This document shows positions 1 through 64,000 of a DNA stretch of 64,000 bases, one piece after another; the first letter of the stretch is position 1, and each line of letters begins with the position of its first letter. Location: assembly GCF_036669915.1 (NCBI RefSeq), contig NC_089315.1, positions 16,671,003 to 16,735,002 on the forward strand, given 5' to 3'. The notes beneath the pieces were generated by a model. It made no database searches and was not told where the DNA came from. It saw only the letters and a program-made list of their open reading frames with translations. The position numbers and the translations under genes are program-made. Source of the stretch: Pocillopora verrucosa. Taxonomy: Eukaryota; Cnidaria; Anthozoa; Scleractinia; Pocilloporidae.

Positions 1-2640
1 TGACATTGCTGTTTAGGGTTTCAAACAAATTGTAATGATTTTATTGCTCATTCACTTGTTAGGTTTCTGAAGATGTCACCAATCCTGATTATGAGAGTAG
101 AAGAAGTAGTTAGTGTCCTTCCAGACGGTTGGCTTCCTACGAAATTGACAGTGAGCATTGCAAGGATTGTCTCCTTCAGGTTTAGTTTCTTTTCAGAAAA
201 GATTACCAAACAAATCAAGAAACCACATTCTTAAATTCATGAACAACAAGTTGGAGTCCTTCCTAGTCTTTGCCACTAGTTCAATACGTGTACCCCAGTT
301 TTGGCTCAGTTTTGTCAAGATGAATTCCAACAATACAGAACCCATCCTTCTCACCCACAATTTCCTTTTGTATAACATTACAAAGGTCCATCCCAGACCA
401 AGGTAAATTTTCCTCTTTAATTACAGCTTTGGGTGAGAAAATGGAATAGCCTTTTCTAGCCTTGTTTAGTTTCCACAGTAGGTATTGCTGTTTGGTGGAT
501 TTCAGCTTTTGCAGATAACAATGCAGTTTATTTTGTTTTAATGTTTATATTCTCATTTATTTATTTATTTTAAGTTGTAATTAAGGTAATATGCACTGTA
601 ATGTAATATACAATGTATGTATATCTTGTAATTTTATTTTCAGGGCTCATTTTAATTTGTATTTTATATTACTATATGTACTTTGTTATACTTACCCTAT
701 TTCAGAAGGCTCCCATTCAATTCAAGCTTGCTGCTGAACCCTTTGTACTTTACATTGCTAGACATATTTTGTATATTTAAATTATTCTTTGCAGGCACCC
801 ATTCAATCCACCTTGCCAGCTTGGATAAATGCTTCTAATAAATTAATATATATAAAAATTTTCACTTTCAACCTGTAAACATTATCAACTCAAAATTGTA
901 TTTAAAGAATCAGATTTGTTAAAATGTTAACCTTTTGTTGGCTTTGTTTTTTGTCATTATTAATTATACTATATATATATTTATAGATCCATTTCATAAT
1001 GGAGACCCCAAGGAAGTTAGTTGGAACAACACTTTGAAGAGGTTAAACTGCTCTCCATGCAGGCCTTCAAGCACTGAAGCAAAGCAGAACCCTCAACAAC
1101 AACAACAAAAAAAAGATAAAAAAAGAGAAGTTTGGAATAATCGAGCAACTTTTTAAACAACCCTTTGCCTCCCATAGAATTCCCATAGAAGTTTTTAATG
1201 TATTAAGGAAAGAATAATTTGACTTCACATTTGGTCTATGGTAGGCAGAGAATTTGACAGAAAAAAGAACTGTCATGCTTCTTTCTAATGTTCACCACCT
1301 TTAACAGTTGCAACTGAGGACAATGCCATGTGGTTAACACATGAAAATTACAGTGGTACAGGTAAGAGTATGTCTGTTTACCAGAAATGTCGCTGATCAG
1401 ACAAGTGTTTAACCCCAACTCCATAGCATGAGTTGAATAGGAATATTCTAGGATGAGAAGCCCCAATATTCATATTGATTTACACATCTATTTAACTGCT
1501 ATGTCTACAAACCGCAGGTTGACCATCCAACCTTCCAGATGACAATTATCAGAGACATTATTGTTTCTAACAAGAGTAACAAAAAAGTACCCTGAAACAA
1601 AATATTACAAACAATGTGTTTACACATCATTTGAATTTTCTTACTCTTGTATTTTTTTTTTATATATGCCATAACCAATCAAATCCTGTGGCAGCCTAGT
1701 TATTTTTAAGAAATATCTCTGAGTATTTCTTTTTAGGAAAGCATCCAGTGCTAATTTATAATACTTGATGTAATGCAAAGCAATTTTGAATATATGCATA
1801 GTTTTAAAAGCTTTATAAATATTTCTTATTACAATTATAAAATATTCTTGATAAATTCAACTTTAATTTTTTAAATGTTAATTCACTTTGATTCTGGCTA
1901 TCTGCAGCCAGACACTTCTTTCAATGAAGCAGTTTCCAAAGCTCTCATTTTAATTGTAATTTGCCAAAAGATTGGCCATTATTTTCCCCTTTCTTGTTAC
2001 TTACTAAGTTAAACGCAGAGTTCATAGGATGAGAAGTTGATAAATATTCACATGTGACAATTATTAGCTGCTTCACACCCAAGTAGACACATTTGTAACA
2101 AGTCATTTCCATGGGTCATGAACATGATCTTATTATGAAATCAGTGTTGGATTAACCACTGACAGTTCTCAAGACCTGTGAATTTATCATCTCATGAAAT
2201 TTCTGGGCTTTGGCATACCTCTGTTAGGATTTCACTGAGTACTAATTGCCCATGAATTTAGCTATCCCAAAACATATATATTCATGGCACATAAAATAAT
2301 GTTTGATCGTAATTCATGTGGTATGGAATTCATAATGGTGAGTTTCAAGGAAAGTCAATGTACAATTTAGAACTGATCTGACACTTGCATAATCTCAAAT
2401 TACCATCACATTGTTGTAAATAAAGCAGCTAGGAGGTTAACATTTGCTTTATTGAATAAAAGTCACCTGTGATAACATCTGTAGCAGATTAAGATTGTTT
2501 GATACCTTATACTGAATGTTAGGATATGAATTTGGCGTTGTAGGAAGTGTTTGAGATTTCCAAAGAGGAATAGGAGTCAGACCATGTGAAACACATGCAG
2601 TATGTTAGTGGGGACAAATTTCTCATCCCTGTTGGACCTA
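1..2640. other. Non-coding/accessory DNA, no recognisable gene
   Basis: Only short open frames are present, with AT-rich runs such as the T-rich tract near 540-580. A possible acceptor at about 60-63 is followed by a short open stretch that stops near 110, which could be a terminal exon of a gene left of the window, but nothing in it is recognisable. No RNA gene or clear repeat was seen. Confidence 0.4.
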
Positions 2641-2672
2641 ACCATTCAAACAGTTAGAAATGTTAAAGGGAA

Positions 2673-3430
2673 ATGGCTAAGAGCAAGTCACTGCGCCAAA
2701 AGGAAATGGTTAGAAGGTGCATTAACTTCAACAAAAATCTTTTGAAATAGCATGGAAGTGGTGAAAAACTGATTGAGCTTAATTGAAAAATTGAGGCCAT
2801 GCTCAAAAAACTTGAACAAGCCAGTGCAGAATATGACTCATTTCTGGAATTTAGGGGACTATAGAAACAATTGAAGCTAACTGAAAAGGCCATTGAGAGG
2901 GCAAATGTATGCCTTGAAAACATTGAAATCATGATCAACAAAAGAGTAAAGGAACTGTTTCAGAGCCCTGTTGTGATTATGCAACCTTGCTAAAAAGTCA
3001 GCAAGCCGTCACAGTTCATTCTTGCACATGAGTGGAAATGAGAAATGCTCTTGTGTGACGGAGTTGAAAGTCAAAAAAAGGAAAGAGAGAAGCTCTTGGA
3101 TGCAAGAAGAGGAGCCTATAAGCCTATAAGAGAACTATGAAGATTAAAGATTAAGATTGGCAGCACAGCTTGAGATGTCAAATGAGGATGGAGGAAATCC
3201 AGAGATCCACTTGGGAAATTTGAGAATACTGAAGTTGAAACTACCTATCATGATATTAAATTTAAAGGATCAGAAAATGCAGGCATTTGCAATAATCCAG
3301 ATGACCTTTTACCTCAGCTAAATTTTAAGCTGCCACCCCGATTACATTGTCCAACACAATACATTTCAACATGAACCCTCAGTTGAGGATGAAATGACCA
3401 CAGTTAACACAAAGCTCTAATTCTACACTC
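2673..3430 (+). pseudogene. Decayed coding-like stretch upstream of the transposase remnant
   Basis: Plus-strand translation gives lysine/glutamate-rich, coiled-coil-like segments (for example residues reading KLEQASAEYDSF) broken by several in-frame stops and frame changes. It lies directly upstream of the DDE-type transposase remnant in the same orientation, so it may be the decayed 5-prime part of that element. I do not recognise a family, and the link to the transposase is inference from position only. Confidence 0.25.
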
Positions 3431-3589
3431 GGTTCAGAATGGTGAAATGACATGAAAGCAAATATCTTAATAGATTAGGGATCTTCTCTGTCCTACATCA
3501 CTACACAGTTAGCCAAGGAGAAGAAAAGAAAATTAAACCACAACAGATACAAGCAATAAGTCAGGGTGACACAAAGGCAAAAGACGTTC

Positions 3590-4183
3590 TCAAAAGCGAA
3601 CAAGTATGCAGCAAGCATTTTGTCTTTGGAGGGCCATCTCCTTACTTACATCTCCATTCGATTTTGGTAATGGACAAGAGATTGTTTCCCTTTGTTTACT
3701 GGCCAGGCAGGCATCAACTTTGGAAGACCATGCCCCAGTGTTTCCAGTATGCCTTTGGCAAGAAAACAACTGTTGTCATTGACAGTTTTGAGGTGTTCAT
3801 TGAAAGGCCACCAAACTTCCTTGCCAGAGCAAACTTTTTCTAGTTAAAAACACCACAACACTATGATTCTTGTTGGAATAACCCCACAAGGAACAATTTC
3901 TTTTGTTTTGGAAGCCTAGGGAGGTCGTGTCTCTGACAAATTTGTAACTGAGAACTGTGGTTTCCTGGAAAAGCTTCTTCCAGGAGATATGGTGATGCTC
4001 AGACAGAAATTTACAATTCTGGAGGGTACACTGCCAACTGACTATCTGATATCTAATCATGAAAACTGCAATCGCCACACTCCAATGGTGGTTCCATTAC
4101 AAATAGTTGTGTTGTGTATGATTGAAGATAAATTTAGAAACAAAGACACATGGAACTCTCCAGAAATGTGGATATTCCAATAA
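3590..4183 (+). pseudogene. Decayed THAP/DDE4-type transposase (ISL2EU/IS4EU-like)
   Basis: At about 3,604 the frame reads [13 protein letters not shown], which resembles the C-terminal CxxHF part of a THAP zinc finger. At 3,769-3,810 it reads [13 protein letters not shown], matching the first catalytic block of DDE_Tnp_4 transposases. After a stop at 3,841 another frame gives LVGITPQGTISF, then GGRVSD, then [13 protein letters not shown], the family block that normally continues into the second catalytic Asp. Here the usual ADRGF-like residues read LRQKF, so the catalytic site is gone. There is an in-frame TAG at 3,917-3,919 and at least one frame change. The family assignment rests on several collinear motifs recalled from the DDE4 family. 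The element is clearly dead. Confidence 0.72.
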
Positions 4184-4189
4184 ATATTT

Positions 4190-5216
4190 TTAATATACTA
4201 TACCATTTGTTTAATTTTTAAAACTTGGATGCTACAGTGCAATACAAAAAATGGTGAACTGAAATATGCCTGAAATGTTACTGCGAACATTGCTTATTGC
4301 TTCTTCATCAAATTGTGTTATATCCAGAATACCCTAATAAGGTTAGTGCTAATTGAACAAGACCCACATGCCTTATTTTGGTGTTAAGGTGTTCACATAC
4401 ATTGTACTGTAAATAGTGAAATAATATTGCATCTGATGACTGAGGAATTCTCCATGAGGGTGTCAACAATATACCTCAAACCCTCATTCTTTAAAAAAAA
4501 AATGAAAAGCCTTATGTATTGCTCTTGAAAATAGCTTTCTAGGCCCTCTGCATAGTTCAAAAGCATGGGTATCCTAAGAAGAATATTCTTTTGCGATTCT
4601 GGATTTTTTTCACTCAAAGTACCCATAGAACAACGTATTTGAAAGAGGGCACTATAGAGATGGCACTTTATTTGCATGAAATTTCACACTTAAGATGAGC
4701 ACCAACATGGCAGATTGTTAATTTGCATAACTGTATGACGTCAGCTGCAAACCAAGAATAGGACATACTTCCAACCATTATATTTGCTGGACAATCACCC
4801 CCACTCCCTTCAAGTCTGGGCCTTGCTGTCAGCAGTCTAGAGCAGGTCTGTTAAAGGTTACTTAAGTTTGATAGGAGGAAACTTTGTGCAGACAATCTTG
4901 CTGACCGTATTCGTAACCTTCTTCAGAAGTAATTGCTAGCCAGAAACAAAATTTGTCTTTTTACTCAAATAACCCCACTCTATCTTAATTAGCAATGAAC
5001 AATGACTTTTTCATGCATTTCATTTTGGAAAGTATCCCAAGAATTTATTTAAACAAATCATGGCTGATAAATACTTGGTACCCCCCTCTAAAAACAATAG
5101 CAAAATCACTTGTTTATTGAGTTACCTTCAATGCTGCTCCTTTTAGAGTGCTTTCATGGTTAACTGATGATAGCCTTCCATGATTTAACTATTGAAAAAC
5201 AGCTGTGTGAAGAAAT
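4190..5216. other. Intergenic DNA, nothing recognised
   Basis: No supported gene. A palindromic TGACGTCA octamer (CRE-like) sits at 4,736-4,743, but one octamer alone does not make a promoter. Confidence 0.4.
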
Positions 5217-8200
5217 TATGGTGAAGGTCCACTTTGCAGAATTGACACAACCATCAGCTCATCGGCAAAGCAGCAATCCTTTTGATTTAATATCACCATA
5301 GAATCAGTTGTTTTACCAACAGAGAAAAGAGCTCTTTCAACACAGTCCAAAATTTCTGTAAAGGAAACACAAAACATGTTAGGATATTGTCATCACATTG
5401 TCCATGGAGCTCATCAAGTTATGGTGTGAAAATATTTTCTAATATAAGGTAAAGCCCATTTACATCAGAAAAAAGATAAAAATCAAACCGTTTAAAAAGT
5501 GTTCTGCTAATGAAACATCTAACCTCTTCACATCCCTACCCCTGGATTAATGTGCCAAATCTGATTTTGGAAAAATCCCAACGACATATTCATGAAATAC
5601 TCTACATCCATAGATTAGCCTACATGCGTTTTGTCTTGGAATTATCCCTAAATACTGCAAAGAGACCATCACATACACAACCAGCACTGTTAAGGTATAG
5701 AGAAAATCTTTCATTCCAAGATCCTTTTTACAAATTCTCCTTAAACTTAAGTTATCTGACATCCTACATGTGTTTTGTAAAAGAATTATCCCTACATGTA
5801 AATACTGCAAATTAAGCATTACAAACATTCAGACACCAGTAGGGTACTGCATAGAGAAGGAGAGGAGATCTTTTTTCACAAAATCTCCATAAATTTCAGT
5901 CACCTGACAACCAATTGTTTAGGTTCATAATTACTTAATCAAGGGCACAAAAAGGCTTACCTATGAAGCAGTCTCTCCTTGCTCCCCATTGTCTATTGTC
6001 AGTTCACCATTGAATACAATTTTAACATGGTCATTTGCACCTCCTTGCTGATTTTATTGAGTCTGTTAAACATCTTTCCACATGTGCCTCTGTCTGATGT
6101 TCATTCTGACTGGTTCTTTAAGACTCACATTGTTGAGCAACCCATGGAAGATATCCTGGATCCTTTCCTTAGTCTTGGGCTGAGTAACCTGTAGGGTTGG
6201 ATCTATGATGCAAACTTCTCTTCCTTCATCCACACAATCTGAATTTTGTTCCTTTCCATCACTTGGTATATTGTTCACCTGAATGAAACATCTTTCCACA
6301 TGTGCCTCTGTCTGATGTTCATTCTGACTGGTTCTTTAAGACTCACATTGTTGAGCAACCCATGGAAGATATCCTGGATCCTTTCCTTAGTCTTGGGCTG
6401 AGTAACCTGTAGGGTTGGATCTATGATGCAAACTTCTCTTCCTTCATCCACACAATCTGAATTTTGTTCCTTTCCATCACTTGGTATATTGTTCACCTGA
6501 ATATAACAGCATGCATCTGCTTGTTCTGCTATGGTAATTACAGGAAAAAAGAGAAAGTATTATGTGGGACACTCCAGATCATTGTTGCCAAGGATGATCT
6601 CAACTGTATGTAATACTGAATCTTTACTTGCAGGGTCTGTCCTGGACACCTGTTCCTTATCATTTTTCTGTGTTTTGCCATCATTTCAACCAGGATGATC
6701 TTCCCACTCATTGTAACTTTTTTAAACACGATTGGTAACTCAGAGAACAAAAAGTCACTTTACAGGCAACAAAAACATATTGAACTGGTTGTACAATTTA
6801 CTTATATCTTCTCTATGTTTTTCAACCCCCCTGTTGTGCCAGGTGAATTCATCACTTCCGTCTGGTCAGGGAAGAGCAGAATAAAGTCTTAACCTTCATG
6901 TATCCTTTTTCATGATAAGTGTGTTTTGTTAGAGCTTCATTGTGAATCACATCAGCAGTGCCTGTTGACTTTTCATTCACAGGTAACATTTTTCCTTGGC
7001 ATCACTTCAGGTTCAAGCTCCTGAACAAGCAATTAAAATATGGTAATGAATATTGGTGCATCTTTGTAGGTATAAACAACTTCACAAAAGAAATGTCCAG
7101 AGACAAGCTTAGCCCTTACATTCTAAAATCTGTTGCTTAATTTCCATCCACACTGTTCTCTACACATTTCTTTCTTTTCTGTGTGATGCAGGTGTGATAT
7201 TATAAGGAGAAATTACATGTAGATGCTGACACTTTTAGGGGTTAAAGGAACTGCACATACCAGAAAGTGATAAGGCAAAAAATAAATGTACTGTAGGTTA
7301 GTTCATTGTCTGTATATTTTCAATACATATGACAGGAAACATTCAGAGCAATTTAAATGTTTCTTCACTCTAACTTGTTCACTCTTCTCTATTGTTTGAA
7401 TGTGTGCAACTGTTCTAATAACTTGCGACAAACAACAGAAACAAAAAATCAGCATGGATGCCATGTTATTTCTTAAGTGAATAAATGCATTCTGATGATG
7501 ATTTCCTTTAAATCACAAGTTGTCAAAAAGAACCCAAGAATCAAAAGGAGCTGCTTCTACAGAGATCTTTCACATCACAGACAATCTTATCACAATTCAC
7601 TAATGCTACAAATCCCTTCAATCAGCCACTCTTTTGTTCACCTAATAACATACATTTCAAATAATTGTCATTGTTGTTGGCTATATTGGCACCTACCTTT
7701 GGTGTTTGTTACGCAAGATCTCCTGGTTCAGTACTGTTATTATTCCAGTTGCTGTAGACTGTTATTGTGATCTTTGAGGTATTGATATTTTAAAGATTCA
7801 TTCTGATGTTCAGTGATATTTTTGGTGTTGATATTGACCATAAACCTGTGCTGTCTGAATGCCCACATTCATCACTAAAATGGCAAAGAGCAAAGATCAC
7901 ATGTCGGCATATCTGATCACTACATTATGCTTATTAATTGAAGCAATTCCTTTACCCTTACCTAAAAAAATTAATAATGAAATAATTCAGAGTTTCCTGC
8001 TCAAGAAATATATGCATAGTAATAATGTTATACATGCACACCGGAGAAAATGGTTGGAACAGAGGAATTAGGAGTTATGATTTTTCTCTTCCTCTCCCTA
8101 TCCTTAGTTGACGCATATCACTCTTGAGTTCTTCAATTAAATCTGTGATGTCAAACCATGTTACTATCAGCAGTGCTAAGCCATGTAAACAGAGTGAAAT

Positions 8201-8370
8201 AATCATTACCTTTGCCATCTTGAGGCTATTGTCCTGTAGGGATCCTTTGATGTTGATTTGGCAACAGCATTAAGCAAAATCAAAACCTCCATTTTTAGTC
8301 TTCCTCAGCCACCTCTCCCACCAGTGGTGCTGACAGAGAAAGTCACATATGTATGGTCTCCATTTGTAGT
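5217..8370 (-). CDS. Exons of an unidentified minus-strand gene, with a tandemly duplicated exon
   Basis: Several minus-strand stretches have splice-like borders. A candidate exon at about 8,210-8,370 ends in AAAG|GTAATG but has one in-frame stop. Another ends at 6,628 before GTAAAG. Two copies of a 150 nt phase-0 exon lie at 6,347-6,496 and 6,129-6,278, each entered after ATTCAG and left by GTGAGT; the peptide begins VNNIPSDGKEQ and ends GLLNN. A possible last exon at 5,217-5,356 follows TTTACAG and reads from EILDCVERALF to a stop. I do not recognise the protein. The in-frame stop and poorly defined first exons mean it could be a decaying gene or transposon gene. The exon pair itself is well supported, the complete gene model is not. 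Confidence 0.3.
6067..6502. repeat. Tandem direct duplication, 218 bp period, near-identical copies
   Basis: 6,067-6,284 and 6,285-6,502 are almost identical head-to-tail copies; for example the string catctttccacatgtgcc occurs at 6,071 and 6,289. Each unit contains one 150 nt candidate exon (minus strand) plus about 68 nt of flank that acts as the intron between the two exon copies. The near-identity implies a recent event. Confidence 0.95.
7150..7245. repeat. Partial MITE-like repeat (AACCCTTTAACTCC family)
   Basis: The sequence ctgttctctacacatttc, followed by tattataaggagaaattac and ending in ggggttaaagg, matches internal and right-end parts of the repeats at 20,515, 23,577 and 57,693. 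Only the right part is recognisable. Confidence 0.5.
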
Positions 8371-11300
8371 ACACTGGATTTGAGAAAACATACAAAGGTG
8401 CCATTTATTTAGAATTTGTGTGACATTTCCTTTGATTTTGACATCCAATGGAAGAAAACATTTATCACATATTTACTAGCTTTTTGCCTCAAATATACAG
8501 CATTTACCATAGAGGCCATATTTCAGCAATCTCCAGGATTTCTAATATCTTGCAGCTGTTTTTATTATTCAAGTTGGTGCAGAACAGCATGATAGCAGCC
8601 AAGAATTGTTGGCATAATGGTGTATTACAAGTCTTGCCAAAGGGCAAAGGGAACTGCATTTACCTAACCAGTTAGAGTAAGACTTTGTCATGCAAAAGAC
8701 CTTCCAGAATACCTAATGCATATTAGCATCAACAGTTTTCTTTCAGTAATTTTTCATATGCCTTTCATTAATTTCTTATACACTTTGCTCTGAGAAATTA
8801 ATGAAGAAAAAAAGAGTGAACCAGTTTATGTTCCCAAAACATTTTCAGCACCATGTTTTTGGCTTGTTTGATTTGCTTCCAGTTACTAACCAGTCATGGG
8901 TTATGCCATTATTAGTCAGTCACACGTCACACAAGCTCTTTTTGTGTAAGTGGATGTTGTTGTCCTGAATCCCACAATGAACAGTGTGAGTGTTGTCAAT
9001 GTCAGCCCAAACTGTGTTGTCAGAATAAAATTATGATTGAATGTCAAAACCTTTCTGTCGTGCTTATCTACAACATGGGTTTTTTGTTCCCTAAATCTCC
9101 ATTCCTACCCCTCCCCACTTCTTCCCCAAGCTGATTCTTAAAAACCCAGCTACTTTTTTCATTTCCTTGTCTACTTGAAAAATTATTGACAGCCCTGCAA
9201 GGGGGTAATGCTCCAATCACCAACTGGACTCCAACCCAGCACAAATGCTAGCTATGATGAGTTGACATCTATGCCAAAATAACAAGTAAAAATATTGAAT
9301 TAAAATATATCTATTAAATTTCCTTTATCCAAAAAATTAAATGCATGCTACATACATGTTACTGAGGTGGCTCTGTAACAACCTTGGGCTCGGTTGCGTA
9401 TGACAACTGTCTTTCCTATCACATTGACAATCTGCTAGGTCTGCTACTCAGTTCTGTTAGCTGTTTCGTTCGATCGTTGAATTGCACGGTAAAAGATCCG
9501 ATGCACTTTTTTTCTACTAAAATAAAACTATGGTGTTGATTTCTAAACACATTCAGAGTTGGAAGGAAGCGAAAGCATCGCTAAATACAGTAGAATCCTG
9601 GTTGGCTCAAACATTCCGCCATGCAGCTCCGCCATCTTAAATCAAGTTGGTCAGTCACGCTTAAGCATGCGCACTGGGTTCTTATTAACGCGGCAAATCA
9701 ATAACATTTCTATTACTTTGTAATCACTCGAATGATTACAGACCGAATTGGACGACATGAACTATTGTTTGCATTGCTTAATCAACACGAAGTAGAGCGT
9801 GTTGTTGTAATAACCAACAATCACAACTTGTTTTGGCCTCGTGCTGTTGAGACTGATGCGTTTCCTGCGAGTTTTGATTAATCTAAGGGACTTACCTCTG
9901 GTCGAAGACAATTTCCTGAAGGATATGTTTTTTCCTCTCGCGCGCTTAATGAGCGAGTTGACAGCACGCAAATATTACGCCTTGCAAGAGAAGAAAGCCT
10001 TATTCATTGTAATTCTTAAAAAAAATAACACCTTCACAAGGTCATGACATTTTGAGTTCCTTTTTAACCAGGTTTGCTCTGTCCTTCTCTTAACTTGCTC
10101 TTTATTTCGCTCTTTACTTCTGGTCATAGCGTTGATCTCTGTCCATTGCGTTGTAGAATCTAAAGAAATTCAGTGAATGGAATTTTCAATGGCTCCCTCG
10201 AGTTCAGAGAAATTGCCTCATTCCAGGTCAGTTTTACGGCTGAAGAAATCAAAGATTTTAAGGCATCATTAAAGGGAACAAACATTTTAATTATCATAAC
10301 TTATTAACCTTTTTTAACATTCATTTCATTTTACTTACAGTGAATTTCCTTGCCATTTAAAAGCGAACAGAGAAGAGAAACCTGTGTAGATTATTAATTA
10401 AAGTGTCTGACAGTCAAAAGATTGACGATTACTCCCAATTATGTACGAAAACAGACCTTTCCGTGGGCTGTAATTGAAAACATCTCACGGAGAGTTCATG
10501 CGGTGACTGAATGTTGGAATGCTAAATACAAAAAAATCGGACATAGTTAATTTTTGTCTCTTACCTCATAGGGGTGTGATTTCAAGATCTTGCGAGTTAT
10601 TCCAAATCTGTTTTAGTCGATCGTTCTCTGTGGAAAATAACACACCATGGCAAACTCATTTGGCTAGAATTTGCAGCAACTGTGGATAATTTTCCTTTTT
10701 TCTGTTCCTTTCTCGGCAGTTTTCCTCAGGGGAAGTGTGTGCGTACAATTAAGTACTTTTCCTTCATTTGCTCTCTGGCTGTCCTTTAAGAAATTCACGG
10801 AAAACAATGTGAAATAAGGAAAAACACTCTCCTCTATCCTTATTATGTACAATGGGAACCTGTTCAGAAAAGTACCGAAGCTGAGATAAGATCCGCACAC
10901 GAACGAATTCGCGGACACGAATTTCACTCTATTCTTGAACAGTCCACCGACGATACACTCAGTCTTGGTCAGGTTTAAAATGAAAATGTCGTTTCCTCAA
11001 GAGTCGGTTCAACGGCTAAAAAAAGAACAAATGTTGCAGATACAATATAATATAAAAGCCCAAGGTATAAAAATCCATAAGCAAAACATACAAACCTCAT
11101 CTGCGTTTACGTATAAGTAGAAACGGCAAAACTTGAACTTGGACGCTAACTGAACTAAAACTAACCGATCAAGGTACAAAATGCGCATAATGAAGGATGT
11201 TTAAGTGTATAAGAGTCCCTTGTGACCTAACGCTTGGTAGTTCGTGCATACAACGAAAACAAAGAAAAATAAACTACCAAGTAATGCTAATGCACATACC

Positions 11301-11579
11301 GCAGTAACAACCAAGCTGAGATAAGATCGTGTGTATCGACTACCTTGCTCAAACTGTTGTTATTTAAATTGAGGCCAGGAAATGTGCGTGCAATTCGTGC
11401 ATAGACATCCTTCACTGACGAATTATACCACTATTTAGGGAAGTTTTCAGTCACATCAAAATTAAAGAGGCCGTTTAGACTTGATCCTGTTCTCAGTTGT
11501 TAACCGCTGTAAATTGACAAGATGGGGTTTCTTTGGATCTAGTTTTTTGATATCATCATTTTTGGTAAAATCGTTCAAA
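8371..11579. other. Intergenic DNA, no recognisable gene
   Basis: Short frames only. The GC content rises locally around 9,400-10,000 and 10,560-11,150, but I can support no gene or RNA here. A Cys-rich stretch near 8,950-9,020 does not extend into an open frame of useful length. Confidence 0.35.
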
Positions 11580-12103
11580 TGGAATAAAAGTTCAATCACC
11601 AACACGTGTATATCAACAATCGCCTTGCAAACTATAAAAGCTCCCACACTTGATAAGTCATCAGGTTTCCTTAGTAGGTAACATTAGGTTATTCAGATGT
11701 TGACTTTTTTCTCTGTTTTTGGCTCCGAGCTTATTAAGACTCTTAAAGCGTAGCAGTGACATGCTGATAAGGACTGTAAAGATGATTACTGAACTGGTGT
11801 GGTAGGCGCAATGAAACGATGTGGAATAAAAGTTCAATCACCAACACGTGTATATCAACAATCGCCTTGCAAACTATAAAAGCTCCCACACTTGATAAGT
11901 CATCAGGTTTCCTTAGCAGGTAACATTCAAATTATTTAAAATAACTGAATTATTTGACTGGCTTAGGTTATTCAGATGTTGACTTTTTTCTCTGTTTTTG
12001 GCTCCGAGCTTATTAAGACTCTTAAAGCGTAGCAGTGACATGCTGATAAGGACTGTAAAGATGATTACTGAACTGGTGTGGTAGACGCAATGAAACGATG
12101 TGG
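11580..12103. repeat. Tandem duplication (about 241 bp and 283 bp copies)
   Basis: The segment starting ggaataaaagttcaatcacc at 11,581 recurs at 11,822. Both copies end in aactggtgtggta followed by cgcaatgaaacgatgtgg. The second copy has roughly 40 extra bases (about 11,926-11,964) that the first lacks, which is either a deletion in copy 1 or an insertion in copy 2. No gene is recognised in it. Confidence 0.93.
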
Positions 12104-12496
12104 CAAAGCGCGCGCTCGCACACTGTTTTGAGTTTGTAAACTTTACCAAGTGGCGGATACGATTATCACGTGGGCTAATTGGAGTTTGCGGTTGAACAGT
12201 CGTATTTTGTGGATTTTTGTGTCTGTTATGCCATTTAAGTGGTGGTTTTTGTGGTCCACTAACGAGCCACATAAACAGGGCATTACTAGGTTAATTTATG
12301 ATATGTCCTGTGAATTGCCACGATGTCCATGTCAAAAGCGTCATGTGAGGAAACAGAATAAGAAATTAAAGTCAGTTATTTGGAGCTCGTTAATGAAATA
12401 AAGAAGCAGATTGATTACAGAGCTGCTCAATCAAGAAAGAGTTCGGGTTTTTAGTCAATTACACTCAATTTCCCGCCATAACAATCAGCTGATCAA

Positions 12497-12504
12497 TGAC
12501 GTCA
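12497..12504. promoter_or_regulatory. Palindromic CRE octamer TGACGTCA
   Basis: A perfect CRE/ATF consensus lies about 180 bp upstream of the SLC6-like fragment. It could be a relic of that gene's promoter; function is unproven. Confidence 0.25.
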
Positions 12505-12674
12505 GCACTAGATTGCTTCATTACCCTCTATGACACCATAATCACTTCTCGCTTTGGTTTCCGTCAGCAAGGAAGCAGATTCATTCGGAGATGTGAGCTT
12601 CAATTTGGGAAGCTAAGTTAAAAAAATAACGTAATAAGTTGAGCACATGACGAATAAGGTCCAAACATGTTGTT

Positions 12675-12845
12675 ATGACAGTGGGCGAAGGCTCCGATGC
12701 GAGCCATGATGAAGACGAAAAATGGACCTCGGAAAAATTATTTCATAGCGTCATGCATCGGTTATGCTGTCGGCCTGAGGAATATTTGGCGTTTTACGTA
12801 TCTTTGTTACAGGAACGGTGGAGTTAACTTCCTTAAGAGTAGATA
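12675..12845 (+). pseudogene. SLC6-family neurotransmitter/amino-acid transporter, N-terminal fragment with frameshift
   Basis: From ATG 12,675 the frame reads an acidic leader ending DEDEKWTS, like the pre-TM1 segment of sodium:neurotransmitter symporters. A frame change near 12,728 leads into [14 protein letters not shown], then [15 protein letters not shown], which is TM1 with its unwound Na+-binding region. The family normally has GNVWRFPYLCYxNGGG followed by AFxxPY. Here the first Gly of GN is Arg, Pro is Thr, the third Gly of the NGGG run is Val, and similarity ends right after. A full member has about 600 residues and 12 TM helices; no later TM segments were found nearby. It is a dead first-exon fragment. 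The family call is confident, the subfamily is not known. Confidence 0.8.
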
Positions 12846-15116
12846 TCTATCACAGTCCTTTTTTAGGAGTGTAGGTTGACAAGAACACACTTTTTAGAGT
12901 TGCAAAATTCTTGCAACTCAAAGTTAACGGCTATCGGTTAAAATTTCGTTCATTTTACGGCTGACGGTCAATTTCTTTGCGTTGCAATCAAAATTAACAT
13001 GTTTAAACTTTGGCATTTTTTACCCCTACCAGCTATTTTTTGTCTAATTTTGCCGTTTACAGCTAACGGTTACTGGACCCATTGTCACCCTCAAAGAGGA
13101 ATTGGTTTGTTTGAAAACACTTTTCAAAAATGCATTTAAAGCTGAGCAAATAACAAGCGCTTTTCAAAACAGGTTGGGATACACTTGCAAAGAAACAAAG
13201 CAGACCACGTAAGTACCGAATATTCCATGCTTAATGTTTACCAAATGAGAAAAGATGAGAGATGCGAAATGGTGCCCATAGAGGAGAAGATAGGCTGTTT
13301 GAGTCATAATTATAGCTCAAGTTTGGTTTTATGAGGTAAGGGAACTTTCGCTCAGTAAAGTGAGAGCAAAAAAAAAAAAAGAAAGACGAAGGCTGGTTAG
13401 TTTGACCGCCCTCACCTTCTTCATTCAATGGTTACCAACCTATTAGCTTTGCGGGAGAATAAGGCCAATTGGTTTTCCAACTTGCGAACTCGCCTAATGT
13501 TCCTGAGCGTTGGCAAAGTTAAGGAATTCTGCACCAGTTCCTCAGTTTTTAATTTATAGTTTCTCTCAGTAGTAAGATAGTTAAGAGCGCAAGCATGGAG
13601 AATCCTCCAGCAGCTTCTAAAACCAAATAAGATGGGCTTCTCTGTTGTTTACAGTTGGTTAACGCCAAAACTAACGTGTGATGCACCGTGGATTTTACAG
13701 AAAGGCGAGACAGTGATTCGTGAATTTTATGATCCAGTGTAAGGCGTGGTCTGCCCCTGAAATATACGTGACCTGTGAGTTTTTTATGTTCATTTCTTGA
13801 AAACCTCATGATTTCCTCCTAACCTCGCACGTAAGAAGAGAGCTTTGAAGTTTTCCCCTATTAAATGACACATGCTGTTTAAAGTACATGTGACGCGTGA
13901 ACTTTTCCAAAATGGATCCGGAGCCCCTGTCCCCCTCCCTCTCCCTGGGCTACCCTCATGTTTAAGTACCACTTATCATCTAGTTAGCGCATTATAGGAA
14001 TATTACGATAACCATGGTAACTGCTCTCTCTCGCTCCCTTCAAATAGCAGAGGAAATAAGACCCAAGAAATAAGACATTGCATTTTTAAAGGTCCAGATC
14101 CTTCTAGCTCATTATTTGCTGGTCAAAAAAACGCACTTTCTTGTTATAACACAAGCTTAACGTTCTCCGCACAACAATCGGTCACGCGCGCCTTGCAAAA
14201 AACTATTTGAATTTATCGTTCATTGCGCATCCAGGGCAAACGTAAAATTTCGGATAAATATCAATAGTCCCGTCAAAGCTTGATCACTAGTGCTAATTAA
14301 TATATTGCTGCACATCATTAGGATGTTCTACACCTATTTCGAGCTCGGTTGCTCGGGAACAAATATTGATCCGTCCTAGTAGTAGTCCCACTTGAGTAGT
14401 ACCAGCACTTCAGTATATTTATCACTTTAGTGGTACCAGCAAAATTTATAATCGAACCTAAGCGTTCCGTAACTGCTTACAAGACATGGGACACCGACCT
14501 CCAATGTAACATCTTTGGTCACCCTTCCGTCACGACCAACACTGAAAAAAGCAACATGACTTCGAACTATTGTCTTAAAATGGTTAAAAAATTAATTAAA
14601 TAATTGCCTAAATTTCATGTTAGTTGTCGCGGCTAGCGAAATACGAAATGACTCAAAGGTAGTCCATTAGGGTAGTCCTTGGACTTGGGTCAGTGTTTTG
14701 CCCATCACCCCTGTAATCATCTCATTAGCGAGTGATTAGCAAGATCGCACGAGTACGATTTGTTAACTTCAGGTATACAGACAGAATTTGACAACACGAA
14801 GTCGTAATACTGATTGATAAAATGTATGGAAAAATACGAGAAACAAACCAGGCAATGGTTATAATTTTTCATTTAAAGCCAAAGGAACAGCTTAATAAGA
14901 GGACGAAACGCACAAAATCAAATTCTAACTTGTGAATGCGTTACATTTCTGCCAACGTGTTCGAGCTTTCGCCTAGAAATATGATGTCACCAAAAAACTG
15001 TCACGCAAGGGATGGAGGTTACAGGACGGCGAAATCTTTGTTTTGGTGTAGATTGACAAGAGTGTGTTCGAAGCCCAAACAATTGTTGCAAAGCTGTCCA
15101 TATTTTCTCCAGAACG
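12846..15116. other. Intergenic DNA upstream of the quinone oxidoreductase gene
   Basis: No gene is supported. There is a poly-A tract at 13,368-13,380, and the last few hundred bases should hold the promoter and 5-prime UTR of the oxidoreductase. No clear TATA box or other defined promoter element was identified. Confidence 0.4.
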
Positions 15117-18100
15117 ATGTCTATGAAAGCTCTGATTGTTGAAGAGTTCGGCGACTCGTCGAAACTAAAGTATAGTGAGGTTCCCAAGCCAGAACCCGCA
15201 GAAGGAGAGGTAAATAAACTAGTCTATTTTACATTTCTCCCTCTTAAGAACTGTCTCGGTCTTTGCCTCTTTCATGTGGGGCAGTGCTGAATCATATTGG
15301 CGGTTTCAATTTTTAATGATCGTGTAATTTAAGCCAAAATAGTGGATATTTTAAGGGGACAATTGTCATTATTAACCTGACTGTATTGAGATTCTCGTAA
15401 AGCAAAACATGTGAAGATAAGCTATAGGCGCCATTGGCAAAATGGTGGTGATGACTGTACAAGTTTATTGTTCATGACCGCGCTACGTAAAAGGCTGCGA
15501 CTGCAAACTGCCCGGTTCACCCATCGTATTCTCTCGAATAACACAACACGTTTTACCGATCTAATAGGCACTCTCCCTCAGATAAGCGCCCGTCCCCATG
15601 GCCTTAAATGTCAAATGCCCTCCTCCCCCCCCATACTCCATCACTTTCTTGAATATTAAGGATACAAAAAAAAAACCTCTTTCTGTTGCCACTTGATTTT
15701 TTGACTTAATTGATGAGTCCCAATTACAGCCGAATTATAAAAGTATCCCTTTTCATTAAGAGCTTGCTATTTTATAAACATCTTTATATTAGCAATTTTT
15801 TTTTTAACTTATTCAAGGAAATACAGTAATAGTGTAATCCCACAAGAAGTTTTATTGAAAATAGTTGAAATACTTTTTAAAACCAAAAACTTTTAATGAA
15901 GAGGGAAAATGCAGATAATTAATTCTTCAATTTGTAAGAGCTAGAGAACAAGATACCATACAATAAACATTTGAAGTGTTTCTGTATTCCTTTATCTTGC
16001 TGCAGTGAAAACAGCGAAAGTTAAGATTACTACTTCTTCTCCCCTCAATGCCTATTAAACACAGACCAGCTAAGGACCTTTGGACATGTTTGTGAGAAAA
16101 AAATTGCAATAAAGTGGTCAAATTTAACAACATTGGGTATTTAACATCTTCAACTAGAGGTTCGATTTTTTTTTGCTTGAAGTCTCATTATGTATGAAAT
16201 CAATTATGAAATAAATTTGAGTACCTCTGGGTTAAAATTTATGTTATGTTTTCTTTAGGTTTTGGTAAAAAATGAGATTTGTGGCTTGAATTACCTTGAT
16301 GTCTTGGTAAGGAATGGGGCTTTGCCTCTCAAAGCTGTAGGATCAGGGTTTCCTTTGACAATGGGAGTGGAGGCTGCTGGAACAGTGGAAAAAATTGGTG
16401 TTAATGTCACTAGTGTGACTAAAGGAGAGAGAGTAGCATATGCAGTCGTTGGATCTGGTAAATGAATGATTTATTTTTTAGATGCTATGGTATGTCCCTG
16501 GTTGACCACTTCTGTCACAAATCACCTCTTATAAGCAACAAGTTCTCAAAAATATCAAACTTTAGAATATGAAATACCACAGGGCACCTACTACTTGTAG
16601 GTGACAGCACTCACTTCAGTAATATAATGTTATAATGTTGACTAACTGTAATTACTGAAGCTTATTTTTATATATTTTCATTTATTTCCTTATGGGGACT
16701 CAGATTTTTTCTTTGTCCCTCACTCATGACAAGAAGAAAAAATCTTTCTGTATTTCTTTACCGAGATAAAAACTTACCATCTTTCTTAATCTTATTTAAA
16801 TCATTAACCTCAATATGGGTGTCAATTGAATGACAAGACTCTTTAAAAAAATGTGTAAGCTAATAATAGAGCTTGCCTTTTTAGCAATAACTTTGGCATA
16901 TTCATACCAGTATATGCCAGAATACTTAAGTTATGAATCTTCCACTCTCCTGGACATTTACCTGAATGAATCTCCTATATATGTCTATTTATGGAGGGTA
17001 CATCAAGAAAATTTCCATTGAGAAATTATCATGTTTATCATTAAAGGATTGTTGATTTTATAATGAATTTGTGTTCATTTTGTCTCAGGTGCTTTCAATG
17101 TAGCTACTTTTAATTTTGTGTGGTGATGTTAGGTGGATTGTTTAAACAAAGTTTAGCTGTTGTTAAACAAAACGGCATTCTAAAGTATCTTGAATTTAGC
17201 TGAATCTTTTATCTAGACATTTATTTTTGTGAGCAGTATCAAGGGAGCAGGAATGCAGCTAGTCAGCAGTTGAAGGACATTTATTTGATGAAGACAATCT
17301 GCTTATAGAAAATATGTAAGACCCACTGCCTGTATAAAAACCATGCTTTAGGCCTGTTAAGTTTACAAAGTCAATTCACAAATTTAAGGTATGATTTGAG
17401 AGGTTGTGGATTTAATCCAAAATTATATTTCTCCAGAATAGATAGATTACAAAAAAGATATCTAAATGACATTGAAGGCTGAAAATACATGATAATTGGC
17501 TCTCTTGGATGAATGACTTCTAAAGTGCCTCAAGTGAAAATGTATAGAAAGATCAAAATTTTTGAAAAGTTGTGGCTCAACCAGTGACTAATCCTAGATT
17601 ATTTATGCTAACTGTTAGGGAGTCCAACTTGAATTTTGAGTCGATAACATGGGCTGATACCATAAATAGTTTCTAAATAATTTTAATCACCAGGAGCACA
17701 TGCTGAGTATGCAAAAGTGTCAGCATCAAGACTGGTAAAAGTTCCAGAGGAGATTAGTTTTGAGCAAGCTGCTACATCAATGGTTCAGGGGATGACTGCA
17801 CACTACCTTGTGCATACAACTGGCAGAGTGAAGCCTGGTGACAAGGTGCTGATACATGCTATCTCTGGAGGGACTGGGTCTCTTGTGTGTCAAGTGGCAA
17901 AGAATGCAGGTAACAAAAGTATATGGTTTTCAGTTTGGAGATATCCAGTGGAATCTTTTTTAAGGGATGCTTTCAGGACTAGTGTAAATGTAACCAAGGA
18001 AGGCATCCCCCCCAAAATAGCAGTGTCACACCCTAGAACTCTTCAAGATAAGCTCTCTGAAAGTAATTTGTATATAAACATGATTTTGAATTGAGGAGCT

Positions 18101-20135
18101 GGGCAATGTAGGCAGTAGTTAAAGCCTCAAAGACAGTATGTAGCCTATTAGCTGCATAATTAGACTACTTGTTTTAACGATTAAGTTTGCGGTTAAAAGA
18201 AAGGTTGGGAATAGTAAGTGACACACCAAAGGAGGAGTGTGGATGCTAGTAGGAAGGGATAGAATCATGGAAAGTAAAATTTATTGACTTACTATAATTT
18301 TGTTGGCAATTAGTTTGCTTCCAATAGACCTCTTTAATACATACCACATGAAAAGTGCTTTTTGCACCTACTGATCGGCTAGTTTGGAAGTGAAGAGCAA
18401 AAAATATTCAGCTGCGAGCAGCCAATGAGACAAGATTGCGCATCAAGAGTTTCTCATCAATTAGCCACCTCCACTTTGGTGGATAATTGTTGATAAGCTT
18501 CTATGTTTTGTTTACCCATTTCAGGTCATGTGACAATACTCAAGAGAACTGTTTCTTTCAAATTTCCTCTTATTCATTTACTTATGTTAGCATAATTTAC
18601 AAAAGATAAAGCTGGAAAATCCTTTGAGACCTGAAATGGGTAAGCAAAACATACAAGCTAAAGAGGTCTATTCCACTCTCCATTTCTGGGAGGTTTCTAT
18701 TATTTATTTTACAACTGCATGAAATATCCCATTTCTGTTATCAATTACTGCAACCCAAATCTCTATTTAGCAACCTGTGTAGGCCATCACCATATCATTC
18801 TCATCATTTGCTTCCCACACTTCCCACAGCCAACCTTCTTTTTTGGGTGCAGTCAGTGCTTCAAGTTGAAACAAATAAGGTCAATGAGGGGCTGAAAAGT
18901 TTTTTCCAATTTCCTTTTACTTGTGCTTGGACTGCTCTTAATCTTGCCAAGTTGATCATGTAATTATCTAGTCAATTCAGTTGAGATTTATAGATGAAAC
19001 TCCTTCAAGCCCATAATTTCAACATTTATCAGGAGCATTTGTGATTGGAACAACCAGCACTGAGGCCAAAGCAGCAAAGGCAAGGAAAACTGGTGCTGAT
19101 GAGGTCATCCTTTACTCACAGAAAGATTTTGCCGAAGAGGTCAACAGGATCACTGATGGAGAAGGGGTGAATGTTATTTATGATGGTATTGGAAAAAAAA
19201 CCTTTGAAAAAGGTATGATGTGGATCAAATATCAAAAAGGACATTTATAACTTTTGCTTCAAGTTTAATAATAATCTGACCTGTCTCAAGCTAAATTAGT
19301 ACAATGGAATGATCCATTACTTATTACTTAATGAGCTAAATTATACACCCATATTTATTACTACTTACTCATGATGTACGGGACAGGTGCCAAAAAAAAA
19401 TTTAAACCATTTCGTATATTTAATCCATGAAATCAAGAAGGCAGGAATCATTGCGATCATCTAAATTCAAAGGTTAATGTTTAACCCTTTAACTCCCAGA
19501 CCAAATTTGCAATTCTCCTTAATGTCAACAATACGACACTTGTAATGTTAGTTTAGAGAATTTATTATTGTATCAACTAATTATCCCCAAATTGATATTT
19601 TTCTTTATTCTCATCACTTATCTGCTTGATATTGTAAGGAGAAATTCTGTCTTGGTCACTCATGGGAGTTTAAGGGTTAAAGGGAACGGATTGTTAAAGT
19701 TACAGGTCATTGAAGTCCCCTTGAAACTGCCTTTCGTGAGATTTACAAAAAATGAAAACTTCCATTTCATGTTTCACGTAGAAATGTTTAAAACCTGTCC
19801 GCACTAATACTTATCTTTTCTGTTCCACTGTAGACTTCGAGTGTTTAGCTGTCCAAGGAATCGTGGTGTCTTTTGGAGTAGTTTCCGGGACTCCTCCTCC
19901 GTTAGATCTTAACACACTCGCCAAAGGTTCCTTCTCCGTCTGCCGACCTTCGTTGTTTCACCACATCAAAAAGGAAGAGGATTTGAAGTGGCGTAGCTCT
20001 GAAGTGTTGAACTGGATCAAGAAAGGCGAAGTGAAGTTTGGTGACTTTACTGTATTACCACTGTCTGAGGGAAAGAAAGCTTACGAGTTGTTGGAAAGTG
20101 GAAAATCTACAGGAAAAGTCTTGATGAAGCCATGA
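15117..20135 (+). CDS. CRYZ: Zeta-crystallin-type NADPH:quinone oxidoreductase (MDR family), complete, 5 exons
   Basis: Exons 15,117-15,209, 16,259-16,457, 17,694-17,909, 19,033-19,212 and 19,834-20,135 join in consistent phases (0,1,1,1) at GT/AG sites to give 990 nt, 329 residues plus stop, the usual size of zeta-crystallin. The start is MSMKALIVEEFG; a second Met two codons on is also possible. An N-terminal GroES-like domain shows CGLNYLDVLVRNG and GVEAAGTVEKIG. The Rossmann NADPH-binding loop is ISGGTGSLVCQVAK (family AxGGVG), followed by GTTSTEAKAAKARKTGAD. The C-terminus is STGKVLMKP. No zinc-ligand set typical of alcohol dehydrogenases is seen, as expected for quinone reductases. Members reduce quinones with NADPH in the cytosol. 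The exact orthologue within the QOR family cannot be fixed by eye. Confidence 0.93.
18323..18672. repeat. Foldback MITE-like element in intron 3 of the oxidoreductase
   Basis: Perfect 14 bp terminal inverted repeats, AATAGACCTCTTTA at 18,323 and its complement ending at 18,672. An inner inverted pair (gttttgtttacccatttcag near 18,507 and its complement near 18,635) makes it a foldback. It is about 350 bp with no coding capacity. Confidence 0.8.
19480..19681. repeat. MITE-like element, AACCCTTTAACTCCCA termini
   Basis: It begins TTTAACCCTTTAACTCCCA and ends with the exact reverse complement, 19 bp each, about 200 bp apart, in intron 4 of the oxidoreductase. Related copies lie at 20,515, 21,358, 23,577 and 57,693. 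Confidence 0.85.
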
Positions 20136-20166
20136 GCTGAACTGAAAGATTTAAGCGGTTAATCGC

Positions 20167-20172
20167 AATAAA
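20167..20172 (+). terminator. AATAAA polyadenylation signal of the quinone oxidoreductase
   Basis: A canonical AATAAA lies 32 bases past the stop codon at 20,133-20,135. Confidence 0.65.
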
Positions 20173-20514
20173 ACTCAGTTTTAGTTGATCCTAGGATAAA
20201 AACATACAAAATGCTAACGAATCTCTTTATCAATATGTGTGTTTTCGTGTTCCTTCGCAAACAAGCTGGAGATTGTACAATCAGCATGGTACAAGTTAAA
20301 TGCGCAGGGATTTCTTTTAGTGTTCTTTGGAGATTTTATCTTAGAACAAAATGGATGTTTACGTTTTCTAAGTTATGCAAAAGCTAGACAGTTTGGCTTT
20401 TAGACCAGTGTTTGTTATACTCTTTACTCCATTTTCTGTACGTTTAACATCTTGTAACACTCGTTGTATCTTGCACCAAGAAAAGAAAAGCTGGCTTTTA
20501 ATTACATAATATGG

Positions 20515-20680
20515 GTTAACCCTTTACACCCCAACATTGGTCTGCATAATCTCCCTACTGTTCTCCATACATTTCCCATAGTTTTGGCAAGGAGAATTTG
20601 CGGAATGATTCAGAACTTCTTCAGATGGTAACCATTTCCTGTATTCTCGTGACCTTGATGTTTGATGTAGGGGTGATTCT
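20515..20680. repeat. MITE-like element (same family as 19,480)
   Basis: It starts gttaaccctttacacccc and contains the family's internal ctgttctccatacatttcc motif. The right end is degraded. Confidence 0.65.
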
Positions 20681-21357
20681 GTGAGAAAAAATTGTTAGTA
20701 CCACAAAAACGCCGAAAAAAACGAGGGAAGTATCCAGCCATCTTAACCAAATAAACTTGGTCAATAAATGATTATAACATAGCAAAAAGATTCCACTTTA
20801 TTTTCAAAAATGATTTGTTTATTTCGAGGTCCGGGAAAGAAAGGCAACTGTGTTTGTAGCAAGTTTGTAGCATTAGATCAACAGGAGTCGTTTATGATTT
20901 TCTTAGCTTCGACAGTCTTTCCCACGATCTGCCGCTTTTTACGCCGACATTGTCCAAAAGTTACGGACTTAGTAAGTCCGCTCCGCGCGGACAAGATTTG
21001 CTTGCGCAAAATCTTAGCGTGCAACACTGAGTAGAAACGATTTCGCCCGCCCAGGCAGCTAATCAGAACACAGTATTCACTGCCAGCGATATTTAACAAT
21101 TAACTTATTGTCTACTTTTGACCACGGAAACCGAGCTGAGATAGGACGCAGAAATCGTTGGACAGATACTCCAAAAGATATATAAACAAGGGTTTCTCAC
21201 ACTTCAATTACTTTTATAACATAGCTAGTAAATTTGTCCAATCAAATTCAATTGCGCGAGCGTGCTTCATATTCCTATTGTGCAAGGACATGACATCAGC
21301 AAACAAATCCCTCGAGAAAAAAATTTTCCATGGGGTTGAAAATGTTATAACCAATTG
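20681..21357. other. Intergenic DNA between the two conserved genes
   Basis: No gene or RNA recognised. Short frames on both strands (about 20,810-21,100) lack any recognisable domain. Confidence 0.4.
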
Positions 21358-21565
21358 TTAACCCTTTAACTCCCAGGATCTGATTCTTAATTCTCCTCTC
21401 TGGCTGCTACACAATTTCTTGTAGGATAGTTACAAGAATTTGGTGTTTGATCAAGTTAAAAACTTCTACTTGATAAGCTGGAGTATTCTCATTACCTGTT
21501 TGCTGGATAATGTATGGATATTATAGGAAGAAGTTACGTGTTAATCACTTCTGTTAAAGGTTAAG
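21358..21565. repeat. MITE-like element (same family as 19,480)
   Basis: It starts gttaaccctttaactccca and ends near ctgttaaaggttaag, about 235 bp upstream of the argininosuccinate synthase start codon, so it lies in or beside that gene's promoter. Confidence 0.75.
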
Positions 21566-21799
21566 TGACTTATTCCTACGGAAGATGCATTTTTCGCGCC
21601 AACGCAGCGGTTTCCCAAATCAGCTGGGACCAGTGCCATCAACCAATCATTCGCGATGGCTATCAAATTGACCAATCAGAGCAGAGAAAATAAGACCGCC
21701 AGAAGGAAGAAATTGGATAAGTGGAATAATTACCCACGTTGTCGTGTTTTGGCTGAAGTTCGTGTAGTATTATCAGTTCGAAGTAAGGGTATACTGAAC

Positions 21800-24700
21800 A
21801 TGTCTGAGGACAAAAAGACCGTGGTTCTAGCCTACAGTGGAGGTCTTGATACATCTTGTATCTTGCTTTGGCTCAAAGAACAAGGGTATGAAGTTATTGC
21901 ATTCATGGTAAGAGGAATTTGTTTCGTGATAATCACGGGATAACGAGTCGCTCGATCTATTCGAAGCTTATCATTTTATACTGTCTCGGTAAAATTTATT
22001 TTCATTGAATCCGATTGTCTGTTCGATGATTTCGACGTGAACAAGACAACCCGTCTTGATTTGAGTTTTTTGGACTCATGTGGTGAGCTTTATGACTCCT
22101 GGGTGCAATATGCAAATTATTAGGAATTGAAATAAAAAATTGTACAGTAGCTGAAGTCAAGCGTGAGTTACGGTGACCTAGAGAAACAATAAACTTATTC
22201 AATTCTTTCGAAATGACCTAATTATGCTGTGATATTGACCAAGTCTTCCTAGATTCAAGTTTTTTGATTCAATTGTCGTTTTTTCTCAGGCAGATGTGGG
22301 ACAAGATGAAGATTTCGAGGAGGCGAGGGCGAAGGCCACAAAACTGGGCGCAAAAAAGGTCAGCGATAATCCAAAGTTGCCCTGAATTGCCACGTAATAA
22401 TAGGTCTTTTTTATGAAAGATTACATGTATTTATAATGATAACGCACCGTGAAGTGTAAACTAAATTTTGATTTCGATTCACTCGACGTTGGTAAAATTA
22501 GTTTCTCAATGAAAGCATTCAGAAAAAGATATTTCTTGGAGGATGCAGTACAAAGCCATTTTCCAGAGCTTTGAATTAAAATTGAAACCCTTTTGTGGGT
22601 GAACTAAGCTATCGTACGTTTGCCCAAAAAACCGCATTTTTTAGTTTGAGTAAGGATGGGTTTTCTGTAATGGAAATTATGGTAATTGAAAAGATAAATA
22701 AAGATTTATTGATCTTCTTTGCCAGGTGCCTTAAACAAGCGCTTTTGGTACACCAGTTTCACTTTGTGTAAACTTTCAGAAATTTGATTTAGTTTACACT
22801 TTTTCTTGGTTTTTACTTAAATATTGCCCAATTGTAAATTCTATATTTACCAGAGTCAATATTAGTTAAGAATATTAGAGTATCTGGTGGGATGTTTTCT
22901 TCATAAATAATTAGGAATCCTTAATTTTGGGGTTTTTATAAGTATAAGTTTTTGTGTCATTTGTGAAAATCTTGTGGTTATGTGCATGGTCTTGCAGGAT
23001 TTAAATTAAAAGGCTCTCTTTCAAAGGATAACAAACATTTTTTCATGACCACCATAACAATAATTGGGTCTAAATGATCTATTAATTTTTTTCTGGAGGT
23101 TCTGAAAACCAATTAGAAGTAAATCAAATGGATTTAATAAAAGCCCATGGGAGGGGGGGGGGAAGGTAGGCTTGATTATCAGCTGCTTTTCAGGAAATGA
23201 GCCATCCCTCCCTCCTAAATCAAGTGATGATTGAAGACTGAGCAGATGAAAAGGGTAGAAATCAAGCTAAGGAGGGAAAGTGTGCACTCCCTATTTCAGC
23301 CCAAACAGGTGTACGCTACCAAATAGGGCATGGTTTTTAAGTCATGAGTTTTAACAGGTTATCCAAACTCAATATTTATTGTCATGAATAAGATGTCTTA
23401 TCAGGCCAGAAGTCTTGAACAGGATGTAAAATGAGGGTGGTGCGCGGTCTCCATCCCTAGTACTAACAATTTTTTCAAACCTAATTCCCAAAAATTCTCA
23501 ACCTACCTAAATCAGGTTGAATTGCGGTAATCTGTAACAATTTTTTGCTGTGATTAGGGTTATGAAACTAGTGGATTTTGACTTAACCATTTATACCCTT
23601 ATATCAGCATGTATATTCTCCATACTGTTCTCTATACATTTCCTAACAAGCTGACAAAGAGAATTTTTATACCAATCAAGAGCTTCTTTAGTTGGTGATC
23701 ATTTCCTTTATTCTTGTGAGATTAATATTTGATTCAGTGATGATATTGTAAGGAGAAATTAGATGCTAGTCGCTCCTAGGGGTCAAAGGGTTGAATAAGG
23801 TCTGAACTGAGGGATCGCAGTTGTACCCTTATCCCACCTTAACCCCCTCAACCTCCACCAGGGACAAATTGAGGGTGTTGAGAACTTTTAACTGATCTTA
23901 ACATCTTGGAGTCTTTTCAAATAAGTTAATTACAAAGTCCTGTATTTAGAGCTCATTGGTATCTTACACTTGTGGTGGTTTTGGGTTCAGTGTAACTTGG
24001 ATTTGAATCCAAGGGTCTCTTACCATCCTGTTGGGTCCTGGATTGTTTCACTGCTTCCCCTTTTTGCCTTACTGCTACTCAAAGTCTGAATACAAATTTA
24101 TCCCTTCCCCACAACTTCTTCCACAATCGAATATTTACATGTATGAAAACAAATTTGATCTTGGCCCTTACAGAGGGAATACTTGAAGATTAGAATCTAA
24201 TTATCAGACTCTTTTCTCACTGAATTGTTTACCTGCAATAATGTTTTTTGAATGGCAGCTATAAAACATCATTTTCCAAACATGAAGTCGTTATGTACAA
24301 TAGCCCTTGAAAAGCGTATTTTTTCCAATTTGTACCACAGGTGTTTATTGAGGATTTGAGAGAGGAATTTGTCAAAGAGTTCATCTTTCCAGCTGTACAA
24401 GCTAATGCAATTTATGAAGATCGCTATTTGATGGGAACAGGTAGATGTTATATTGACTTTTTACTTGGTGTTGAATTCAATAAAAATCTCCAAAAAATTA
24501 CTTTTACAACTTCTACTTCAACAATTTCTTTGTCATAGCTGTTGCCAGGCCTTGCATTGCTCGTCGTCAAGTCCAGATTGCTCTTCGTGAGGGTGCAGAA
24601 TATGTGTCCCATGGTGCTACAGGAAAGGTAAAATTAGGATAGGTAATAACATGATTTCAAGTGCAATTTTGTGTTGATAAGCATGGGTAAATTTTTCAAA

Positions 24701-27700
24701 GATAACAAAGTTGCACAAGCTCGTAGGTCAAGTGCAATTTGTAGTATTTGAAAAATGTACAAATGTTTATAACACCAGATTACAAGAGAAATCATGTTAT
24801 ATTTCTTGTTAATAATGTACTTGAAAAAACATCACAGAGAGTCAAGGCAGACAAAATTTTGAAAGCATGTTTGCTCTATTTGTAATTTGCACTTGAGTTA
24901 CAACTTTGTATTCATGTTACAACTTTGTGCTTGTGTTACATGAGAATGCATTTGTTTTCAGCTGATCAGAAACGCATAATTTTTTTTATGTTTATTACAA
25001 GATCCCTTTCAGTGAAGGTTGTTGCCATCTTTGCAGCCATGTTGGAATCAAGGGTTTTTTATCAGTTGGAACCATAAAAATACCCAGTGATCCCAATTTT
25101 GTAGCTTGAAGCTGTCATCAAATCAAAATGATTTGTTTTGCCACTTTGGTTCAAGCATTTACTGAATGTACATGTTGTCTGTAGTCTGTGTTTTCACAAC
25201 TTTCTTTAAATTGTTTGATGTAACATTGAGTTGAAAATACATTATTTTTTTACCTAGTGCTAATCAAGGAATTGTAACCTTAAGTACTTGAAGAACCAAT
25301 AACTTTCACTTGACTAATGGTGACTTAATTTATGAATTTGTTTAACAGGGTAATGATCAAGTGCGTTTTGAGATGACTTATTATGCACTGTATCCAGGGG
25401 TTAAGGTGGGTTGAAAGCTAAGCATTGACATTAAGGTTTACCTATTTAACAGATGTATGTCTGTTCAGTAATGGAACACAAGAGGCAGCTGAATATGTCA
25501 CCTGCAGGAAAACTACCAAAACTCACAGAAAAACTACTTCAACTTACAATATAAAAATGGAGTTTGTTTTACAAAAAATGTCTTCCACTAAGAAATGTTG
25601 AATTAAGTGATATATTGAGAATTGAAAAATATTCTTCATGAATATTTAAATTTGGCTCTCATGATGAGGTTGTTATCTTTGTGCCTGATGATATAACTGG
25701 TACAGGGTGTGGTGAAGAATACATGTTTTCAAATCAGGCAAAATTCTAGTACTTTTTCAATATTATTACAATAGCAATTATATCATTTTTGAATCCACAG
25801 GTTATTACCCCATGGAGACTTCCAGAATTTTACGACAGATTCAAGGGAAGAAAGGACCTGTTTGACTACGCAGAAGTAAACATTACTTTACTTTACAAAG
25901 TTACTTTTCTCTTTCTTAGTACTTGTGTGTGTAAAATGAGTAAAGTGTCAAATTTATGATTTGAATCCCATTAACCATAACAATTTTTATCAAAGTAATT
26001 GAGAACACAGTTAATTTTCAGCCTTTTTCAATTTTGCTTGTTGTAAGCATTGCATACCAAGACCCAGTTGTATAAAGGATGGATAACACTATCCTGCAGA
26101 TAAATCACCATCCAGCTGAAAAGTGATAGCAAAATGTACCGTGGTATCCTCACGATAGAGATTTATCCAGTGCATAGCATTATCCAAGTTTCAAAGAACT
26201 GGGGCAAGATGATTAACTTGTTTATAATTTCCTGCAGCAAAAAGGCATACCATTACCAGTCACCCCAAAGAAGCCTTGGAGTATTGATGCCAACCTTATG
26301 CACATAAGGTGAGTTTTTTACCACAAAATTAAGTTCTGTAAAGAGTTTCTATGGTGATGTTTTGAGCCTTAGCCCCTCATTAGAGCAAAGAGAAGAGAAG
26401 TTCTGTAAAGTTTACTAATAATTTAAAATATAATTAGCTGAATATGACCTTAGTTGTTTTACCCAGTTTTTGAATTGCTAAACTTCATGTGGATATCACA
26501 TTACTATTATGTATTAATTACTGTCATCACTTGTTTTGTTCCAGTTATGAATCTGGAATTCTTGAAAACCCTAAGGTCAGTGAGTGTTTATTGATCAATG
26601 GGTTCATGGTACTTTCATCTTTATTTTTGAAGATATTGACTCAAAGGAAGCTTAAGTTATCTTTTCTGTTGGGAGAAAAGATTAGTGAGCTTCCCTCAAA
26701 CTGGATTGTAACATTTTGAGCCCTGTGTCTTTCTAAGGCCACTGTCTTGTGTTTTTGGGTAAGGCACTTGATATTGCCCGAGTACTAATTCCTCAGGTGG
26801 CTCAGTCTTCTATTGAAACCTTACGTCTTTGTAACTAAAACCTGCTTTTTCCTTCTCAGACCATGGCTCCAGATGACCTTTACTGCTTTACAACTGATCC
26901 AAAATCTGCTCCTGATGAGGTAAGCTTTTAATGTTTCTTGTTTATAATCATGAATTTCCTTAACACGGACTTCTTCAATGTATCATGCAGGTGAAGTGCT
27001 CTCATTTACATTTTGATCAGGAGGCAAAGGGTTTTATACATGATGCATCATTAAACCCAACATTTATTCTGTTAGCCTTGGCAAGTTGGGCTTCCTGGTT
27101 AAAATATTATTATAATTATTATTATTATTATTATAATTATTATTATTATTATTATAATTATTATTATTATTATTATTTCATCATAAGTTTTATCTTTGCT
27201 TATCTTCTTTCATCAGCCAGAACAGCTCGAGCTTGAGTTTAAGAAAGGTAAATATTTTCAAACTATACTTATAAAATATCCTTCCTTTAAGCATTGTTTT
27301 AAATGAATGTTCGTCTTATAAAAGTAATTTTTAATAAATATTTCATGTAATTATTTGATTCTCATTGGTTTGAAATTGACATAAGGCATAACTCTGAGCT
27401 GTCAGATCACTTTGAGGCTGACTTTCAGAGAAAACAATATTTAACTAAAGGTCTGGAGGTCCTGAGGTCTGTTTATCAGTGTGAAGATAAGCTGGTAACC
27501 TGTGAAGTCAGAAAGCAAGGGCACAGGGGAAAGAAGAGCCTCGGACAAAGCCAGAGAAACTGACCTTGTATGGATGTCCTTGAGCTTTCGTTTCATAGAT
27601 TTCTTTTGACATGCGCAAATAACTTTGCTGTCCTAAGAGTCTCAGCTACTTGTCCAAGGGACCTGTTTTTTTTTAAAGTTTTTTTTTCTAACTTGAAGCA

Positions 27701-30700
27701 AGTAACACACACACACATGGCCTCACTCACTGTTATCTTTTAAACCCCAGGTGTCCCAGTTCGAGTTCAGAACTTGAAAGATGGCACAGTTCATGACAAA
27801 CCATTGGATATTTATCTTTATCTCAACAAAATGGGGTCAGTAGAACATGGCTTGGAGATAATTATGTGGAAATAATTCAGTGTGTTAAATTAGGTATGGC
27901 TCTGATTTGTATCATCGGAAATTAAGAGCGACCGAGACGTACTTGAGAAATCAGGATTTTGTCCCTTTATTCGTCTTGCGTTCAGCAGTTTTCTCTTGCA
28001 ATATTTAGAGTGAAGAGAAAAGAAGACATACTCATAACATTAAAAAAACATTTTGCTGATAATCGTCACCCGAAGTGAAGGTCAGACGACCTTTTTTGTG
28101 GCATGGTAATGAAAAAAAAACAGCTTTGTACTCTGCCGCTATTTTTGCCATAAAAAAAACCAATAATGTATTACGGTAGTTACACCTGGTGAAAATAGCG
28201 GGTCATTTTTCACATCCCAGTTGTTTTTCCCTTCATGTTGTAGTGGTCGCCATGGTGTTGGAAGAATTGACATCGTGGAAAACAGATTTGTTGGAATGAA
28301 ATCCAGAGGTGAACGGTTTGCTGTATTGCATGATGTCCTTAAATCACTTGGCTGTATGTGTGTTTGTAAATGATGTCAATATGTTTTCGCCAAGTCATGT
28401 CAAAATATGCTTGTGCGTATTGTCAGTCTTTCTTTCTGGCAATGGAAAATTAGGAGAAGAAGCGGAGAAATCCTTTCGTTTTGTCTTGTAACCAGCGAAG
28501 AGGCTGCTGCTCAATGGGAAAGACGTAGCTCGGGTTCCATGTCCTTCTCTCTCCCTACTTCTTGCGAAAACTTGCGCTCTAAATTGTTACTCCAGGGCTT
28601 GCTACTTAGGCTGCACCGTATTTGGTACAATACCAATGATTAAGAGCGCTCAATAAAGGGTTTGTTACAGTTTTTCCTCATATCTATTCTATCTTTCAAA
28701 GGAATCTATGAATGCCCCGGTGGTACCATATTGCGAGCTGCGCACTTGGATATTGAGACATTCACAATGGACCGGGTAAGTTGTGAGAGACGTGAATTCA
28801 TTAAATGGATGCTAACATAAAACCATGCAGAGTTGTATGAGAGATGACGTGTAAGTGTTTTTCTCTTCTTCTGTATGGAAGGAATTGCGCAAAATCAAGC
28901 AGATGTTGGCCGGCAAGTTTTCAGAGCAGGTTTACTATGGATATTGGTACAGTCCTGAAGGGGATTATGTGCGTTTCTGTTTGGACAAGAGTCAAGACAA
29001 CGTGGAGGGAAAAGTGACGCTGGATCTTTTCAAAGGAAATGTATGTTTTCTCAATTCTGTTACAGTTTTCGTGAAACTCTGTATAAATTACGTTAACGGT
29101 TAAGGTTGTAAACTTATGGGGTATATTGGCAACATGCATGATCACATAAGAACTCTGCCACCAAAACGCACGTCTGGAAATGAATGCTTGCGCATAATTT
29201 TTGTCCATTTGCGCTGCTATAGTGAGCCTATTGCCTTCATCATGAAGTTGACTGCCTGAAACGCTCGTGGCGTACTTGCTAGAAGCCGTAATTTTAAGCA
29301 AGCTTTGGTGCTATTTTTGTTGTCAGAAGTACATGTAACTATTTCAGTGAATATTTATTTGTATTAATTTTCCTGTGTAAGGTTTACATCAAAAGCCGTG
29401 AGTCTAAAGCATCCCTCTACAACGAGGAATTAGTCAGGTACATCACCTTATTCTTTTATAGACGCGATAAATGTTTGCTAAGTTGCAAGTCTGAGTGAAT
29501 TTCCAATTCCCCATGTTCCATTTTAGTAATGATGGTGACTTCTGCTAAGGTTATCGAAACATCATTCACCACTACCGACAACAATCCCTCTTAGAACTAC
29601 CTTCACCCGGACGATCAGACTGCACAAACGTTTCCGTTTCTTGAGTAACATTAAAGTTCAAAAGAATTTCTTTCATTAAGGAAATTTTACTCATCCATTT
29701 ATGCAAATCCGTTATTGAACGATAGATTCCTCACTTAGTTTTGCTTTAAAATTGTCAATCATTACTTTGAGGGAAATACGAAAAATGTACGAGTTCCTGT
29801 TTCTTCCTCAGCATGGATACCATTACTGGCTACAACCCACAAGACGCAGCTGGCTTCATCAGAATTAACGCTCTGAGGTAATGAAACATTCTATATTTAC
29901 CTTTAGTCCTTCTTATGTAGCAGAGGGAAAGCTGATCAAATTTATCGACAGAGAAAAAAAGTTAATTGGGTAACGGAAGTAATCTTGGATTACCTTGCTC
30001 TGCCTTTCTTCACCTCGTGTCTGGTTTAGAGCCTGAAACCAATCTTGACTTGATCCGTCGCCTTTTTCTTCGCCTTAGGGAATCTTCCTGTTGCAATTTA
30101 GTTCTCCTTCTTCCTTATTAGCGTTTGTGTTTACTTTGGCGACACTCAATCGGAATGCAAACATAATAGTCATCAGGTATACTAGGCCAAATCAATTATT
30201 GTGGAATGTGCTAAAAAAAAACAAAAAAAAAAAAACAGTAGGCGTACCTAAAAGACGGAGTATTTACCGTAGTTGATCTTCTTTTGTATTTAGCCAAGCG
30301 CCTCAATAAAAGGAGGTGGCTTGAAGTATGATTATATGAAACTCCCTTTTAAAATCAAGAGTAAAACCCCCAAGGGTCATCATTTATCGTCGGGGGAGGG
30401 AGAATCGGGTTTTGTTGTTGTTGTGTTGTTAATATTCCTATCAACACCCCCTCCCCTCATTAGCAGTTAATTGTCAGTCAATTTTCTATCTTCCCTCCTT
30501 TATATTCTGTTGACGATGACTGATCCACCCTCCATTCCCCCTGAACACCAAATGACCCCACCCCTCCTGTTTTATTCTGCGGTGAGTGTAATTAAGAATT
30601 CAGTGACCACCTTGAGCTTTGCTTGTTTATTCTTCTGTTTTACTCAAGGCTTCGTGAACACAGCCGACTCAGAAAAGCGCTGAACAAGGGTGAAGAAAAT

Positions 30701-30709
30701 GGCGCCTGA
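21800..30709 (+). CDS. ASS1: Argininosuccinate synthase, complete, 17 coding exons
   Basis: It joins citrulline and aspartate with ATP to form argininosuccinate in the cytosol (arginine synthesis/urea cycle). Coding exons: 21,800-21,907, 22,290-22,358, 24,341-24,440, 24,539-24,627, 25,349-25,405, 25,801-25,875, 26,238-26,308, 26,545-26,575, 26,860-26,919, 27,217-27,247, 27,751-27,835, 28,244-28,308, 28,702-28,775, 28,882-29,040, 29,382-29,437, 29,812-29,877 and 30,649-30,709. All phases fit; total 1,257 nt, 418 residues (human 412). The N-terminal PP-loop ATP motif is AYSGGLDTS; later blocks include [48 protein letters not shown] and [26 protein letters not shown]. Upstream in-frame codons reach 21,656, but the family's start fits 21,800. 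The last exon lies inside a segmental duplication (see 59,926). No defect seen. Confidence 0.97.
23577..23793. repeat. MITE-like element in ASS1 intron 2
   Basis: It shares ctccatactgttctctatac, then a segment with attgtaaggagaaatta, and ends in gggtcaaagggttgaa, as in the family copies at 7,150, 20,515 and 57,693. Confidence 0.7.
24660..24990. repeat. Interspersed repeat, copy 1 (ASS1 intron 4)
   Basis: Shared in the same orientation with 38,763-39,060: both contain a cttgttaataatgtac core, a gacaaaattttgaaag core and atttgtaatttgcact, with diverged sequence between. No coding capacity; family unknown. Confidence 0.8.
26063..26206. repeat. MITE-like element in ASS1 intron 6
   Basis: It begins near acccagttgtataaaggatgg and ends in gcattatcc followed by caaagaactgggg, giving short inverted ends. 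A related copy lies at 57,226-57,350. Confidence 0.6.
27104..27178. repeat. (TTA)n / (TTAT)n microsatellite in ASS1 intron 9
   Basis: About 75 bp of tta trinucleotides with regular single-base interruptions (ttataa), ending 38 bp before the next exon at 27,217. Confidence 0.95.
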
Positions 30710-30862
30710 TGTGTGGCAGGTGACTCTTGGAGTAACGAATAAGTCCCTGAAAAAATTGTGTGGAGAAATTGGTGACAAAGCGAAGCTATTAAAATACAAC
30801 ACTGCGGGTATTATTATTTTTAGTAAACTAGAAACTAAACTTGTGTTTATTTGTTTAGTTAG

Positions 30863-30868
30863 AATAAA
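30863..30868 (+). terminator. AATAAA polyadenylation signal, probable for ASS1
   Basis: A canonical AATAAA 154 bases past the ASS1 stop, the first on this strand after it. The signal is kept in block Y copy 3 near 60,892. Confidence 0.55.
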
Positions 30869-31167
30869 ATTCTCGCAATAATAGAGGCAATGTTTGAAGG
30901 TTAATTTGCGTGAACCTCTCTCAGTCAGTTGTTTGTTGCCCCTCTATGTCCAATATTATTAAATTGACTATATTTTTTTATCAATTCGCCGTCCGTTTTG
31001 TCTGATGCCCCTTTAGTTTTCTGCAGTCGCTGTTTTTTCGGCGAAGAAAAATTAATGACTCGCAATGATTTAAAAAGTTCTTGGAGTAAAATGCATGAGA
31101 GGCTGTGACTGTCTCCAGTACAATCCTTTCACCTAGTGTGCTCGTTCGCTTGAGCCGCGGTCGGAAA

Positions 31168-31357
31168 TTTATAGTCTTGTGAATTATAAATGAAGGCCAC
31201 AAATGATTCGTTGCCGTCCTCAGTAAAGCCACATACCTAGAACTCAGGAACTGAAAGGGTTGTGGATTTTGTGGACTCCCCATGTACGAAAGTGATTTAC
31301 TGGTGTACAAAAACACCCTAACCCTAACCCTAACCGTAAAGCAAAATGGTGCTCTTA
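31168..31357. repeat. Insertion with three interstitial CCCTAA telomere units
   Basis: Block Y copy 3 runs directly from tcggaaaaa to gacctcttg; copy 1 has about 190 extra bases between the same two anchors. The extra segment holds three perfect CCCTAA units at 31,316-31,333 followed by a degenerate fourth. Copy 2 lacks the whole region. Confidence 0.75.
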
Positions 31358-32457
31358 ACAGACCTCTTGTTCTTAGTTTCTTAAGCTGCCACACCCTCCT
31401 CCCTGATATTCGTAACGAGATGTCTAAGATCACATTATACTGCATGGGGTTTGACGCAGAATGTTCGTCAATTCCAAACGAGATGTATTTCATAAAACTC
31501 CTTCCACTGAGCAGCATAAGGTGTGAGAGCAGTTATCAAAACCTCGTGATTTCGTTTCTTCTTGCGTAATCGACTGTGGTTCGTAAGTGATTCTTATCAG
31601 GTATTAACTGCATCATTTGGTTAAGCTTTAAAATAAGCCAAACAAAACCGAGCATATTCTACGTACACGTATTCAAATCATGCGATATATATAGTGGAAA
31701 TGATCAAGAGTGTATTTTATTTTAAATTTTCAAATATTATTGTAATCGTATGTACAAAAAACTGACACAATTTCAGCACAATTTGTGTAAATTACCCAAC
31801 TCCCCCCCCCCCAAAAAAAAAATAATCAGCTGCGTATATGTCATGCGCAAATGCTTATTAATATATTTACAAACATGTTTTAAAAAAAGTCATCTTGAGT
31901 TCAATATCTCGTGTTCAAACATAGTTGATTAAATGATTACAAACGTTTTCAAGCGATGAAATTTTGAGAGCAAATTTAATCCAGCAGACAGCCTTTCTTT
32001 AGCTTCAATCAGATGAAGAGAGAATTGAACTTGATTGCATTTGAAATCTGTAGAATATAAAGAGAACCAGTGTCAATGTACAATCCCATGGTAAACCAAA
32101 GCACCAAAGTTAGAGTAAATGGCCTATGCTAAGAAGATTTTGACGGCTTTTCTCATAGCCTGCAGAGCAGGCGTAATTTTAGCGAGTGCTCAGTATTTCC
32201 TGAGCGAAAATTATGGCCGCCTCCTTTGATTTGAATGACAGCGGAAGGCTGGGGAGAGAGAGAAACTTGTACACAGCGGGTGCGCGAAGGTCAAAATTAA
32301 GGAGAGGGGTGGGGGTCCCCCCCACTGCTTCCTCTATCTTCAAATCAAACATGGCCAGTTGAATAAAGAATGGCGAGATTCCTAAAGTTAACTCGCCCTA
32401 TTAACACGGCTGCTCTGCGGGCTACTTTTCTCAGAAAATGCATTACTTAATTACCTT

Positions 32458-35400
32458 TTAATAGTATGATCCAAACCATTTGTTGAAAGTCCTGCCCAAG
32501 AATCCTTGTCCTGAAATATAATGTACAATTGAGACGCAGTTGAGACTGCTTACCAGAAAGGAGAGAGAATTAGATTAACTAAATGTAGGTTGAAATAAGG
32601 TCACATGCACCCTCGCTGAATGAGGAACTCCAGCCCTTACCACACCCCTTACTATCCTGCCAATAAGCCCCTTTTGAGTAAATCAACCCCCTGTTTTTAT
32701 TGGCTAAGAGAAATCCTTATGGCAGCTGTGAAACTGCTGGCTTTTAACTGGGCACTTACGGTATGTATTTGGTTCGAGCAACTTACCAGTTTGTTGAGTA
32801 GCTTGGCTATTGAAGTGATAAGTCTGAGGGTAAACGGAAACAACCTGAGATCCACTTGGAAAGATGCTCGTAGAAGGTAATGGACGATGCTGAGAATATG
32901 GACTCCCTAGACAATCAAAGAAGGGTTAACAAACCTTAACTTACTACGGAATTTTTTCACTGATAACTTTCTGTTCAATTTGATACCATTCACTAAAGGA
33001 GCGTGGTAAGTTTCTCAAGACCCCAGTACTATAGGGCCGAGTGCAAGTCGCTGTACGAAAATAAGCCCGCGCTTCACTACTTGAAGTAATCTGACGAGAC
33101 TGATCGAAAACACGAAGCCCAGATCCGAGAAAACGGTAAAAGTGGAGCGTATTTTTCCTTATAATATTCTTAAGGTAGCTACATTTTAAATTCTTCCTAT
33201 TCATATTTGTGAACTTGGTAGAAATTTGACTTAATGTGTAAAGAAATCTCTGAACCTTTTAGCTCTCCTGACCAAAACTGAATGTTTTTACGTTCGACTT
33301 TTCAGAATGAGCAAACAGTGTCCTTGATCGCGAATGTAATGTAATGTTCAACTGATCATACCTCTGGCTTTCTTTGAAAACGGGTTGATCTCACAGGGTG
33401 TGCCGGTGTTCTTGAATGCAGCATCATTTGAGATGATTGCCGGACTGTTTCTCACAGTTTCAACTTCAGCAAAGTTGGGTGTAGGGGTATGTGGTGGTCT
33501 TTTAAGACCTTTAGCTCTCTTGGAAAAGGGATTCACCCCGTTATATGTGATATTGTTGGATGGAACACCTTTGAGATGGACTGGTGGAGTGTGATTCTCA
33601 TTTTCAGCTCCTCTCGTGTTAGCAGCAGGGCAATCAAGTGCTGACAATGGATTAATCTGTCCGCTTGAGTACTGAGTGGTAGTATTAAATACTGTATTCT
33701 TGAACACAGCATCATTTGAGGAAGTTATCTCGCTGTTTCTGACGGTTTGAGCTGGAAACAATCTGGCCGCAGGGATGTGTGATGGTTTCGTAACGCCGAT
33801 AGCTCTCTTGGAAAAGGGATTTACCCTCTTACCATAAGAACCAGTGATATTGTTGGATGGAACCCCACTGAGTTGAACTGGTGGAACTTCAGTTCTTGGG
33901 ATGTTAGCGGCTGAACAATCGATTGTTGGTCGATCCAGCGCCTCGGCTTTATTGGAAAATGATTTAATCCGTGTGCCAGAGGACCGAATGGTAATGTTAG
34001 ATACAGGATGCCTTGGTTGGATTGGCAGGGTACACTTGTCGACTTCAGGCGTCTCAAACATATTCACAGGACTTTGTGCTGGTCGGTCCAAGCGTTTTGC
34101 CTTCCTAGAAAACGGGTTGACACTCTGACCAACGGAACCGGTTATCAGGTTGAATTCGTCTCTTCGGGGTGGTGAGAGGTTTTTCTTTATTTCAGCTCTG
34201 ACAAAACTGCCATCGGGGGCGAATGGTGGTTGACATTTCAATTCAGGATAGTCTTTAGTGAAAAAAAAGAAGTGCAAGAGCAAGTTTTATTTGGGTCATT
34301 TTCAGACTGGCAAAGCGAAATATGAACTTGGACCACCTCATATTTTTCCTATGTATTCAGTGTCAGTAAGAGACTATTGAGACTGTTTTAATTATGAAAT
34401 CAGCGAGTCCTTCTCTGAATATGATGAAGTGAGTACTCGGCTAAGTTCGTACAGCGATTCGGTACCTTGATAATTCGAGTGTTTACTTGTTTTTGGTTAC
34501 ACGTCATACCACCCAACTTCAGCACAATAAAAGTTGGGCTGTTGAATTTGCGAAATTATGTTATACAGGTTTCTTTCGTCATACCTTGGGCTGCTTCAGT
34601 GGAGGGCTTTGAATTTGATTTGACATTCTTCATGGCCTCAAGATCTCTTGCTGTTACTGGAAAGTTTTGAATTTCGAGACATCCACCGTTGTTAGATAGA
34701 GTGTCAAACCATGATGGTTGATGGTCAAAGTAAGCTTTACCTAATAAAGAGAAAGTTTTGAATAATTGTTCATGGACGAAAGCGTTATCAACGATTCTCA
34801 AGTTTTGGGGTTAAGTGCCTCTTCTTGTCTTGAGGATAGGAAATGAAATTTTTGTTACTTTACTCAAATGTGGTACATACTTTATTTTCAGGACTTCTAA
34901 TCTCGTTCCAGATCCTACAGTTTAACTGTAACTTCAATGAAAGGTCTGGGTACGTGACTAGGTCGCTTCGCCAATGGCATGAGCCGCGATTTTTACCTAG
35001 AGGTGTATTATTTGTTCTGAGTTTTTTTTGTTTTTTTTTTTTATCTTTTCTGAACTGTGAAGCGATTGTTTTTTACAGTGATCGATAATGCTCCTCTTCC
35101 CATCAATGTTTCCTTGCGATGCTTGGAGACTAACTTTGGCCATAGAATTGCCATTTCAAGTAACATACTCACCATTAAAAAATTGTAGCTCGCCTTGGGA
35201 TTCCTCTAACTTTGTTGTATTCCTCATGACACTAACATTTGCCCCACCTTTGAGCTCGTCGATAGTCTTCCATGCCTCCTGTAGCTTTTCATCCATTGCC
35301 GCCATTTGCTTGGCAAAATCCAACTGATTTATTTGCCAGCTTTGTTGTACTTGGGACAGTTTTTCTTTGAGATCAGAATTCTCTTTATCTTTCTCAAAGA

Positions 35401-36669
35401 GAGCTTCTTTAAGAAAGGTGATCTCCTTCTCCTTAGCTGTTAAAATACGAGAAATAAACGTCCATTTTATAAATACTTAGAGTAAAAGATAGATCAAATT
35501 CAAGTTTTGAATGATAAGGTAAATTGGGAAAATATTACAAAAATGGAACTGTTTCGGACGGAATGAGAAGCAAGGGTTAGGGGGAATATTTATTGTCAAG
35601 AGTCTACGGTGAATGGGTCTTAAATGGTTTCCCTGTGCACGTGCACTTCTCTTATCCCGCATGCGTCATTACTTAACTAACCGTTAATTTCTGTTTCGAG
35701 GTGGATGATATTTCTCGTTAGTTGTTCCTCTTCTCTCGCAGCCTGGTAGAAAATATGTCAAAAATAGCATTTTTGAATTTAAGAAATTAGAAGTGAACAA
35801 GAAAATTGAGAATGCTAAACATAATCAACGTACAGCGGAATGATACTGGAATGTCGAAGAGTGGCGTCATAATCTGAGAACTTTAGCTGCACGCGCTTTT
35901 TAATCTCTTCATGAAGAAATGTTTTCAGAGTCAGTTTCCTGATCACCTTTAATGCCAAATAATCCAATTTTTTAAATGTTTTTCTTCAATGTTGAACGGG
36001 CTTAAAAATGAACTTATTTTGAAGGGAAGAAATTACAATGTAAATTAAACCAATTACAACCCATTTTCATTGCATGTGTATTGAATGAGGTCTATTTGCA
36101 AGACGGCGTTCGCGAAAAAATCGCAGAAGTTCTTTTCTTCATGCTCCTTCCAATATCAAATTCTAAATTCTGGATTCGTCTCCAAAAGAGACACACTTTT
36201 GTCTGAGTATAATTTGAAGGGAACCGATTTTCTCTCAAACTGAACCCACTACGAACTTTTTCACAGCTTCCATATTGAATGAGGTCTACTAACGCGTCCG
36301 CGAAAATGAAATCTGAGGTTTTTTCTTCATGCTCCTTCTGATCATAAATTCTAACTTTTTTATGCTAAATGTACGATTTTACGAAAGCGAAAAAACGCCT
36401 AAAGCTCGGGAAATGCCCACCTCATTAGCCCTGATCCGTGCTCCGTGTGAGGCCTCCAAAGGCTCATGATAATTCTCAGCGGAACGATAAGTGACACCGG
36501 CTTCTTCATCAAAATTTCTCGCAGAACAGGATTCCATCACGGACTCTATGTCCTCTGTGATGTTTTTGTTCATTTTGGAATCAATATCTTTGGAAAATGC
36601 AAAAATATATTCTCTTTCACTTTGCTTCAGTAAGAACCGAGCTTTCGATTTGCTTATGACAAGTTGCAT
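32458..36669 (-). CDS. Coiled-coil protein with repeated NPFSK motifs, copy 1 (function unknown)
   Basis: Exons, in transcript order: 36,669-36,421 (start MQLVISKS), 35,946-35,830, 35,742-35,682, 35,436-35,173, 34,740-34,585 and 34,252-33,362. Phases are consistent and all borders GT/AG, although the donor after 35,830 is a weak GTTGAT. Two further exons, 32,889-32,787 and 32,510-32,458, agree with each other and end in KWFGSYY and stop. The link from 33,362 (phase 1) to 32,889 (phase 0) does not fit, so a small exon may be missing. Exons 3-4 encode a heptad-like coiled coil (KEKEITFLKEAL to IDELKGG). Exon 6 encodes six repeats of roughly 40-55 residues, each built on [VI]NPFSKxA, some degenerate, separated by GVPSNNIT-like spacers. 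NPF is a ligand for EH domains in other proteins; applying that here is speculation. I do not recognise the family. It is the parent-like copy of three. Confidence 0.72.
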
Positions 36670-36959
36670 AGCAACGTCTTTGTTTCGTCACTTGTTGACA
36701 TCACGCCAGAGTTGAAGCGTTAAGCCTGGGCACAAGAATTTTGTCGAAGCGTCAGAAACCAGAGGTAGCAATTAATACGCTTTAACAGTAAAAAAACGTC
36801 ACTAAAAAGAGACTATTGTTTTCAGTTTATTATTTGCTTTCCGCGATGTTTGAGAGGGCTTACCTTAAATACAGTTCATAGATTCTAACAATCATACATC
36901 GGTTCTGTTAACTTTTCATTACTTCCCTTGGCCAAGATTTTTACTGATAACCTTTGTGC

Positions 36960-37052
36960 GGTGGGTGCATTTATTGACCGTGATGAACCCCAATTTGTAG
37001 TATCTTCGCCAAAATTTTTAGACGAGAAGAAGAGTCTTCAAGTTCTCTTTTA
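36960..37052 (+). pseudogene. Small ORF tail shared between block Y copies 1 and 2
   Basis: The frame from LAKIFTDNLC to PKFLDEKKSL and a stop matches the open frame at 53,628-53,813 in copy 2. In copy 1 the upstream part has an in-frame stop (near 36,886), so no start codon remains in frame. It is divergently oriented to the coiled-coil gene and about 300 bp from its start. Unknown function. Confidence 0.35.
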
Positions 37053-37429
37053 AATAAGCAGACTGTTTTATTCTGAGTTGTGTATTTAGCTCCACACTTC
37101 CCCAATTCCCATTTCTCATATTCTCCAGTCTCTCATCTGTTCCCCTGCTTCTCTGTTTCTTTGCTCGTCTGTTCTCTCTTTTTTACGTTTCTCTGTCCCT
37201 TTGTTCTCCTGTCCTCCTATGTTTCTCGTCATCCATGTTCCGAGCAGTCTTCCCTTTCACGTTTTCTGTTTCCCATTTCCCTCTTTCCGTTGTCTCATTC
37301 CTTAGTTATTTCTTTCCTCTTTTTCCAAAATATTTTCTGCGACACTATTCTTCCCTTCAATCCTATTCCTCCGTCCTTCTAATTTCGATTTGCCCACACA
37401 AAAGCAATGGAAAAGAAATTCCAACCAGC

Positions 37430-37433
37430 AAAC
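37430..37433. repeat. Left 4 bp target-site duplication AAAC of the 8.1 kb element
   Basis: AAAC immediately precedes the left inverted repeat and recurs right after the right one (45,560-45,563). The paralogous site in copy 2 has a single AAAC (54,185-54,188). Confidence 0.8.
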
Positions 37434-37469
37434 AACGCTTTCCGAACTATTTTTTATTTTCCAAAATAG
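37434..37469 (+). repeat. Left terminal inverted repeat of the 8.1 kb element
   Basis: 36 bp; compared with the reverse complement of 45,524-45,559 it differs at positions 7, 11, 14, 21 and 23. Similarity stops abruptly after position 36. Confidence 0.85.
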
Positions 37470-37648
37470 CCTATTTTTTGATAAATCAATAGTTTTCCTC
37501 TGCATGTTTAGGAAAACTAGGAAAATTAATCAAATTTTGCACACAAAATCTTAAAAAGATTAAAAGATCTTATTTTCCCCTGCAAGATTGAGCATGTCCG
37601 TAAAAAACTGTGTTATGAGTCAACCGTGGAAAGATGCAGAGGTAATCT

Positions 37649-38098
37649 GCAACCACTCAGTAAATGGATATTAAAGAAATTCTGCAACCAGTCACCTGAT
37701 GTCACAGAAATTCTGTAACCACTCAGTCACTAGATGTCACAGAAATTCTGTAACCACTCAGTCACAAGATGTCACAGAAATTCTGCAATCACTCAGTACC
37801 ATGTTGTCACAGAAGTTCTGCGATCACCCAGTCACAAGTTGTCGCAGAAATTCTGCAACCACTCAAGCACTGGATGTCGCAGAAATTCTGTGATCACTCA
37901 GTCACAAGCTGTCGCACAAATTCTGCGACCACTCAACCACTGGATGTTGAAAAAATTCTGCGGTCACTCAGTCACAAGTTGTTGCAGAAATTCTGCGACC
38001 CCTCGGTCACAAGTTGTCCCAGAAATTCTGTGGCCACTCAACTACTGAATGTCGTAGAAATTCTGCGATCACTCAGTCACAAGTTAAATTCTGCAACC
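37649..38098. repeat. Left minisatellite array, 35 bp unit, about 13 copies
   Basis: Consensus parts: cactcagtcacaagttgtc then gcagaaattctgc then gac. The core GCAGAA-A-TTCTGC is a 13 bp palindrome with an A in the centre. Units differ at several positions, and the array begins about 215 bp inside the left end of the 8.1 kb element. Because 35 is not a multiple of 3, the same peptide-like reading appears in all three frames; these are not genes. Confidence 0.95.
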
Positions 38099-38762
38099 AC
38101 ACAACACATAAATCATTATGCCGCAATCCCAGTACATGCGTGTTCTAAAGCATCGTTACTACGCATGTGTCACGACACTCTATGTAACTTTACACAAAGA
38201 GTTAAGCCCAATTTCAGAAAGGAATGGAGTCAAGGAAAAAATTACAGATTGATTTGTCCTCAAAGCAGCATATCTTTCCTTGAGAAATTTTCTTGTTGAT
38301 GGCATTAGCTTGTTGTCTTCCGTTAGCTCAAATGAACTGCACACTACACAGCTCTTAGGAAGGATCTCCACCCATGGTCTAGATTTTTGTCGGGAACATG
38401 CTGAGGAGTCCATTTTCCATAGTAAGTACCCTTCCAATAATGCACCTTAAAATTGTCCTCCTCGACGGCCAGGACCTTTCCAATGCAGGGAAGTTTATCG
38501 TAATTAGCTGTACATAGCCACAAAGCAACTGACTTGAAGAGTAGCGAGGAAATCGTCTACCATTTCAATAGGCGCTTCCCTTTCCCTCGGGGTCCTGTAA
38601 CGACCTGTGTAAATCTGAAATATTCAACAGACATGTCATAAGAATTTGCTTGTTTAGGTGCGTATTTCGACTGAGATGTATCAGTTATCAATTGTTCTTA
38701 TCATTTTTTCATTATTTGATTAATTATAAGTAATGGATTATGTAACCGTGTCATATTCTATT

Positions 38763-39060
38763 AGTGCAATTTGGTGTGAATAAGCACAAATAAGTTTTCC
38801 AAAGACAACAAAATTTTTGCACGAGCCTGAAGGGCAAGTAAAATTTTGTGGTATTTGAAAAATTTACAAGTGCTTGGTAGACCATATTGCAAGAAAAATT
38901 TAGGTTATTACTTGTTAATAATGTACAGACAAAATTTTGAAAGTGTGTTTGCACTATTTGTAATTTGCACTCATGTGACAACTTTGCATTTGTGCTACAT
39001 GAGAATTAACTTTTTTTCAGCCACTCAGAAGCATGTAATTTTATCATGTACATTATTATA
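38763..39060. repeat. Interspersed repeat, copy 2
   Basis: Matches 24,660-24,990 in ASS1 intron 4, same orientation, with small deletions. It sits inside the 8.1 kb element. Confidence 0.8.
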
Positions 39061-39193
39061 TATCTAAAATTGGACTTGTGTAATCTATAACTGGATGCAG
39101 AAGGGATTAGAGTAATGGACCCCTCTAATTATTTCTCTTTTATATCTGTAGGACCATTTGAAGGCTTGGCTTTTTAGTGCCCATTGCTGCATT

Positions 39194-40238
39194 TTAATTA
39201 TTATTCACCTCTGTGATAGGCTGGATCTCCTCCTCTCTGAGCTCTAAAAGTTCATGTGGGAGTTCACCATTTGAGGCTAAAACAGTCCTTGGAGTATTCT
39301 TCAATTTATCCACTGGCCAAGTGTAGTTGTCAGGTACTGATAATAGATTAAACTCTGTTTTTTCTAACCAGGATTCCCACTCTTCAGATGCTTTTAAGGG
39401 CGTATTCTTGGGATATTTGGTGGGAATATGTCTCTTCAATCCCTCCATGTCCAGTTTATTTAGGGAAGGAGTCACAGGATTTGGCTTTCCTGAGGGTAAA
39501 CTCTAGTGTGGCAAAAAAAGACAAACAATGAATTTGATATATGAAAGCTCACAAGGCAGCCAGGTGGACAATCAAACATGGTTTGATACTATTCTGGTTT
39601 AAATATTTAATAACTGTAACTTCTCTGTTAAATTCAACAAAATTAATCTCTAAACCAGAGTAGCATCAACCCAAGTCTAATAATATATTTGTTGGCTCAA
39701 ATTTCCTTGACAGACATTAATGAGTGTTTTCTCTTTCCATTTCATTCTTCTTTGACTTATACACATTATGGTCCCAATCTTAAAGACAGGGAAAAGCAGT
39801 GAGATACATTTTAAGTTGAGGATCAATTTAAACCCAGCATATTCTTAACATGTAATGTCAGCAAACATTCAGTTATTTGGAGCATTAATGTTATTTTTCA
39901 GGCCTATAAATTGTCAGTGCCAATGCTACTTCAGAAAACATCAGGTAAGCTTTTAAGTTACTGTTTTAACTATGACTCAGGAACCACAGATTAAGAATTT
40001 CATATGCTAACCTTCAGCATTATAATGGGCTCTTTCCATGGCTCATGGCTCCAATTTCTGTAGTGCATAACTGCTTTTCCATCCTCATTCGATGTAAATT
40101 TGAAACACTTTGGAACTGTGTGTTCATGTAACTCCTCACAATAATCACTAATCCATGATTTTATATCATAAACCATCTTGAGCATATAGGGCTTAGGTGT
40201 TGGATTCTTCATGCATGTTTCCAGTGCCTTCAGTAATT
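39194..40238 (-). CDS. Unidentified gene in the 8.1 kb element, last two exons
   Basis: Exon 40,238-40,012 is entered after CACTTAG in phase 1 and leaves at ATGCTGAAG|GTTAGC in phase 0. It reads LLKALETCMKNP, then KSWISDYCEELHEHTVPKCF, then WSHEPWKEPIIMLK. Exon 39,502-39,194 follows CACACTAG, reads SLPSGKPNPV, then WESWLEKTEFNLLSV, and stops at 39,194-39,196. That makes 178 residues of a C-terminus with several Trp residues and no frame damage. Upstream exons toward 40,500 are not resolved, and no start is proposed. I do not recognise a domain. It is divergent to the methyltransferase-like gene, with about 340 bp between them, so they could share a promoter. It is the best candidate for an element-encoded protein. 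Confidence 0.55.
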
Positions 40239-40578
40239 CTAAGTGACAGTGAAGTGTAAAATAAATTAAGATCTTACATATCCTCTGTAAGTAAACATTT
40301 ACACAAAATTTATAACATGTCAATGTCACATTTAATCTGTTAATTAAAGTGGAAGAGTTCACACTTTCTAAAGACTAAATTTTGAACCATGCTCTTGCCT
40401 CATGCAGATATTTTTTCCATCATAGTGTTAGTTGCAACGTATTTATATTGATAGATAACTTATATGAATATTTGCCACACAAAATTACCACATTGCACAG
40501 GCAGTTTTGATTGTTGGACCTCTCAGTTACTCCAACTGTACCTTGAAATAATTACTTTATGTTACAACTTTAAACGAT

Positions 40579-42795
40579 TTGCATGAAAATGCCCAGTTAA
40601 AGGGACAGAAAGCTAAAGCCTTGGACATTGTTAAGAAGGGGAAACCTGTGCTTAGGCAGTGGCAGTTAAAACCCCTCTGCAAGTTGTCCCTAAAAGACCA
40701 AACGTTTCTCCTAAAAAAGGTCAGATATCTGCTACATTGTCCCATAAATCATTATAAAGTGTATCATGTCTTCAAATTTGTATGAAATGTATTAATTCAA
40801 TTGTTCAATTTTATTATCATTATGATCATCACGATCATCATCAAGAATGTATCTCCCTGAACTTTTCTTTGCTCTTTTAAGCTCTGTGGTTGAAGAGAGG
40901 TTTCTTACTTTCAGAAAAATAGTGAAGATGTGAATGCTGATTATCTCCGCTTGTTTTTATTCATCGTTTTTAGGTGGCAACTTGTGAGTTAAGCCTGGAA
41001 GAGATGAAATTTTCTGCTTCCGAAGTAAAATCTCTCAGACCTGTCCAGGAGGCCATCGTTAAATTCTTCAAGATCAGCACATGGGAAGAGGCTATTGACG
41101 AATTTAAAAGCGCCGTATCATCTGAAAAGTTGTTGCAGTTTGCTGTAAGTTGACATGTAGTAGTACGTACCTCAGTGACTTATTTGACTGACAATTTTTC
41201 TGTTTACACTGTAGTTAAATTATGTCATATTGCCCTTCTGAGGCGATTTCCCTTTTGAAGTTAAATATTTCAACTTCCCCATAAAATTTCCTTCATTTCT
41301 AGATATTATGAATTCCATCCCCTGAGGAAAAAAAAACCTTCGTTTCGGATATTCAGTTTTAGAATCGATGCATGGAGCAAATACTGGTCGATGTACTTAG
41401 TTATTCGTTCAATATCTCGCAGGGAAAAGATTTTGAACAGACTAATGAGTTCCAGAAATACTTGCAACTTTTAAAAAGAATACGAACAGGAGAGGTCATT
41501 GAGACGGCCGACCTCATAGAGGGAAAAATGGGAGCATTTGGGCTCGTAGTATTTAGCAACAGCCTTTTAGACGTACAACAAAGTGATCTGGCAAAGTTGC
41601 CACTTTACGAGGGAGCGTTTTTAACCGTAGGTGAAGCAGGGGAGCAGTGCAAGGTAAGATTAAAATCTAGGTGAGAGTCTCCCGCTACCGTTCGACTATC
41701 GAGTGACTTGGAAAGAAATGAATTAAAGTGACGAGGCATTGTTATTTTAATTGCCCTTGTTAGCATAAGATGTTATGTTTCTTTTCGCCTTCCGTTGTTT
41801 TAATTTTCCGAAAAGTTTCATCTTAACCAGGAAATTTTATAAGATAAGTTAAATGAACTTAATATGAATATTTACTTCATTTTTATGATAAAAAATCATG
41901 TTACGTTCCAGTTAGGCTGAGAACGGCAGGGAAAAATCGCCTTTAACGAATACATGCAGGATTTTACTACAATCCTAATCAATCCTTCTGTTTTTTGTGG
42001 ATAACTTTTAGTTGTTTGCATTTACTTATTACGATTCGTATTTTTCTCTTCACAGAATCCTGATGATGAAATAAGTACTGTTACCCGCATTAATTTCTGT
42101 AAGCTCACATCATCCAACGTTGTTTTATTTACAATGGCTGAAGGTGTGAAAAATCTAAAAGAAAAAATGTTAAAAGAGGGCGCTACACTGGTACAGCATG
42201 GCTACTTTTACGTCCCAAAAAACCTCAAACTGCAGTGCAAGGTAAGATACTTCTAGAATTAAACAACTGTCCTCAGAAGAAAGTTTTAAAAACTTCATAG
42301 TCAACAGAATTGAATTATTTGATTTACTTGTGGAGTTAACAAAAATATATAGTTCATGATTCTATAATCTGGACTTGTTTTGAACTTTCTCCTTGAGAGC
42401 GTATTACATGCACAGTTTATAGTAAGGTTTGGTGAATTAAAACGTTCCAGCACTGTCGAAAGAAATTAGTAAGTGTATAATACGCATATATCATATTGTT
42501 GATACTCATTTTAATTTTTTTAGGTCCGTATTTATAGGAAGCCTTGGAAACCTTTGTTGTTGGACACTGGTCTGTCTCAAGGCAAATGACCTCGAGACAT
42601 TTGTCCGCCAGTAGAGAAAATTTGATTTTCTTGAATAAAGAAAGTTCATTCCCAGCACAAGGCTACACATGGCTTGTAGAAAACCTCTCCAGAGAAGGGG
42701 ACGTGGTTATTGATGCTGGAACCCCCAATGGCTATGCAATAGTGGCTGCGTTGAGGAAAGGGCGAAGCGCAGTTAGGATAGACAGTACCGCTTAG
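40579..42795 (+). pseudogene. Methyltransferase-like multi-exon gene with an internal frameshifting deletion
   Basis: Exons, all phase 0: up to 40,719 (start unresolved; open from about 40,552), 40,974-41,144, 41,423-41,653, 42,056-42,241, and 42,524 onward. The first four are fully open with good GT/AG borders. The fifth reads VRIYRKPWKPLLLDTG and then stops at 42,587-42,589. From 42,544 an overlapping frame gives SRQMTSRHLSASRENL, then LVENLSREGDVVIDAGTPNGYAIVAALRKG, and stops at 42,793. DAGTPNG resembles motif I (DxGxGxG, SAM binding) of class I methyltransferases and the preceding text resembles a DNA-methylase-type lead-in, but the second and third Gly are altered. A deletion has probably joined the two frames. 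The rest of a methyltransferase fold is missing; the sequence decays after 42,795 and a transposon is inserted at 42,956. The function call is tentative. Confidence 0.5.
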
Positions 42796-43178
42796 CCTTC
42801 CGAACAGGCAGCGATAGAGACTAAAATTTGCAGTCTTGTATCTTCCTAGTTTATATGTCAATGACAATATACTAGTTAAAATAAACAATTCAATTGACAT
42901 AGTTCATGTCAGCAAAAATTTTTTGGAGAAAAGGAATGTTGATTTTATTTCATCCAATACGCCTCACGCAATAGACCGATCCAAGGTTATCGACGCCATA
43001 TTTCAAAGGGTGCAAAACCACTGGGGCGAGCGCGCGGCCAAACATACTCTGCAGCGCGAAAACAAGCTGTTCTGTGTTTGCTACTTCCTAGTTTTATTGA
43101 TTTTTTAACGTTGAGAGGTTTTGATATTATTCAAAAGGTATTACTTGCCATACTTGAGCATTTTCTACGTTTTTGCCG

Positions 43179-43535
43179 ATGCCGAGACTAGCAGAAGAAA
43201 AGCTTGAATATCAAGACTTTTTGAACTGGACCCTGACTTCGTTGAAAGATTTTTTAGCACTTCGAGGATTGAAACAGACAGGCAAAAAAGCCGAACTTGT
43301 GGCGAGAGCATTCGGTGCCTACTAGCTGAAAGCACCTAAGAAGTTTTCTCAAGAAGAAATTGACAGGAAATTGAAAGAAGAGTACCAACAGAGACTAAAA
43401 AAAAATCGGATAAACACCGACCCCAATTCTATTCAGAAAGAAGACTGGAAGGAAAACGTCCATGAATGGCCAAATATAGATGATGGAATGCTTTTTAGCT
43501 ACATCTTAAGAGTGAAAGCAGTGGATGTAGATTAA
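43179..43535 (+). pseudogene. SAP-domain protein, N-terminal part of a transposon nuclease gene
   Basis: From ATG 43,179 the frame reads MPRLAEEKLEYQDFLNW, then the SAP helix pair LKDFLALRGLKQTGKKAELVARAF. SAP motifs bind AT-rich DNA. A TAG at 43,323-43,325 ends the first part. The same frame then continues open (APKKFSQEEIDRKLKEEY, then WKENVHEWPNIDDGMLFSYIL) to TAA at 43,533-43,535. In cnidarian genomes, as I recall, such SAP leaders precede SWIM/YqaJ-type domains; none is present here. The 3-prime end overlaps the THAP ORF by 30 bp in convergent orientation. A pseudogene because of the internal stop and truncation. Confidence 0.7.
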
Positions 43536-43967
43536 ATGTAAATCATCGTGATCTAGATCATCTCCCTTGTCAGCCCGCCTCACAGTCCCCTCCGCAGTTG
43601 TTACTTCATCTTCGTTTTCTTCGCTGGCTAAACGTTCACTAACTTTGCGTTTTTTTGGCGATGGCTTGTTGAGAAAGTCGCTTAATGTTAAGAAAACCGA
43701 AGGATAGTCAGTACTTGGATTGTGGCGAGTTCTCGTGCCCTCAGGAAAGTGATTTGAACAGACAAATGTGCCCTCCGATCCAGGTTCGGGATTGAAGTTA
43801 TCACTCCGTCCTTTCGCGACTTGTTTCCTCCACAATTCAGCTAAATTTGGGTCTTTTGGCCACCTATGGAATTTCAATTCTTTTACGTGAGATCTCACAA
43901 CCAGTAAGTTGGGAAATCGCTTGTCGTTATCACAAAATCCAACACAACAACGCGCGTGTTTCGGCAT
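43506..43967 (-). CDS. THAP-domain protein, truncated transposase N-terminus
   Basis: ATG at 43,967 opens MPKHARCCVGFCDND, giving the first two Cys ligands of a THAP finger. LKFHRWPKDPNLAELWRKQV supplies the conserved Trp-containing helix, FVCSNHF the CxxH pair, and a later YPSVF stands where the family AVPtyF box is expected. 153 residues in all, ending in an acidic linker with no DDE domain. THAP fingers bind the ends of the parent transposon or host promoters. The reading frame is intact, so the protein could be made, but it lies inside a deletion derivative whose start region is within its own inverted repeat. Confidence 0.75.
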   Translation of the reverse strand: MPKHARCCVGFCDNDKRFPNLLVVRSHVKELKFHRWPKDPNLAELWRKQVAKGRSDNFNPEPGSEGTFVCSNHFPEGTRTRHNPSTDYPSVFLTLSDFLNKPSPKKRKVSERLASEENEDEVTTAEGTVRRADKGDDLDHDDLHLIYIHCFHS

Positions 43968-44354
43968 GGTAAATGCGTCGCCATTAGTTTGGCCGCGCGC
44001 TCTCCCCAGTGGTTTTGCACCCTTTACAAAATGGCGTCGAAAACCTTGGATCGGTCTATTCAATAATAGTGGCGTATTTTATAGCCAATATGTTGAGTTG
44101 ACAAGAAACGTCATTTTTGTTAATGTAAGTCTGCTTTGTAAGTTGAATTACCTACTCATAAAAGCTATGGGTCCCGTTAGGAGCCCTTAGATTCCAACCG
44201 TGAGGTTCCTTTCACTTGCTTTATTTAAAAGCATGCAAAAAGCGGCAGGATGAAGAGTATTGTTGATTTTATCTCGTATATAGAAAAACATTAAAAAACT
44301 AGAGTTGAAAATGACAGTATAGATTAGGACCCTCAAAATTTCCTATCTGAAACT

Positions 44355-45124
44355 ACTGCAGAATTTCTACAACGCTAAACGTAACATCGTGCAGAATTTC
44401 CGCAGCACTTGACGGTACATCGTGCAGAATTTATGCAGCACTTGATGTTACATCGTGCAGAATTTCTGCAGCACATGACGGTACATCGCGCAGAATTTCT
44501 GCAGCACTTGACGTTACATCGCGCAGAATTTCTGGAACACTTGACGTTAAATCGTGCAGAATTTCTGCAGCACTTGAAGTTACATCGTGCAGAATTTCTG
44601 CAGCACTTGTAGTTACATCGTACAGAATTTCTGCAACACTTGACGTTACATCGTGCGAATTTCTGCAACACTTGACGTTACATGGTGCAGAATTTCTGCA
44701 ACACTTGACGTTACATAGTGCAGAATTTCTGCAGCACTTGACGTTACATGGTGCAGAATTTCTGCAGCACTTGACGTTACATGGTGTAGAATTTCTGCAG
44801 CACTTGACGTTACATCGTGCAGAATTTCTGCAGCACTTGACGTTACATGGTGTAGAATTTCTGCAGCACTTGACGTTACATGGTGTAGAATTTCTGCAGC
44901 ACTTGACGTTACATCGTGCAGAATTTCTGCAGCACTTGACGTTACATCGTGCAGAATTTCTGCACCACTTGACGTTACATCATGCAGAATTTCTGCAGCA
45001 CTTGACGTTACATCGTGCAGAATTTCTGCACCACTTGACGTTACATCGCGCAGAATTTCTGCAGCGCTTGACGTTACATCGCGCAGAATTTCTGCAGCAC
45101 TGGACGTTATCCAATGCAGAATTT
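44355..45124. repeat. Right minisatellite array, 33 bp unit, about 23 copies
   Basis: The unit is gcagaatttctgc followed by agcacttgacgttacatcgt. The core GCAGAA-T-TTCTGC is the reverse complement of the core in the left array, and an ACTTG follows it in both when the left array is read on the opposite strand. Units are more homogeneous than in the left array. Since 33 is a multiple of 3, long open frames with 11-residue repeats run through it on both strands (for example LTLHRAEFLQH); these are by-products of the repeat, not supported genes. The array stops about 435 bp from the right end of the 8.1 kb element. Confidence 0.95.
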
Positions 45125-45523
45125 TAAATAAACCGGGTTATCAGATTTTTTTAAATATTGTGTTCAAATCATAGACTTTATTGTTCATATATTAAATGTT
45201 CAGAGAATTTTGGGCACTTTCACCATGTTTAACAAACCATGCAGTGGAAAATGGAATATTTTTATGGGTAAAATGCCTTGACATTTAACTGTCCTTTGAA
45301 TTAAACAAAGTTTTGCCCTTTTGAAACGATTCTTTTCCTTTCTCCGTGAAAATCGAAGTATTTCTGGTGCTATCATTTATGAGACATTTCCGTGCTTTCT
45401 GCCTAGATAGTGCCACTTTGAAGTCACTCTTCCTCTAGGTCTATAAAAAAAAGGCGTTATTCAACATATTTTTGCGGAATTGACACTAAATTTACTCAAA
45501 TAAGCCATTTTTGGCGGAAAACC

Positions 45524-45559
45524 CTATTTTGGAAAACACAAAATAATTTGGAGAGCGTT
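45524..45559 (-). repeat. Right terminal inverted repeat of the 8.1 kb element
   Basis: 36 bp, 31 matching the left repeat in inverse orientation; it ends gagagcgtt. It is followed by the AAAC duplicate at 45,560-45,563. Confidence 0.85.
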
Positions 45560-45563
45560 AAAC

Positions 45564-46372
45564 GTAACAGAGTAACAACTCGTACAAAAACATTTTTTGT
45601 AGCTTTCCGAATGACGAAGTTAATTTAACTGTATGTGCCACGAACTTTTTTTAATTCTATGGGGTATCTTTGCAAGAGCAGCTTATTCTGTCATAAGACA
45701 ATTCTAGCGACTTCTAGCTAATTGTAATTTAGTTTTGTTGTCTAGTCCTGGTGAACATGGGCTGAGCTGTTTTACTCACTGACACGCAGTCAGGATGGCC
45801 TACATACGGCGCGTAACCCAACATCGTCAGATATTGAAGGTAATTTCATTATTAAAAATAAATGGTGGTTCATATTCAACTTCATCTATAATATGGATGA
45901 AGTTTAACGTTAAATCCATTATGCGACTCTATATTCACCTCTTACCAAACGATTTAGTTCTTCCTAAGATATTGCAACTCAAATTTTAGGTATAAGTGTT
46001 CTAAAAGATGGCGTTTTGTATCCACGTTTGATTGAGAAAAATAATTTTCACGGCTTGTGTTTGTTCCTTTCCAGTGGAGTCTCCAAAGCTATTATGTTTG
46101 GCGCATGTATTGTAATGTTCAGTCTAGTATGAATTCTAGTTTTCTGGTGATTAACAAAGGTAGATTGATACTAATCAGACAAATATCATTGAAAATTAAT
46201 GGATTAAAGCTAATATCCTCTGAATTTTGGCAAGTTAACGCTCAAGTCATCTTCAATTTTAGACACGTGCACGTCATCTTTACGACTCTGACATTATTAT
46301 TAAATCCAGTCTTCATATCATCAACCGAAAAACCATCTATTAACTGGACTTTGAAGATTAACTTCCATAAGT
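45564..46372. repeat. Duplication block Z, copy 1
   Basis: Matches 54,189-55,020 in order and orientation: gtaacagagt at the left border, agctttccgaatgacgaag, a ttaattctatgggg core, and the end gaccatctattaactgga-like segment. No gene is supported; the open frames in it are not conserved between copies. Confidence 0.9.
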
Positions 46373-46429
46373 AACAAAAATATATTTTATAGCATGAGGC
46401 CATAAACAGGCCAGCCACTTCATATGTTC

Positions 46430-47435
46430 TCTATTTTGTTTTGTTGATTAAATTTTGGAGAATAGAGTGGCACCATGCGATTTGTTACCATGTCACTCAG
46501 TGCTGTTGATTGGGCATATCCCGCGGTGAATATCCCCGCAATCAAGGTCAATTATTTTTAAGTGAACATCAAGGACCATAAAAACTTTTTCTCTTGTGAC
46601 AATCTTCTTTACACCAAAGAACAAAAGTTTGAAGAGTGTGAACTAGAGGTTTTTTCGTTTTTGTTTAATTTTATTTCTTATTATATTTTATTACTTCTTT
46701 TTATATGTGTTTTGGACAATTGACAAGTGGATAGTTAAAAAAGAATAGGACACAAGTGAACCTCTTTCAATAACCCTGCAATTTGCTATAATTACAAGAT
46801 TAGGAGTCTCAAATAGCAATCAAAATAGTAAACCAAAAATCACATCAAACAAATGTCATGCAATGTAAGGAAACTCTCTAATACAAACGGTTATAATGTT
46901 GTGAAAGGAAGGGTATAGAGAAATTTGAATATGGAGGGAGGTATGCAAATCTTGAATAATTTAAAAATGCTTACACTTGTATATGTGAGCAGAATGGTAA
47001 AAAGCTCAATCAAAGTTTTAAAGCTATTGTTTATTCAAAGAATGTTATATTTTCTTATGAGTGGGAATGGGTTGTTGTCATTCTCAACATTTTACATGTA
47101 GGTCAGACATATTTTGTATTTGACTCCATCCAAAGATTTATTTGTTTTTATCTGAGTTGTTAAGATCAGATAGCATTTTGGCCTAAATTTTATTGAAAAT
47201 TGTCAAAACATACTTATATGCAGCTACCTTATTACTATATATCAGACAGGTGATCTATGCATAGGTGCGCTTTATTTTCTATTAGCAGGATCTTTAAAAA
47301 GTCTTGAGTCTAGTCCCATGCTGAGATTTAAAGAGATGTAGAAGTACCTATAATAACTACCATAATTGTTTACTCAGTAAATCACTGCACTGAAGTATAA
47401 GCAGATTTGGGAGCATGAATAATTTAAATTTTAAT
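46430..47435. repeat. Duplication block X, copy 1
   Basis: Matches 58,011-59,105: ttgattgggcatatccc, aatatcccc plus caatcaaggtcaatta, and cagatttgggagca at the end. Copy 2 has an extra GACT-rich insertion. No coding sequence recognised. Confidence 0.9.
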
Positions 47436-48490
47436 TTTATTTTGTTTTTCACCACGATGAATAATCACAATCTTTTTTACGAAATTAACCGGATATATTG
47501 GCGCACAACCCTAAGGTTGATTCGTCGACATGAGCGTTGCTCGAGCAAGCTTGCACGCTACACCAACCATCTCACCTTCCTAACAAGGTGCATCAAGAAT
47601 CGCGTTGTTCCTAAAGATCTACGAGTTCGACCGCCAGTCCCCACCAAAGGCGCACACAGAATCGCTGCGCTCTCATCCATGAGATTCCTGAGGGAACGGA
47701 TCAGACTGACACATAAAGCCAAGGGAGATGCAAAGAAGAATACAGAATCTATAGCACAGAGCATAACATCCGCTCCCTCGACAAACGACGCCAACAGGAT
47801 ACTAGAACAGATTAAGACCAACACCAACGAGTCTTCAACATCACCAAAGACAGACATAAGCAGAAGTTTAAAAAACTTATTCGAGAAAAACAGGCGGCTG
47901 TGTCATCGATTGATACACCGTGTGTTGACAAAACTAATTTGGTTGTTTATTTATCTTGTAGGTCCCTTAGCTATTCCGAGAAAGCCCTACCCAAGAAAGG
48001 ACTGAACTTCGCCGTAACTCCTGCGAATATTCCTGCCACAGAGATCATCGCCAAGGTGGAAGCAGCCGTAAGACAACTCGACACCGAACAAGCAGATACT
48101 GTCAGAAGAGCGCTCAACGGTATCCTTCAACAAGCAGAACCACCAGAGCCTAACATCACGAAGGAGATGCGAGATGCACTTAAAAGCCTAAAAGAAGACA
48201 AGTCCATCATGGTTCTCCCAGCAGACAAAGGGCGCGCTAGCGTAGTCATGGATACCGACACCTACCGAGCTAAGATATCTACGCTTATTGAGAACGGACC
48301 GTACCAGCTCCTCAACAAAGATCCGACAGACTGTCAGAAAAGCTGCTTACCTTGAAGCGAAGTGGATATCTATCAGAGGCCGTTTACAACAAGATCAGCC
48401 TAAAATCTACGGTTTACCGAAGATCAATAAGGCCGATGTACCGCTAAGACCTGGTGTGTCGTGCGTAAACACCTTTGCATATGATCCGCT
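47436..48490 (+). mobile_element. Penelope-like retroelement fragment, frameshifted and truncated
   Basis: Three plus-strand frames carry collinear pieces of one protein: KLARYTNHLTFLTRC and RFLRERIRLTHK (about 47,550-47,720); then EKALPKKGLNFAVTPANIP (about 47,970-48,040) and DKSIMVLPADKGRASVVMD (about 48,199-48,255); then QPKIYGLPKINK, VPLRPGVSC and VNTFAYDPL (about 48,397-48,491). VLPADKGR and KIYGLPKxHK-like blocks are typical of the N-terminal and first reverse-transcriptase motifs of Penelope-like elements. The catalytic YxDD motif and the GIY-YIG endonuclease are absent because sequence switches to block Y at 48,490. At least two frame breaks. Confidence 0.78.
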
Positions 48491-49707
48491 TATGCCACTA
48501 TTGACCGTATGCATAAAAGACGGAGTATTTACTGTAGTTGATCTTCTTTTGTATTTAGCCAGGCGCCTCAATAAAAGGAGGTAACTTGAAAGTAAGATTA
48601 TATGAAAATGGTTTTCTAAGGCTCCCTTTTGAAATCAAGAGTGATACCTCCAAGGGTTATCCTTTATGGCTAGGGGGGGGAGGATACATTTAAATTTACC
48701 CAATCCCCTGAAAGGCTCTGTAATATTCTTACTAACCCTCGTCTCCCCCCTGTTAATTAGCAGTCAATTTTTTTTCTTCCCTTCTTTATGCTCTGTTGGC
48801 GGTGACTGATCCACCCTCTGTTCCCCCTGAAAACTATGTGACCCCGTGGTTCGTAAGTGATTTTTATCAGTTATCAACCGTATCATCTGGGTTAGATTTA
48901 AGATAAGCCCAACAAAGCTAGCATACTCTACGTACACGTATTCAAATCATGCGCTAAGTAAAGTAGAAATGATCAAAAGTGTATTTTATGTTAAATTTTC
49001 AACTATTATCGTAATCGTATGTACAGTTGTCCCTCCCCCTTCGAAAAAAGAATCATCCACTGCGTATATGTCATGTTTATTAACATATTTACAAACATGT
49101 TTAGAAAAGGATCATCTTGAGTTCAATATCTCGCGTTGAAACATAGTTTATTAAATGATAACAAATGTTTTCAAACGATAAAATTTTTAAAACAAATTTA
49201 ATCCAGCAGACAGCCTTTCTTTAGCTTCAATCAGATAAAGAGAGAATTGAGCTTGATTGCATTAGAATCTGTAGAATATAAAGAGAACCGGTGTCAACGC
49301 ACAATCTCAGAGTAGAGTAAAGCTACAAAGGTGGAGTAAAAGGCTTATGCATTTGTTACAATAAGAAAATTTTGACGGCTTTCCTCATAGCCTGAAGAGC
49401 AGGCGTAATTTTGGCAAGTGCTCAGTATTTCTTTAGCGAAAATTATGGCCGCCACTTTTGATTTTAATGGCAGCAGAAGGCTGGGGAGAGAGAGAAACTT
49501 GTACCAAGGGAGTGTGCGACGATCAAAATTAAGGAGGGGTTGGGGGCCTTTCCCCGCCCCCTTCCTTTACCGCCGCCTCTAACTTCCAAATCAAACATTG
49601 TCGGTTAAATAGACAATAGCAAGATTCTTAACGTTAATTCGCCCTATTAAGACGCTTGCACCGCAGGCTACTTTTCTCAGAAAATGCATTACTTACTTTA
49701 TTACCTT

Positions 49708-52700
49708 TTAATAGTATGATCCAAACCATTTGTCGAAGGTTTTGCTCAAGAATCCTTGTCCTGAAATATAATGCACAATTGAGACATGGGGAATAATCGC
49801 CTGCTTACTAGAAAGGAGAGAGAATTAGATTAACTAAATTTAGGTGGAAATAAGACCACATGCACCCTCGCCGAATGAGAAAGTCTAGCTCTTGCCACAC
49901 CTCTTACTATCCTGCCAATAAGCTCCCTTTTTGAATAAATCAACCCCTGTTTATATTGACTGAGAGAAATCCTTTTGGTAGCTGTGGAAACCGCTGGCTT
50001 ATAACTAGGCACTTCGGTATGTATTTGGTTTGAGCAACTTACCAGTTTGGTGAGAAGATTGGCTATTAAAGTGACAAGTCTGAGGGTAAACGGGAACGGC
50101 CTGAGATCCACTCGGAACGATCATCATTTCAACTTCAGCAAAGTTTAGGGTAGGGGTATGCGGAGGTCTTGTAACGCCTGTAGCTCTCTTGGAAAAGGGA
50201 TTCACCTTGTTATCTGTGATAATGTTGGATGGAACACCATTCGGATGGACTGGTGGAGTGTTATTCACATTTTCAGCTCCTCCGATGTCGGCGGCAGAAC
50301 AGTTAAGTGTTGGTCGCTCTTGTGCCTCAGCTTTCGTGGACAAAGAATCAATCTGTTCGCCTGAGTACTGAGTGGTAATATTAAATATTGTATTCTTGAA
50401 CCCAGCATCGTTTGAGGAAATTGTCGCACTGTTTGTGACAGTTTGAGCTGGAAACAATCTGGCCGTAAGGATGTCCGATGGTTTTGTAACCCCGATAGCT
50501 CTCTTGGAAAAGGGATTTACCTTGTTACCATAAGAATCAGTGATATTGTTGGATGGAACCCCACTGAGTTCAGGTGATGGAGTGTAATTCTCAGCTTCAG
50601 TTCCCTCGATGTTAACGGCTGGGCAATTAAGCGTTGGTGGATACAGCGCCTCGGCTTTATTGGAAAATGGTTTAATCCGTGCGCCAGAGGAATGAATGGT
50701 AATATTAGATACAAGATCCTGGTGTTGGATTGGCGGGGTACACTTGTCGACTTCAGCTGTCTCAAACATATTCACAGGGCTTTGTGCTTGTAGTTCCAAG
50801 CGTTTTGCCTTCCTAGAAAACGGGTTGACCCTCTGACCAAAGGAACCGTTGATCTCATTGAATTCATCTCCTCTTTGGGATGGTGGAGCGTTTTTCTTTA
50901 TTTCGGGGGCGAGTGGTGGTTGACATTTCAACTCGGGACAAGCTTTGGTTAAAAGAAAAAAATGAAAGAGCAAGCTCTATTTGGGTCATTTTCAGACTGG
51001 CAATATGAACTCGGACCACCCCATATTTTTCCCATGTATTCAGTGGCAACAAGAGATTATATAGTCTCTTGCTAGCAATAGAGTAGTGATGGCTTATTCT
51101 TCCTAAAATCTTATTTCGTCATACTTTAACTATGAGATCAGTGAGTTCCTCTTTGAGTTTGATGAAGGGAGTACTCGGCCGAGTTTCTACAGCGATTTGG
51201 TACCTTGATAATTTGAAGTGCTTACTTGTTTTTGGTTACACGTCATACCACCCAACTTCAGCACAATAAATGATGGGCTGTTGAATTCGCGAAATTGTGT
51301 TAGACAAGTTTCCTTCTTCATACCTTGGGCTGCTTCAGTGGAGGGTTTTGAATTTGATTTAACATTCTTCATAGCCTCAAGATCTCTTGCTGTTACTGGA
51401 AAGTTTTCAATTTCGAGACATCCACCGTTGTTAGATAGAGTGTCAAACCATGATGGTTGAGGATCAAAGTAAGCTTTACCTAATAGAGAGAAAGTTTTGA
51501 ATGAATGCGTTATCAACGAGTCTTAAGTTTTGGGGTTAAGTGCGTCTTTTTGTCTTGAGAATGGGAAATGACATTTTTGTGACTTTACTGACTCAAATGT
51601 GGTACACACTTTTTTTCAGGTCCGTGAATGGTGACATCTAAGATCGGCCCAGATCCTACCCTTTGACTGTAACTTGAATGTAGGCTTGGCCGCGAAAGGT
51701 CTGGGTACGAGACTAGGTGACCGCAATTTTTAGCTATAGGTGTATTATTTCTTCTAGGTGTTTTTTCTTTATATCTTCTCTGAATTGTGAAACGATTGAT
51801 TTGTACAGTGATCGATAATGCAGACCCTCGTCCTCTTTCCATCAGTGTTTACCTGCGACGCTTGGAGACTAAATATGGCCATGGAAATGCCATTTCAAGC
51901 AACATACTCACCATTAAAAAATTGTAGTCCGCTTTGGGATTCCTCTGACTTTGTTGTATTCCTCATGACACTTAGATTTGCTCCACCCTTGAGCTCATCG
52001 ATAGTCTTCCTTGCCTCATGAAACTTTTCCTCCGTTGCCGCTGTTCGCTTGGCAAAATCCAACTGATTTCTTTGCCAGCTTTGTTGTAGCTGGGACAGTT
52101 TTTCTTTGAGATCAGAAATCTCTTTATCTTTCGCAAAGAAAGCTTCCCTAAGAAAGGTGATCTCCTTCTCTTTAGCTGTTAAAATACAAGAAATAAAAGT
52201 GCATATTATAAATACTTGTAGTAAAAGACAGATTAAAAGCAAGTTTTGAATGATGAGGCAAATCAGGAGAACATAACAAAAACGGAACTGTTTCGGACGG
52301 AATGAGAAGCAGGGGCTTGGGGGAATATTTATTGTCCCCTACGGTTTTCTGCGGCACCCCTTAGTTAAATGGGTTATAAATGGTTTCCCTTTCCGCGTGC
52401 ACTTCTCTCATCCCACATGAGTCGTTACTTCAAACTAACCGTTAAGTTCTGTTTTAAGGTGGATGATCTTCCTCGTTAGTTGTTCCTTTTCTCTCGCAGA
52501 CTGGAAGATAATATGTTAAAAATAGCCTTTTTTAATTAAAGAAATTAGAAGTGAACAAGAAAACAGAGAAAACTAAACATAATCAACGTACAGCGGAATG
52601 ATACTGGAATGTCGAAGAGTGGCGTCATAATCTGAGAACTTTAGCTGCGCGCAGTTTTTAATCTCTTTATAATGCAATGTTTTTAAAGTCAGTTGCCTGA

Positions 52701-53315
52701 TCACCTTTAATGTAAAAAAAATTGCAATTTCTTGAAATGTTTATCTACAACGTTGAACGGGCTTAAAAGTGAGCTTATTTTGAAGCGAACAAATTACAAT
52801 TTAAATTGAACCAATTACAATCTATCTTTATTGCTTAGGTATTGAATGAGGCGTTCGCAAAATAGTCACAGATTTTTTTCTTCATGCTCCTTCCAATAAC
52901 AAATTGTAAATTCTGAATTCGTCTCCAAAATGGGCAGACTTTCATCTGAGTTTAATTGGAAGGGAACCGACTTTTTATTCAAACTGAACCCACCACGACG
53001 CTTTTCTCAGCTTACATATAATATGAGGTCTTCTAACGCGTCCGCGAGAAAATCTGAAGTTTTTTCTTCATGCTTTTTCCGATAACAAATTCTAACTTAG
53101 TTTTGCTAAATGTATGACTTTAACGAAAACGAAAAGAGACCTCAAGCACGTGAAACGCCCACCTCATCCGCCATGATCCGTGCTCCGCGTAAGGCCTCCA
53201 AAGGCTCATGATAATTCTCAGTGGAACGACTACTGACATTGGCTTCTTCATCAAATTTTCTCGCAGAACAGGATTCCTTCACAGACTTTATGTCCTCTGC
53301 GATGTTTTTGTTCAT
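49708..53315 (-). pseudogene. Coiled-coil/NPF-repeat protein, copy 2: exon fusion and damaged first exon
   Basis: Exons corresponding to copy 1: exon 1 ending at 53,163, then 52,704-52,588, 52,500-52,440, 52,175-51,912, 51,479-51,324, a fused 50,942-50,043, and 49,760-49,708. Internal exons keep the lengths of copy 1 (117, 61, 264, 156 and 53 nt) and are open. A deletion joins FAEVE of exon 6 to IVPSGSQ of the next exon in frame, removing the last NPF repeat and the unresolved junction. In exon 1 the ATG equivalent to that of copy 1 (53,431) is out of frame because of indels; the first in-frame Met is at 53,315 (MNKNIAED). It might still be expressed from that Met, so pseudogene is the likelier reading but not certain. 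Confidence 0.6.
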
Positions 53316-53627
53316 TTTGGAATTGATTTCTCTTGAAAAACACAAAAATAGATTCTCTTTCACTTTGCTTGAATAAGAACCGAGTTCTTCACGCAAAAAC
53401 AACGTTTCGATTTGCTTATGACAAGTTGCATAGCAACGTGTTTGTGCCGTCACTTATTGACAACACGCCAGAGTTAAAGCGTTAAGCCTGGGCGCTAGAA
53501 TTTTGTCGAAGCGTCAAAAACCATATTTAGAAACTAAAACGGTTTTACAGCGATAAAACGTTTTAAAATTAAAATTGTTTTCAGCTTATTATTTGCTTTC
53601 CGAGACTTTTAAGGGAGCTTATCTTAA

Positions 53628-53813
53628 ATGCCGCTCATGGATTTTAACAATGATACATCGTTTCCTAATAACCTTTCATTGGTTCCCCTGGCCAAGATTG
53701 TAACTGATAACCTTTGTGGGGTGCGTGCATTTATTGAACGTGATGAACTCCATTTTGAAGCATCTTTGCCAAAATTTTTAGACGAGAAGAAGGATCTTCA
53801 CGATGTCTTGTAA
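53628..53813 (+). CDS. Small 61-residue ORF, block Y copy 2
   Basis: ATG 53,628 opens MPLMDFNNDTSF, continues LAKIVTDNLCGVRAFIERDE and PKFLDEKKDLHDVL, and stops at 53,811. The last 45 residues are matched in copy 1 with several conservative changes, although copy 1 has lost the start. It is divergent from the coiled-coil gene. It could be a first exon or a remnant; no family recognised. Confidence 0.3.
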   Translation: MPLMDFNNDTSFPNNLSLVPLAKIVTDNLCGVRAFIERDELHFEASLPKFLDEKKDLHDVL

Positions 53814-54184
53814 TACCAGACTGTCTTCTTCCGAGTTGGTTCGGGCTCCACACTTCCCCCATTCCCATTTCTCATGTTCTCCAGTCTCTCCTCTGTTCAC
53901 CTGTTCCTCTGTTTCTTTGTTCGTCTGTTCTCCTGTTATTACGTTTCTATGTTTCTCTGTTCACCTGTGCTCCTTATTTCACGTCTTTCATGTCCCGAGT
54001 AGTCTTCCCTTTCACGTTTTGTGTTTCCCATTTCCCGCTTTTCGTTGCCTCTTTCCTTAGCTATTTCTTTCCTCTTTTTCCTCATTTTTTTCCGCGACAC
54101 TATTCTTCCCTTCAATCCTATTCCTCTGTCCTTCTAATTTCTATTCGCCCACACAAAAGCGATGGGAAACAAATGCCAAAGAGC

Positions 54185-54188
54185 AAAC
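54185..54188. other. Empty insertion site (single AAAC) matching the 8.1 kb element
   Basis: gagcAAACataacagag continues without interruption where copy 1 has AAAC, the 8,126 bp element, and AAAC again. Confidence 0.8.
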
Positions 54189-55020
54189 ATAACAGAGTGA
54201 TAACTCGTGCAAAATATTTTCTCCTAGCTTTCCGAATGACGAAGTCAATTTAACTTAGTGTGTCACGCACTTTTTTTAATTCTATGGGGTGGTAAGGTTA
54301 GGTGCGGTGTTTTACCCGCGCATCTTTGCGAGAGTAGCTTATTCTGTCATCTTTCACTCAGATTTGTTTCTTTGTCTACCAACAATTTTCCGAGTCCTAG
54401 ATGGTTGTATTTGAGTTTAGTTGTATAATCATGGTAAACATGGGCTGAGCTGTTCTACTCACTTACACGAAGTCAGGATGGTCTGCATACGGCGTGTGAC
54501 TCAACATCGTCAAATATTGACGGTAATTTAATTTTAAAAAATTTGCAGTTCAAACTCAACCTCATCTACAATGTGAATCAAATTTAACGTTAAACCCATT
54601 CTGTGACTCTATATTCACCTTCTACTATACGATTTAGGTTGTCCTAAGATATCACAACTCGATCTTTAGGTGTAAGTGTTCTAAAAGAAGGCGTTTTTAT
54701 CCACGTTTGATTGAGGAAAATATTTTCACTGCTTCAAGGGTATTATGTTTGGCGCATGTATTGTAATGTTCACTCCAGTATGAATTCTAGTTTTCTGGTG
54801 ATTAACAAAGGTAGATTGATACTAATCATACAGTTATCATATGTAACGTAGATGAATTAAAGCTAATGTCCTCTGTAATTGTCAATTTTACATAGAAGTC
54901 ACCTTCCATTTTACACACGGGTACGTCATCTTTACGACTCTGACATTATTGTTGAATCCAGTCTTCATATCAACATCTGAAAACCATCTATTAACTGGAC
55001 CTTGAAAATTAACTTCCATT
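54189..55020. repeat. Duplication block Z, copy 2
   Basis: Same order as 45,564-46,372, with a roughly 60 bp difference near 54,290 and small indels. No gene supported. Confidence 0.9.
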
Positions 55021-55021
55021 A

Positions 55022-56400
55022 ACAATTAACATCCGTACAAAGTTGACTACATCCTTCTTCAAATGGCAAACAGAATTTAAAGTTTATTACCAAAGAACAT
55101 TTTGTACAGCAGCAAGTTGATTATTGATGTAGGCGAAATATATTAAGTACATGCTGCAAATTTTATTTCAGGGTAATTACTGTTGTTATTATAACTCTGA
55201 CTGTGCCCAGGGCAATATGAAGCAAATCCTACATTCTGATTGGCTACATGAGTGGGCTAGATGGGCCTTTTGTTCTATTTTCCTACTTTTACAGACCCCA
55301 ACTTCATCCTGTGCCAAAAAATGCAAAAAAAGAATATGACCAATATCTATAGCCATTGTGACCTCATGCTTGATCAATAATGTATATTTATTTTAAAGGA
55401 ATGAAAACCCATTGTTGTTTATATTTACTAACAATTGTTTTACTTGAGTTGTACAATATGTCACTGTCACCATACAAGCATTCCTTTTTTTTGATAGACA
55501 AAATGTGTTTATCATGGCTCTGGTAACAGTTTTTTTGTCCAGTTTGTATTTACTGGTTTCAATTTTCAGTTGCCATTTTAGAGGAAGGTCTATTTTACTA
55601 TATTTAAGTCACAAGATATCCATACCATGGCTGTATTATTATATGAGGTACCTTCTATCTCCTGAAATGAATGGATACTGACAATTCATGAAATCCCAGA
55701 ATTTCCAGTTTCAAAAACAACATGAAATTTGTGTATAGAGTGAACTTACCACTTTCATAAAATAAACATAAAATGTGTTTATCATGGTTCTGGTAACAGT
55801 TTTTTGTCTAGTTTGTATTTATTGGTTTCAATTTTCAGATGCAATATTGGAGGAAGGTCTATTTAACTATATATATTTGCCTCTAGATATCAATACCATG
55901 GCTGTATTGGTGTAAGAGATATCTTCTATCTCCTGAGATGAATGGATACTAACAATTATGAAATCCCAGAATTTCCAGCTTCAAAAACAATACAAAAGCA
56001 ACAAAAATATGTTTATCCATACCAGGTTGACTACAGCCTTCTTCAAATGGCAAACAGGATTTAAAGTTTATTACCCAAGAACATTCTGTACAGCAGCAAG
56101 GTAAATGTTGATGTAGGCCAAATATATTCAGTGCATATTGCAAATTTTATTTCAGGGTAATTACTCTTGTTATTATATCTCTGACTGTGCCTGGGAGCAA
56201 CATGAAGCAAATCCTGCATTCTGATTGGCTAATCAAGTGGCTATCAAGGGCCTTTTGTTCTTTGTTTCTGTTTTTATGGACCTCAACTTCGTCCCGGGCC
56301 AAAAAATGCAAAAAAGAATATGATCAATATCCAGCCATCATGACCTCACACCACATATATTTATTGAAGGAAAGAAAGGGGAATGTAGTTTATTTTTTTT
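55022..56400. repeat. Nested tandem duplication of a dispersed repeat (about 990 bp and 270 bp periods)
   Basis: The stretch gacta plus cttcttcaaatggcaaaca, followed by caaattttatttcaggg and ctctgactgtgcc, occurs at about 55,040-55,340 and 56,025-56,325. Between them, a 215 bp piece (aaatgtgtttatcatgg to the end tttcaaaaacaa) occurs at 55,500-55,728 and 55,771-55,990. A short frame reading NMKQILHSDWL recurs in both long copies; I take it as part of a common cnidarian dispersed repeat rather than a gene. Confidence 0.85.
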
Positions 56401-57225
56401 AACAATGTTTCACTTGAGGTGTAGCATATGTCAATGTCACCATGAAAAATTCCCTTTTTTCAATAGGCAAAATGTGTTACCATTTAATGATGGGTAGCAA
56501 CTGGCATTCTCAGTTATGAAATATTTTCAGATGATACTTTACTGAGTATAGCAGTATTTATAGGGCTAAGGTGTAAAGTTGTGTGAAAAGAAAACTTACC
56601 TAACATTTTCAGAGGTGAAATGTATGTTTGTAAGGTGGCCTGAGATTATAAGTTGGTTAAAAAGGGCTAAGTTAGCTTATAAGTCAGAATGCTGATGCTG
56701 CCTTAGCACTTTGTCAGAGCCTTCCTTGACATTTTTCTATACCAATTTTATTCATTCTGGAGGTACTGTGAGAGTAGAGATGACCTTGAGTCCAGGATAC
56801 CTAACCACCAGACCACTGTTTCCCCCAATGTTTTCTTAATGCAAGTAAGGATCATGTTTTATTTTACATATTAAGGATCTGTTACAAGGATTCATTAGAG
56901 GCAATATAAGTGAAAGGGTTATCTGGTAGAAAGGCTTTAGGAAATGTTAAGCTGTCTTGAGTTGTTGCATTGTTGTTAACAAATGAAAATAATTAATGTA
57001 TTAATACCCATCTATAAGCTGAGCTTGGCTTTAAGCCAAGATCCTAAACTTGAGAGACCTGACAATGGGTTCTACAGCTTGTTCCTCTCAGAAAACATGT
57101 GTTGGTTTTTGAATGAGTAAACACAATCACAAGATACATTCAAAAGTTTATTGAAACAATCAGTAAATAAACAAGAATGTGAATATTCATGTATCCTACT
57201 GGCCCTGTTTGTTTGAAAGTCAGAT
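56401..57225. other. Non-coding DNA, nothing recognised
   Basis: AT-rich, with no open frame or repeat that I could match in the window. Confidence 0.4.
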
Positions 57226-57350
57226 ATCACTATCCAATTGATAAAACTCTATCTGATAGATAATGCTATACGTTTTACTATGACTTATCCACTGGATAGC
57301 AATTTATCCATTGGATAGCATTATCCACCTTTTTTACAACTGGGCCCTGA
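57226..57350. repeat. MITE-like element (family of 26,063)
   Basis: Tandem-like ttatccactggatagcaat motifs followed by caactgggccc, as at 26,063-26,206 in the opposite orientation. Confidence 0.55.
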
Positions 57351-57692
57351 ATATAAATACAGTTAAACACAACATGGATTCCACAAGTCAGAATCAGTTA
57401 TTGTTTTTGATAGCGTACTTCTAACAATAATTATGAATAATTTAAATCTAAAGGACTCAGAGATTCTTAAGAGTATGGGATATGGGAATCAATGTTATGA
57501 TCTGTGGTGAAGGTTAAAAGTTCCAGAAAGTTTGTATGTCTTTATCAATAGCAGTCCTGTATTAGTGTAAGAGCAATTACAAACAAATGTAACAAGATGA
57601 TTGGGTGGTCAAATTTTATGCCTCACAAAATTACAACTAGTAAAGAGCAAATTTCTAATTTTGGCATATAGTATTGTGTGTCGCTTTCATGA

Positions 57693-57909
57693 GTTAACCC
57701 CATCAACTCCCATGAGTGTCCAAGACAGAATTTATCCTTACAATATCAATACAGTATGAGGCAGACTATTAATAAGAAAAAGAACAATTAAAGATCAATT
57801 AAGGGTTATTAGTTGATCCAATACCAAATTCTCCAAACTAACATCACAAGAACTATATGGCACACAGTAAGGAGAATTGTTTTTGAGATCTTGGGAGTTA
57901 AAGGGTGAA
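57693..57909. repeat. MITE-like element (family of 19,480)
   Basis: It starts gttaaccccatcaactccca and ends ttgggagttaaagggtgaa, imperfect inverted ends. Confidence 0.75.
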
Positions 57910-58010
57910 GGGAGTAATAAAGCCTTCAATGGTGCAATCTTGGCTTTAAGTGAGTTCTAAGTATGGTAATGGGCTGCTTTGGGCTGCAAAAAGAATTAAG
58001 CACGAGGCTG

Positions 58011-59105
58011 TATTCTGCTGTGTTGATTGAATTTTGGAGAACAGAATGGCACCCTGTGATTTTTTACCATGTCACTCAGCGCTACTGATTGGGCATATCC
58101 CAGGGTGAATATCCCCACAGTCAAGGTCAATTATTTTTAGGTGGATGTCATGGACCATAAAAACATTTTCTCTTTTCACATAATCTTCTTCATACCCAAA
58201 AACATAGTTTGAAGAGTGTGAACAAAAGATTTTTTAATTTCAATTTTATTTCTTATTATATTTTATTACTTTTTTACACATGGTTGGACAATTGACAAGA
58301 AGACAGTACAACAGTGATAGGATGCAAACGAACCTTTTAAATAACCCTGCAATTTGCTATAGGTCAATGAATAACATAGTATTCATGACAACTGTGCTCC
58401 TTATAGGTAATGAATTACAAAATTAGGAGTCTCTGATAGCAAACAAAATAATTAAAGAAAAATAACGTAAAACAAATGTCATGCAATGGAAGGAAACTCT
58501 CTGATACATATGGTTATAATGTTGCGAAAGGAAGGGTATAGAGAATATTGAATAGGCAGGGTGGTATGCAAATCTTGAATAATTTTCAAAATGCTTATAC
58601 TTGTATATATGAGCAGAATGGTAAAAAGCTCTATAAAAGTTTGAAAGCTATTAGTTATTCAAAAGAATATTATTGTCCTATGAGTGGGAGTAGGTATATA
58701 TATTGTGTATATGACTCCATCTAAATTGTTATTTGTTTCTATCTGAGTTGTTAAAATCAGGTAGCATTTTGGCCTAAATTTTGTTGAAATTTGTCAAAAC
58801 ATACTTATTTGCTGCTACCTTGTTACAGTAAATCAGAAAGGTGATCTACTTTCCACAAGACTATCTAACTGAACAACTGACTGATTACCTGACTGTCTAA
58901 CTGACTGAATGATTACTTGACTGTCTAACTGACGGGCTGACTGACTGACTACCTGACTAAAAGAGTCTTGAGTCCAGTCCCATGCTGGGATTAAAAGAGA
59001 TGTAAGAGTAACTATAATAACCACTACTATAATTTACTCAATAAATCACTGCACTTAAAGAATCAGCAGATTTGGGAGCAAGAATATTTTAATTGAAAAT
59101 TAAAA
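58011..59105. repeat. Duplication block X, copy 2
   Basis: Matches 46,430-47,435. It contains an extra GACT-rich stretch (58,850-58,960) at a point where copy 1 has unrelated sequence. Confidence 0.9.
58858..58960. repeat. GACT/TGAC simple repeat, short array
   Basis: Imperfect ctgactgactga-type tetranucleotides. Its internal order (aactgaacaactgactgatt then gtctaactgactga) is almost identical to part of the larger array at 59,480. Confidence 0.9.
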
Positions 59106-59479
59106 TTTTGTAAGTGCTGCCTGCAAAGAAGTGTGACAGCTATGAGTACTCTTCCAGGTACCACTTTGTGTGAAACAGCCTTGAAACTTTTTCTGCCAAA
59201 TCTTGAAACTATTTCCAGCCAAACAATATTTTTATTGTCAGGTGGTTACAATAAAAGGGGGCATTCACAATTATTATTTTGGAATGGTAGAGCAAGCCAT
59301 TGCAAAGCGCAAGCAGAACTGAAAGTGAATGGTGTTTTGAGTATGTTTCTGATTTATTGTGAATGTTTCAGTTTTTTAGAAATAGGAGCATTACTTTGTT
59401 AAAATAGATATCACCCTCAATAAGTGCTGTGCCTAACTGACCAGATCACTTACCTGCAGAATGATTGACTCTCTGGTTC

Positions 59480-59810
59480 AATTATTGACATACTAGCTGA
59501 CTGACTGATGAATAGATTGGCAGACAGAAAGACTGACTGAGTGATTTACAGGTGGACTGAGTGACTTATTGGGCGACTGACTGACTGACTGGCTGGGCAA
59601 CAGACTGACTGACTTACTGACCGCCTGCCTGCCTGTCTGCTTGACTGATTGACTAATCATCAGACTGTCTAACTGAACAACTGACTGATTACCTGCCTGT
59701 CTAACTGACTGACTGATTACTTGACTGTCTAACTGACTGGCTGACTGACCATCTGACTGACTGACCAACTGACTGACCCACCTACTGACTGACCAACCGA
59801 CTTGCATACT
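59480..59810. repeat. GACT/TGAC simple repeat, long array
   Basis: About 330 bp of degenerate tgac/tgact tetranucleotides. The minus-strand frame through it (Ser/Gln/Val-rich) is an artefact of the repeat. Confidence 0.93.
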
Positions 59811-60711
59811 TTTTAGGCAAAACTCAATTATTATTTGCCAAGTAAGGTTAAGAGTCTGCCTCCCGTTTTGATATTTAACAATTAACAAAAATACTTTTTG
59901 GATTGTTTGCATTTTTTGACTTTGTGTCTGGTTTAGAGTACTTCTGTCATTCTCTTAACCAATAAGATGAAATCTAAAACCAATTGTGGTTTTATCCATC
60001 GCCTTTTTCTGCACTTCCGTGAATTTTCTTGTCGCAATTTAGTTCTCATTGGCTCCTTGAAATATTTCTTCTTCCTTGTTGGCCTTTTTGTTTATGTTGG
60101 CAACGCTCGATTGTAATGAGTCCATATATTAACAGAATAATCATCAGGTATACTAGGCCAAAGAAATTCTTATAGGATAACCAACGCACTAATTCAGTTG
60201 CCACTATTGACCGTATACATAAAAGACGGAGTATTTACTGTAGTTGATCTTCTTTTGTATTTAGCCAGGCACCTCAATAAAAGGAGGTAGCTTGAAAGTA
60301 AGATTATATGAAAATGGTTTTCTAAGGCTACCTTTTGAAATCAAGAGTGATACCTCCAAGGGTTAGCATTTATCGCCAGGGGAGGGGGAATCGGTTTTTT
60401 TCTTGTGTCACACTATAATTTACCTAATTCCCTGTAAGGCTCTGTGATATTCTTATTAAACCCCCCTCCCCTCATTGGCAGTTAATTTTCTATCTTCCCA
60501 CCTTTATACTCTGTTGGCAATGACTGATCAACACTCCATTCCCCCTGAAAACCATGTAACCTCCTCACCCACCCACTTCACACTCCCTCCCCCCCTCGAT
60601 GACAAATAGTGATTGGATCCTAAGTTATCTTTGTCATTGTGCGGTGAGTGGAATTAAGAATTCAGTGACCAACTGAAGCTTTGTTTTATTTATTCTCCTG
60701 TTTTACTCAAG

Positions 60712-60772
60712 GCTTCGTGAACACAGCTGACTCAGAAAACCGCTAAACAAGGGTGAAGAAAATGGCGCCTGA
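60712..60772 (+). pseudogene. Duplicated last exon of argininosuccinate synthase, nonsense-mutated
   Basis: The acceptor and 61 nt length match the genuine exon at 30,649-30,709, but a CGA codon is TGA in the sixth position, so RLREHS is followed by a stop. No other ASS1 exon is near. It is a passenger of the block duplication. Confidence 0.9.
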
Positions 60773-62284
60773 GGTGTGGCAGGTGACTCTTGGAGTAGCG
60801 AATAAGTCCCTGAAAAAATTACGTGGAAAAATTGGAGACGAAGCGAATCTAATGTAATTGATTAAACTTGTGCAAAATTGTTTAGTTAGAATAAAATACT
60901 CGCTATTACAGAGGCAATGTTTTCAGCTCAATTTTCTTGAACCTCCCTCAGTTGTCTGTTGCCCCTCTATGTTTTTTCTTAATTCACCGTCTGTTTTGTC
61001 TGATGCCCCTATGATCTTCTGCAGTCACTGTTTTTTGGCGAAGAAAAGCTAATGTTTTACAATGATTTAAAAAGTTCTTGGAGTAAAATGCATGAGGGGC
61101 CGTGTCACTGTCTCCAGTACAGTCCTTTACTCAGTGTGCTCGTTTGCTTGAGAAGCGGTCGGAAAAATTAGACCTCTTGTCCTTAGTTTCTCAAGCTGCT
61201 ACACCCTCCATCCTGAAATTCGTAACAAGATGTCCAAGATCACGTTATTCTGCATAGGGTTTGACGCAGAGTGTTCGTCAATTACAAACAAGAGATATAT
61301 TTCATTTAACTACTTCCATTGGGCAGCATGTGAGAGCAGTTATCAAAACCTCGTGACTTTGTTTCTCCTCCCCTAATCGACTGTGGTTCGTAAGTGATTC
61401 TAATTAAGTGTCAAATGTATCATTAAGGTTTGGCTTAAAATAAGCCAAACAAACCGAACATACTCATACTCTCTATGCTAACGAATACAGATAAATAAAG
61501 TGGAAATGATCAAATGTGTATTTTATTTTAAATTTTCAACTATTATGTAATCGTATGTACAAATAACTGTCACAAATAATTTCGGCAAAATTGGTGCAAA
61601 TTCCCCCATCCCCCCGGAAAAAATATTAAGCAGCTGCGTTTATGTCATGCGCAAATGATTTTTAATATATTTACAAACATGCTTAGAAAAGGTTCATCTT
61701 GAGTTCAATTTCTCGCGTTCAGACATAGTTGATTAAATAATTACAACCGTTTTCAAACGATGAAATTTTTAAAACAAATTTAACCCAGCAGACATCCTTT
61801 CTTTAGCTTCAATCAGATCAAGAGAGAATTGAACTTGACTGCATTTAAAATCTGTAGAATATAAAGAGAACCAGTGTCAGTGTACAATCTCAAGGTAGAG
61901 TAAAGCACCAAAGGTAGAGTAAGAAGCTTATGCTATTGTTAAAATTTTGACGGCTTTTCTCATAGCCTGCAGTGTTGGTGTAAATTTGGCGAGTGCTCAG
62001 TACTTCCAAAGCGAAAATTACGGCTACTGCCTTTGATTTAATGGCAGCGGAAGGCTGGGGGAGAGAGAGAGAGATTTGTACCAAGGGGGTGTGCGACCGT
62101 CAAAATTAAAGAGAGGGGTGGGGGACCTTTCCTCACCCCTTCCTCCCACCGCCACCGCTATCTCCAAATCAAACATGGCCGATTGTCTAAACAATTGCGA
62201 GATTCTCAATGTTAACTCGCCCTGTTAAGACGCCTGCATTGCAAGCTACTTTTCTCAGAAAATGCATTACTTACTCGTTACATT

Positions 62285-64000
62285 TTAATAGTATGATCCA
62301 AACCATTTGTTGAAAGTTCTGCTCAAGAATCCTTGTCCTGAAAAATAATGCACAATTGAGACTTGGCGAATAATGGCCTGCTTACCAGAAAGGAGAGAGA
62401 ATTAGATAAACTGAATTTAGGTTGAAATAATACTACATGCACCCTTGCCGAATGAGGGATTCCTGCCCTTACCACACCCCTTAGAATCCTGCTAATAAGC
62501 CCCCTTTTTGAATAAACCAACCCGCTGTTTATATTGGCTGAGACAAATCCTTTTGTTAGCTGTAGAAACCACTGGATTTTAACAGGGCACTTTCGGTATG
62601 TATATGGTTTGAGCAACTTACCGGTTTGTTGAGTAGATTGGCTATTAAAGTGATAAGTCTGAGGGTAAACGGAAACCTGAGATCCACTTGGAATGATGCT
62701 CATTGACGGTAATGGGCGATGCTGTAAAAAGGGACTCCCTAGACAATCGAAGACAGTTTAACGAACCTTAACTTACTACGAAGGTTTTCGTTGATAAATT
62801 TCTGTTCATTTAGATACCATTCACTAAAGGAGCGTCGTAAGTTAAGGGTCGAGTGCAAGTCGCTGTTCGAAAACGAGCTCGTGCTTCACAACTGAACTGA
62901 TCTAACGAGAATGATCGACTACACGAAGCCCAGATGCGAGAAAACGGTAAACGTGGAGCGTAGTTTTCCTTATAGTATTCTTAAGGTAGCTACATTCTGC
63001 TAACTTACATCTGTGACCTTAACAGCAAATTGACTTAATGCATAAAAGAAATCTCTGAACTTTTCAGCTCTCCTGACGAAAATTGAATGTTTTCACGTTC
63101 AATTTGTCAGAATGAGTAAACCGTACCCTTGATCGCGAAAGTCCTCCTCTTGGCGGGGGAAGCTAGCTTGTTAGTGAAAGTATGATACATTTGTCATATT
63201 ATGTTCAACTGATCATACCTTTGGCTTTCTCTGAAGACGGGTTGATCTCACTGGATGTGCCGGTGTTCTTGAATGCAGCATCATTTGAGATAATTGCCGG
63301 ACTGTTTCTTAGAGTTTCAACTTCAGCAAAGTTAGGTGTAGGGGTATGTGGTGATGTTGTAATGCCTTTAGCTCTCTTGGAAAAGGGATTCACTTTGTTA
63401 CCAGAGGAATCTGTGATATTGTTGGATGGAACACCTTTGAGATGGACTAGTGGAGTGTTATTCTCATTTTTAGCTCCTCTTATATTAGTGGCAGGACAAT
63501 CAAGTATTGGTCGCTCTTGAGTCTTAGCTTTCATGGACCACGGGTTAATCTGTTCGCCTAAGCACTGAGTGGTAATATTGAATACTGTATTCCCGAACAC
63601 AGCATCGTTTGAGGAAATTATCGCACTGTTTCTGACAGTTTGAGCTGGAAACAAAGTGGCCGCTGGGATGTGTGATGTTTTTGTGACGCCGATAGCTCTC
63701 CTGGAAAAGGGATTCACCTTGTTACCATAAGAATCAGTGATATTGTTGGATGGAACCCCACTGAGTTGAGCGGGTGGAGTGTTATTCTCAACTTTAGTTC
63801 TGGCGATGTCAGCGGCTGGGCAATTGAGTGTTGGTCGATCCAGCACCTCGGCTTTGTTGGAAAATGGTTTAATCCGTGTGCCAGAGGACCGAATGGTGAT
63901 GTTAGATCCAAGATGTCTCGGTTGGATTGGCGGGGTACACTTGTCGACTTCAGTTCTCTCGAAATTATTCAGAGGACTTTGTGCTGGTCGATCCAAACGT
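62285..64000 (-). CDS. Coiled-coil/NPF-repeat protein, copy 3, 3-prime part (continues beyond the window)
   Basis: Exon 6 runs from beyond 64,000 to 63,219 and is open throughout (263 residues visible), with NPFSKRA and NPFSRRA repeats and GVPSNNITD spacers. Then 62,721-62,622 (HRPLPSMSIIPSGSQ, ending STQQTG) and 62,337-62,285 (QGFLSRTFNKWFGSYY, stop). Borders match copy 1. As there, exon 6 ends in phase 1 while the next exon reads in phase 0. No frame damage is visible in the part seen. Confidence 0.62.

Follow-up and report, generated by a model that had tools for sequence, protein, structure and literature searches.

Within the 64,000-nucleotide stretch of Pocillopora verrucosa DNA that was analysed (hereafter the window), a transposon of approximately 8.1 kb occupies positions 37434–45559. 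Its 36-bp terminal inverted repeats (TIRs), which lie at 37434–37469 on the plus strand (beginning AACGCTTTCC...) and at 45524–45559 on the minus strand, agree at 31/36 positions; in a control with 300 pairs of dinucleotide-shuffled 300-bp end regions, the best match was 25/36. The element is bounded by two exact copies of AAAC, at 37430–37433 and 45560–45563, and a paralogous segment near 54185 carries only one AAAC in an otherwise unbroken alignment, which we assigned as the empty site. The TIRs, the AAAC target site duplication (TSD), and the empty paralogous site had all been claimed in the sequence-only reading of this DNA, and all three were borne out. The existence of the empty site already refutes a chance pairing, in inverted orientation, of unrelated solo ends around unrelated sequence: the complex interior with its nested insertions would suit such a pairing, but the exact TSD and the empty site fall at the same base and eight complete elements are present elsewhere in the genome, leaving it practically no probability.

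Both TIRs recur genome-wide. The 36-bp end was found at 48 genomic places with ≤3 mismatches and at none with the reversed-pattern control, and convergent ends pair into 9 complete elements of 1.2–8.1 kb, the window copy included, where random placement predicts 0.03. These termini and elements exclude the possibility, raised earlier, that such ends occur in a single copy only. Some copies have ends only 77–82% similar to those in the window. An exact 4-bp TSD was found at one further complete element and reads ATCT, which rules out AAAC as a fixed target sequence. Among seven independent complete loci, the duplication matches at 4/4 positions in two, at 3/4 at best in two, and at 1/4 or 2/4 in three; the expected recurrence of the TIR/AAAC pattern held for the TIR and, with ATCT, for an exact 4-bp TSD once more, and failed at the last three loci. 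When empty sites were searched for in the genome, the flanks of L024 matched solely their own locus. Inverted ends common to independent copies identify the element as a TIR cut-and-paste DNA transposon, with an empty site and a TSD of constant length, although the exact duplication recurs incompletely (2/7 loci).

The element carries unusual asymmetric subterminal arrays. The left array (37646–38083, plus strand) consists of about 12 units with a 35-bp period and the core GCAGAAATTCTGC, the first core lying 239 bp from the end, and the right array (44357–45128, minus strand, with an alternative outer limit at 45109) consists of about 23 units with a 33-bp period and stops approximately 430 bp before the right end. 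The core, GCAGAA-W-TTCTGC, has A as its central base in the left array and T in the right array and is therefore inverted between the two, and no core was detected at ≤1 mismatch in the rest of the window outside both arrays. The proposed pair of inverted tandem arrays sharing a 13-bp palindromic core is therefore real, and the ends together with both arrays recur in other copies, which upholds the reading of the locus as a transposon. By script, with duplicated loci counted, the 35-bp array was found in 21/29 sequences examined and the 33-bp array in 11/29, or 10 when L036, whose units resemble reversed left units, was set aside. Core spacing is 35 in 159/171 left intervals and 33 in 79/91 right intervals. 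The 33-bp array is absent from the C6 cluster and L023, and both arrays may therefore not be needed. A resemblance of the core to a heat-shock element was dropped, as the spacing differs by eye and recall, and Pfam matches of the array translations (Colipase-like, CsmC, apolipoprotein) were below the cut-offs and taken as tandem-repeat artefacts. Our literature search found no paper joining subterminal palindromic tandem arrays with transposase binding in DNA transposons.

We considered whether the arrays are ordinary minisatellites, in which one subterminal site from an older, longer inverted repeat grew through slippage at either end of the element and has hitch-hiked without function. The number of units ranges from 3 to 32 and some copies have one array alone, as slippage would allow. 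In the per-copy unit consensus, the core holds a mean of 1.98 bits on the left and 1.97 bits on the right, and the spacer 1.59 and 1.42 bits, respectively. When left units were anchored on the spacer, the core barely differed from it (1.15 vs 1.10 bits; identity to consensus 0.83 vs 0.89), which is consistent with the minisatellite explanation, but right units anchored in the same way retained the better conserved core (1.65 vs 1.24 bits; identity 0.945 vs 0.879). Against slippage alone, the periods of 35 and 33 persist in the copies with the diverged ends, the 13-bp core is identical on the left and right while the spacers are unlike, and the first core is 239–257 bp from the end in 16/24 loci read from the left end, the 16 including duplicated loci. 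Taken together, we regard functionless minisatellites as unlikely, though a serious alternative.

Inward of the left array, on the minus strand, lie the C-terminal exons of a gene for a DUF7869 (PF25273) protein. The exon at 40012–40238 encodes the last third of the domain (profile positions 124–191 of 192, E 7.9e-13) and scores 48.9 bits against a curated cut-off of 26, which places it in the family; the exon at 39209–39502, with splice sites read by eye, is C-terminal to the domain, and the last exon region at 38183–38556 (third piece at about 38347–38556) contains a frameshift seen by eye, has a homologous stretch in L013, and gave no Pfam match of its own. At 40564–40565, homology to L041 and L013 ends, and the catalytic exons are absent from the window copy. 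The gene at 39,194–40,238, described earlier as unidentified and intact-looking, thus consists of two exon-like pieces of a DUF7869 gene. The missing exons are retained in two related copies: the joined exons of L041 match profile positions 1–191 of 192 (E 4.9e-52, 176.8 bits) and L013 matches positions 3–92 (E 1.7e-28). Acidic residues occur in three motifs read by eye, DGIDQ, FDNC and GHTHxDID, and comparisons of the DUF7869 exons between copies show a synonymous excess (dN/dS 0.16, 0.44, 0.35). In the assembly, the catalytic part has two close matches (86% and 100%), and four others (41–70%) are other DUF7869 genes; no intact autonomous copy was seen there. A search for relatives with a solved structure found none (best E 0.79), and one of the literature found no paper naming DUF7869 or its motif strings. 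Because the related copy combines a full-length profile match with the three acidic motifs, DUF7869 is probably the transposase of the family, putatively of the DDD/E type. The earlier view that the gene is not a known transposase therefore fails as to its identity, with a catalytic-looking part in two copies, and is answered as to its function only by this putative role. On the whole, the sequence-only reading was right about the transposon and its recurring ends and arrays and mistaken in taking the gene to be intact.

On the plus strand, a methyltransferase-like gene extends over 40974–42795 in pieces at about 40974–41144, 41423–41653, 42056–42241 and 42524–42795, and C6 and C10 hold family copies of it. 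The window copy is broken, its last piece having a frameshift and a stop, and its match to PF01555 is weak (E 0.11), with Lactamase_B above it at 0.028 and both under the cut-offs. The gene may have been picked up as a passenger, as happens in gene-capturing non-autonomous elements, instead of belonging to the family from the start. In the window it occupies the position expected for the DUF7869 catalytic exons, and in L041 those exons start some hundreds of bases inward of the right array and leave no space for it. Between window and C6 the differences fall 10/12/8 by codon position, without an excess at the third (dN/dS 0.83), and exon 2 of the C6 copy contains a stop. However, our assembly search found no host gene with these exons. 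All three genomic matches of the domain exon lie 1.0–3.0 kb inside a right end of this family, and exons 2 and 3 matched only within the family; exon 1 also matched at two places on C2. Exon 3, over 46 codons, has a dN/dS of 0.34 between window and C10 and 0.29 between C6 and C10, and L041 might in turn have arisen by deletion, because the N-terminal exons were not recognised there. With evidence on both sides, capture is plausible but somewhat disfavoured.

Two nested insertions, missing from the earlier list of features, interrupt the element. A short repeat at 38763–39021, between the DUF7869 exons, has a second copy at 24660–24962, and a 1.1-kb inverted-repeat element at 42955–44078, its outer limits set by eye, contains a SAP-domain frame with one stop (43179–43532, plus strand, E 2.2e-8) and a THAP-domain frame (43506–44063, minus strand, E 1.9e-7). 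P elements produce an 8-bp target duplication. We rejected a P-element reading of the THAP frame, which sits in a nested element with inverted repeats of its own, and the outer TSD is 4 bp. Searches of viral contigs with the C-terminal DUF7869 protein, the methyltransferase-like protein, the array unit and motif patterns yielded nothing usable: several found no matching stretch, one gave 17 pattern matches of which none was confirmed, and another gave 4, only one of which (L004, 66 aa) has the motif within an open frame.

These data establish a family with fixed 36-bp ends, an exact 4-bp TSD at two loci, copies of varied divergence, two inverted arrays that differ in their fixed periods, and a DUF7869 gene. 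The best overall explanation, in which we have reasonable confidence, is that the window holds a decayed, non-autonomous copy of an animal cut-and-paste family with an inverted array pair and DUF7869 as the putative transposase. The parent element would most likely have had two divergent genes, DUF7869 on the left and the methyltransferase-like gene on the right; the window copy would then have lost the DUF7869 catalytic exons, suffered breakage of the second gene and taken in the SAP/THAP element. We propose that the DUF7869 protein or a partner could bind the palindromic cores as a dimer, with the two arrays (35-bp left, 33-bp right) allowing many protein copies to load per end, and that the arrays may tell the left end from the right and bring about pairing of the ends ahead of cleavage at the TIRs. 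It is a long shot that DUF7869 elements form a cut-and-paste superfamily of their own, with a 4-bp TSD, ends that resemble paired asymmetric iteron arrays (35/33 bp, palindrome inverted) and an accessory methyltransferase-like protein that lacks a recognisable catalytic motif and acts on the arrays. A domain of unknown function is now tied to a mobile element that has defined ends and makes a 4-bp TSD. Two arrays with a single common palindrome and two fixed periods across diverged copies offer a natural case for studying subterminal repeats, and because they are kept across those copies, the role of such repeats in loading, telling ends apart and synapsis is directly testable.

En/Spm-CACTA and Ac/Ds elements likewise have numerous short sites for transposase binding interior to each end, but their motifs are dispersed instead of tandem with one period per end, and their transposases and TSD lengths are different. 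Foldback/Galileo-type elements also have tandem repeats near inverted ends; there the repeats build long TIRs, whereas here the TIRs are 36 bp and the arrays are internal with unequal unit lengths. Coral MITEs have TTAA duplications, unlike AAAC and ATCT here, in the part of the source available (PMC2872659). The MuDR-related Rehavkus shares a minisatellite before the 3' TIR, but as described in the available part of its source it has a 9-bp TSD, a PHD-finger MuDR-type transposase and the minisatellite on one side, in contrast to the 4-bp TSD, DUF7869 and inverted arrays on both sides here, and the TSD length led us to reject a Rehavkus/MuDR assignment (PMC6446971). Six-frame translation of the window element likewise gave no MuDR-type match in Pfam at E ≤1, and DUF7869 was found instead.

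Among the closest known systems is Sola, which occurs in cnidarians and aphids, and the chance that the element is merely a new family of this named superfamily (Sola1/Sola2) falls only a little short of even. Our literature search found no paper treating Sola, Academ, Ginger and Zator together with a 4-bp TSD. The earlier suggestion that no known superfamily fits is not established, as 4-bp TSDs are also reported for Sola2 in the part of its description available (PMC3627910). That account gives Sola2 TIRs of 12–21 bp, against 36 bp here, and does not mention paired palindrome arrays in the portion available (PMC3627910). The likeness lies in cut-and-paste transposition with 4-bp AT-rich duplications (AAAC and ATCT here) and extends to Sola2 copies that have lost most of the transposase region and carry another gene (PMC3627910).

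The window element occupies 37434-45559 (8,126 bp). Its 36-bp ends, compared in inverted orientation, are identical at 31 positions, where the best of 300 dinucleotide-shuffled pairs made from the two 300-bp end regions reached 25/36, and both ends are bordered by AAAC. The empty site that the sequence-only reading had reported was recovered as a paralogous segment, 53176-54290 (84-87% identical), which is continuous across the insertion point. Because this segment crosses that point with one AAAC, the element is most simply explained as an insertion younger than the local duplication. A host segment is present in three tandem copies (window 30.2-37.4, 48.5-54.2 and 60.2-64.0 kb), most of whose aligned pieces are 80-94% alike; none of five long open reading frames in or near these copies matched a Pfam family above cut-off. 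Elsewhere in the window lie the exons of an argininosuccinate synthase gene (22-29 kb, + strand; PF00764, PF20979) and two repeats of a 218-bp unit (6068-6502), probably very recent given their 100% identity.

The termini recur in the assembly (353 Mb, 52 contigs; the window is C4:16671003-16735002), as the claim of a transposon family had predicted: the TIR consensus has 48 matches at up to three mismatches, including 10 exact ones, and a reversed-pattern control gave 0. Queried separately, the left 127 bp, window included, and the right 127 bp each gave at least 28 matches, in lists that partly overlap since the left and right TIRs are alike and some termini appear in both. The 48 termini pair into nine complete elements, the window's among them (1,174, 1,339, 1,428 (two), 1,458, 2,158, 3,834, 5,394 and 8,126 bp), while random placement yields 0.03 pairs on average. 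Four complete elements on contig C6 have common flanks and look like duplicates of one insertion.

We compared 13 pairs of ends for a target duplication, grouped by independent locus. The expected recurrence of the TIR with AAAC held in part: a second locus, C11:9647069-9652462, has an exact 4-bp duplication (4/4, as in the window; chance expectation about 0.005 per locus), but its sequence is ATCT, and several copies have no exact match. Locus L023, where the right TIR matches at only 28/36, retains 3/4, L014 2/4, and L024 and L033 1/4 each; in the C6 cluster the value varies by copy, being 3 in L027, L030 and L031, 2 in L020, L021 and L026, and 0 in L028. From these flanks we conclude that insertion duplicates 4 bp of target with no fixed sequence, the duplication having been lost, or never present, in several copies.

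Both subterminal arrays of the window element are present as earlier described, with periods of 35 (left) and 33 (right). They contain the core GCAGAA-W-TTCTGC on opposite strands, its arms complementary about one central base, and at up to one mismatch this core does not occur in the window outside the two arrays. We surveyed 29 sequences (27 loci, the window element and the related copy L041), which are partly non-independent: seven belong to the C6 cluster, and L025 and L032 have a common flank. At least three units spaced 35 were found in 21/29 and 33-spaced units in 11/29, or 10 without L036, whose 33-spaced units resemble the left ones in reverse; for loci with the far end outside the 10 kb examined, absence of an array is uninformative. 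Seven sequences have both arrays (window, L013, L014, L022, L024, L033 and L039). Core-to-core intervals are 35 in 159 of 171 cases in the left sense and 33 in 79 of 91 in the right sense. The first core lies 239-257 bp from the terminus in 16 of the 24 loci read from the left end, the exceptions being L015-L018, L023, L033, L034 (without core) and L036. A different 60-bp tandem repeat (CAAACGGTGTAGCGTTGCGTGAAATGG...) occurs at two loci, L025 (9502-9882) and L039 (1623-1844 and 2722-3044).

Conservation values from pooled units are biased, because the units were chosen by their core. Among per-copy consensus units, the core scores 1.98 bits vs 1.59 for the spacer on the left and 1.97 vs 1.42 on the right. 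Anchoring on the spacer instead gave 1.65 vs 1.24 bits for right units (n=81) and 1.15 vs 1.10 for left units (n=228, about 30 with the core out of register), where identity to a degenerate consensus was lower in the core (0.83) than in the spacer (0.89). On these per-copy and spacer-anchored values, core conservation is clear in the right arrays and between copies, without support within the left arrays.

Three exon-like pieces of a DUF7869 gene lie on the minus strand of the window element, at 40012-40238 (PF25273 positions 124-191 of 192, E 7.9e-13), 39209-39502 and about 38183-38556, the first two with GT/AG borders by eye. The missing catalytic exons are kept in two related copies. L013 has a 266-aa open frame (PF25273 3-92, E 1.7e-28), and three exon pieces of L041, joined for the search, cover PF25273 1-191 (E 4.9e-52); searched singly, two match (2e-26 and 5.1e-11). 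The L041 pieces hold DGIDQ, FDNC and GHTHVDID; we infer that these are a DDD/E enzyme's three acidic motifs. Between copies, the DUF7869 exons show a synonymous excess (dN/dS 0.16 over 71 codons, 0.44 over 71 and 0.35 over 103). The catalytic part has two close matches in the assembly (the L013 and L041 copies) and four weaker ones (41-70%). Exon-wise matches number 36 in this genome and 0 in 14 control genomes, and none of the 36 places was seen near a TIR-consensus terminus except the window, L013 and L041; the remainder would be either host genes or further element families with DUF7869. The 36 matches lie on C11, C7, C10, C4 and other contigs and include stop-free frames of 594 and 450 aa (C4:3898786, C7:12162177). 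Among open-licence literature no paper on DUF7869 or its motif strings was found, which is not proof of absence from print.

The methyltransferase-like gene (40974-42795, + strand) carries a frameshift and a stop in the window copy. Its likeness to DNA methylases is weak: PF01555 (E 0.11) ranks behind Lactamase_B (E 0.028), both under cut-off, and among solved structures the best chain is 2zie (E 0.27). Pfam gave no match for the first three exons, and inspection by eye revealed no catalytic motif. The domain exon has three matches in the genome (window, C6 and C10), each 1.0-3.0 kb inside a family right end and oriented toward it. Those of C6 and C10 are 122-aa open frames without stops (94-95% identity); in exon 2, the C6 copy is interrupted by a stop. 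Split by codon position, the differences number 10/12/8 for window-C6 (114 codons, dN/dS 0.83), 3/3/3 for window-C10 (46 codons, 0.34) and 4/4/6 for C6-C10 (46 codons, 0.29), which is no good evidence for or against selection.

Homology between the window element and L041 stops at 40564 and restarts at 44087, and no stretch of the methyltransferase-like gene was found in L041. A two-gene parent with two internal deletions would account for both gene contents; alternatively, the methyltransferase-like gene may have been captured by the family rather than being original to it. Nested insertions are also present. The 1.1-kb segment 42955-44078, with 74-bp inverted repeats at 93% and SAP and THAP frames in opposite orientation, is a separate inverted-repeat element and looks like a non-autonomous one of THAP type. 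Between the DUF7869 exons, a short repeat with an internal inverted repeat (38763-39021) has another copy at 24660-24962 (about 76-88% alike). In L013, an endonuclease/phosphatase-like stretch in the region 3819-5556 (PF03372, E 0.004, under cut-off) suggests an inserted non-LTR retrotransposon.

CACTA and Ac elements carry many subterminal sites, which the arrays of the window element resemble as a mechanism. Rehavkus is reported to have a minisatellite on one side, but its 9-bp duplication and its transposase do not fit (PMC6446971). Sola2 resembles the family in its AT-rich 4-bp duplication and in transposase loss beside another gene (PMC3627910).
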